In this document: piece by piece, positions 1-35,913 of the stretch
How the letters are laid out: every line of letters begins with the position of its first letter
Position numbering within the stretch: position 1 is the stretch's first letter
Translations under genes and position numbers: made by a program
DNA from: an uncultured Lachnospiraceae bacterium
GTDB lineage: Bacteria; Bacillota; Clostridia; Lachnospirales; Lachnospiraceae
Length of the DNA stretch: 35,913 nucleotides
Direction: 5' to 3'
NCBI GenBank assembly: GCA_902768735.1
Contig: CACXMK010000017.1
Span: forward strand, 1 to 35,913
The notes under the pieces: generated by a model
Database searches by the model: none
What the model saw: the letters and a program-made list of their open reading frames with translations, nothing else
What the model was told of the DNA's origin: nothing

Positions 1-575
1 TCTTTGGAATACACGACTTTCAGTTTCCGGACGCCGCGCTTTTTCAGCTCACGGCGCATCACGCGGGCGAGCGGGTCCACAGAAGTCTTATAAATGTCGG
101 CCACCTCGAATTTCGAGGGATCGAGCTTGTTTCCCGCCCCCATGCTGCTGATCACCGGAACGCCGGCTTTCTGAGCGCGGAGGATGATCTCTATTTTGGC
201 AGTGATCGTGTCCACCGCATCAACGACGTAGTTGTACTGCGTGAAGTCAAACCGGTCCGCCGTCTCCGGCAGGTAAAAACACTTGCTCTGCGTCACCTGC
301 GCCTCCGGGTTGATGTCGCGGATGCGCGCGGCCATCGCCTCGGTCTTGTCGCAGCCGATGGTCTGCATGGTCGCGATGATCTGGCGGTTGAGATTCGTGA
401 TGCTGACCTGATCCTTGTCGATCAGCTCGAACGATCCCACGCCGCTTCGCGCCAGCGCCTCCGTGACGTAGCCGCCGACGCCGCCGATGCCAAAAACCGC
501 CACCCGGCTATTCTCAAGTATTTCCATCGCTTCTTCGCCGAGAAGCAGCGCGGTGCGCGAGAACTGGTTTTCCAA
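1..575 (-). CDS. tcdA: tRNA threonylcarbamoyladenosine dehydratase TcdA (ThiF/E1-like), 3' end cut by window edge
   Basis: The first 191 residues are present and the C-terminus lies outside the window. The family activates tRNA t6A37 with ATP and cyclises it to ct6A. Visible features: an N-terminal Rossmann motif VAVFGIGGVGGYV (nucleotide binding), then ELIDKDQVSITNLNRQ, the E1-family strand carrying the ATP-site Asp, Asn and Arg, and a VDAVDT stretch. The start is taken as TTG at 575: a GGAGG lies six to seven bases upstream and no ATG fits. Proteins of this subfamily are about 230-270 residues, so about a quarter is missing. Other ThiF-family members (MoeB, ThiF) are possible, but the IGGVGGYVTEALARSG run and the ARVMRRELKKRGV segment are typical of TcdA/YgdL. 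Confidence 0.88.
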   Translation of the reverse strand, partial: MENQFSRTALLLGEEAMEILENSRVAVFGIGGVGGYVTEALARSGVGSFELIDKDQVSITNLNRQIIATMQTIGCDKTEAMAARIRDINPEAQVTQSKCFYLPETADRFDFTQYNYVVDAVDTITAKIEIILRAQKAGVPVISSMGAGNKLDPSKFEVADIYKTSVDPLARVMRRELKKRGVRKLKVVYSK

Positions 576-708
576 TTTGATGCCTCCGTTGGGGATGTCC
601 TTTATCGCAGCCCCGTGTCCCTGGGCTGCTGTTGCTTTTCGCGGGGATTTGTCGTCATTGTAACACTTTTTTTCAATGATTTATATATGGTACACACTTG
701 CTTGTTGG

Positions 709-831
709 TTGACGTTTCAGTTGACGTTTACCCCGCCTTAACGTCAGCCTGGCGTCAAATGACAGCCAGACACTAGCTTTTTTACGTTTCAGTTGACGTT
801 TACCCCGCCTTAGCGTCAGCCTGACGTCAAA
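709..831. repeat. TGACGT cluster A: two 48-bp direct repeats, 72-bp period
   Basis: Copy 1 is at 712-759 and copy 2 at 784-831, with two mismatches over 48 bases. Each copy contains TTGACGTTTACC, a central CGTCAGCC, and a terminal CGTCAA that is the inverted complement of the opening TTGACG. In copy 2 the ends form TTGACGT ... ACGTCAA, a perfect 7-bp dyad. An extra TTGACG sits at 709-714. The region lies upstream of an exported lipoprotein gene. The same motif vocabulary recurs at 13775-13893 and 25514-25566. Likely operators for a dimeric regulator or a dispersed palindromic repeat; function inferred only. Confidence 0.65.
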
Positions 832-886
832 ATAAGCAGCCAATAGTATCACTCAGCGCCAATTGCCTCAAGTCCCCCCCAAAAAC

Positions 887-916
887 TTGCCTCCCCTTCC
901 CCCGATATGCTATACT
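887..916 (+). promoter_or_regulatory. Promoter of the two-repeat lipoprotein gene (extended -10)
   Basis: -35-like TTGCCT at 887-892, 18-bp spacer, and -10 TATACT at 911-916 preceded by TGC (extended -10). The transcript would start near 923 and carry a leader of about 70 bases with an AAGGAGG at 981-987. The same ATGCTATACT-type extended -10 (GTGCTATACT) precedes the transglutaminase gene. Confidence 0.55.
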
Positions 917-995
917 CAAATACGGAAACGGCCGTTTCATCTGACGTGAAGCCTATACAGTTTCAGTTTTCCTTACAACTAAGGAGGTTTTACGC

Positions 996-2108
996 ATGAT
1001 GAAAAAATCTGCCGTTCTTTTTTTGCTCATTTTTGCAACTCTTTCTTCCATTTTGTTTACAAGCTGCGGCCCGGGCCAAAACACAGCGTCAGGCACGCAA
1101 GAGTCACAAGCAAGCCCCACCGCGCAACCAGTCCCCGATTCACCAAAAGCTTCTGACACACAAGCAGCATCCAAGACGCCCGAAGGAAGCGCCGCCATCC
1201 CCGACACCAATGAATCCGCCGTCAGCAATTGGGGCGTCGCAGACGCCCCGAAATCAGGTTCCGGTGGCAACACCGAAAGCACCAACACCTACTCCCAAAT
1301 CCTGGTCGACCGGGAGGATCTGTTTTTTGCCATTGGGGAGGTGCGCGCCGACGACACACTCGGCTACGGCTGGAAGGTATACATCGAAAACCGCACAGCC
1401 AAGAACCTGATGTTCTCCTTTGAGAAGGTCGCCGTGAACGACGTGATGTGCGACCCGTACTGGGCGGAAGTCGTCGCGGCCGGCAAAAAGGGCAACTGCG
1501 AGATCACCTGGATGCGCGACGCGCTTAAGGAGCGCCGGATCGACGAGGTCTCGAAGGTCGACTTCACGCTGAACGTCTACAACGACGACGATTACATGGA
1601 AGCGCCGCTCATGCACGACCCTTTCACGGTCTATCCGACTGCCGACAGCCCATCAGCCACTTCCGGCGATGCCAAAACACCGCCCGCCTCCGCCTCGCCG
1701 CAACAGCCGGGCCCCGGCCAGACTGCCGGAGGCAGCTTCCCCGCCCGGCAGTCCGCCGAAACCGATCAGGTACTTATTAATAATGAAGATTGTCTCATTG
1801 TTGTGACGGGTTTTGACCCCGACAACAGCTGGGGATATGCCGTGCGCCTGTATCTTTGCAACAGGACAGACCGGGACCTGATCTTCAGTGTAGAGAATTC
1901 TTCTGTCAACGAGATCATGTGCGAGCCGTACTGGGCCGAGATCGTCACAGCCGGAAAGTCTGCAATTTCGACGATCCTGTGGGATAAAGCCGCCCTGAAT
2001 GAAAATAAGATTGAAGAAGTGAAGGAGATCTCCCTCCCGATGAGGGTCTGCTCAGACAACAACGTCGAGGATCTGTATGTCGACGAGACATTTACGCTAA
2101 AGCCCTGA
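996..2108 (+). CDS. Lipoprotein with two homologous ~95-residue extracytoplasmic repeats
   Basis: 370 residues. A type II signal peptide ends in a lipobox (FTSC, Cys24), so the mature protein should be lipid-anchored outside the membrane. A Ser/Thr/Pro/Ala-rich linker (about 25-100) is followed by repeat 1 (about 102-215), a second low-complexity linker, and repeat 2 (about 255-370). Both repeats share NDVMC/NEIMC and the block PYWAE(V/I)V.AGK, with Gly-Tyr followed by a beta strand, so an internal duplication is clear. I do not recognise the repeat as a named domain; its beta-rich alternation suggests an Ig-like or similar sandwich. The start is the first of two ATGs (996, 999), with AAGGAGG eight bases upstream. 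The gene is monocistronic with its own promoter and terminator. Confidence 0.85.
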   Translation: MMKKSAVLFLLIFATLSSILFTSCGPGQNTASGTQESQASPTAQPVPDSPKASDTQAASKTPEGSAAIPDTNESAVSNWGVADAPKSGSGGNTESTNTYSQILVDREDLFFAIGEVRADDTLGYGWKVYIENRTAKNLMFSFEKVAVNDVMCDPYWAEVVAAGKKGNCEITWMRDALKERRIDEVSKVDFTLNVYNDDDYMEAPLMHDPFTVYPTADSPSATSGDAKTPPASASPQQPGPGQTAGGSFPARQSAETDQVLINNEDCLIVVTGFDPDNSWGYAVRLYLCNRTDRDLIFSVENSSVNEIMCEPYWAEIVTAGKSAISTILWDKAALNENKIEEVKEISLPMRVCSDNNVEDLYVDETFTLKP

Positions 2109-2168
2109 AGGCAGAGCCGCCGCTAAAAACGCAAAAAGAAAAACACAAAAAAGAAAAACGCAAAAAGA

Positions 2169-2200
2169 AAACCGGCTGTGATCAGCAGCCGGTTTCTTCT
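2169..2200 (+). terminator. Rho-independent terminator after the lipoprotein gene
   Basis: AAACCGGCTG (2169-2178) pairs perfectly with CAGCCGGTTT (2186-2195) around a 7-nt loop, followed by TTTCTTCT. It is preceded by an A-rich direct repeat (AAAAACGCAAAAAGAAAAAC-like, about 2125-2168). Confidence 0.85.
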
Positions 2201-2296
2201 AGGGGATGTTAATATTTAGGGGGGTAATTTGTGAATGAAGCTTTGTGTTGCTTACATGATGTATAGTAACACTTGTTTTTGGGGATAGATAGATAT

Positions 2297-2330
2297 TTTT
2301 TTGACATACTTTAGGTCATTTTTGACATTT
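2297..2330 (+). promoter_or_regulatory. Two direct TTTTTGACAT repeats, 21 bp apart, upstream of the araC-type gene
   Basis: TTTTTTGACAT (TTGACA at 2301-2306) and TTTTTGACAT (TTGACA at 2322-2327) lie exactly 21 bp apart, two helical turns on the same face. AraC-family proteins characteristically bind such direct repeats, so this is a candidate autoregulatory operator. Either TTGACA could also be the -35 box, but the downstream -10 is poor (TATTTT/TGATAC). Confidence 0.45.
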
Positions 2331-2375
2331 TAAACTATTTTATTTTCTGATACAGTGGATATATGGAGGTGCAAT

Positions 2376-3221
2376 ATGTCAGATAAGATCTATTCCCAGA
2401 ATTACGACATACACGAACAGGGCGTCCTTGTGGAGTACAGGACCTCTGCGGCATATAAGCCCGCCCATTGGCACGACTCGCTGGAGCTGGTCTATGTTTT
2501 GAACGGGAGTGCGAGTTACTATCTGGAGGGGACAGAGCACAAGCTTGTCAGCGGCGAGTTCATCGTCGCCGACGCCGGCCAGATCCACGAAGCCCGATGC
2601 ACGCAGACTTACATGTTCATCGTGATCCGCATCGACGAGGTCCTCATCGAGCAGCTGATGGACAACAAGCGGAACTTCCAGATCATCTGCAGCCGCGCGG
2701 AGCTGACTGACGAGCTCCTCCCCGCGTACCTCGAGATCTGCGATTGCATTAAGAAGCTCGTGCCGCTCCATGTCCGGCAGCCCGTCGGTTACAGGATCGC
2801 GCGGCAGTCGATCGTGCTCGACATCCTCTACCGGCTGATCTCGAACTTCTCCATTCCGATGCTCAAAGAAGACCTTCCGGAGCCCGCCCACAACCTGCAG
2901 CGGATCAGGGAGATCGTATCCTACATCGACAAGCACTATTCGGAACCGCTCTCGCTGGAAGAGATCGCGGACGAATTCGGCCTTAACAGCGACTACTTCA
3001 GCCGCATGTTCCGCCAAAACATTGGCATCCCCTTCACCCGTCACGTCAACCATGTGCGGCTGGCGCATATCTACCACGATATCTGTACGACCGACGAACC
3101 GATCCTCGAGATCCTGGACAAGCACGGGTTTACCAATTATAAGCTGTTCAGCCGCATGTTCAAGGACGTCTACGGCGGCACGCCGCGTGAAGTCCGCCGC
3201 CTTGCGCGGGCTGAGAAGTGA
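2376..3221 (+). CDS. AraC-family transcriptional regulator with N-terminal cupin sensor domain
   Basis: 281 residues. The N-terminal cupin-like sensor domain (about 1-140) shows HWHDSLELVYVLNG, a Gly-rich turn and an IHEARC strand, typical of sugar- or metabolite-responsive AraC regulators. The C-terminal double helix-turn-helix (about 180-278) contains LSLEEIADEFGLNSDYFSR and GFTNYKLFSRMFKDVYG.TP, the second helix being the family signature. ATG 2376 has GGAGGT five bases upstream; a GTG in frame at 2355 lacks a ribosome binding site. No transporter or catabolic operon is adjacent, so the regulon cannot be guessed from context. A tandem direct-repeat site upstream suggests autoregulation. 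Confidence 0.92.
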   Translation: MSDKIYSQNYDIHEQGVLVEYRTSAAYKPAHWHDSLELVYVLNGSASYYLEGTEHKLVSGEFIVADAGQIHEARCTQTYMFIVIRIDEVLIEQLMDNKRNFQIICSRAELTDELLPAYLEICDCIKKLVPLHVRQPVGYRIARQSIVLDILYRLISNFSIPMLKEDLPEPAHNLQRIREIVSYIDKHYSEPLSLEEIADEFGLNSDYFSRMFRQNIGIPFTRHVNHVRLAHIYHDICTTDEPILEILDKHGFTNYKLFSRMFKDVYGGTPREVRRLARAEK

Positions 3222-3252
3222 TTTCTTCAAACAGCAGATCAGACAAGCTTAT

Positions 3253-3294
3253 AAAAAAGCCCTCCCGGCACTGCCTGCCGGAAGGGCTTTTCTT
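3253..3294. terminator. Bidirectional terminator between the AraC gene and the NUDIX gene
   Basis: AAAAGCCCT-C-CCGGCA pairs with TGCCGG-A-AGGGCTTTT around a 5-nt loop. There is a T-run at 3288-3291 on the plus strand, and the A-run at 3253-3258 gives a U-tract on the minus strand. It serves both converging genes. Confidence 0.88.
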
Positions 3295-3320
3295 ATCTCT
3301 CCGCCATATACCCAGGATAT

Positions 3321-3824
3321 TCAATTCAGAAAATGATATTCCCCGTCAAAGAAGCCGTTGAGGAACGCCTGCGCCAGCGACTTGTCCCGGACATTCGCGC
3401 GCGCCTCCTCAACGCTGAACCACTTGTAGGCATCGATCTCCGTGTTCGGGTGCTCCGCGCCGTCGTCCACGATCGCGGTGAAGTTGAGCATCAGTGTATT
3501 GGAGGGGGCAAAATAGTGACTCCTGTTGAAGTGGCATTCCAGCACTTCGAGTCCCATTTCTTCACTGATCTCCCTGCGCACGGCGTCTTCAGCATCTTCC
3601 CCCTTGTTGATGTAGCCGGCCACCAGGATATAGGAGTCCCTTCCGTACTGTTTAATAAGAAGAACTTTGTCCAATTCCTTGTTCATGACGACCATGCTGA
3701 CCGCCGTACTATAAACGGGAAACCTAAATTCCTCGCAGGTCGGGCAGTAGGGGACCATCCCCTCTCCCATCAGATATTTCTCGTCCAGCTTCGTGCCGCA
3801 GTGCATGCAATACTTCATTTCCAT
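3321..3824 (-). CDS. NUDIX hydrolase with N-terminal zinc ribbon (NudC / NADH pyrophosphatase-like)
   Basis: 167 residues. A zinc ribbon comes first (C6-x2-C9 and C27-x2-C30), then a NUDIX fold. The NUDIX box is complete: G70-x5-E76-x7-R84-E85-I-x-E88-E89-x-G91-L92, binding Mg2+ and the diphosphate. After it, SHYFAPSNTLML corresponds to the SQPWPFPxSLM motif of NADH pyrophosphatases/NAD decapping enzymes, which argues for an NADH- or NAD-RNA-type substrate, although the Gln-Pro-Trp residues are replaced. ATG 3824 follows GGGGGA by eight bases; an in-frame upstream start at 3878 would overlap the neighbour's terminator and is rejected. Confidence 0.87.
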   Translation of the reverse strand: MEMKYCMHCGTKLDEKYLMGEGMVPYCPTCEEFRFPVYSTAVSMVVMNKELDKVLLIKQYGRDSYILVAGYINKGEDAEDAVRREISEEMGLEVLECHFNRSHYFAPSNTLMLNFTAIVDDGAEHPNTEIDAYKWFSVEEARANVRDKSLAQAFLNGFFDGEYHFLN

Positions 3825-3875
3825 GATCACATTCCCCCAGGTGGCTTTTGCTGTTTCTTTGCACTCATTATACAA

Positions 3876-3902
3876 CAAAAAAAGAGCGCTGAACGCTCTT
3901 TT
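3876..3902 (-). terminator. Terminator of the 62-residue gene
   Basis: On the minus strand AAAAGAGCG, a 5-nt loop and CGCTCTTTT form a 9-bp perfect stem followed by a run of T (complement of 3876-3883). It separates the small gene from the NUDIX gene. Confidence 0.85.
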
Positions 3903-3914
3903 AATGTCTTGGGC

Positions 3915-4103
3915 TCATTTGTTCCCGGCCTTGCGGGTGCCCGGTACCAAACTCTGCAGAAAGCGCCTGACGTTTCCTGCCGCTCCGCTTTGCTTCTGCA
4001 ACAGATTTCGGGAGTGCTGTTTTGCCTTTTCCAAAGTCGCTTCCGTCTTTCCGGCATCTGTCGCCGCGGTCCCCTCGAAACTGTAGAGTTCTGTATACAT
4101 CAT
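3915..4103 (-). CDS. Small helical protein of unknown function (62 aa)
   Basis: I do not recognise this protein. It begins with tandem ATGs (4103, 4100) after GGAGGAAA, with six bases to the first ATG. It ends just before a strong terminator and has one of the best promoters in the window, so it is very probably real. The sequence is basic and predicted helical (a Lys/Gln/Arg-rich middle, KAKQHSRNLLQKQSG), with no signal peptide, membrane helix or Cys. The isolated, strongly promoted transcription unit with palindromes at the start site suggests a regulated small protein. Confidence 0.7.
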   Translation of the reverse strand: MMYTELYSFEGTAATDAGKTEATLEKAKQHSRNLLQKQSGAAGNVRRFLQSLVPGTRKAGNK

Positions 4104-4123
4104 GTTACATTTCCTCCGATTGA

Positions 4124-4174
4124 CAGTAACCCTTTACTGGTTACAATCATAACATTTTTGTAACAATTTGTAAA
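4124..4174 (-). promoter_or_regulatory. Strong sigma-A promoter with nested palindromes at the start site
   Basis: On the minus strand -35 TTTACA (4174-4169), a 17-bp spacer and -10 TATGAT (4151-4146) each have one mismatch to consensus. Just downstream, at the expected start, two overlapping dyads occur: GTAACC-N7-GGTTAC (4126-4144) and CAGTAA-N4-TTACTG (4124-4139). Dyads at +1 are typical repressor sites. Confidence 0.65.
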
Positions 4175-4271
4175 TATTTTTTAAATAATTTACGAAATAT
4201 TTTAAGTGTGCCTTATTTGCTGCCAAAACACTGCTCACCGCGCTGTCATTGCTTCTCACCGGCAGCGAATC

Positions 4272-4339
4272 GCCTCCGGACACAGGTGCTGAATATTACA
4301 CCCGCATTGCCTCCGGAAACAAGTGCTGAATATTACACC
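4272..4339 (-). repeat. 37-bp-period tandem duplication covering the stop codon of the C39-like gene
   Basis: Two 31-bp units (4272-4302 and 4309-4339) match at 29 of 31 positions. The gene-proximal unit contains the terminal GTG-TAA of the peptidase gene (stop at 4333-4335), so the stop codon is duplicated in a different reading frame. Confidence 0.8.
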
Positions 4340-4923
4340 GGCCTCTCTCTCCTCGCGATCACCGTGCACAGCGTGAACATCGCCTCGCCCGCGGGAAGCT
4401 CATGGATCCTGCCGATCCAGCCGTCCGCGACCCGGAGGATGAGCTTTCCGTCGACAACGCGATAGCCGTAACACAGCATGTGATGGTTTCCGTAGACAGG
4501 GTGGCGGTGCACCTCGAGATACAGGATCGCGCCTTTGTCCAGTTCCGTCGCGATGCGGTTCGGCGTCGCGAGGTACGGTCCCCTGACTTTGTAGTTCGTC
4601 AGTCCGCATCTTCTGAGGCAGAGTCCGATAAAGACCGGCGCCAAAAGATCCGAGGTCCCGCCGAAACGTTTCAGGAGATCCGCGTTCATATAGAGAAGGC
4701 GTTTTCCCCCGACCCGGGCGACCCACCGGAAGACTTCCTCCGGGTTTTGGCTCAGAGGCTTTCCTTCGAGCCGCGAAAGCGTGTAGAGCAGGTTCGTGAC
4801 TGCGGTCGGCCCGCAGTGCCGCCGGTAGCTCCTGTCGAGTTTCGCGAACATTCCGGTCGTAAAGCTGTATTCATTTCCCGCAAAGAGCGCCGCTCCTTTG
4901 TGTTCATCTCCTACGATCACCAT
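4333..4923 (-). CDS. Papain-fold (peptidase C39-like) protein, cytoplasmic
   Basis: 196 residues, no signal peptide. A candidate catalytic Cys37 lies in YRRHCGPTAVTNLL, the typical start of the core helix in C39-like proteases. A His (147/148) lies in GNHHMLCYGYR, and Asp167 in VADGW completes a Cys-His-Asp/Asn triad. No ABC transporter or leader substrate is nearby, so a bacteriocin-processing role is not indicated. It starts 68 bp after the 3D-domain gene on the same strand and is probably cotranscribed. ATG 4923 follows a weak GGGAG thirteen bases upstream, and an in-frame stop precedes it. Hydrolase activity is inferred from residues only. Confidence 0.65.
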   Translation of the reverse strand: MVIVGDEHKGAALFAGNEYSFTTGMFAKLDRSYRRHCGPTAVTNLLYTLSRLEGKPLSQNPEEVFRWVARVGGKRLLYMNADLLKRFGGTSDLLAPVFIGLCLRRCGLTNYKVRGPYLATPNRIATELDKGAILYLEVHRHPVYGNHHMLCYGYRVVDGKLILRVADGWIGRIHELPAGEAMFTLCTVIARRERPV

Positions 4924-4942
4924 GACACTGCATTCACTCCCG

Positions 4943-5006
4943 CGCTCACCGCGTCACCGCAGAACCTGCGGCTCCGCGCCGATTCAGACGCTTACCATGT
5001 CACCGC
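4943..5006 (-). repeat. Degenerate 18-bp duplication at the stop of the 3D-domain gene
   Basis: The 18 bases at 4989-5006, which contain the terminal ACA-TGG-TAA, recur at 4943-4960 with three mismatches (46-bp period); there the stop equivalent is TGA. It is an older-looking version of the stop-codon duplications at other genes here. Confidence 0.4.
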
Positions 5007-6062
5007 TATATCGAGCTGGTTCGGATTTCCCGCCGCGAACCCGCCGGTGTCCACGACGATGCAGGTTCCCAGGCTGCACTCGACGAGCGATCCGAAGGGA
5101 TGGACGCTCAGGTTCGCCGCGCACATAATGTAGTCGCCGAACATCTTCACGCCGTCATTTCTGACCCACACGTCGTAATAATAGCCTCTGCGGTTCATGT
5201 TCCTGACGCATCCGCTCATGTTGAGGTTGTAATAGGTCTCCTTCCCGGAAGGGCCGTAAACAGATCCGTTTCTCCGATTGAGGACCGGGCCGTCCCAGTA
5301 ATAGCTTCTGGTCTGGTTGGCCAGTTCCGACCTGCGGCTCTCCTTGAGGGCCTGCTCCCATTCCTCTTTGCCTTCCGCCGCCTTCTCGGCGATGCTCTCT
5401 TCCTGCTCCTGCCTGCTCTGCGCCTCGGTTTCTTCCTTTCTGAGGTCGTCTTCTTTCATCGCTTCGATGACATCCGGATCCCTCGTGATCACGGAGCTGT
5501 CCAGATAGCCGATCCCGCCATCGATCGTGACTTCCCAATACTGAAGGGAATTGCTTCCCGTGAGCAGGACCGACGCGTATTTGTCGAGCTGCGCGATCGC
5601 TTCTGCCTCATCGAAGGGCTCCGCCCTGACCGCTGTAGCTTCCGTCACATAGACGATCGCGTTTTCATCGTCGAACAGGTATGTGTTGTCAAAAACCGCT
5701 CCGATGGCACTCTTGTCCATCTCCGCCGCGCCGCTGTCCGACGGGAACTGCAGCATATCTTCCGCTGCGTCGGCGATATCCTGTGCCAGCTGTTCATCGC
5801 TGATCTCGTTTGAAATCTCTTCTGAGAGGCCCGTCGCGCCTAAGTCCGCGTCCTCGGACGGCTGCGCCGCATTTCCAAAGGAATCCTCTGCATTTCCGAT
5901 CGAATCCTCATCATCCGCAGACATTTCCTGCCCCGCTGCCGTCGTCCCCTCTCCGGTCGTCTCCGAAGCTCTTGCCATAAGCCCGAATCCCGCGCCCGCC
6001 GACATCATGATCGCCGCCGACAGAGCCACGGAAAGCATCCGGGAAACTAACTGTTTTCTCAT
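4992..6062 (-). CDS. Secreted cell-wall protein: SH3-like region, coiled coil, C-terminal 3D domain
   Basis: 356 residues. A signal peptide (about 1-32, ending MARAS) is followed by an acidic Asp/Glu/Ser linker. Residues about 135-190 hold an SH3-like segment (IVYVTEATAVRAEP ... YWEVTIDGGIGYLDSS), then a Glu/Lys/Gln-rich coiled coil (about 200-245). The C-terminal 3D domain (about 295-356) shows IMCAANLSVHPFGS, VVDTGGFAAGN and QLDIAVTW, the three Asp positions of wall-active lytic proteins related to MltA/Rpf. It probably acts on or near peptidoglycan. ATG 6062 follows GTGGAGGAATAG. Downstream lies a C39-like protein. Confidence 0.82.
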   Translation of the reverse strand: MRKQLVSRMLSVALSAAIMMSAGAGFGLMARASETTGEGTTAAGQEMSADDEDSIGNAEDSFGNAAQPSEDADLGATGLSEEISNEISDEQLAQDIADAAEDMLQFPSDSGAAEMDKSAIGAVFDNTYLFDDENAIVYVTEATAVRAEPFDEAEAIAQLDKYASVLLTGSNSLQYWEVTIDGGIGYLDSSVITRDPDVIEAMKEDDLRKEETEAQSRQEQEESIAEKAAEGKEEWEQALKESRRSELANQTRSYYWDGPVLNRRNGSVYGPSGKETYYNLNMSGCVRNMNRRGYYYDVWVRNDGVKMFGDYIMCAANLSVHPFGSLVECSLGTCIVVDTGGFAAGNPNQLDIAVTW

Positions 6063-6207
6063 CTATTCCTCCACTTTTGATCCGTTTCCGGTAAAAATTC
6101 TGTAAAAAACACAGCTATTTTACCATCTACGTCTCAAAAATGTGGGAATTTGCAATTTCTTAATACTTTTTAAGAGAATGTTTATAATCTCGGACCGGCG
6201 CCCGGGT

Positions 6208-6272
6208 GCGCCGCACAGCGCCCGCTCACGCCGCACAGTGCCTGCTCACGCCGCATAGCGCCCGCTCACGCC
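6208..6272 (-). repeat. 20-bp tandem repeat (about 3 copies) starting at the mscS stop codon
   Basis: Units at 6218-6237, 6238-6257 and 6258-6272 (partial), with a decayed fragment before them. The gene-proximal unit includes the GCG-TGA that ends the MscS gene (TGA = 6268-6266), so the stop codon has been copied three times in three different frames (20 mod 3 = 2). Confidence 0.85.
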
Positions 6273-7210
6273 ATCGTATCCAGATGCACATCCATCTGCG
6301 GGAACGGTATTTTGACATCGTTCGCATCGTAGCGGAGCTTTACTTCCTCGAGCACGTACCACTTGGACTTGAGGTATTCGGAGCCCTTGATGTATCCGAA
6401 CCCCTCGATCGTTACAGAGCTGTCGCCCAGCGCGCTCACGTGGACGTTGAGGTCGCTTTCTCTCTCCGGCAGGAACCCGGGGCAGCTTTTGTAGACCTCT
6501 TCCATGATCCGCTTCGCCTTTGCGATGTCAGAGTCGTAGCTGATACCCACCGCAATGTCGAGCCTTCGCACCGGCAAAGCCGACGCGTCAAAGACCGCCG
6601 AATTGGAGAGTGTTCCGTTCGGGATCGCCAGCGTCCTGTTATCGACCGTCGTCAGCGTTGTGTAGACCAGCCCGATCGTCTGTACCGTGCCGTCCCCGAA
6701 CGAGGTAGATACAAAATCTCCCACCTTGAACGGCCTCATGAGAAGGATCAAAATACCGCCGGCCACGTTCGACAGGCTTCCCTGCAGCGACATGCCGACC
6801 GCGAGGCCCATAGTGCCGAGGATCGTGACGATCGACGCGGTGTTGACGCCAAGCTGCGCCACGATCATAAAGAGCAGCAGCGCGGTGAGAATGAACTGGG
6901 CTGTATGTACAAGGAATGTGCTGACACCGACGTCAATACTGGTATGGGACAGGAACTTCTCGAATACCTTCGTCGCAATGCTGATCAGCCTTTTGCCGAC
7001 GAAATAAATAATGATCGCGGCGACGATATTAAAGGCCAGCGACTGCAGCGAAGGCGCCGCGGATTTCCAAAACTCCTGCAGCGCGCTGACGGAGATCTCC
7101 GTATCAGCGATCGAACTGATGTCCACATCCGTCACCAGACCTGACAGCGCGCCGGCGCGCATTCCTTGTTGTGCTGCGATGCCCATTCCATAAGCGATTG
7201 TTCTATACAC
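6266..7210 (-). CDS. mscS: Small-conductance mechanosensitive channel, MscS family
   Basis: About 314 residues. Helices at roughly 55-85 and 95-120 precede the pore helix TM3, which carries GLAVGMSLQGSLSNVAGG and then the beta-domain start ILLMRPFKVGDFV, the defining MscS signature. The soluble vestibule follows (VDNRTLAIPNGTLSNS is the conserved beta-domain motif). It opens on membrane tension during hypo-osmotic shock. I favour GTG 7210, which has AGGAGGG eight bases upstream and overlaps the preceding stop by 8 bp (translational coupling). ATG 7228 and TTG 7231 are in frame but lack a ribosome binding site. Confidence 0.93.
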   Translation of the reverse strand: MYRTIAYGMGIAAQQGMRAGALSGLVTDVDISSIADTEISVSALQEFWKSAAPSLQSLAFNIVAAIIIYFVGKRLISIATKVFEKFLSHTSIDVGVSTFLVHTAQFILTALLLFMIVAQLGVNTASIVTILGTMGLAVGMSLQGSLSNVAGGILILLMRPFKVGDFVSTSFGDGTVQTIGLVYTTLTTVDNRTLAIPNGTLSNSAVFDASALPVRRLDIAVGISYDSDIAKAKRIMEEVYKSCPGFLPERESDLNVHVSALGDSSVTIEGFGYIKGSEYLKSKWYVLEEVKLRYDANDVKIPFPQMDVHLDTMA

Positions 7211-8018
7211 TCCAGTTTCCCTCCTCATCAAATGTAAAGCTAAGCTGTTCCTCGCGATTTCCTGTCTCCGGCTCCTCCTTAGCGGGCTGCACCCTGCGCA
7301 CGCGGTACGTCTCCTCGTGGAGAGGCGTAAAATCCTTCTTGAGATAGATCAGGTATTCTTCCTCGGGGATCGCGAATTTTCCCAAAAGGTTGATGATCAT
7401 CTTCTTAAGGTAGCGGGCGCTGACATGGGTCTCGACGTAAAGGTCGGCGTCCGGTATTTTGGCAGGGGTGTCAAGGTCCGCCCCGTCCCGTGAAAAGTAC
7501 GGCCTCTTTCTGCCCTGCAGGTCCGGGTCAGCCTCGAAGCTCGCGAACAGCATCGGGTTCATCCGGTTCAGCACGGCGCAGGTCGTAAGGAGCATCTGTT
7601 TCCAGCTGTCCACGGAATATTTCTGCCCGTAAAGCGAGAAAGCGGACGGCTTCTTGTTCGTCAGCACGCTCGCGAGGCTGTACGGCACGGTCTCGTCCAC
7701 GCGGTAAGCGTCGTAGTCGATCCTCTCCAGCGCGCTCTGCTCCCGCTCTGCCCGCAGGAGGTCCTGCTCCCTGTTGAACTGGTCGAGGCACGACTCCACG
7801 CTCTCGCGCTCCTTGCGGACGCTCCGGTAGAGCCGGCGGCATTCCTTGATCCTGTCGGGATCCTTGTCCTTGCGGTATTTTTCCTTCTCGATCTCCATCA
7901 TGATTGCCGCGCCGGTCTCCTCGAGAAGCCCCGACAGCCTCTCCAGTTCCTTGGAGAGCTTCTCGGCGTTCCTCGGAAACTCGCGGTACAGATCAGCAGC
8001 AATGCGTTCCAGTTCCAT
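7203..8018 (-). CDS. Coiled-coil protein of unknown function, coupled to mscS
   Basis: 271 residues. I do not recognise a named family. Residues about 1-110 are a highly charged coiled coil. About 115-155 contain KKPSAFSLYGQKYSVDSWKQ, followed by a helix with Cys. About 190-240 contain ADLYVETHVSARYLKKMII and an acidic-loop strand. From memory this pairing resembles a small domain found after coiled coils or in nuclease-associated proteins, but that is not verified. ATG 8018 has GGAGGT four bases upstream; an earlier ATG at 8030 lacks one. The stop overlaps the mscS start, so the two are one operon. Confidence 0.75.
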   Translation of the reverse strand: MELERIAADLYREFPRNAEKLSKELERLSGLLEETGAAIMMEIEKEKYRKDKDPDRIKECRRLYRSVRKERESVESCLDQFNREQDLLRAEREQSALERIDYDAYRVDETVPYSLASVLTNKKPSAFSLYGQKYSVDSWKQMLLTTCAVLNRMNPMLFASFEADPDLQGRKRPYFSRDGADLDTPAKIPDADLYVETHVSARYLKKMIINLLGKFAIPEEEYLIYLKKDFTPLHEETYRVRRVQPAKEEPETGNREEQLSFTFDEEGNWSV

Positions 8019-8111
8019 GGTAACCTCCATTTTCGAAGCGAAGCGGCAAAAACTCTGCCAGAGCGCTCTGCTTTATCATTTTACAACAGATTTCTGTCCG
8101 AAGGAACATAA

Positions 8112-8138
8112 ATCGAGCAGGAGGGCCTCCTACTCGAT
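8112..8138. repeat. Palindromic hairpin in the leader of the coiled-coil/mscS operon
   Basis: ATCGAG-c-AGGAGG-g-CCTCCT-a-CTCGAT is a 27-nt near-perfect palindrome. On the minus strand it lies about 95 bp upstream of the coiled-coil start and is followed by TTTATG. It may be a leader structure or a weak terminator. Confidence 0.5.
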
Positions 8139-8201
8139 CGACCGCCAGCCGGAAAATGCATCTTCGTGCAAGCACGAGCTGCGCTTACCGGCTTATCGCG
8201 C

Positions 8202-8243
8202 AAAAAAGCTCTCCCGCACCCCTTACAGAGTGTCAGGAGAGCT
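8202..8243 (-). terminator. Terminator of the hybrid histidine kinase gene
   Basis: On the minus strand AGCTCTCC (8243-8236) pairs with GGAGAGCT (8214-8207) around a 21-nt partly paired loop, followed directly by TTTTTT (8207-8202). It lies about 70 bp past the kinase stop codon. Confidence 0.75.
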
Positions 8244-8274
8244 CTATTGATCTGCCAAAACATTGCCCGCCGGC

Positions 8275-8330
8275 GTTTACTGCCTCGTGCGGAGCAGATG
8301 GCTGTTCCGGTTTACTGCCTCGTGCGGAGC
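8275..8330 (-). repeat. Exact 21-bp duplication of the last codons and stop of the histidine kinase gene
   Basis: 8310-8330 (terminal Leu-Arg-Thr-Arg-Gln-stop codons) is repeated without a mismatch at 8275-8295, period 35 bp. The copied TAA is in another frame. Confidence 0.85.
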
Positions 8331-10408
8331 TTGTGCACCGCCTGGTTGATCACACGGATGTCGAGCGGCTTCGGGATGTGCTCGTCCATACCGCAGGCCA
8401 GGGAGCGCTCCCTGTCCTCTTCGAGCGCATCGGCCGTCATCGCAAGGATCGGAAGGCGCGCGTCTTTCCTCCTTAGTTTCCGGATCTCGGCTGTCGCCGC
8501 GTAGCCGTCCATCAGAGGCATCCGGATATCCATCAGGATCATATCATAATAGAAGGGCTTCGAGTTTTTGAACATCGCGACCGCGGCCTTGCCGTTTCCT
8601 GCAAGCTCGCACCTTGCGCCTTCCACTTCCAGAAGTTCCTTGAGAACGTCCGCGTTGATCGCGTTGTCCTCTGCGACAAGAAAGCGCAGTCCGCTGAGCG
8701 GATGCTCGAAGGAAACCTCGGGATGGGCTCCGTTGCTCTCTTTTTTCGGTCTGAGTTTTTCGACGGCATCACAGAACGTGGAGAAGAAAAACGGTTTGGT
8801 TATGATCGCGTCGATCCCCTCCTTATGCACATTTTGTGTGAAGTGCTCCGCCTTGTCCGACAGCAGAATGATGACCGGCTGCTTCTTCCAGGGCATCTCC
8901 CTGATCTCGTCCGAAACCTCGCGGTACCGCTTGTCCTGGATGTCGCGGTCCATGATGAGGAGGTCAAAACCGTTGTCCTCCACATTGGTCTGCTCGATCA
9001 GCTGCAGCGCGCCATATCCGCTGGAGGTGTACTCTGTGTCGAGGCCTGTATTTTCCAAAAGATCACAGATCCTCGCGGCTTCGTTCATGTTCTCGCCCAC
9101 GACGAGGATCCTGCGGATGCCGCGTTCGCTCCAGAAATTGTCAGCTGCGTTGCCGACCGACTTCAGGCGCAGTCCCACGGAGAACGTCGTCCCCTGTCCG
9201 AGTGTGCTCTGCACAGAGATCGTCCCGCCCAACTGGGCGACAAACTTCTTGGTCATCGTAATGCCGATGCCGGATCCCAGCATACCGGGGATCGCATTGA
9301 TGTTGTCTGTGTTATTGTCAAAGAGCCGTTTCTGCAGCTCCGAGCTCATGCCGATCCCGTTGTCCGAGATCTCAAAAGAAATATCCTGATATTCCGGATC
9401 CTCGTCCTTCTTTGCTGTCACCGCAAGCGTAATGTCTCCGCCTTCCTGCGTGTACTGGAGTGCATTATTGAGGAGATTCATCAATATTTCCGCGATCTTG
9501 ATCCTGTCGCCGACAAAGATATCGTGCCGGATACCCTCTATACGCACTTCGAATCTCTGATGCCTGGCCTGCGCCTTGCTGCGGACCACGTCCGAGATCT
9601 CCTCGATCGTCTTTCCGAGCGCGAATTCGCGTTCATAGACCTCCTGGCCGTTCTTTTCCGAGCCGCTCAGGTCCATGATCTGATTGATCATGACGAGAAG
9701 GTCCTGAGTGGCCATCCCGATCCGGTGCGCGTACTCCATTACCTTCGCACTGTTCTCCGGATTCTTCATTAAGAGCATTACATAGCCGACAATGGAATTG
9801 AGCGGGGTCCGGAGGTCATGGGACATTCCCTTGAGCATCTGGTTATGCGCCGCGGCAACGCCTTCCACAAGGATCTCGTGCAGTCGGCTGCTGTCAGACG
9901 TTCCGTCTTTCGCATCGTAATAGACCGACAGATAGCGGTCCACGCCGTTTCTCGGTTCGATCTTCGTCACGACCCTGTGATAGGGCTTCGACTGTCCGGT
10001 CTTTCTGTCGATGCACTCGACTTCCGCGCGAACGATAGGTCCGGTTTCACTTCTGTCCGCGAAAAGTCTCTCGCTGGGGATCTCTCCGGATAAAGGACCC
10101 AGCTCACGGATATCTCTCATGGCCAGATCCCTGGGCAGCCCCAGTATTTCTTCCACGTTCGGAGTGACATAGATCGCGCTGCGGCTTCCGCCCTCGGTGA
10201 GGATCAGCAGGTTCTTCGTACCCACCACCATCGTGTCATACAGGGCGGCCGTAGCGTCCAGTTCCTTCTGCGCGGCACTCAATTCCTTCTGTGTAGCACT
10301 CAGTTCTGACTGCGTATCACCAAGTTCCTTTTTTGCAATATTCAGTTCCGTCTTCAGCTGTTCATTCTCGCGCAGAATATCCTGAATAATTTCCTCTGTA
10401 AATTGCAT
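8312..10408 (-). CDS. Soluble hybrid sensor histidine kinase: coiled coil - PAS-like - HisKA - HATPase - REC - REC
   Basis: 698 residues with no transmembrane segment, so cytoplasmic. Residues 10-55 are a heptad coiled coil with repeated SATQKEL units. A PAS-like region spans about 60-170. The HisKA domain holds His197 in GMSHDLRTPLNSI. The HATPase domain has an N box (about 311-316), DNGIG (349-353) and GSGIGITMTKK (378-388). REC1 (431-552) has Asp487 and Lys538, but its acidic pocket reads VVGEN instead of VVDDN, so it may be impaired. REC2 (573-695) is complete: Glu580/Asp581, Asp627 and Lys680. No HPt domain or response regulator is nearby, so the phosphorelay partner is elsewhere. The start has AGAGGTG eight bases upstream. 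Confidence 0.93.
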   Translation of the reverse strand: MQFTEEIIQDILRENEQLKTELNIAKKELGDTQSELSATQKELSAAQKELDATAALYDTMVVGTKNLLILTEGGSRSAIYVTPNVEEILGLPRDLAMRDIRELGPLSGEIPSERLFADRSETGPIVRAEVECIDRKTGQSKPYHRVVTKIEPRNGVDRYLSVYYDAKDGTSDSSRLHEILVEGVAAAHNQMLKGMSHDLRTPLNSIVGYVMLLMKNPENSAKVMEYAHRIGMATQDLLVMINQIMDLSGSEKNGQEVYEREFALGKTIEEISDVVRSKAQARHQRFEVRIEGIRHDIFVGDRIKIAEILMNLLNNALQYTQEGGDITLAVTAKKDEDPEYQDISFEISDNGIGMSSELQKRLFDNNTDNINAIPGMLGSGIGITMTKKFVAQLGGTISVQSTLGQGTTFSVGLRLKSVGNAADNFWSERGIRRILVVGENMNEAARICDLLENTGLDTEYTSSGYGALQLIEQTNVEDNGFDLLIMDRDIQDKRYREVSDEIREMPWKKQPVIILLSDKAEHFTQNVHKEGIDAIITKPFFFSTFCDAVEKLRPKKESNGAHPEVSFEHPLSGLRFLVAEDNAINADVLKELLEVEGARCELAGNGKAAVAMFKNSKPFYYDMILMDIRMPLMDGYAATAEIRKLRRKDARLPILAMTADALEEDRERSLACGMDEHIPKPLDIRVINQAVHKLRTRQ

Positions 10409-10452
10409 TTAACAAACACCTCTGCAATACTACATAGCCAACAATCCACACT

Positions 10453-10481
10453 ATTGTAAACTAAAACCCTTGTGATTACAA
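10453..10481 (-). promoter_or_regulatory. Probable promoter of the histidine kinase gene
   Basis: On the minus strand -35 TTGTAA (10481-10476), a 17-bp spacer and -10 TACAAT (10458-10453), giving a leader of about 40 bases before ATG 10408. Confidence 0.5.
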
Positions 10482-10530
10482 TCTGATTTACCCTATCAGT
10501 GCACTAAATTGACCTCGACGCCTGTGATCT

Positions 10531-10656
10531 CGCGATGCATCGCGCCTTTACGATCACGCCACCACACCTTTACGATCACGCCACCGCATCTTTACGATCA
10601 CGCCACCACACCTTTACGATCACGCCACCGCATCTTTACGATCACGCCACCGCGCC
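10531..10656 (-). repeat. 22-bp minisatellite (5 copies) starting at the stop of the TPR-like gene, capped by a 14-bp palindrome
   Basis: TTTACGATCACGCC recurs at 10547, 10569, 10591, 10613 and 10635, an exact 22-bp period, with alternating single-base variants. The gene-proximal unit contains the GTG-GCG-TGA end of the TPR-like gene (TGA = 10644-10642). Each unit carries TGA and TAA, so with a 22-bp period all three frames are closed. At the far end lies the perfect palindrome CGCGATGCATCGCG (10531-10544). There are no unique spacers, so it is not CRISPR. Confidence 0.85.
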
Positions 10657-11259
10657 TCCCGGGCTGAGCCGCTCTTCGATGCGCTGCACTGCCTGCGCCA
10701 TCGCGCTCCGCGGCCCGAATTCCTCCTCCGCGATCTTTCGCATTTCCAGAAGCGCGCTCTCCGTTCTCTCCTTCCGGCCGCACAGCGCCGCTGTCTTAGC
10801 GATCTCTTCCAGACAGTGGATTCCGTACGGATTGTCGAGCCCGATCAGCCGGTCCGTCCCGGTATAGAGCTCCTCGAACAGTTCCAGTGCCTCCTCCGTC
10901 TCGCCCGCCGACCGCCGCGCATCCGCGTATCGGTACAAAACACTGAGATACAGCGGCATATAGCTGTCCGTCATCTTCTCCTCGGCAAACGCATAGAGCT
11001 TCGCGTAGATATTTCTGTAAGCTTCCGTCTCTCCGTCGTCCCGCAGCCGCGTGACAGCGTCCGAGATCACCTCAAAGCTGCTCTCAAAGTCAAAGAGCCA
11101 GCGGGGCTTGCTCACGCCCGCTCGCTCGTCGCGCCTCGCGCGGTCTATGATCTCGTCCACCGCCGCAGTTACGCGGGCGGCGTCAGGGTTTTGGCCCCGC
11201 AGCAGAAAGCGCAGTTTCCTGCTTCGCAGGTATTTGTTCAGTTTATCGGTCCATCCCAT
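10642..11259 (-). CDS. TPR-like all-helical protein of unknown function
   Basis: 205 residues, wholly helical. At least two tetratricopeptide-like hairpins are visible: residues about 75-130, with a LYLSVLYRYADARRSAGETE-type helix A/B boundary followed by ALELFEELY, and about 140-175 with IHCLEEIAKTAALCGRKERT. The N-terminus is basic. There is no signal peptide or catalytic motif; a protein-protein scaffold is likely. AAGGAG lies five to six bases before ATG 11259. It is encoded between the histidine kinase and a coiled-coil gene, all minus strand, with separate terminators. Its terminal codons seed a five-copy tandem repeat. Confidence 0.75.
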   Translation of the reverse strand: MGWTDKLNKYLRSRKLRFLLRGQNPDAARVTAAVDEIIDRARRDERAGVSKPRWLFDFESSFEVISDAVTRLRDDGETEAYRNIYAKLYAFAEEKMTDSYMPLYLSVLYRYADARRSAGETEEALELFEELYTGTDRLIGLDNPYGIHCLEEIAKTAALCGRKERTESALLEMRKIAEEEFGPRSAMAQAVQRIEERLSPGGAVA

Positions 11260-11320
11260 AGCCGCTCCTTTGCTCCGATGCGACAGCCCGTGCAGTCATC
11301 CGCCGCACGGCCGGCGTTAC

Positions 11321-11354
11321 TTATAAGAAGAGGCTGCCGCTCCCTGCGGCAGCC
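11321..11354 (-). terminator. Terminator downstream of the coiled-coil/Tudor-like gene
   Basis: On the minus strand GGCTGCCGC (11354-11346), loop AGGGA and GCGGCAGCC (11340-11332) are followed by TCTTCTTAT. It sits beyond the 30-bp repeat array. Confidence 0.8.
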
Positions 11355-11378
11355 CCCTGACATTGCTGTCCCGGTTTA

Positions 11379-11520
11379 CAGTTTCCCGTCAGCCCTTTCG
11401 CTGGCTTGCAGTTTCTCGTCAGCCTTTTCGCTGGCTTGCAGTTTCCCGTCAGCCTTTTCGCTGGCTTGCAGTTTCCCGTCAGCCCTTTCGCTGGCTTGCA
11501 GTTTCTCGTCAGCCTTTTTT
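11379..11520 (-). repeat. 30-bp minisatellite (about 4.7 copies) starting at the stop of the coiled-coil gene
   Basis: Units at 11379, 11409, 11439, 11469 and 11499, exactly 30 bp apart, with only C/T and single-base differences. The last unit contains the gene's GGC-TGA end (TGA = 11511-11509). As 30 is a multiple of 3, every unit repeats the stop in the same frame. Confidence 0.88.
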
Positions 11521-11946
11521 CTGAAGATCCGCGATTGCGCTCTCGCAGTACTGAATCTCTTTTCTGAGCCTCGTCTGTTCCGTCTCCAGATCCGAGATCC
11601 TTTGGCAGAGCTCCGTGGCTTCCCTGTCGTCTATCTTCACGCATCCGCTGGCGATCACAAACGGAAGCTTCTGTTTGCGGACTCCGTTCGCATATTCGAT
11701 GGTCAGTACTGCGTCTTTCTGCTCAGTCACTGTGCCTTGCCCGTAATGCGAATGCTCCACATCCTTCCCTTTCAGATTCGGGAGTTCCAAAGCTTCCCGC
11801 TGTTCGTCGACCTCTGTAAGTTTCCCGCGCAATTCGCTGATCTGAAGCGTCAGCATTTCAATCTCAAACTTCCGTTCTGCTTCCCGCTGCTGCTTCGATG
11901 CTGCTCGTCCTTGTCTCCTGTCGTTGCTTCTTGCTCGTTGCGCCAT
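11509..11946 (-). CDS. Coiled-coil protein with a central PcrA/UvrD-C-terminal-like (Tudor-fold) domain
   Basis: 145 residues. A basic N-terminus (1-22) and a coiled coil (22-55) precede a small beta domain (about 57-105). The string VEHSHYGQGTVTEQKDAVLT, then IEYANGVRKQKLPF, matches the pattern of the Tudor-like domain at the C-terminus of PcrA/UvrD helicases (VxHxxFGxGxV ... hxFxxxGxKxL), which binds RNA polymerase. A second coiled coil (108-143) closes the protein. It may therefore bind RNA polymerase or nucleic acid; that is inference. AAAGGTGG lies about ten bases before ATG 11946. Confidence 0.7.
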   Translation of the reverse strand: MAQRARSNDRRQGRAASKQQREAERKFEIEMLTLQISELRGKLTEVDEQREALELPNLKGKDVEHSHYGQGTVTEQKDAVLTIEYANGVRKQKLPFVIASGCVKIDDREATELCQRISDLETEQTRLRKEIQYCESAIADLQKKG

Positions 11947-12066
11947 AGTATTTCTACCACCTTTCTTACAGTTCGCTGCCTCCTCATCACAGCGACCGGC
12001 GCGCAGAAAGACTCACCTTGGTCATATTATGTCTAATACCATTTTATCACAAAAATCCACAAATTG

Positions 12067-13677
12067 TCAGTCAATTAACTTCTCATATGCATACTGCGTG
12101 CCCTCCGCGATCGGCGCTATGGGCGTCATGTAATCTCCCGTGTACGGCGAGTCCTCCTCGGTGTGGCGGATGTGTACGGAACTTCCCAGGAAAGTCACCC
12201 ATCCTCTGTCCGTGGTGTACCGGTAGCTCTCGTCCGGGTCAAAAAAGGAACTCTCCTCCGAAGTAACGTTGAACATAAAGTGTTTGAGTTTGTTCATATA
12301 CCAATCCGAATGGATCGCCTCTTCGGCTATCTCGCTGTATTCCTCTTCGCTGTCAACCATTTCCTCGACGGTCATGTCATCCCACGTCGCGTCGACCTCG
12401 TACCACTCATCATCCAGCTCCACCAGGTTCCAGGAATGATTTCCTGCCGTCTCCTCTGAGTTGCCGGCTTTGCCCGTGATGACCAGGCATCTGATCCCTG
12501 CCTTCTGGAGCAGATATGCGTAGGCGTAGGTGTAGCCGTCGCAAACGGCAGTGTTGGCGTCGCCGCGGCTGTTCTCCACCAGCGCGCCGTACGCGGTGTG
12601 GCCGAGATCTTTACTCACGCTTTCGGGCGGGGCTTCGGGCCGGTCGGCGTCATCGTCATTTGCTTGCTCCGCGTCGCTCTGATCGGCATCCCGGTCTTCG
12701 TCCTGATCGGCGTCCCGGTCTTCGTCCTGATCGGTGCCTTGGTCAGCGTCCTGATTGGCGTCCCGGTCTTCGTCCTGATCGGTGCCTTGGTCAGCGTCCT
12801 GATCGGCGTCCCGGTCTTCGGCGTTGTCACCTGAGTCCTCATCTCTTATGAGCTCGTCCTCGCCCATGTCCCTGGCCAACTCGATGTCGTACGTAACAAG
12901 CCCGATCAGTTTGTCGTGGATCGCGAGCGCCACCTGCGGGTCAGGCTCTGTCAGGTCGATCTCATCGAGGAACTCGTCTGCCGCGCGCTCCAGCTCTGCC
13001 ATCTGCGCGTCCTTGTCGGGGAACGTCTTATTGGTCTGGAACGCCACCAGATAGCAATCGCTGTCAAATAACTTCCTCCTATAACTGAACTGGAAACTGC
13101 TGCCGCTCACCGACAGCCAGAACAGCTCCGGATGGTCAAAAATCAGCGCATTGTAACTCCTCCGGAAAGCCATGTGGAAGTCATCACTTGCCGGATCCAT
13201 GTAAAGCTCAATCCCCTCACCTCTCTCGGAAGGGTCCTCCGACAGGCAGCATGCAAGCAATATGTCGTAGATTATCTGCTCTTCTTCCGAAAGGCGGGTG
13301 CGGTAATAGTACATCGATTCATCTGCGACGTGATGCTCGATTTCCTGTGCGGCTTCCTCTGCTGCTTCCCCGGTGGAATCCTCTGGGGCGTCCTCTTCGA
13401 AGTCATCCGAGTCAGCTTCTGTGGTTTCTTCTGAGTCAGCTTCTGATGCTTCTTCTGAATTATCTTCTGTGATTTCTTCCGAAGCGTCCTCTGCTGCGTT
13501 CTTTTTGGCATCCCGCGCGCTATCCCGCGTGAAATCCTGTATGATGTTTTCTAATACACTCTGCGCAGTGCTCTGTTTTGCCGGCTCGCTCCCTTCCTGC
13601 TGCTCAGCGTAGGCAAACAGCGCTGACATTGTGATCATTGCGGCCAGAATAGCGGCCGCGAACGGCAATTTTCTCAT
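12067..13677 (-). CDS. Secreted transglutaminase-like protein with a long acidic repeat insert
   Basis: 536 residues from ATG 13677 (AAAGGGA upstream; an earlier in-frame start at 13707 is less likely). A signal peptide ends near FAYA (residue 24). An Asp/Glu/Ser-rich region follows (50-115), then a helical and beta region (120-275). Residues 280-345 are almost pure Asp/Gln/Glu/Arg in 6-residue repeats. The transglutaminase-like core comes next: Cys379 in ANTAVCDGYTYAYAYLL, His414 in NHSWNLVEL and Asp429 in YEVDATWDD, a complete Cys-His-Asp triad. The enzyme acts outside the cell, as a crosslinker, protease or amidase. The insert sits just before the catalytic Cys segment. Confidence 0.87.
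   Translation of the reverse strand: MRKLPFAAAILAAMITMSALFAYAEQQEGSEPAKQSTAQSVLENIIQDFTRDSARDAKKNAAEDASEEITEDNSEEASEADSEETTEADSDDFEEDAPEDSTGEAAEEAAQEIEHHVADESMYYYRTRLSEEEQIIYDILLACCLSEDPSERGEGIELYMDPASDDFHMAFRRSYNALIFDHPELFWLSVSGSSFQFSYRRKLFDSDCYLVAFQTNKTFPDKDAQMAELERAADEFLDEIDLTEPDPQVALAIHDKLIGLVTYDIELARDMGEDELIRDEDSGDNAEDRDADQDADQGTDQDEDRDANQDADQGTDQDEDRDADQDEDRDADQSDAEQANDDDADRPEAPPESVSKDLGHTAYGALVENSRGDANTAVCDGYTYAYAYLLQKAGIRCLVITGKAGNSEETAGNHSWNLVELDDEWYEVDATWDDMTVEEMVDSEEEYSEIAEEAIHSDWYMNKLKHFMFNVTSEESSFFDPDESYRYTTDRGWVTFLGSSVHIRHTEEDSPYTGDYMTPIAPIAEGTQYAYEKLID
12664..12830 (-). repeat. In-frame tandem repeat coding the Asp/Gln/Glu/Arg stretch
   Basis: Multiples of 18 bp, built from GATCGGCGTCCCGGTCTTCG-type blocks, are assembled into longer repeated pairs. 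Reading frame is preserved. It is the coding counterpart of the minisatellites at 3' ends. Confidence 0.75.
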
Positions 13678-13726
13678 ATATGCGGTGTCCCTTTCTGAAT
13701 TGGGCAAATTTCTTCGTTGTACTGCC

Positions 13727-13735
13727 AGTATAGCA
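13727..13735 (-). promoter_or_regulatory. Extended -10 promoter of the transglutaminase gene
   Basis: On the minus strand TGC-TATACT (13735-13727), about 50 bp before ATG 13677. There is no good -35, as expected for an extended -10 promoter. The nine bases are the same as in the lipoprotein promoter at 908-916. Confidence 0.5.
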
Positions 13736-13774
13736 CGCGCGAGCCTGCGAAAGTGTTGTAAAAATGTGAATTCT

Positions 13775-13893
13775 GACTGTCTTTTGACGCTTGACTGACG
13801 TTTTAGGCATGGTCAATGTCAGGCGCAGCGTTAAAAGTCTTGCATTCGACTGTCTTTTGACGCCAGCCTGACGTTTGAGCAGGTATAACGTCA
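13775..13893. repeat. TGACG cluster B: 16-bp direct repeat, 73-bp period, plus TGACGTTT/AACGTCA sites
   Basis: GACTGTCTTTTGACGC occurs exactly at 13775-13790 and 13848-13863. CTGACGTTTTAGG (about 13795), GCCTGACGTTTGAGC (about 13867) and TAACGTCAAC (about 13886) add further sites. The wording (AGCCTGACGT, TTTTGACG) matches clusters A and C. The cluster lies upstream of the transglutaminase gene. Confidence 0.6.
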
Positions 13894-13904
13894 ACAAGAG
13901 CGTA

Positions 13905-13956
13905 TACTCACCAACAAACACAACAAGGCCGCCGCATTTTGCAATGCGCCGGCCTT
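13905..13956 (-). terminator. Terminator of the phasin-like gene
   Basis: AAGGCCG-c-CGCATT (13925-13938) and AATGCG-c-CGGCCTT (13943-13956) form a 14-bp stem with one C-C mismatch. On the minus strand it is followed by a T/G-rich GTTGTGTTTGTT tail. Confidence 0.6.
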
Positions 13957-14020
13957 GGTCATTCACGATATTCAGTTATTTCCGGGCGCCGCAACCGGCT
14001 GCCGCCGGAATCCAATCAGA

Positions 14021-14575
14021 TTATTCCTCTGCGGGCTTCTCTTCCTCAGCGGCTTCCTTGCAGCAGCACTCCTCAGCAGGAGCTTCCTCTGCGGGAGCTT
14101 CCTCAGCAGCTTCCTTGCAGCAGCACTCCTCAGCGGGCTCTGCAGTCTCTTCCGCCGCTGCCTCAGCAGCATCTGCAGCCTTATCGACAGCTTCTTCTAC
14201 TGCCTCGGAGACTTCCTCGATCTTCTCTTCAGCCTTCTCAGCGAACTCTTCGACTGCTTCGTCCGCTTTCTTAAGCTTCTCGGAAACAACCTTCTCTGCA
14301 TTTGCGAGCTGCTCCTTGATCTTAGCAAGCTCTTCAGAAGACATCTTGGAGAACTTCTGGGTGAGTTCGTCGATGTTGACGCCTCTCTTATCCATTGTCT
14401 CTTTGAAGCTGCGCTGCAGATCTTTGTTCAGGTCTTTGCCCTGCTCCACAGTAAGCTCGCCCTTCTTGACAAGCTCTCCGATCAGCTCAGAGCCTTTCTC
14501 CGCTGTAAGCGCGATCGCACCGACGCCTGCCAGGAATACTTTCTTCATGCCATCACCAAACTTATACTCTGCCAT
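14021..14575 (-). CDS. Phasin-like coiled-coil protein with two Cys-Cys-Cys motifs in an acidic tail
   Basis: 184 residues. ATG 14575 has AAGGAGG eight bases upstream. Residues 1-60 (MKKVFLAGVGAIALTAEKG, then ELIGELVKKGELTVEQGK) follow the pattern of small phasin-family/PHA-granule-like proteins widespread in Firmicutes. Residues 60-135 are an amphipathic coiled coil. The tail (135-184) is Ala/Glu-rich and contains two identical ECCCKEAAEE blocks (Cys151-153 and Cys170-172) separated by a PAEEAPAEE spacer. The tail looks duplicated. Three adjacent Cys could bind metal or form mixed disulfides; no function is known to me. Cytoplasmic. Confidence 0.8.
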   Translation of the reverse strand: MAEYKFGDGMKKVFLAGVGAIALTAEKGSELIGELVKKGELTVEQGKDLNKDLQRSFKETMDKRGVNIDELTQKFSKMSSEELAKIKEQLANAEKVVSEKLKKADEAVEEFAEKAEEKIEEVSEAVEEAVDKAADAAEAAAEETAEPAEECCCKEAAEEAPAEEAPAEECCCKEAAEEEKPAEE

Positions 14576-14619
14576 TTTCGTCCTCCTTATTTTGATGGGA
14601 TCCCCCATTGTGCACTGTG

Positions 14620-14770
14620 TTTCCGCGGCATTTGTAACGCCGCCCCATTACTGTGTCCTGCGGCGCACACCCCGCCGCCTCATTACTGTGTTTCCGCGGC
14701 AGCTTTAACGCTGCCTCCGGAATTTTAACGCTGCATCCGGAATTCTAACGCCGCCTCCGGAATTTCCTGT
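14620..14770 (-). repeat. Two decayed tandem repeat families upstream of the phasin-like gene
   Basis: On the minus strand AATTCCGGAGGCGGCGTTAG-type units of 20 bp occur three times (about 14763-14704). They are followed by three degenerate CCGCGGAAACACAGTAATG-type units of unequal length (about 14703-14620). They resemble the minisatellites elsewhere here but are not attached to a stop codon. Confidence 0.6.
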
Positions 14771-14816
14771 TCTACATATTCTATTCTGCGCACAAGTTTG
14801 TCTTCCTTGTGAATAC

Positions 14817-14846
14817 ATTCTAAATTTTGTATAAAAAATGATCCAA
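14817..14846 (-). promoter_or_regulatory. Probable promoter of the phasin-like gene
   Basis: On the minus strand -35 TTGGAT (14846-14841), 18-bp spacer, -10 TAGAAT (14822-14817), just past the carboxypeptidase stop codon. The leader would be about 235 nt and includes the repeats. Confidence 0.4.
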
Positions 14847-14856
14847 TATGCATAAA

Positions 14857-15651
14857 TCAATGTTTTGGCATCGCTCCGAGGTATTCCTCGAGAGTGATCC
14901 CTTTGTCCATGATCTCCTTCGCGGCTTCTTCGCCGACGTACCGGTAATGCCACTGCTCGCCGCGGACGCCGGTGATCGCCATCTTGTTGCGGGGGTAGCG
15001 CTTGATGAAGCCGAATCGGCTGCAGTTTTCGTCCATCCACTCCCACACGGCATTAGCCGAGTCGTTGTCTCCGTTTTCGCTGGAGATGTCGACGCAGATG
15101 CCCAGCTCATGTTCGCTGGTGCCGGGCTCCGCTTCCCACTGGAGTGCCATTTCCCTCGCCTCTTCACGGCTCTTTCCGTAACCCATGTACTCGCTGATCT
15201 TGCTGTCGAGCCGGCTCTGCTGTTCCTCGGAGGTCCTGTAGCCCTCGATGACCCGCGGCGAGAGGCCGTCCGCGCGCATCTCGTCAAACATATCCTGAAG
15301 ATCCGGGTAGATCCTGCTGTCAACCTTGGCCCCGTAGCGGAGCTCCGTGAGCTCTCCGTCAAACGGCGCTGTCAGGGGATGATCCCTGTTCACGAGGATC
15401 AGGTTCCAGTCATTTGACTGCTTGAAACCGGCCTTCCCCTGCGATGTGTCGATACTGCTCTCCGCCACGGAAGTCCCGGCAAAAGCGATCTCCGGCAGAT
15501 CGAACCCGTAGAAGAACTGGTTGACCCCGATTGCGATCCCTATCACAAGCACGATAATGAGCAGCGCCGCCAGGATCTCTCCCTTGTACATGCGCTGCTT
15601 TTCGACCGGATCCCCCCTGTCGATCCCCCGTTTGTTCCTTCTGTCTGCCAT
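14857..15651 (-). CDS. Membrane-anchored D-Ala-D-Ala (or LD-) carboxypeptidase, VanY family (peptidase M15)
   Basis: 264 residues. A basic cytoplasmic N-terminus is followed by one membrane helix (about 26-46), so the catalytic domain faces the wall. Zinc ligands are visible: His181 and Asp188 in TSEHELGICVDIS (SxHxxGxAxD motif) and His235 in EQWHYRYVG. The Arg of the substrate site lies in VIEGYRTSEEQQ (Arg139). It trims the terminal D-Ala of peptidoglycan stems. No vanA/vanB-type genes are near, so a housekeeping role in wall remodelling is likely rather than resistance. ATG 15651 has GAGG seven bases upstream; an in-frame start 78 bp earlier has none. Confidence 0.92.
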   Translation of the reverse strand: MADRRNKRGIDRGDPVEKQRMYKGEILAALLIIVLVIGIAIGVNQFFYGFDLPEIAFAGTSVAESSIDTSQGKAGFKQSNDWNLILVNRDHPLTAPFDGELTELRYGAKVDSRIYPDLQDMFDEMRADGLSPRVIEGYRTSEEQQSRLDSKISEYMGYGKSREEAREMALQWEAEPGTSEHELGICVDISSENGDNDSANAVWEWMDENCSRFGFIKRYPRNKMAITGVRGEQWHYRYVGEEAAKEIMDKGITLEEYLGAMPKH

Positions 15652-15751
15652 CGTGAATCCTCTGTCTATTACAGAAATATTACGTTTTAAGTATACTCTG
15701 TTTCGCAAAAATTGCAAAGAGAATATCACATGTTAACGGCCAAAACAGTGC

Positions 15752-15791
15752 TCAAAAAGAGGCTGCCGCGAAAACTTCTCGTGACAGCCTC
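15752..15791 (-). terminator. Terminator of the PRTase-like gene
   Basis: On the minus strand GAGGCTGTCACGA pairs with TCGCGGCAGCCTC (one wobble, one mismatch), followed by TTTTT. Confidence 0.8.
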
Positions 15792-15837
15792 ATAAAGCCT
15801 GATCGCTATGAAATTGATCCGCCCTGCGGACCGAAGG

Positions 15838-16479
15838 TCAGCGCAGCTTCGAATAACCGAAACTGTTGCAGATCGCGTCGATCGGAACGTGATCTTTGCA
15901 GAGCTTGCAGTCTGTCGGCTTGTAGGAGCAGTAATCCGGAAGATCCGAAATATCCCACAGCGCGTGGATATCCTGGCCCAACACCTTCGAAGGCTGTGAA
16001 AAGATCGCCGAAATGCCCACGACTGTGCCGCCGTAGTAGTTGATGCTCTCACCTGCGCGAAGGATCGTCGTTCCTGTTGTCGCGGAAGCAAGAAGAAGGA
16101 GGACATGCTTGCCTCTGATCATCATCTCAGCGTTCTCACGGAAGATCATCTGGCCGTAACTGTCAAATTCAGGCGTATAGATATAGATCGTCTTGTGTGC
16201 GTTCAGGGACATGATCCCCGCCTGCGTCAGCTCATCCGCAAGATATGCGCCGATGACCTCCATGCCGTCCATGCAGACGATCGTGTCGACGATCGTTGTA
16301 GCCGTATAGGTGCTCGCAATAGCCTTCGCGGCTGCCCTGGCTTCATTTTGTCTCGTCTTCATCGTGGTCATATCAATGTAGTAATTGATGTGCGTGTTGG
16401 ACGTCACAAAATGTCCGGGAATCACTTTCATAATGACGTCAGGGTACTTCCTTGATCTCATCTTGGTATAAGTCTGCAT
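15838..16479 (-). CDS. Phosphoribosyltransferase-like protein (orotate PRTase type) with altered PRPP loop and Cys-rich tail
   Basis: 213 residues. The type I PRTase fold is recognisable: IVCMDGMEVIGAYLADEL (about 67-84), then the hydrophobic strand HVLLLLASATTGTTILRAG (125-143), where the PRPP motif should be. The acidic pair of the canonical VVDDxxTTG is replaced by ASATTGTT, so metal-PRPP chemistry may be lost or different. The C-terminus carries Cys184, Cys191, Cys194 and Cys204 (C-x6-C-x2-C-x9-C), suggestive of a metal site. GGGAGG lies five bases before ATG 16479. Possibilities are a regulatory PRTase paralogue or an OPRT-like enzyme with relaxed motif. Confidence 0.72.
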   Translation of the reverse strand: MQTYTKMRSRKYPDVIMKVIPGHFVTSNTHINYYIDMTTMKTRQNEARAAAKAIASTYTATTIVDTIVCMDGMEVIGAYLADELTQAGIMSLNAHKTIYIYTPEFDSYGQMIFRENAEMMIRGKHVLLLLASATTGTTILRAGESINYYGGTVVGISAIFSQPSKVLGQDIHALWDISDLPDYCSYKPTDCKLCKDHVPIDAICNSFGYSKLR

Positions 16480-16790
16480 AAATACCTCCCTTGTTAAGCA
16501 CTGTCAGGTCCCCCAACCGGGCAGCACCCGCGATGTAAGCATTTCTATATCGTCAATTATACTATGGTTTTGCATCTTTTGCACAAAAAAATGCATATTC
16601 TGCTTCAATTATCTGCCAGAATACTCAACAAACCGGCTTTCTCTTTTTTTTCGGAAAACTTTATAAGTTTTTCATTCTTTCTAAATAGTTTTATAACAAC
16701 TATCGTGTATAGTAAGAAATGTAAACAAGAGAAAACATTTCCCCCTCTTAAAAATCTCATTGTTTAACAAGATTTACATTTCCCCCTTTC
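16480..16790. other. AT-rich intergenic region
   Basis: It contains a perfect -10 TATAAT on the minus strand (16561-16556) for the PRTase-like gene, with GATGCAAAACC and GTGCAAAAG repeats just upstream in place of a clear -35. ACATTTCCCCCTCT (16735-16748) is repeated as ACATTTCCCCCTTT (16776-16789). I see no gene here. Confidence 0.5.
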
Positions 16791-16822
16791 AAAAAAGCCC
16801 TTCGCATAGCGAGGGGCTTTTT
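16791..16822. terminator. Terminator of the DapF-like racemase gene, bidirectional
   Basis: AAAAAGCCC-t-TCGC, loop ATA, GCGA-g-GGGCTTTTT. There are A and T runs on both sides. It lies eight bases past the racemase stop. Confidence 0.88.
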
Positions 16823-16829
16823 CCTGTGT

Positions 16830-17600
16830 TCAGATCTCAATTTCGATCGGGTCTTCCAGCGCGATCTTTCCACCGATCGTGCCGGCATAGCGGCCCTGCC
16901 GCTTCGCCATGTTGACTGTGATCGTTCCGCCGGGCTGCTCAAAGCTGTAGCTGTGGAAACCATCTTCTTTGTTTCTCGTGAGGAACCAGGCTGCGGCGAG
17001 CGACCCGCTCCCGCAGGAGGATTCCAGGCAGATCGACTCCGGTTCCTTCACATAGACGACCGGTGTCAAAACATCGCCGTTCACGAACATAACACCGAAC
17101 GCGCTGTAATTCTTCCCGAATTTGTCGATCATCCGGCGGGCGAACGCCTCGTCGAATTCCCTGTCCTGGCAGATCATGTGCGAGATCCCCCTGGAGATCA
17201 CGATCGGATACAGCTGGTCTGCCTCATCTCCCGCCATTTCGATGAGATCGGGCATCGGCATCTGCGCCGCGGCGGTCTCCCGCTCAAGGTCGCAGATCAC
17301 TTCCAGCTTTTCACGAGTGCCGGAGATCTCTATTTTGCAATGGTCGATCTCCCGCTCCGTGCACAGAAGGTAGCCGAAGGAGCGCGCCGCATTGCCGCAG
17401 AACTCGCCGCCGGCCATTTCGAGCCTTCCAAGGCTCCCGCCGTAGAGGGGCCTCGTCTCAAAGCCCACCTGCTCAGCCTTCAGCGCCGGGTCCGCCATGA
17501 TCGCCTCAGCGACCTTCTGCCGGTCCGCCTTCGGAACGCCGCTCCGGACGATCGCCGTGCGGTTGCCCGCCGGATTCGCCATTACTACTGTAAACTTCAT
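16830..17600 (-). CDS. DapF-fold amino-acid racemase/epimerase
   Basis: 256 residues. Two symmetric half-domains each bear a catalytic Cys: Cys68 in GGEFCGNAARSFG and Cys196 in ESSCGSGSLAAAW. These align with the MCGNG and CGTG motifs of diaminopimelate epimerase, but the surroundings differ (EFCGNAARS). That matches the divergent PLP-independent branch which, from memory, includes histidine racemases of the CntK/Fusobacterium type. It lies directly downstream of a polar amino-acid ABC transporter on the same strand, which suggests it acts on the imported amino acid. AGGAGGTAGCA precedes ATG 17600. A true DapF role is less likely because of the motif changes. Confidence 0.82.
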   Translation of the reverse strand: MKFTVVMANPAGNRTAIVRSGVPKADRQKVAEAIMADPALKAEQVGFETRPLYGGSLGRLEMAGGEFCGNAARSFGYLLCTEREIDHCKIEISGTREKLEVICDLERETAAAQMPMPDLIEMAGDEADQLYPIVISRGISHMICQDREFDEAFARRMIDKFGKNYSAFGVMFVNGDVLTPVVYVKEPESICLESSCGSGSLAAAWFLTRNKEDGFHSYSFEQPGGTITVNMAKRQGRYAGTIGGKIALEDPIEIEI

Positions 17601-17641
17601 TGCTACCTCCTAGTCGAAGCGCTCTGCGCGAAGACACGCGA

Positions 17642-17748
17642 GGAGAAATTCGCGAAGGCGATTTCTCCGATGCGATCCGCAAGGTTTGCGGCGTTTCGAC
17701 GCAAACCTTGTGAGTAAAAAATCAGCTCATCAGAGTGATTTTTTACTC
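17642..17748 (-). repeat. Three consecutive hairpins between the ABC-transporter ATPase and racemase genes
   Basis: Hairpin 1: GGAGAAAT(t)CGC / GCGATTTCTCC (17642-17668). Hairpin 2: CAAGGTTTGCG / CGCAAACCTTG, 11 perfect pairs (17680-17710). Hairpin 3: GAGTAAAAAATCA / TGATTTTTTACTC, 13 perfect pairs (17712-17748). All three sit in 107 bp between two genes of one apparent operon. It could be a composite palindromic repeat element or a processing/attenuation region lowering racemase expression. Confidence 0.8.
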
Positions 17749-17760
17749 TTGTCTCCTTAA

Positions 17761-18528
17761 TTATCCGTTTTCTGAAAATCTCGCGAGGAACCTCTGCGTG
17801 CGCTCCTCCTTCGGATTCGTGATGACGTCCTCAGGCCGTCCCTCTTCGACGATGTAACCGCCGTCCATGAAGATCACGCGGTCCGCGACGTCTCTCGCGA
17901 AAGCCATCTCGTGTGTGACGATGACCATCGTCATATGCTCCTGCGCGAGCTGGCGGATGACCTTCAGGATCTCGCCGGTCAGCTCCGGATCCAGCGCCGA
18001 CGTAGGCTCGTCAAAAAACAGGATGTCCGGGTTCATGCACAGCGCCCTCGCGATCGCGACACGCTGCTGCTGTCCGCCTGAGAGCTGCTGGGGATAATAG
18101 TTCTCCTTGCCTTCGAGTCCCATCTTGGAGATGAGCACCCTGGCCTCTTTCTCAACTTCTTTTCTGTCTCTTTTTTGAACGCTGACCGGCGCGTCGCACA
18201 GGTTCTTGAGCACACTGTAGTGCGGGAACAGGTTGAACTGCTGGAAGACCAGGCCAAAATACCCCTTGATCTTTCTCAGTTCCGAAGGCGGTGCGTATAC
18301 GCTCTTTCCGTTTTCATCATTCTTTGCGGCATACTCGCCTTTGTAGGTCAGGTCGCCGCTGTCCATTGTCTCGAGCATGGTCGCGCAGCGGAGGAGCGTC
18401 GACTTTCCGCTTCCGGAAGGGCCGATGATCGCGACAACTTCGCCTTTGTCAACGGAGACCGTGATATCGTTGAGGACCTTCAGATCGCCGAAGGATTTAC
18501 TTACATTTTTGATCTCAAATAAACTCAT
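17761..18528 (-). CDS. Polar amino-acid ABC transporter, ATP-binding protein (GlnQ/HisP type)
   Basis: 255 residues, full length. Walker [10 protein letters not shown] (about 36-44), Q-loop in [13 protein letters not shown], signature [15 protein letters not shown], Walker [16 protein letters not shown], and switch His in VTHEM. It energises amino-acid import with the permease and binding protein encoded just upstream in the transcript. GGAGG lies nine bases before ATG 18528, and the gap to the permease stop is 15 bp. Confidence 0.97.
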
Positions 18529-18543
18529 CTTCGCGAACCTCCG

Positions 18544-19194
18544 TTAATTGTAGTAGCTCAGCGCTTTTTCGATCCGATCCATAGCGATCGTCACCACAAG
18601 GTTAAACAGGTAATAGAACAGACCTGCCACGAACAGCGGCATCAGGCTGGACATCGCTGCCGAGACCTGCTTGGCGTACGTGAACATCTCCTGATAAGCG
18701 AGAACGAACGCAAGCGAGGTGTCCTTGACGAGGGTGATGACTTCGTTCGTCACCGGAGGGATCGTCCGCTTGACCATCTGCGGAAAGATGATCTTAACAA
18801 AAGTCTGTACTTTGGTATATCCAAGGACCGTAGCCGCCTCGGTCTGCCCCACGGGAATACTCTGAATGCCCGCGCGGAAGATCTCAGCGAAATAGGCCGC
18901 ATAGTTAATGGAAAAACCGATCAGCGTCGCGTACAGTCTCCAGCCCGTGCTGAGCTTCATCCCGAACAGGTAGTAAGGGCCGTAGAACACAACGATGAGC
19001 TGCAGCATCAGAGGCGTTCCTCTGAGGATAGAGATAATGCCCTGGATCAGCACGGAGAGGGGTTTGATCTTGCTCATTCTCCCCAGCGCCACCAGGATAC
19101 CCAGCGGCATAGAAAACAGCAGAGTGAAAAAGAAGATGATGAGAGTTGATCCGAATCCGGATCCGATCTGGCGCATTACGTTCATGAGGCTCAT
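18544..19194 (-). CDS. Polar amino-acid ABC transporter, permease (HisM/GlnP type)
   Basis: 216 residues with about five membrane helices. The EAA motif region AAYFAEIFRAGIQSIPVGQTEAA is the classical ATPase-contact loop of PAAT permeases (positions about 100-122), preceded by the ISILRGTPLMLQL element. Only one permease gene is present, so it is presumably a homodimer. AAGGAG lies about ten bases before ATG 19194. Confidence 0.96.
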   Translation of the reverse strand: MSLMNVMRQIGSGFGSTLIIFFFTLLFSMPLGILVALGRMSKIKPLSVLIQGIISILRGTPLMLQLIVVFYGPYYLFGMKLSTGWRLYATLIGFSINYAAYFAEIFRAGIQSIPVGQTEAATVLGYTKVQTFVKIIFPQMVKRTIPPVTNEVITLVKDTSLAFVLAYQEMFTYAKQVSAAMSSLMPLFVAGLFYYLFNLVVTIAMDRIEKALSYYN

Positions 19195-19220
19195 GGGCTT
19201 GTGCTCCTTCTGATTCTTGG

Positions 19221-19259
19221 ATAAGAAAGACCGCCTGTGCCCTTTCCCGGGCGCAGGCG
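19221..19259 (-). terminator. Hairpin between the binding-protein and permease genes (attenuator-like)
   Basis: On the minus strand CGCCTGCGCCC, a short GA-rich loop, GGGCACAGGCG, then GTCTTTCTTAT. A partial terminator here would give more binding protein than membrane components, a common arrangement. Confidence 0.6.
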
Positions 19260-19286
19260 ATCATTCTGATCATAATTGTTCGATTT

Positions 19287-19362
19287 CAGCTACTGCCTGG
19301 GCGTCGATCACTTCTAAGCGATCCATTTCGGGGCAGCACCTGCCTTTACGCCGATCACTTCT
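19287..19362 (-). repeat. Decayed 29-bp duplication of the end of the binding-protein gene
   Basis: 19334-19362 (terminal GAG-AAG-TGA and following bases) matches 19287-19315 at 23 of 29 positions, period 47 bp. The stop TGA is conserved in the copy. Confidence 0.65.
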
Positions 19363-20254
19363 CGGTGATGAGCATTTCCGGCAGATTGTCCTCAGCGTAG
19401 TGCTGAGCGATCTCCATGACTGTGCCGTCTGCCAGCATCTCGTCATAGGTCTCCTGAACCTGGTCCCTGAGTTCCTCGTTGCCAAGCTTGAATGCGATCG
19501 CATACTGCTCTTTGGAAACTTCTTCTCCGAGGATGCGGAACTTGTCGGGGTTGTTCTTCATCTGGTACTGCGCAACGCCGATGTCAACAGCGATCGCGTC
19601 AACAGCGCCTGTCATCATATCCTGGAAGCAGGTGTTGTAGCTGGGGTTCAGCTCCAGCTTTGCGAAGGATGCGGTAAGGTCAGCGAGCTCTTCGCCCTCA
19701 AGAGCGGTCTGCGCAGAAGAATCAGTCTGTGTGATCACGATCTTGCCTGCAAGATCAGCGAGGCTCTGGATGTCAGAATCAGCCATAACACACATAACGA
19801 TGGAGTTGTTTACATAAGGTCTGCTCCATGTGTACAGCTCCTCACGGCCTGTGTAAGTCATGCCGTTCCAGATGCAGTCGATGGAACCGCTGTCGATCTC
19901 AGCGTCCTTGTTATCCCAGTTGATGGGCTTCTTGACCAGTGTCCAGCCGCGGCGGTTGCAGAGTTCCTGCGCCAGCTCAAGGTCGAACCCTGTGTAATCG
20001 TTGGTTGCCATATCAAGATAGCCGTAAGGCGGATACTCAGCGTCAAAACCGACTACGAACTCTCTGCCTTCTGCGGTTGCTGTCTCAACTGCTGCTTCTG
20101 TCTGCTCGGCGGTCTGCTCAACTGCCTCCTGAGCTGCTTCTTCCGCTTTTTCCGCCTGGCTGGTGGCTGTCGATGCCGCGGAGGATCCGCCGCAAGCCGC
20201 AAGGGAAGCTGCCATTACGCCTGCCAGGAACAGGGCTGCTAACTTTTTCATCAT
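19355..20254 (-). CDS. Polar amino-acid ABC transporter, substrate-binding lipoprotein
   Basis: 299 residues. The signal peptide ends in a lipobox LAAC (Cys21), then an Ala/Glu/Thr coiled linker (22-65). The SBP_bac_3 fold begins at FVVGFDAEYPPYGYLD and includes GFDLELAQELC, then IDCIWNGMTYT, and the ligand-contacting ITQTDSSAQTAL loop. The substrate is an amino acid; the DapF-like racemase in the same unit hints at one with a D-form or epimer. GGGAGG lies seven bases before the first of two ATGs. Confidence 0.95.
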   Translation of the reverse strand: MMKKLAALFLAGVMAASLAACGGSSAASTATSQAEKAEEAAQEAVEQTAEQTEAAVETATAEGREFVVGFDAEYPPYGYLDMATNDYTGFDLELAQELCNRRGWTLVKKPINWDNKDAEIDSGSIDCIWNGMTYTGREELYTWSRPYVNNSIVMCVMADSDIQSLADLAGKIVITQTDSSAQTALEGEELADLTASFAKLELNPSYNTCFQDMMTGAVDAIAVDIGVAQYQMKNNPDKFRILGEEVSKEQYAIAFKLGNEELRDQVQETYDEMLADGTVMEIAQHYAEDNLPEMLITEK

Positions 20255-20389
20255 CTTTTTTCCTCCCAGATAGTTAGATTACATTTTGCCCGCATCCGAA
20301 TGCTGTCTGTACGTGACTGCGGGCTTTCGATGCTTTGGCCTGTCTCATTTCACCGTAAAACAGGTCACAGCATCACACACTGTAGTATA

Positions 20390-20418
20390 GTATCACGCTA
20401 AAGTGTGTTTGTAAACAC
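20390..20418 (-). promoter_or_regulatory. Promoter/operator of the amino-acid transporter operon
   Basis: The 14-bp perfect palindrome GTGTTTGTAAACAC (20405-20418) contains, on the minus strand, TTTACA as a -35. TACTAT (17 bp on) or the overlapping TATACT (20 bp on) would be the -10. A palindrome covering the -35 suggests repression. Confidence 0.5.
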
Positions 20419-20445
20419 GACATCCGGTAAGTTTATATCTTATTT

Positions 20446-23400
20446 TTAGTGAAACTTTGCTTTGATCCAAACCACCGCGGCCAGAGCAAGAAAAGCCGCT
20501 GCAGGCAATAGCCCGCTCCTGTAGAGGTGGACCAAAAGGTTGGAGCTTACCAACACGCGGTATTCCTGTTCTCCGGCATCTGCTTGCTGCTTGGAGTCTG
20601 CACCTGCCGCGTCGCCGGCGTCATCCGCCTGCTCTCCATGATCCGCACCGGAATAATCGCCTTCCGCCTCTTCAATTCCCAACAGCCCGCTGCTATAGTT
20701 GCCCGCTCCATCCGCCGCGGTAGCTGTCATTGTCTGCCACTTTTCAGAAGCATTGATCTTGACCGGTACCTCTCCTCTGTTGCTGCCGAGAATTTCCTCC
20801 AGCTCCGCTTTTTCAAATTGATATTCTTCGAGAATTGAGCCCTTGTCATCCCTGATCTGAACCGCCAGGCTCTGCAGCTCCATGTTGTCTTCAGGAAGCA
20901 GATGGATCTCAATCGCATCCGTCACAAATCTTCGCTGATCCGTTTCTGAACCCACGATTCTCACGGCGGGCGGTGTTTTGTCAACGGCCCATTCCGGGGA
21001 ATTGTCAGTCGCTCTGCCGGTCAGATCTCCCCTTCGAAAGCGTCCCGGACTGCTGTTGTGCCGGCCTGCCGCATCGTCCGATTCCAGGAGCAGGCTGTAT
21101 TTCCCCTCCTCATGAAATGCAGAGGGGTCGATCCTATAAACATATTTCCATCCGGACCTGCCCGCGCTCTCCGCGACCGCGTAATCGACGCCTTCCGTCA
21201 GCACATGCCCAGCGCCGTTTCGGAACAGCGTGACCTGCCTTCCGATCAGCGGCGACACATTGTACTCCGCCACGACAAACGGACGGTCCGCACTCGTGTA
21301 GTAACCGCCGATCATTTCCAGCGTCCCTGCGTCCTCCGTGAGGTCATAGAGCGACCCGAACCGGTTCACGCTCAGATTTCTTCTGACAAAAACCCGGTTT
21401 CCCGCAAGGTCGCAGGCCGTTCCGAGCAGCACGCAGACGCCGTCCGACGCTCTCTCCCGCATAAGATCAGGGAGCGCGATGCTGCCTGCGCTTTTTACAG
21501 CGATACCGGCGTCTCCTTCAGCTGCGCTCACCGATCCTGTCGGGTCTCCGCCCCGGCATTCCATGGTCCGCCCGCCCGCGCTCACGTTGCTCCACACCAC
21601 ATAGCAGGCGGCCGGCGAGGGGTTCTCCTCCTCCCAACGGAGCACCGGCGAGATCTCGTCGGCGTACGCAGCCGCCTCCCTCACCGTCCCCTTGTCAAAA
21701 CACAGCCTCGGCGCAGTCCAGTCCAGCACAAACGGAGCTTCCGAGACGGGCACAGCCGTATTTCCGGCCAGATCCATGCAGGTGCATTGCAGCGCCCACT
21801 CCCCTTCTCCCGTATAGGGCAGCTCCATCTCATAGACAACCGCTGCCAAAGCAGTTCCCGCGGCCGCTCTTCGCCCATCGACCAAGCGAAATCCCGTTGA
21901 GCGGGGCACGATTTTGACCCTGTCTTCGTCAAACGAAAGGTCCGTTATGCGGATCGTCGCCACTCGCTCCCGATTGTAATACCTGCCGTTTCGCACGTCA
22001 TTGTTGTCCCAGAAAACTTCGATGCGCGGAGGCGTCGCATCTATAACAAAGGCCCTGGGCGCTTCTCCTGCATAGCGCACCACCGCCGGATTCCCGAGCG
22101 CGTCCGCGCCGCCCACATCCAGCGTGTATGCGCCGTCCGCGGGAAAGCGCACTTCCATGATCCAGATGTCTGCGTCACCAGTGCCGCCAAGCTGCTGCCA
22201 CACATCCGCACTGCTCGTGCCGCCGCCAAGCTGCTGCCATGCGTCCGCACCGCCCGTGCCGTTGCCGGGCTGCTGCCATGCGTCCGCACTGCCCGTGCCG
22301 TTGCCGGGCTGTCGCCATGCGTCCGCACTGCCCGTGCCGTTGCCGGGCTGTCGCCATGCGTCCGCACTGCCTCTCATTCTTCTCCACGTCCCGACCTGTG
22401 CGCCCGGTGCGCTTACGATCAGCGTCCCCGCGTCAAAGTTCCGCTCGCGCACAGCGATCCGCGCCGTCCTCTCCCTGTCAAAGTACATCCCGTTCCGCAC
22501 CTCGTTGTTATCATAGACAACGGTCACTTCCGGGCTCGTCGTGTCGATCCCGAACCGGATGATCCCGCCCTCGCGCGGGTCCGAGAGATTCCCGGCGTTG
22601 TCCTCCGCGGCGACCCGCACCACGATGTCGTTGCTCTCCCACTGCCCGCCCGACGGGATCGTGATCCGCCCGCTATAGCGGTACACCGGCCGGTTCTCCG
22701 CGTCCGGGTCGGCGGACGCATCCTCACCGCGAAAGAGGGTTGCTGCGGAGGTCAGTGTTTTGCCATCCAGAAGGACGTCGTAGCGCACTTCCCTAAGTCC
22801 GGAGGCGCCGGCTTCCCTGCCCGGATCCTCCGCCGTGACTTCCAGCGTCACCTGCCCGCCGTACAGCGGCTGCCCGTCCGCGCTCCTCGCGGTGATCGAC
22901 GAAACGGCGCGCACCGAAGCCGACGGCGCGTCGATGTCCGCCTCCGGCAGCCTTATGTCAAAATACAGATTCACCGTCCTCCCAAGCCCTGCCGACTCGT
23001 TCCCGGCGCGGTCGCGGAAGACGACGTCCTCGAGCCGGAGGACCTGCTCGCCGTGAATCGCGGCCTGCGTGTTACAGCGATGTCTGTAAAGCGTCCCATC
23101 CGGTGCGGGATCGTTGCCGCTTTCCGCTGCCGAACTGCCACTTCCTGCTGCCGAACTGCTGCTGCCTGCCGTCGAACTGCCGCCGCCTGCTGTCGAACTG
23201 CCGCCGCCTGCTGCCGAACTGCTGCTGCCTGCCGTCGATCGGATCCTGCAGGAGACGCTGACCGGCGAGGTGTCCGCGGCATTCCAGCGAATCACCGCAT
23301 CCGTCTCTCTCCGATATGGCATGAAGCCTTCGCGATCGGTGACCCAGACGTCGCCGTGCTGTTCCACTCTGTAATAAACATTTCCCGCATTGTTCTCAAA

Positions 23401-25431
23401 GCTCAGCCCGCCGACCGGCGCAACCGTATCCACCACCTTCCTCCCGGTGAGAAAAACACCGCGAGCCGCATCCTCGCAGACCACGCCGTATAGCTCGTCT
23501 TCGTGCTCCGGTTCTGCCTCACTGCTGCCTGCGTCTTCTGCTCCGCTATTGCCTGTACCTTCTACTCCACTGTTGCCTATACCTTCTGCTCCGCTGTTGC
23601 CTGTACCTTCTGCCCCGCTGTTGCCTGTATCTTCTGCCCCGCTGTTGCCTGTATCTTCTGCTCCGCCGCTGCCCAGCTTGAGCGGATTTCCCGCTTTATC
23701 CGTGCCCTGCACACCAAAGCGATAGACTCCATCCGGCGTATCATCCTGCGCCGGGTGCCTGACGATCTGCAAGGTCAGGGTGCTTGCGGGTCCGTTTTCA
23801 GCAGCCTGTGCTCCCCAGCTGCACCCCGCTCCGACTTCTTCCGCCTGCTCCGGCATGATCTCCTCGCAGTTTCTCCCTTCAGGCACCTGCGCGTAAGCTA
23901 TGAGGGGAAGTATTCTGCCGGGGTCTATGTTTTGGTCGATGATCGTGAATGCCGCTGTGATCGACGGCGCTCCGCCTCCGTATTGATCCGCGTTCTTTCC
24001 ATAATAAATAAGCCCGCTGCCGCGATCGATGGCGCTGGGATTGCCGATGGGCAGGCTGATCGCTGTGGTAAGCACGGGGCAAACCGTATCGCGCACGATC
24101 GTTGCGCCAGGGCGGCAGACCGCCGGGGCCCCCTGCCCGGTCACATCCTCTGTCAAGGTGAATGGCGCATTTTTCTTCGTCCAATCATCCGTCGACCCGC
24201 TGACATAAATAGTGGAGCCCATCACCTCGCGCACGGTCAGCGGATTGCCGGCCCGGTCCCTCCCATACGCGCCGAACCGCATCCGGCAGTCGGTGGTGAT
24301 GCTGGTTTCGTTGCCGGGAAACTCTATTGGTTCTGCTGCTCCGGTTTCCTGGGCTGTCTCTGCTCCGCCTTCCCACATCAAAAACCCATACAACTCCTCG
24401 TCCAGCGGCACCTCCAGTCCCGCGCCCCCGTCCCACACGCGCAGCGCCACCTCTACATCCGCAGAAAAGTACGCCTCCATCCCGCCCTCCTCGTACAGAT
24501 AGCCGTCCGCCGCACTCATATAGCGAATCTCCGCCACCGGCGCCTCCGTATCCAAAACATAGCCAAACTCACCCTCTCCCCTATTCCCGGCAGCGTCCTC
24601 CGCCTCCGCTTTCACGGTGATCATCCCATCCGAAAGGGCGGCGATTTCTTCTGTGCTGATCAGTTTTTCTTTCCGCTCGATCCGGTTATCCTGCTGCTCG
24701 CCGGGATCTTCGGAAGGATTTTCTGCCGGTTCTGTTTCAGGGTTCTCCCACTCTCTCCGGATCTCATTTCCTTTACAGTCTGTGACCACAACCCGATAAG
24801 CCGTAATGCCTGAATCTTCTTCCCTGCTTTCCTCAAATACTATGCAGATTCCGGCGTTGTCACTTCTACAATAAATATTGCCTTCCGCATCTTCGCTGAC
24901 TTCCTCTGTCATTTGAAATTGAATGGTCGGTGCATAGGGATCCTCCGGCTGCTGGGGCTCATCAGGGGTTTCCGGATCCTCAGGTATTTCCGGGTTTTCT
25001 GGAGTTTCCGGTTCAATTGCCGCGGCTTCCGTTGCATCTGTATCTGCAATTTCTGTTGTTGCGGCTTCTGTTTCTGTTGTTGCAGCTTCTGTTGTCCCTT
25101 CTTCTATGGTTTCTATTTCTGCTGCTGCGGCTTCTGTTGCATCTGATTCAGCAACTTCTATTTCTAAAGCCGTGGCTTCCGTTGCACTTATTTCCGGTGC
25201 CTCCGCCGCTGACACATTCTGTCCGATCACCAAAATCCACACGCCCACTGCGAGCACGGCAAGTAAGCTGACGCGGCGGCTGTGTTTTGACAAAAGTGCG
25301 TTGCGCAGCTTGTCTGCCAGCCCCTCCCTCACCAGCAGGACGACGGCTCCGGCGACGGTCGCCAGCGTCAGGCCCAGGCACAGGGCGGCCATGGCCCTGC
25401 AGATTTCTTCCCACATGATCCGATCCAACAT
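20446..25431 (-). CDS. Large membrane-anchored surface protein with many Ig-like modules
   Basis: 1661 residues. Two N-terminal hydrophobic segments (about 12-34 and 53-71), an Ala/Glu/Thr-rich stalk (75-170), a long extracellular region, and a C-terminal membrane helix ending in Lys-Ala-Lys-Phe-His. The body is a string of beta-sandwich modules, each closing with D.AGN (DAAGN, DRAGNP, DKAGNP, DNAGN, DLAGN, DGAGN), as in bacterial Ig-like surface proteins. Two modules share DNN(E/D)VRNG.Y..RER.A.I. Three low-complexity tandem-repeat linkers interrupt it. Likely adhesive or sensory. ATG 25431 has AGGAG five bases upstream. It lies 152 bp downstream of a Ser/Thr kinase gene on the same strand. 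Confidence 0.85.
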   Translation of the reverse strand: MLDRIMWEEICRAMAALCLGLTLATVAGAVVLLVREGLADKLRNALLSKHSRRVSLLAVLAVGVWILVIGQNVSAAEAPEISATEATALEIEVAESDATEAAAAEIETIEEGTTEAATTETEAATTEIADTDATEAAAIEPETPENPEIPEDPETPDEPQQPEDPYAPTIQFQMTEEVSEDAEGNIYCRSDNAGICIVFEESREEDSGITAYRVVVTDCKGNEIRREWENPETEPAENPSEDPGEQQDNRIERKEKLISTEEIAALSDGMITVKAEAEDAAGNRGEGEFGYVLDTEAPVAEIRYMSAADGYLYEEGGMEAYFSADVEVALRVWDGGAGLEVPLDEELYGFLMWEGGAETAQETGAAEPIEFPGNETSITTDCRMRFGAYGRDRAGNPLTVREVMGSTIYVSGSTDDWTKKNAPFTLTEDVTGQGAPAVCRPGATIVRDTVCPVLTTAISLPIGNPSAIDRGSGLIYYGKNADQYGGGAPSITAAFTIIDQNIDPGRILPLIAYAQVPEGRNCEEIMPEQAEEVGAGCSWGAQAAENGPASTLTLQIVRHPAQDDTPDGVYRFGVQGTDKAGNPLKLGSGGAEDTGNSGAEDTGNSGAEGTGNSGAEGIGNSGVEGTGNSGAEDAGSSEAEPEHEDELYGVVCEDAARGVFLTGRKVVDTVAPVGGLSFENNAGNVYYRVEQHGDVWVTDREGFMPYRRETDAVIRWNAADTSPVSVSCRIRSTAGSSSSAAGGGSSTAGGGSSTAGSSSSAAGSGSSAAESGNDPAPDGTLYRHRCNTQAAIHGEQVLRLEDVVFRDRAGNESAGLGRTVNLYFDIRLPEADIDAPSASVRAVSSITARSADGQPLYGGQVTLEVTAEDPGREAGASGLREVRYDVLLDGKTLTSAATLFRGEDASADPDAENRPVYRYSGRITIPSGGQWESNDIVVRVAAEDNAGNLSDPREGGIIRFGIDTTSPEVTVVYDNNEVRNGMYFDRERTARIAVRERNFDAGTLIVSAPGAQVGTWRRMRGSADAWRQPGNGTGSADAWRQPGNGTGSADAWQQPGNGTGGADAWQQLGGGTSSADVWQQLGGTGDADIWIMEVRFPADGAYTLDVGGADALGNPAVVRYAGEAPRAFVIDATPPRIEVFWDNNDVRNGRYYNRERVATIRITDLSFDEDRVKIVPRSTGFRLVDGRRAAAGTALAAVVYEMELPYTGEGEWALQCTCMDLAGNTAVPVSEAPFVLDWTAPRLCFDKGTVREAAAYADEISPVLRWEEENPSPAACYVVWSNVSAGGRTMECRGGDPTGSVSAAEGDAGIAVKSAGSIALPDLMRERASDGVCVLLGTACDLAGNRVFVRRNLSVNRFGSLYDLTEDAGTLEMIGGYYTSADRPFVVAEYNVSPLIGRQVTLFRNGAGHVLTEGVDYAVAESAGRSGWKYVYRIDPSAFHEEGKYSLLLESDDAAGRHNSSPGRFRRGDLTGRATDNSPEWAVDKTPPAVRIVGSETDQRRFVTDAIEIHLLPEDNMELQSLAVQIRDDKGSILEEYQFEKAELEEILGSNRGEVPVKINASEKWQTMTATAADGAGNYSSGLLGIEEAEGDYSGADHGEQADDAGDAAGADSKQQADAGEQEYRVLVSSNLLVHLYRSGLLPAAAFLALAAVVWIKAKFH
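22160..22372 (-). repeat. 39-bp in-frame tandem repeat (about 5 copies) in the Ig-protein gene
   Basis: It codes 13-residue units of GSADAWRQPGNGT type between two Ig-like modules. The last copies are nearly identical, implying recent expansion. Confidence 0.85.
23110..23240 (-). repeat. Ser/Ala/Gly-rich in-frame tandem repeat in the Ig-protein gene
   Basis: About 21-bp units (SSTAGGG and SSSSAAG types) are repeated six or so times. Confidence 0.75.
23520..23675 (-). repeat. 24-bp in-frame tandem repeat in the Ig-protein gene
   Basis: Six to seven copies of an 8-residue unit GAEDTGNS with E/D/I/V variation. Confidence 0.8.
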
Positions 25432-25513
25432 GCATACTCCTACTCCGCCTCTCCGATTTGCGTTTAATAGTTGCCTGTCTTTTACTTTCAAAATTGTTTG
25501 TGATTTGCGTCTA

Positions 25514-25566
25514 TGACGTCAAAAGTCAGCCGGACGCCAGTCATCTGACGCCGAGCCTGACGCCGC
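25514..25566. repeat. TGACG cluster C between the kinase and Ig-protein genes
   Basis: TGACGTCAAAAGTCAGC (25514), GGACGCCAGTCATCTGACGCC and GAGCCTGACGCCG lie in a 150-bp gap. On the minus strand TTTTGACGTCA could supply a TTGACG -35 for the Ig-protein gene, with AACAAT 18 bp downstream. Confidence 0.55.
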
Positions 25567-25583
25567 GCCCAACGTTATGCCCC

Positions 25584-27590
25584 TCATTCCCCCACTCTCT
25601 CCATCGCTTCCACCGCCGTCCGCAGCTCCGCCGCGAGCTTTGGTGGCACCAGCGGCCACCCGGCCCCCACCGCCCGCGCGAATCCGGCCACCGACTCCTG
25701 TACTTCCCGCAACACGCCGGGGCCGGCTCCCGCCGCCTCGAACCGGTCCGGGAACAGAGCGACCTCTCCCGCCGCCCGGCTGCAGACCGCCGCTGCGAAC
25801 GCGCCGTCCCCGCTTTCCAGCGCTCCCCCGGCCGCCTCCCGCACGACGAACAGCCACGCGTCCGCCCTTTCCGCCGTCCACTCGTTCCCGGTCACAACGC
25901 ACATCGCCCGCGCGAACCTTCTATCCGCGACACCCGCGCCCGCCGTATCCGCCACGTTTTCAAAACACCGCCTGGCCGCCTCCATCCCTCCCTCAAAGAA
26001 GCCAAAACACACCTTCCCCAACTCCATCTCCAGAGCGGCGTAAGCTGAGGATTTACGCTCTCTCGTTTTTGACAGAAAGCCGTTCTCGTATAGAAAGCTG
26101 TCCATCACATCTTTTTCTTCCTGTGTGAAATCACCGTCCGAAGACAGCTGCTTGAGAAGCGCCACATATGCTTCCGCATCGCCGGGCCTGATCTTTACCG
26201 CTTGCCGGAACAGCGCCAGCTGCTCCTCAGGGCTGCCGGCCGCCTCCGCCTCGCGGATCAGCGAGCGGTAGCGGCTCCTCTCCGCGCCGGAAGCCACCGC
26301 GCCGAACAGCCCCGTGCAGAGAATCAGGGCGAGCGTCACGTAGAGGAAGCTTATAAATCTTTTCCATTCAATTTCCTTGTCGGAGCTCTTTCCAAAAAGC
26401 AAGCTCCTTGCCGCACCGAGGGTTTTTCCAAAGCCCAACTCGCTGCCTCGCCTGAATCTTGTCCCAATGCCTGACCGCCATCTTAAGCCCCAAGGCATCT
26501 TCGCCTCTTCTCCGCACAGCCTCCCGAGCGCATTTTCGAGCTCTCTGCAGGAAGAAAACCGCATGGAAGGCGCGATGCTGCAGCAGCGCGCGAGGATCTT
26601 ATCCATCTCAGCGAGCTGCCGGGCTTCCTTCTTAGGACCGCTTGCGGACCACCGGCCGCGCGCCGTGAGCTGCTGTGCTGCCCCGCCCAGACCAGCGCCC
26701 GCTATCCCGCGCGCCGGCACCTCCGTCCCGCGCGCCGGCACGCACGCAGCGCTCCCAACCAGATCCTCAGCGCGGCTCCCGCCTTCCATCACCTCCGCGA
26801 GCGGTCGCAGGCCCGTCTCCAGCGGCGGCAGACCCGTCAGCATATGATGCAGCACCGCACCGATGCCATACACGTCAGTTCGCGGTCCCGATTGTTCCCA
26901 ACCTCCATACTGTTCCGGCGCCGCGTACCCCTCGGTCCCCAGCGGATGCGTATCCCCGGCCGCCCCGCGCCTGAACGCCCGTACCGCGCCAAAGTCCACG
27001 AGCACGCAGGTCCCGTCCTCCCGCACCAGTACATTGCCCGGCTTGAGATCCCTGTAGATCCTCGGCGGCTCCATCTCATGCATCCTTGCTAAAACCCTGC
27101 ACAGCCCGGCCCCCATCTCCGCCGCCTCCCTGACGGTGAACACACGTCCGTCAATAAGAAGCTTCTGTAAAGACTCGCCCTCCACATATTCCATTAAAAA
27201 GCCCGCAAAGTTCCCGTCGCGGGATACTTCCCCGTAATAAGCGGGGATGCCGGTTTGCAGGCTAACCGGTTTGTTATCCGGTGTTTTGCCTGATGCCTCA
27301 TCCTGCTCATTATTCAGCTCCGCCAGGGTTTGCGCCTCCGCGCGCAGAAGCTCTTCAGCAATCGCGCCTAACTCTTCCTGATTCCCTGCATTTATGCGAA
27401 ATCCTTCTGAGTTTCCCGATTCCCTGCCTTGTTCACCACTCACCGCCCCGCGCTGTGCCCCGGCGAGCTCAGGCTTTAATACTTTCATCGCATACTGGCG
27501 GGCGCTCTGTTTTGACTCGACGAGATAGACGATGCTGGTGCCTCCGCGTCCGAGCTCGCGGAGTATCTCAAATTGGTCGATCGAGAGCAT
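25584..27590 (-). CDS. Membrane Ser/Thr protein kinase (PknB-like) with extracellular helical-repeat domain
   Basis: About 668 residues from ATG 27590. The kinase domain has the Gly loop LGRGGTSIVY (13-22), Lys36 in YAMKVLKP, the catalytic loop YRDLKPGN (179-186, Tyr replacing His of HRD), and DFG (199-201); GTEGYAAPEQYGG is the activation segment end. An Ala/Glu/Gln-rich insertion (about 44-105) lies between the Lys and the C-lobe. One membrane helix (about 412-434) is followed by a TPR-like region (SPEEQLALFRQAVKIRPGDA). No PASTA repeats. Start: ATG 27590 lacks a ribosome binding site; TTG 27623 follows AAGGAG by eleven bases and may be the true start. It is upstream of, and possibly signals with, the Ig-repeat protein. 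Confidence 0.88.
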   Translation of the reverse strand: MLSIDQFEILRELGRGGTSIVYLVESKQSARQYAMKVLKPELAGAQRGAVSGEQGRESGNSEGFRINAGNQEELGAIAEELLRAEAQTLAELNNEQDEASGKTPDNKPVSLQTGIPAYYGEVSRDGNFAGFLMEYVEGESLQKLLIDGRVFTVREAAEMGAGLCRVLARMHEMEPPRIYRDLKPGNVLVREDGTCVLVDFGAVRAFRRGAAGDTHPLGTEGYAAPEQYGGWEQSGPRTDVYGIGAVLHHMLTGLPPLETGLRPLAEVMEGGSRAEDLVGSAACVPARGTEVPARGIAGAGLGGAAQQLTARGRWSASGPKKEARQLAEMDKILARCCSIAPSMRFSSCRELENALGRLCGEEAKMPWGLRWRSGIGTRFRRGSELGFGKTLGAARSLLFGKSSDKEIEWKRFISFLYVTLALILCTGLFGAVASGAERSRYRSLIREAEAAGSPEEQLALFRQAVKIRPGDAEAYVALLKQLSSDGDFTQEEKDVMDSFLYENGFLSKTRERKSSAYAALEMELGKVCFGFFEGGMEAARRCFENVADTAGAGVADRRFARAMCVVTGNEWTAERADAWLFVVREAAGGALESGDGAFAAAVCSRAAGEVALFPDRFEAAGAGPGVLREVQESVAGFARAVGAGWPLVPPKLAAELRTAVEAMERVGE

Positions 27591-27665
27591 TTTTTCGTTT
27601 TTTTCATCAGTGTTGGTTTTCAATTTGCTCTTCACTCCTTGGTCGATCCGCAGCGCGCGGGGTGG

Positions 27666-27845
27666 TTGGGTACAGATGCAGTTTTTCCAGTTTTGTTCCC
27701 CCGGGATTTCCGGCTTTTGGGCATAGAGGCCCTGTGCCAAAAAAGTGCGACCTCTGTATTTTGGCGTTTCTGAACGATATTGGGCACCAAGAAGCATTCC
27801 TGATGAATTGTTCTCCCTACTCCCCTACTGAAAAGGAGAACATCT
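27666..27845 (+). repeat. Left copy of the TTGGGC/TGTTC repeat block (3 units)
   Basis: Units: TTGGGTAC 27666-27673, 19-nt core, TTGTTC 27693-27698; TTGGGCAT 27717-27724, 20-nt core, GTGCGACC 27745-27752; TTGGGCAC 27780-27787, 20-nt core, TTGTTC 27808-27813. The block from 27661 to 27845 aligns over its whole length with 28735-28915 in the same orientation, ending in both with a CTCC ... GAAAAGGAGAAC dyad. The middle unit folds into ATAGAGG/CCTCTGT (27723-27729 / 27751-27757). Confidence 0.75.
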
Positions 27846-28456
27846 CAACCCCCAGGAACTCCTTGATCTTATCCTGAGCGATTGTAATGTCGAAAGGATG
27901 CCCATCGCTCTCGTAAGTCAGGATCAGGTTGTGGTCTGGAAGAAGGCCGTTGTTAATATAGACCCGAAACTTTGTCAGGAAATCAGACCTGTAGCCCGGC
28001 TTGTCAAGCATGCCGACATGTTCCCAGTAGTAGTATTCGCCGGTCACTGGGTGGCGGATCGTAAAGTCGGGATAATATACATGATTGCCGATATCCAGCC
28101 TGGCATCGTAGCGATACGGGATATGAAGCGTCGAGATCCGAGTTCTCCCTGTATTTTGCCAAAAAGGCATCAACCGCACGAATCTGCGCCTTCACATCGC
28201 GAAGCCGCTTCACCCGGAGCCGTTTTTTTGCGAGTGCGCGCGCATAGTTCCGGTTCTTCTGGGGAATATAGATCTTCGTCCGCTTTCCTTCCTTGGTGCG
28301 GCCGGAAACGTACCACTTGTAAAATATCTTGTTATTTACTGTGTTTTTGCTGTAGATGAGCGAGCCGGGCGGTGCGCTGCTGATCTGCTTTTCGAGCTTG
28401 CGCTCTTCTTTCAGCAGGTTCTGCCTGGCTTCCAGCATGAGTTTTCGAAGTGTCAT
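27817..28456 (-). pseudogene. Broken gene of a clostridial PD-(D/E)XK-like nuclease family (internal deletion with frameshift)
   Basis: The N-terminal part reads from ATG 28456 (GGAGGAAAGGAG upstream): a basic coiled coil, then GRTKEGKRTKIYIPQKN and AIRA.D.FLAKYRENSDLD-type helices (about 110 residues). Near 28126-28138 the frame shifts. The other frame continues with HIPYRYDARLDIGNHVYYPD, FTIRHPVTG, YYYWEHVGMLDKPGYRSDFL and NLILTYE to a stop at 27817. From memory intact relatives are about 320-340 residues and have roughly 100 residues more between these parts, including a SKSE-type helix. PDF plus WEH.G resembles a PD-(D/E)XK nuclease core (inferred). The copy should be inactive. Confidence 0.7.
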
Positions 28457-28507
28457 GAAACTCCTTTCCTCCGAATGGAGACAGAAATGTGGTCGAGAAT
28501 ATTGCCA

Positions 28508-28571
28508 ATGCCAGTTGTAACGGGTTGTATCCATGCAGGCGCCTGCTGCGGCGGGCGGATACAACTGGCAT
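28508..28571 (-). repeat. Long inverted repeat with two competing left arms
   Basis: ATGCCAGTTGTA (28508-28519) pairs perfectly with TACAACTGGCAT (28560-28571). GTTGTATCC (28524-28532) pairs perfectly with GGATACAAC (28557-28565), which overlaps the same right arm. The centre is the 12-bp palindrome GCAGGCGCCTGC (28535-28546). The structures are mutually exclusive, as in an attenuator or a cruciform end. It lies about 50 bp upstream of the broken gene's start. Confidence 0.75.
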
Positions 28572-28604
28572 CATATACAATGTAATACAAATCAAAGCGT
28601 TTCG

Positions 28605-28625
28605 TTGCCCCCGCTACGGGGGCAA
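28605..28625. repeat. Perfect 9-bp hairpin TTGCCCCCG-CTA-CGGGGGCAA
   Basis: It is isolated between the inverted repeat and the right repeat block, with no T-tract, so it is not an obvious terminator. Confidence 0.7.
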
Positions 28626-28656
28626 ACATATGTAGGGTTTGCTTTTAGACCGGCGG

Positions 28657-28945
28657 TTGGGCACAGACGGCAGTTTTGTATAAATTGTTCCCCTTTTAGA
28701 CTGCCACTGTCTCTGCTGTATCTGGCAGACTTTGGGCGTTTGGGCACAACAACTGATTTTTCAGATTTGTTCCCCCGAGATTTCCTGCTTTTGGGCACAG
28801 GGGCACTGAGCCAAAAAAGTGTGACCCCTGTCTTTTCACGTATCCGGGTGATATTGGGCACCATAAGGCAATCCCCTATAATTGTTCTCCTTGCATCCCT
28901 TGTGAAAAGGAGAACAATTCCTATAGAAATCTCTGCTATGCCCAG
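28657..28945 (+). repeat. Right copy of the TTGGGC/TGTTC repeat block (4 forward units, 1 inverted)
   Basis: Forward units: TTGGGCAC 28657 with 20-nt core and TTGTTC 28685-28690; TTGGGCAC 28740 with 19-nt core and TTGTTC 28767-28772; TTGGGCAC 28791 with 20-nt core and GTGTGACC 28819-28826; TTGGGCAC 28854 with 20-nt core and TTGTTC 28882-28887. Inverted unit: GAACAA 28912-28917, 20-nt core, ATGCCCAG 28938-28945. The third unit folds as ACAGGGG/CCCCTGT (28797-28803 / 28825-28831). A weak inverted candidate follows at 29030-29062. Confidence 0.75.
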
Positions 28946-28975
28946 TCCCCTCTCGAGACAGAAAAGCCAGCCACC

Positions 28976-29030
28976 CCGGGACAGCCGGCCCAAGCCTTAA
29001 ATCAGCTTGAAATCAGCACCTGTCCCAGGG
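28976..29030. repeat. Hairpin upstream of the helicase promoter
   Basis: CCCGGGACAG (about 28976-28985) pairs with CTGTCCCAGG (about 29020-29029) with one mismatch. The loop holds two AAATCAGC direct repeats. Confidence 0.5.
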
Positions 29031-29070
29031 AACAATTCTTGTGAAAACGCCCCTCTGCCCCGCATTTTGT

Positions 29071-29090
29071 TGTATACTTAAATATTAAGT
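29071..29090 (+). promoter_or_regulatory. Candidate helicase promoter region with 15-bp palindrome
   Basis: TATACT (29073-29078) is a -10 candidate without a good -35. It overlaps the palindrome ACTTAA-ATA-TTAAGT (29076-29090), a possible operator. Confidence 0.4.
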
Positions 29091-29205
29091 AAGAGTTTCG
29101 TAAGTGACCGGCACCAGCCGGCAAAATGCCGCCTGCGGCGGCCCGGCTTCCGGCACGATCCGGAAAAGCCGCCCACTTAGTGCACAGGAACGAGCAGGAA
29201 TGAAT

Positions 29206-31473
29206 ATGAACGATCACGACAAAACACAAAAGAAGATCTTCACCGAAGAGCAGACGCACCTGACAGAGACGCACGCGAAGCTGCGCGCCATGCGGGACGC
29301 ACTGGAAGCGAAGGTTGAGGCGATCTCCGACAAGGCCGCCAAAGAAAAGGAAGATATCCGAAGCAACCTGTCGCTGAATTTTGACAGCGATACGGATTCG
29401 ATGGAGACCTACATCGAGTTTGAGGCGATGAGCCACTCGATCGACCAATACAATATTGAGCAGAACGCCGCGATGGAGAAGCTGGGACGGGTAAAAAGAC
29501 TGCTGAAAGCGCCGTATTTTGCCAGAGTGCGGCTGCAGTTCGACCCGGAGGAGCCGCCGGAGGATTACTACATCGGCAGCGCGGGAATTGCGGAAAACGC
29601 GTGGGAGCAGCTGGTGATCGACTGGCGCTCTCCCATCGCGGAGACGTACTACAACCAGGAAAACGGCAGGACATTCTACATGGTGAACGGCAGCCGCGTG
29701 GACGTGGACCTGCAGCTGCGCAGGCAGTACAACCTCGCGGAGGACAAGCTGTTCTCGTTCTTTGACACGCAGGTCGCGATCGAGGATCCGATGCTTTTGC
29801 AGTCGCTGGCGAGCCGCCGCACGGACAAGATGAAGGCGATCACCGCGACGATCCAAAAAGAGCAGAACGCCGTGATCCGCAGCGAAGATGTGCCTGTACT
29901 CATGGTGAACGGCATCGCGGGCAGCGGCAAGACCTCCGTGCTGCTGCAGAGGATCGCGTACCTGTTCTACAAAAAGCGCGATGATCTGCGGCCTGAGCAG
30001 GTCTACCTGCTCACGGTCAATCCCGTTTTCCGGCGTTACATCGACCAGGTGCTGCCGGACCTCGGCGAGGAGAACCCGAGGACGATCACGTGGCGCGATT
30101 TTGTCCACATCGCGGAGGCCCCGGACAAGGGTCCGCACGAGCCCGCCAAAGAAGCGGACCTGCGCAAAATACAGAGCGCTCTCGCGGCTCTCAGCTTCGA
30201 CGAGGAGGACTTTAAGCCCGTCATGCAGCGCGGCAGGTGCGTCCTGAGCCGCAGGGAGATCAAGAGAATTGCCGACGAGCTCGCCCACATCGAGGCCGGC
30301 CCGCGGTTCGTCAGGATCCTCGCGGACAGGCTCTCCGAAAGGGCCCGTGTCAAAATACAGAGAATGGAGCGGGATGACCGGCGCAACAATGCGGCCGGCA
30401 TCTCGGACGGCAGCGGCGCATACGACGGTGCAAACGACGGCCGCGGCGCATACAGCGGCGAATACGACGGCAGCGGCGCAAACGACAGCCGCCGTAGCGC
30501 ACAAGGCGCAGGCGCAGACGCCGGTGCAGGCCGCGGCAGCGCAGCGAACGCGGAAAGCCCCGCAGCATTCAACGAAATGGACCCGTACGCAGATGACACC
30601 GCCGCCGGCCGCAGCGAGCAAAACCGCATCCGCAACGACTTCGGCGGCGCGTTCAGCGCGATCGAGCACTACGCGTTCCTCGACATCGAGAGGATCGGCT
30701 GCCGGATCCTCGGCAGGAAGAATCTCACTTCCGCCCAGTGGATCTGGCTCAAAATGCTGCTCACCGGCATTTGCGACCGGAACGTCCGCTACGTCATGAT
30801 CGACGAGGTGCAGGACTATACGGCAGCGCAGCTGATGGTGATGCGGCGGTATTTTGACAGAGCGAAGTTTATGGTGCTGGGAGACGAGTTCCAGGCGATC
30901 CGCCCGGGGACTGTGACGTTTGAAAAGATCCGGGAGCTCATGAGCGAAGACGGACGCGAGGTGCGGGAGCTGTCGCTCCTTACGAGCTACCGGTCATCGC
31001 CGGAGATCACGGAGATCTTCACGGGGCTTTTGCCCAAGGAGAAGCGCGGCTTCACGGCTTCCGTGCAGCGGCCGGGCACAGCGCCCGTGAAAATGGCCTG
31101 CGCGACAGGCGCGGAATACCGGGAGCGGCTGAGCGTTCTCGTGAGCGCGGCGGAATCCGAAGAAGGACTGACCGCGGTGATCTGCGGGACGCGGGCGAGC
31201 CTCGAGAAGGTCCGGGAGATCCTCGAAGAAATGCTTGGCGACGACGCGCCGCCGGTGCTTCAAAAACACCAGGCGCTGCCCAAGGGCGGAGTCTTCCTGA
31301 TTCCGCTCGATCTCGTGAAGGGACTGGAGTTTGACGGGGTCATCATTCCGGACGCGGATCGCGCGATGTACCCGGAGGATGTTCTGTCGAGGCACCGCCT
31401 CTACACCGCGGTGTCGAGGGCGACAAAGAGACTGAGCATCCTGGCGGACGGCGAGCTGACAGGGCTGTTGTGA
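29206..31473 (+). CDS. helD: UvrD/HelD-family superfamily 1 helicase
   Basis: 755 residues. An N-terminal coiled coil (about 5-110) is the hallmark of HelD, which recycles stalled RNA polymerase. Walker A GIAGSGKTSVL (236-246), motif II MIDEVQDYTA with DEVQD at 533-537, motif III LGDEFQAI, motif IV LLTSYRSSPEIT, motif V GLEFDGVIIPD and motif VI YTAVSRATKRLSIL are all present. Residues about 400-465 are a Gly/Ser/Asp/Asn low-complexity insertion (DGSGAYDGANDG type) not expected in the family. ATG 29206 is preferred (AGGA six bases upstream); 29200 is an in-frame alternative. It ends 10 bp before a NUDIX gene, forming an operon. Confidence 0.9.
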   Translation: MNDHDKTQKKIFTEEQTHLTETHAKLRAMRDALEAKVEAISDKAAKEKEDIRSNLSLNFDSDTDSMETYIEFEAMSHSIDQYNIEQNAAMEKLGRVKRLLKAPYFARVRLQFDPEEPPEDYYIGSAGIAENAWEQLVIDWRSPIAETYYNQENGRTFYMVNGSRVDVDLQLRRQYNLAEDKLFSFFDTQVAIEDPMLLQSLASRRTDKMKAITATIQKEQNAVIRSEDVPVLMVNGIAGSGKTSVLLQRIAYLFYKKRDDLRPEQVYLLTVNPVFRRYIDQVLPDLGEENPRTITWRDFVHIAEAPDKGPHEPAKEADLRKIQSALAALSFDEEDFKPVMQRGRCVLSRREIKRIADELAHIEAGPRFVRILADRLSERARVKIQRMERDDRRNNAAGISDGSGAYDGANDGRGAYSGEYDGSGANDSRRSAQGAGADAGAGRGSAANAESPAAFNEMDPYADDTAAGRSEQNRIRNDFGGAFSAIEHYAFLDIERIGCRILGRKNLTSAQWIWLKMLLTGICDRNVRYVMIDEVQDYTAAQLMVMRRYFDRAKFMVLGDEFQAIRPGTVTFEKIRELMSEDGREVRELSLLTSYRSSPEITEIFTGLLPKEKRGFTASVQRPGTAPVKMACATGAEYRERLSVLVSAAESEEGLTAVICGTRASLEKVREILEEMLGDDAPPVLQKHQALPKGGVFLIPLDLVKGLEFDGVIIPDADRAMYPEDVLSRHRLYTAVSRATKRLSILADGELTGLL
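30403..30560 (+). repeat. In-frame low-complexity repeat in the helicase gene
   Basis: GACGGCAGCGGCGCA / TACGACGGTGCAAACGACGG-type blocks are repeated in multiples of 3, giving a disordered Gly/Ser/Asp linker. Confidence 0.65.
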
Positions 31474-31483
31474 GGAGGTATAT

Positions 31484-32092
31484 ATGGTATCCATCGATAA
31501 GATCACACAAAAGACACAGAACCGGTTCGTCAACTTATACGACCTGGACGTCACGCACAGGAACGGCGAGGCTTCGCACTACTACGTCGCTTCGCGCGCC
31601 AAAACAGAGAAGGACCTCAAGTGTGTGACCCACGAAAACCACCCGGACGGCGTGATCATCTACGCTTTGTACGGGGAGGCGCGGGACAGGGTCGTTTTGA
31701 TCCGGCAGTACCGCTACCCGCTCGGCGACTATGTCTACGAGTTCCCGGCGGGGCTCGTCGAGAAGGGCGAGGATTACCGCGGCGCGGCTGTGCGCGAGAT
31801 GCACGAAGAGACAGGGCTAGTCCTCACGCCGCTCGACGTGGACCCGATGTTCGAGGAGCCGCGCTTTACGACCGTCGGCCTTACGGACGAATCCTGTGCG
31901 ACCGTATACGGATACGCGGAAGGAAAGGTCAGCAACCGCTTCATCGAGGAGAGCGAGGAGCTTGAGATCGTCCTCGCGGACCGCGACGAGGTGCGGCGCA
32001 TCCTCAAGGAGGAAAAGGTCGCGATCATGTGCGCGTATCAGCTGATGCATTTTCTTGTGAACGACGAGCCGTTCAGGTTCTTAGGAAAGTGA
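31484..32092 (+). CDS. NUDIX hydrolase, ADP-ribose pyrophosphatase type
   Basis: 202 residues. The complete NUDIX box G90-x5-E96-x7-R104-E105-M-x-E108-E109-x-G111-L112 sits in an ADPRase context (RQYRYPLGDYVYEFPAGLVE just before it). It hydrolyses ADP-ribose or a related nucleoside diphosphate derivative to AMP plus ribose 5-phosphate. GGAGGT five bases before ATG 31484 overlaps the end of the helicase gene region, so the two are translated from one message. Confidence 0.93.
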   Translation: MVSIDKITQKTQNRFVNLYDLDVTHRNGEASHYYVASRAKTEKDLKCVTHENHPDGVIIYALYGEARDRVVLIRQYRYPLGDYVYEFPAGLVEKGEDYRGAAVREMHEETGLVLTPLDVDPMFEEPRFTTVGLTDESCATVYGYAEGKVSNRFIEESEELEIVLADRDEVRRILKEEKVAIMCAYQLMHFLVNDEPFRFLGK

Positions 32093-32188
32093 GCCAAAAG
32101 TGAACCAAAGGGACAGACCCTTTGACGCAATTCATACAATTCGATCGTACACAACAAAAGTGAGCCAAAGGGTCTGTCCCTCTGGCTC
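32090..32188 (+). repeat. AAGTGARCC repeats and inverted GGGACAGACCC element after the NUDIX gene
   Basis: The terminal AAG-TGA of the NUDIX gene is followed by two further AAGTGA(G/A)CCAAA copies (32099 and 32159 areas). CCAAAGGGACAGACCC (32105-32120) and GGGTCTGTCCCTCTGG (32170-32185) are inverted at 15 of 16 positions. The second arm also forms its own hairpin GAGCCA ... TGGCTC. There is no T-tract, so it is not a standard terminator. Confidence 0.65.
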
Positions 32189-32203
32189 GGCCGGGAGGTG
32201 GAA

Positions 32204-33526
32204 ATGGCACAGAATAAGTGGTACCAGCTCGACAACGCAGCCAAGATCGTGCCCTCCACGACAAGTGGCGCGGACACTCGCGTGTTCCGCATCACCTGCG
32301 AGCTCAGGGAGGAAGTGGATCCCAATATCCTGCAGCGGGCCGTGACGGAAGCGTCGCGGGATTTCCCGCATTTCAGCAGTGTTCTGAAGCGGGGTCTGTT
32401 CTGGTATTATCTGGACGAGAGCGACCTGGAACCCGAAGTGACGCCGGATGACAAGCCCGCCCTCTCCACGATCTACTGGGAGGGGCGCAGGAACCTGCTC
32501 TACCGGGTCAGCTACTACGGGTGCAGGATCAACCTGGAGATGTTCCATGTTTTGACAGACGGGACGGGGGCCTTCGAGTTTCTGAAGGCAATTCTTTCTG
32601 AGTACCTCGAGATGAAGTATGACCTCGATGATCTCCACATGGAGAGCAGCCGCGCGTCCAAGACCGACCACGGCGACGACGCCTTCGGCAAATACTACCA
32701 AAAAGCCGGCGCCAAGCCCGAGGAGCAGAAATCCGCGCCCAAGCGTGCCTACCATCTGCGTGGCGACAAGGACGAGAACCTGCAGAGCCATCTTCTGGAG
32801 GGGACGGTCTCTGTCAAAAAATTCCTGCAGGCGGCCCGGTCGCGCGGCTCCACGGTGGCTGAGCTCAGCACGGCGCTGTTCATCCGCGCGATCGTGGAGG
32901 AAATGTCGATCCGCGACAGACGTCTCCCGATCGTTCTGAGCATCCCCGTGAACCTGCGCAACTACTTCCCCTCGGAGACGGCGCGCAACTTTTTCGGCGT
33001 CATCAATGTGGCCTTCGACCCTGCGCTGTACGACGGAAGCATCGAGAGCATCCTCCCGGTGGTCAGGGATTCCTTCCAAAGGCAGCTGCGGCAGGACCAG
33101 ATCGAGCTCACGATGAATTCCTATGCCGCCCTCGAGCACAACATCGCCATCAAAGTGGTCCCCCTCGCGCTCAAAAACCTCGTGATCTCCACGATCAACC
33201 AAAACGTGCAGAAAGGGATCACCGGCACGATCTCAAACGTGGGAAAAATCTCGCTGCCCGAGGAAATGGAGCTCTTCATTAGGAAGTTCAGCTGCTTTAT
33301 GGCGGCGCCCGAAGTCCAGATCAGCGTCTGTTCCTTCAAGGACTATCTCGTGTTCGGTGTAGCTTCCGCGTTCATCGAGCACCCCGTCATGCGCAATTTC
33401 TTCCGCGATATGGTGGATATGGGGATCGACGTGGAACTTGAGAGCAACGACTTTGACAGGCCGGTATCCGTCGAGGAGCCCCTGAAGGATGATTCTGAGC
33501 CAAAACACGGCGGAAAGGAGGAGTAA
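32204..33526 (+). CDS. Acyltransferase of the condensation/alcohol O-acetyltransferase superfamily
   Basis: 440 residues. The catalytic motif HVLTDG (HxxxDG, His115 to Gly120) marks the CoA-dependent acyltransferase/condensation fold, followed by AFEFLKAILSEY. The second half contains IPVNLRNYFPSETARNFFG, resembling the NRPS condensation-type latch region. No signal peptide. It probably acetylates or acylates a hydroxyl. ATG 32204 has GGGAGG five bases upstream; an in-frame GTG at 32198 is inside the ribosome binding site. It overlaps the DUF6320 gene (TAATG). Confidence 0.82.
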   Translation: MAQNKWYQLDNAAKIVPSTTSGADTRVFRITCELREEVDPNILQRAVTEASRDFPHFSSVLKRGLFWYYLDESDLEPEVTPDDKPALSTIYWEGRRNLLYRVSYYGCRINLEMFHVLTDGTGAFEFLKAILSEYLEMKYDLDDLHMESSRASKTDHGDDAFGKYYQKAGAKPEEQKSAPKRAYHLRGDKDENLQSHLLEGTVSVKKFLQAARSRGSTVAELSTALFIRAIVEEMSIRDRRLPIVLSIPVNLRNYFPSETARNFFGVINVAFDPALYDGSIESILPVVRDSFQRQLRQDQIELTMNSYAALEHNIAIKVVPLALKNLVISTINQNVQKGITGTISNVGKISLPEEMELFIRKFSCFMAAPEVQISVCSFKDYLVFGVASAFIEHPVMRNFFRDMVDMGIDVELESNDFDRPVSVEEPLKDDSEPKHGGKEE

Positions 33527-34185
33527 TGCAGTACTGTCCCAAGTGCAGGATCGCTATCAAAGGCGACAAGATCTGCTGCCCTCTCTGCGGCGGCAGGCTC
33601 ACAGGAGAACCGGAGACCGGCGGCTTTCCGGTCACCCCAAAGAGCAAGCTCTCCCATATGACTGTCGTGAAGATCGCGACGTTCTGCTGCCTCGCCCTGT
33701 TCATCGTCCTGATGGCGCTTGAGATCCTGTTTGATTTTAAGCTTGTGTGGGTGCCCTTCGTTTTTGCCGCAGCGCTGATCGTGTGGGCGGACCTGATGAT
33801 CGGGGTCTACTTCCGAAACAATCTCATTAAGACGTTCACGGTCGAGACGTACCTGATCATGGCGACGTGCTTTATGATTGACCATTTCACCGGATGGCGC
33901 GGCTGGTCGATCGCGTTCGTATTCCCGACGGGCTTTCTCCTGCTCTTTTTCGTGACGTTCGGCGTCGGCCGCTTCGCAAAGCTCCGTCTTGAGGAGTACA
34001 TCATCTACATGGTCGTGACGCTGGCCCTGTCCATGCTGCAGATCATCCCTGTCCTCTCGGGCGCGAACCCGATGAGGCTGCCGGCGGTCCTGTGCATGAC
34101 GATCCTCCTGATCCTCGTCAGCGGCGCGGTGATCTTCCGCTTCCGCGACCTTCGGAGCGCGGCGGAGAAACTTTTCAACTTATAA
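33526..34185 (+). CDS. DUF6320-type membrane protein with N-terminal zinc ribbon
   Basis: 219 residues. The zinc ribbon at the N-terminus has Cys4-x2-Cys7 and Cys18-x2-Cys21. Then there are about six membrane helices (from residue ~45: VVKIATFCCLALFIVLMALE; WVPFVFAAALIVWADLMIG; LIMATCFMIDH; SIAFVFPTGFLLLFFVTFG; YIIYMVVTLALSMLQIIPV; VLCMTILLILVSGAVIF). I know this type from clostridial acyltransferase operons under the DUF6320 name; its role is not known. The start codon overlaps the upstream stop (TAATG) with AAAGGAGGAG before it, so translation is coupled. Confidence 0.8.
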   Translation: MQYCPKCRIAIKGDKICCPLCGGRLTGEPETGGFPVTPKSKLSHMTVVKIATFCCLALFIVLMALEILFDFKLVWVPFVFAAALIVWADLMIGVYFRNNLIKTFTVETYLIMATCFMIDHFTGWRGWSIAFVFPTGFLLLFFVTFGVGRFAKLRLEEYIIYMVVTLALSMLQIIPVLSGANPMRLPAVLCMTILLILVSGAVIFRFRDLRSAAEKLFNL

Positions 34186-34256
34186 TGCATCGGCGCCCCG
34201 CCCCGAATGCGAAGCATCCGGAACGGGGACGCATTCCCTGAAACGAGGCAGACCGC

Positions 34257-35531
34257 ATGGCAAACGAGAAAGCGTCCGTACTAAAATCCAAAAACTGGAT
34301 GGTCCGCATCGGAAATCTGGTAGAGGAATCCATCGCAAAAGGCATTTACGAACTGGGGCAGGAAGCGCCGGTTCTTTTGCTTTCGCCGGGCTCCGGAACG
34401 GCTATGGCACATTTGCAGGAAGCCGGAGGGGCGGGTTCCGGGCAGCAGTATTTTGGCACGCCGGAGGCGAAGGTCTGGTACAAAGTCCCGATCGCGGACG
34501 GCCGATGCGGCGATGGCTCCGAATACCACATCTACGTCAGGAAGGGCACGAGCGACAAGCTGTGCGTCTTCTTCTCGGGCGGCGGGATCGCCATCAATGA
34601 GTACATGGCGGCGCGGCCCGTGAACGGCGGCAGCGTGGCGGCCTGGCTCCCCAACTACTACTGGAACAACCTGCGGCTCTTCACACAGGTCATGAACATC
34701 GGCGTCGGCATCACGCGCGGCGGCAGTGACAATCCCTTTGACGACTGGAATTTCATCGTTATCACCTACGCGACAGGAGACATGCACATCGGCGACAGCC
34801 GCTTCCATTACAAAGTGTCAGAAGACAGCGTCCCCGAAGGCATGAAGCCGGGAGACGAAGCCATCCTCTATTTCCACGGATACCGGAATTTCCTGGCCGC
34901 GATGCGCGCCGGCAAAACGCTGTTCCCCACCGCTTCCAAACTCCTCATTGCGGGCGAGAGCGCGGGAGCTTTCGCGGTGCCCGCCCTGGCAGAGCAGGTC
35001 GTGGGCGAGTTCTACCCTTCCTGTCACGACGTGACGCTGTTCTCGGACAGCGCGCAGCTGCTCTACAGGGGCTGGAAGCGCACGCTGCGGGATGTCTGGC
35101 AGGCCAGGCGCGAGCTGTGGATGGGCGTCAACAGCCGGAGTATAACCGTCGACTGGTACCGCGGCGTCTGCACGCGGCAGGGAAACAGGTTCAGATATCT
35201 CTACTCCGGTTCGGTCCGCGACTACCTGCTGAGCGCCTTCTACAACGATGTGACGAACAAAGTCTACGACACTGACTCTGAGATCCAGGAGGAGTACTAC
35301 CGCCAGATGAAGCGTATGATCGTTGACCTGCGGAAGGTGAGCCCGGAATTCACATTCTACATCCACGACTGGCACCGGCCGCTCTCCATGTACAGGGGCG
35401 GCACGATCCACACTGCCGTGCGGCAGCCGGAATTTACGCTTCGCACGCAGGACGACGTCACGATGGCGTACTGGCTCAGCGAGTGCGTCGAGGGCCGGAC
35501 GTTCGACGTCGGGATGCAGCTGCTTGTGTAA
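34257..35531 (+). CDS. Pectinacetylesterase/Notum-like alpha/beta hydrolase
   Basis: 424 residues, no signal peptide. Oxyanion-hole segment LCVFFSGGGIAINEY (about 102-116). Nucleophile Ser235 in LLIAGESAGAFAVPAL. Acid Asp264 in TLFSDSAQLL. The His is likely His370 or His373 in YIHDWHRPLSMYRGG, or His385 in GGTIHTAVRQ. The family deacylates carbohydrate or lipid O-esters. It follows an acyltransferase and a membrane protein, suggesting a pair that adds and removes an acyl group on a common substrate (inference). GAGG lies eight bases before ATG 34257. The first 95 residues look extra to the hydrolase core. Confidence 0.82.
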   Translation: MANEKASVLKSKNWMVRIGNLVEESIAKGIYELGQEAPVLLLSPGSGTAMAHLQEAGGAGSGQQYFGTPEAKVWYKVPIADGRCGDGSEYHIYVRKGTSDKLCVFFSGGGIAINEYMAARPVNGGSVAAWLPNYYWNNLRLFTQVMNIGVGITRGGSDNPFDDWNFIVITYATGDMHIGDSRFHYKVSEDSVPEGMKPGDEAILYFHGYRNFLAAMRAGKTLFPTASKLLIAGESAGAFAVPALAEQVVGEFYPSCHDVTLFSDSAQLLYRGWKRTLRDVWQARRELWMGVNSRSITVDWYRGVCTRQGNRFRYLYSGSVRDYLLSAFYNDVTNKVYDTDSEIQEEYYRQMKRMIVDLRKVSPEFTFYIHDWHRPLSMYRGGTIHTAVRQPEFTLRTQDDVTMAYWLSECVEGRTFDVGMQLLV

Positions 35532-35536
35532 TTTGT

Positions 35537-35561
35537 GAACCGGGGGTCTGACCCCCGGTTC
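35537..35561. terminator. GC-rich hairpin after the esterase gene
   Basis: GAACCGGGGGT-CTG-ACCCCCGGTTC, 11 perfect pairs, six bases past the stop. There is no T-tract of its own. It is of the same kind as the GGGTCTGTCCC element at 32105-32188. Confidence 0.6.
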
Positions 35562-35566
35562 ATTCG

Positions 35567-35592
35567 AAAAAGGAGGCGGAGCCTCCTTTTTT
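35567..35592. terminator. Rho-independent terminator of the acyltransferase-DUF6320-esterase operon
   Basis: AAAAAGGAGGC-GGA-GCCTCCTTTTTT, 11 perfect pairs with T6 on plus and A-run on the other side; bidirectional. Confidence 0.9.
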
Positions 35593-35641
35593 AGTTGCTT
35601 TTGTTTTTATATTTTACTTGCTTTTGCTTTTATACTGAAGG

Positions 35642-35838
35642 TTGGGTACAGCGGCGGCTTTTGTTTGATTTGTTCTCCCTCCATCTGATGGTTGGGCGTG
35701 ACAAAGGCATTCACAAAAAATGTTCCATCTAGTTTCATGGTGGTTGGGCGTGATGAAACTATTCTAAGAAAATGTTCCTCAAATACTGACTAGTCTTAGG
35801 AAAGTTGGGCGTGACAGGGACATACGGGAAAAGTGTTC
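35642..35838 (+). repeat. Second array of the TTGGGC/TGTTC repeat (4 units) at the window edge
   Basis: TTGGGTAC 35642-35649 / core / TTGTTC 35670-35675; TTGGGCGT 35692-35699 / core / ATGTTC 35720-35725; TTGGGCGT 35744-35751 / core / ATGTTC 35772-35777; TTGGGCGT 35805-35812 / core / GTGTTC 35833-35838. The core is 20 nt in all four. The last three form a sub-family (GCGTGA arm). The region 35592-35913 holds no gene; the last 40 bases contain a CAAAACACTGCCCGC motif also seen near 4224 and 8258. Confidence 0.75.
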
Positions 35839-35913
35839 CCAAAATCAGGCTGATGGTTGTATACATTTTTCAAAACACTGCCCGCTGCGCCCAACTCTGC
35901 CGCTCATCACAAT

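What the first reader, a model, noticed from the sequence alone, without database searches (positions are those of the whole stretch)
27666..28945. Interspersed repeat with conserved arms and a constant-length variable core, clustered around a broken nuclease-like gene
Seven forward units and one inverted unit have the form TTGGGC(A/G)(C/T), N19-20, (T/A/G)TGTTC. I measured core lengths 19, 20, 20 on the left and 20, 19, 20, 20 plus 20 (inverted) on the right. Arms are conserved while cores differ, and length is held. Four more units at 35642-35838 have 20-nt cores; none were found elsewhere in 36 kb. Constant spacing suggests a protein-binding or folded unit: transposon-end binding sites, structured RNA units or a recombination array.
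Basis: seen in the sequence. Interest (0 to 1): 0.8.

Follow-up and report, generated by a model that had tools for sequence, protein, structure and literature searches.

The report
Helically phased repeats paired with nuclease
In a large family of gut bacteria, an unnamed gene for a likely DNA-cutting enzyme often sits beside its own array of short mirror-image repeats spaced by whole turns of the DNA helix, and copies of such repeats are scattered through some genomes; this looks like an unrecognised kind of mobile repeat system, though nothing has been tested at the bench.

Summary
The window shows a decayed copy of something larger. Intact relatives of the broken gene form a family of about 265-residue proteins with a C-terminal PD-(D/E)XK-like domain, seen full-length almost only in Lachnospiraceae and without a Pfam or NCBIfam family. 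57 of 87 loci carry a tandem array within 1 kb, mostly each with its own repeat. Upstream 0-500 bp: 44 of 82; beyond 1 kb: 0-13% per bin. Array periods cluster at 5, 6 and 7 helical turns (best fit 10.45 bp), and the number of turns follows the protein tree. In the window's genus, units also form roughly 300-bp composites (forward units, then inverted units) between unrelated genes; one site is empty in 9 of 9 informative sister genomes. I infer that the protein binds its array on one face of duplex DNA and spreads the repeats by cutting. The layout resembles REP/RAYT, but the enzyme is not Y1-like by any search. Binding, cutting and mobilisation are untested.

The parts
27666..27698 (+). repeat unit, strict
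27717..27750 (+). degenerate unit, right arm GTGCGAC instead of TGTTC; end approximate
   Evidence: read
27780..27813 (+). repeat unit, strict
27844..28137 (-). C-terminal (nuclease-domain) fragment of the broken gene, 73% identical to residues 213-310 of the intact contig-11 protein P0003
28007..28456 (-). N-terminal fragment of the broken gene (other frame); matches the start of P0003. The stretch between the two matches, with the invariant RSKSE motif, is missing
28657..28690 (+). repeat unit, strict
28740..28772 (+). repeat unit, strict
28791..28824 (+). degenerate unit, right arm GTGTGAC; end approximate
   Evidence: read
28854..28887 (+). repeat unit, strict
28912..28945 (-). inverted unit with CTGGGC left arm
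35642..35838 (+). four forward units (35642, 35692, 35744, 35805), left half of a type-1 composite that runs into the contig end at 35913; contig 11 begins with the sequence that ends the window

Best explanation
The window holds a decayed copy of a two-part system: a stand-alone PD-(D/E)XK-type nuclease gene and an array of dyad repeats that serve as its DNA sites. Shown by computation: (1) the gene family is tied to tandem arrays, mostly just upstream, sometimes on both sides; (2) in many arrays the unit carries an inverted-repeat pair; (3) unit spacing clusters at whole turns of B-DNA; (4) the number of turns follows the protein clade; (5) in the genomes examined the repeats also occur away from the gene, and in the window's genus as discrete composites of forward units facing inverted units; (6) one such composite is an insertion relative to sister species. 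Inferred: the protein binds units side by side on one face of duplex DNA (perhaps through its N-terminal sheet-and-helix part), cuts at or beside the array, and its cuts (by strand transfer or by repair copying) create gene-less composites and lengthen arrays. Gene and repeats would form a selfish pair, REP/RAYT-like in layout but with another enzyme. My odds: binding of its own array 0.85; being the enzyme that spreads it 0.5.
Against: No binding, cutting or movement was measured. 30 of 87 loci show no array of period 45-110 within 1 kb. G224's gene has no strict unit in the fetched 5.7 kb (its contig ends about 370 bp upstream) although its genome holds 24 hits. G244 and G259 have clustered units only at the gene. 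The lysine of PD-(D/E)XK is replaced (E251-H252-x-G254). Structural Z stays under 8 and Foldseek gives no hit at E 0.001. No target-site duplication was seen. Far arrays also lean to 10.5 bp (R 0.40, 18 arrays). Related loci are not independent. A mobilising enzyme elsewhere in these genomes was not searched for.
Confidence: 0.6

Rival explanations
1. The array is an operator, centromere-like or decoy platform for the protein (autoregulation, chromosome organisation or defence). The scattered composites are moved by another enzyme or by recombination, not by this nuclease.
For: Arrays lie mostly upstream of the gene (44 of 82 against 18 of 86 downstream). Phasing and clade-specific spacing need only binding.
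Against: Arrays occur on both sides and as gene-less composites inserted between other genes, more than a plain operator needs.
Confidence: 0.2
2. The composites are ordinary miniature elements of an unseen DDE or Y1 (RAYT-like) transposase, and the nuclease gene is a passenger or happens to insert in them.
For: Composites have facing terminal units. The genome search could not be used to look for Y1 or DDE genes in these genomes (cap reached).
Against: The link holds across homologues with unrelated repeats. Spacing follows the nuclease tree. No transposase-like or other neighbour recurs (gene kinds by my reading).
Confidence: 0.1
3. A type III toxin-antitoxin-like system: the upstream tandem array encodes an RNA antitoxin for the nuclease.
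For: A tandem array between promoter and nuclease gene is the layout described for ToxIN (PMC8860590, passages).
Against: Arrays also lie downstream, on both strands and far from the gene. Spacing is quantised in helical turns of DNA. No Rfam match at the arrays of 10 sources.
Confidence: 0.05

Closest known systems
REP / BIME / REPIN repeats with RAYT (Y1 transposase, TnpA-REP)
   Same: Intergenic palindromic repeats in clusters, units in opposite orientation, a single associated gene flanked by its repeats, gene-specific repeat sequence, repeat abundance going with gene presence (PMC2817692, PMC3116915; passages).
   Different: Enzyme of another superfamily: no Y1 match in Pfam for 37 members, PD-(D/E)XK-like domain instead. 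Units in long direct arrays spaced by whole helical turns. Host group Lachnospiraceae.
Tn7-type transposon ends and TnsA
PD-(D/E)XK homing endonuclease I-Bth0305I
   Different: No sign of insertion in a conserved coding target; the gene lies beside arrays in varied contexts.
PADLOC PDC-S68 and HEAT_CxxC_PDDEXK candidate defence proteins
   Same: Shared C-terminal nuclease domain: 37 of 37 members match PDC-S68 models, 26 of 37 HEAT_CxxC_PDDEXK.
   Different: PDC-S68 models are about 1,200 residues long. Seven domain-only loci have no arrays (0 of 7).
Type III toxin-antitoxin (ToxIN)
   Same: Tandem array upstream of a nuclease gene.
   Different: Arrays also downstream, inverted and dispersed; DNA-turn spacing; no Rfam match.

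Membership tests
REP/RAYT system | Y1 (HUH) transposase domain in the associated protein | tested here: not met
   No Y1 transposase family in Pfam at E 0.01 for any of 37 members; PD-(D/E)XK-like matches instead
REP/RAYT system | gene flanked by its own palindromic repeats | tested here: met
   57 of 87 loci have an array within 1 kb; 36 of 80 near arrays pass the inverted-repeat test; both sides in a minority
REP/RAYT system | repeats dispersed through the genome in inverted pairs | tested here: met
   In the window's genus. In G009 dispersal is slight
PD-(D/E)XK superfamily | nuclease core with conserved acidic residues | tested here: met
PD-(D/E)XK superfamily | motif lysine two residues after the third acidic residue | tested here: not met
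   E251-H252-x-G254; an invariant K204 could stand in, which is inference
Tn7-type transposon | DDE partner (TnsB-like) gene nearby | tested here: inconclusive
   No neighbour gene shared by more than 11 of 84 loci; genomes not searched for one elsewhere
Tn7-type transposon | target-site duplication | tested here: inconclusive
   None seen by eye in flanks; the sister site is too diverged to fix the ends
TnsA family | TnsA fold and sequence relationship | tested here: inconclusive
Type III toxin-antitoxin | array only upstream on the gene's strand, making RNA | tested here: not met
   Arrays downstream and dispersed on both strands; RNA itself not testable

The most novel reading that the evidence does not exclude
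A single PD-(D/E)XK protein, without a DDE or Y1 partner, lines up on helically phased dyad repeats and by itself writes, lengthens and transposes those repeats: another enzymatic route to bacterial repeat populations, with array geometry set by the protein while the target sequence drifts.
Probability: 0.35. Interest if true: 0.95.

Novelty: categorically new. Interest (0 to 1): 0.85.

Why it matters
If true, a common unannotated gene family of Lachnospiraceae is the partner of a class of intergenic repeats at which assemblies break, and bacterial repeats can be kept and spread by a nuclease superfamily that no paper I found links to this role. That spacing class follows the protein gives a direct test of how a protein reads repeat geometry.

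Tried and rejected
Tried without result: target-site duplications by eye; empty-site test at the contig-40 composite (downstream neighbour found in 0 of 7 relatives); PDB sequence search; Foldseek (no hit at E 0.001; the N-terminal part matched prefoldin-like and other long helices); plasmids with one query, L044 (7 records, none covering 80%); phages with one query, L103 (2 records, one covering 82%); viral contigs (3 loci, nuclease domain only). An integrase-arm-like N-terminal domain is my impression, not a tool result. Structured-RNA and toxin-antitoxin readings were set aside for the reasons given.

Similarity of repeats between homologues is a weak test: 0 of 44 pairs at 50-60% identity and 1 of 9 at 60-80% pass the cut, but only 2 of 6 above 80% do, and genus members at 64-67% identity clearly share the motif. 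So fast drift of the repeat is likely, not measured.

Limits: TRF misses short or degenerate arrays and counts coding repeats (L069 5659-5926, period 66, looks coding to me). The period set was restricted to 45-110 bp. The inverted-repeat test used mononucleotide shuffles of consensus units; nearly all arrays of the four species nearest the window fail it (their dyad GGGYACA...TGTTCCC is imperfect). Dropped rows: L045 and L046, also L047; L071 (truncated); 15 of 24 sister loci without the downstream gene (L253 not run).

Novelty searches: (two found nothing); no listed title links PD-(D/E)XK proteins to REP-like repeats. Only open PMC papers were searched. Papers seen: PMC3116915, PMC2817692, PMC8860590 by passages; others as listings.

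Full report
Observation. The window lies in an assembly of 2.73 Mb in 157 contigs; its nearest named relatives are uncultured Lachnospiraceae. The motif is real: 9 strict units against 0.08 expected and 39 exact hits genome-wide against 0 for the reversed pattern. Two forward units of the finding lack the TGTTC arm. Unit length is 33 or 34 in 74 of 74 units. The arms form an imperfect dyad, GGGYACA...TGTTCCC.

The broken gene. Fragments at 28007-28456 and 27844-28137 match an intact gene in contig 11 of the same genome. Neither match covers the invariant RSKSE motif, so the window copy is very likely dead. In 8 sister genomes a homologue sits next to the same helicase gene. In 22 of 30 helicase loci retrieved no homologue was found in the fetched stretch; one of these, in G202, is a contig piece of a genome that does have the pair.

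Arrays. In 87 loci, tandem arrays crowd against the gene: 44 of 82 within 500 bp upstream, 19 of 71 at 500-1000 bp upstream, 18 of 86 within 500 bp downstream, 0-13% in each bin beyond 1 kb. New places gave 12 of 25 (genus) and 5 of 8 (phylum scan) with an array on either side; proteins that share only the nuclease domain gave 0 of 7. Repeats differ between loci: GGGTCAG...CTGACCC, CAGTTGTAA...TTACAACTG, GTGACCGCA...TGCGGTCAC and so on. 36 of 80 near arrays pass an inverted-repeat test, against 3 of 18 far arrays, two of which (L084, L124) look like further copies of a gene-linked repeat. 30 of 87 loci have no such array within 1 kb.

Phasing. The periods of 55 loci cluster at 51-54, 61-64 and 70-75 bp, with single values at 57, 59, 66, 86 and 94. 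The best common divisor in a scan from 6 to 16 is 10.45 bp, R 0.72, phase near zero. With 26 clade values chosen by me R is 0.55, p 3e-4. Eighteen far arrays give R 0.40. The spacing class goes with the protein: same class in 93% of 44 pairs at 50-60% identity, 9 of 9 above 60%, 60% of 103 at 40-50%, 24-29% below 40%; nearest neighbours agree in 29 of 53 against 16.8 by chance. On a tree 13 changes suffice against 23.2 for shuffled labels, 0 of 200 as low. I take this as the strongest sign that the protein reads the array. Whole-turn spacing points to duplex DNA bound on one face, not RNA hairpins.

Dispersal. In G190 the repeat of one gene occurs 32 times, nearly all in clusters, control 0. 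In G009 it is mainly at the gene with two further places. In the genus, counts of the window motif are highest in genomes with a close homologue (7 against 54 genomes, p 1.3e-5; p 4.6e-5 without the window's own). Two of the seven, G244 and G259, have clustered units only at the gene (G259 has two isolated hits elsewhere), and G224's gene has none in the fetched stretch. Composites with both orientations run forward then inverted in 15 of 15 and in 18 of 18 typed from the hit lists, largely the same ones. Nine type-1 stretches were aligned, some truncated or at contig ends; the fuller ones begin at GGTTGGGCG and end at GCCCAACC with unrelated flanks, and some carry one more unit outside. At the contig-23 composite, 9 of 9 sister genomes with both flanking genes lack it; at least five show the two genes with 120-300 bp between them against about 700. 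The locus in G223 reads FFF-R-gene-FFF-RR, and the four nearest named species have the gene between direct copies of one array.

Mechanism. Binding by the encoded protein is inferred from linkage, phasing and clade-specific spacing. Cutting is inferred from the domain and its conserved acidic residues, with the caution that the usual lysine is replaced. Mobilisation by this protein is inferred from composites, the empty site and the lack of a recurrent neighbour gene (largest cluster 11 of 84 loci); another enzyme acting in trans is not excluded.

Comparison. The layout matches that described for RAYTs and REPs (PMC2817692, PMC3116915; passages), but the enzyme differs, and helical phasing of this kind I do not know from REPs (recalled). 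It is not filed as a RAYT system. Type III toxin-antitoxin shares the upstream array only (PMC8860590). My paper searches found no earlier report, which does not cover subscription journals or preprints.

Noticed in passing
window 35642-35913 and L001 1-170: The window and contig end inside a type-1 composite; contig 11 starts with the same letters, so these repeats break the assembly.
   Followed up: partly
L139 (G000 contig 48) and L145 (G000 contig 18): Two more family members in the same genome, about 30-35% identical; L139 has its own 64-bp array, different from the window's repeat.
   Followed up: partly
L284 (G212 contig 65) and L285 (G232 contig 100): Seemingly the same composite in two species differs by one exactly repeated unit, which suggests recent unit gain or loss.
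   Followed up: no
L005 1838-1873 (G000 contig 37): A truncated composite: about one and a half units, then unrelated sequence.
   Followed up: no
phage record MT839528.1: A human faecal phage record of 4.2 kb encodes a relative (34% identity over 82% of the query).
   Followed up: no
window 20446-25491 (-): A 1681-residue open frame with internal repeats rich in G, S, A and N.
   Followed up: no
window 12067-13707 (-): A 546-residue open frame with a long aspartate-rich repeat, DADQGTDQDEDRD.
   Followed up: no
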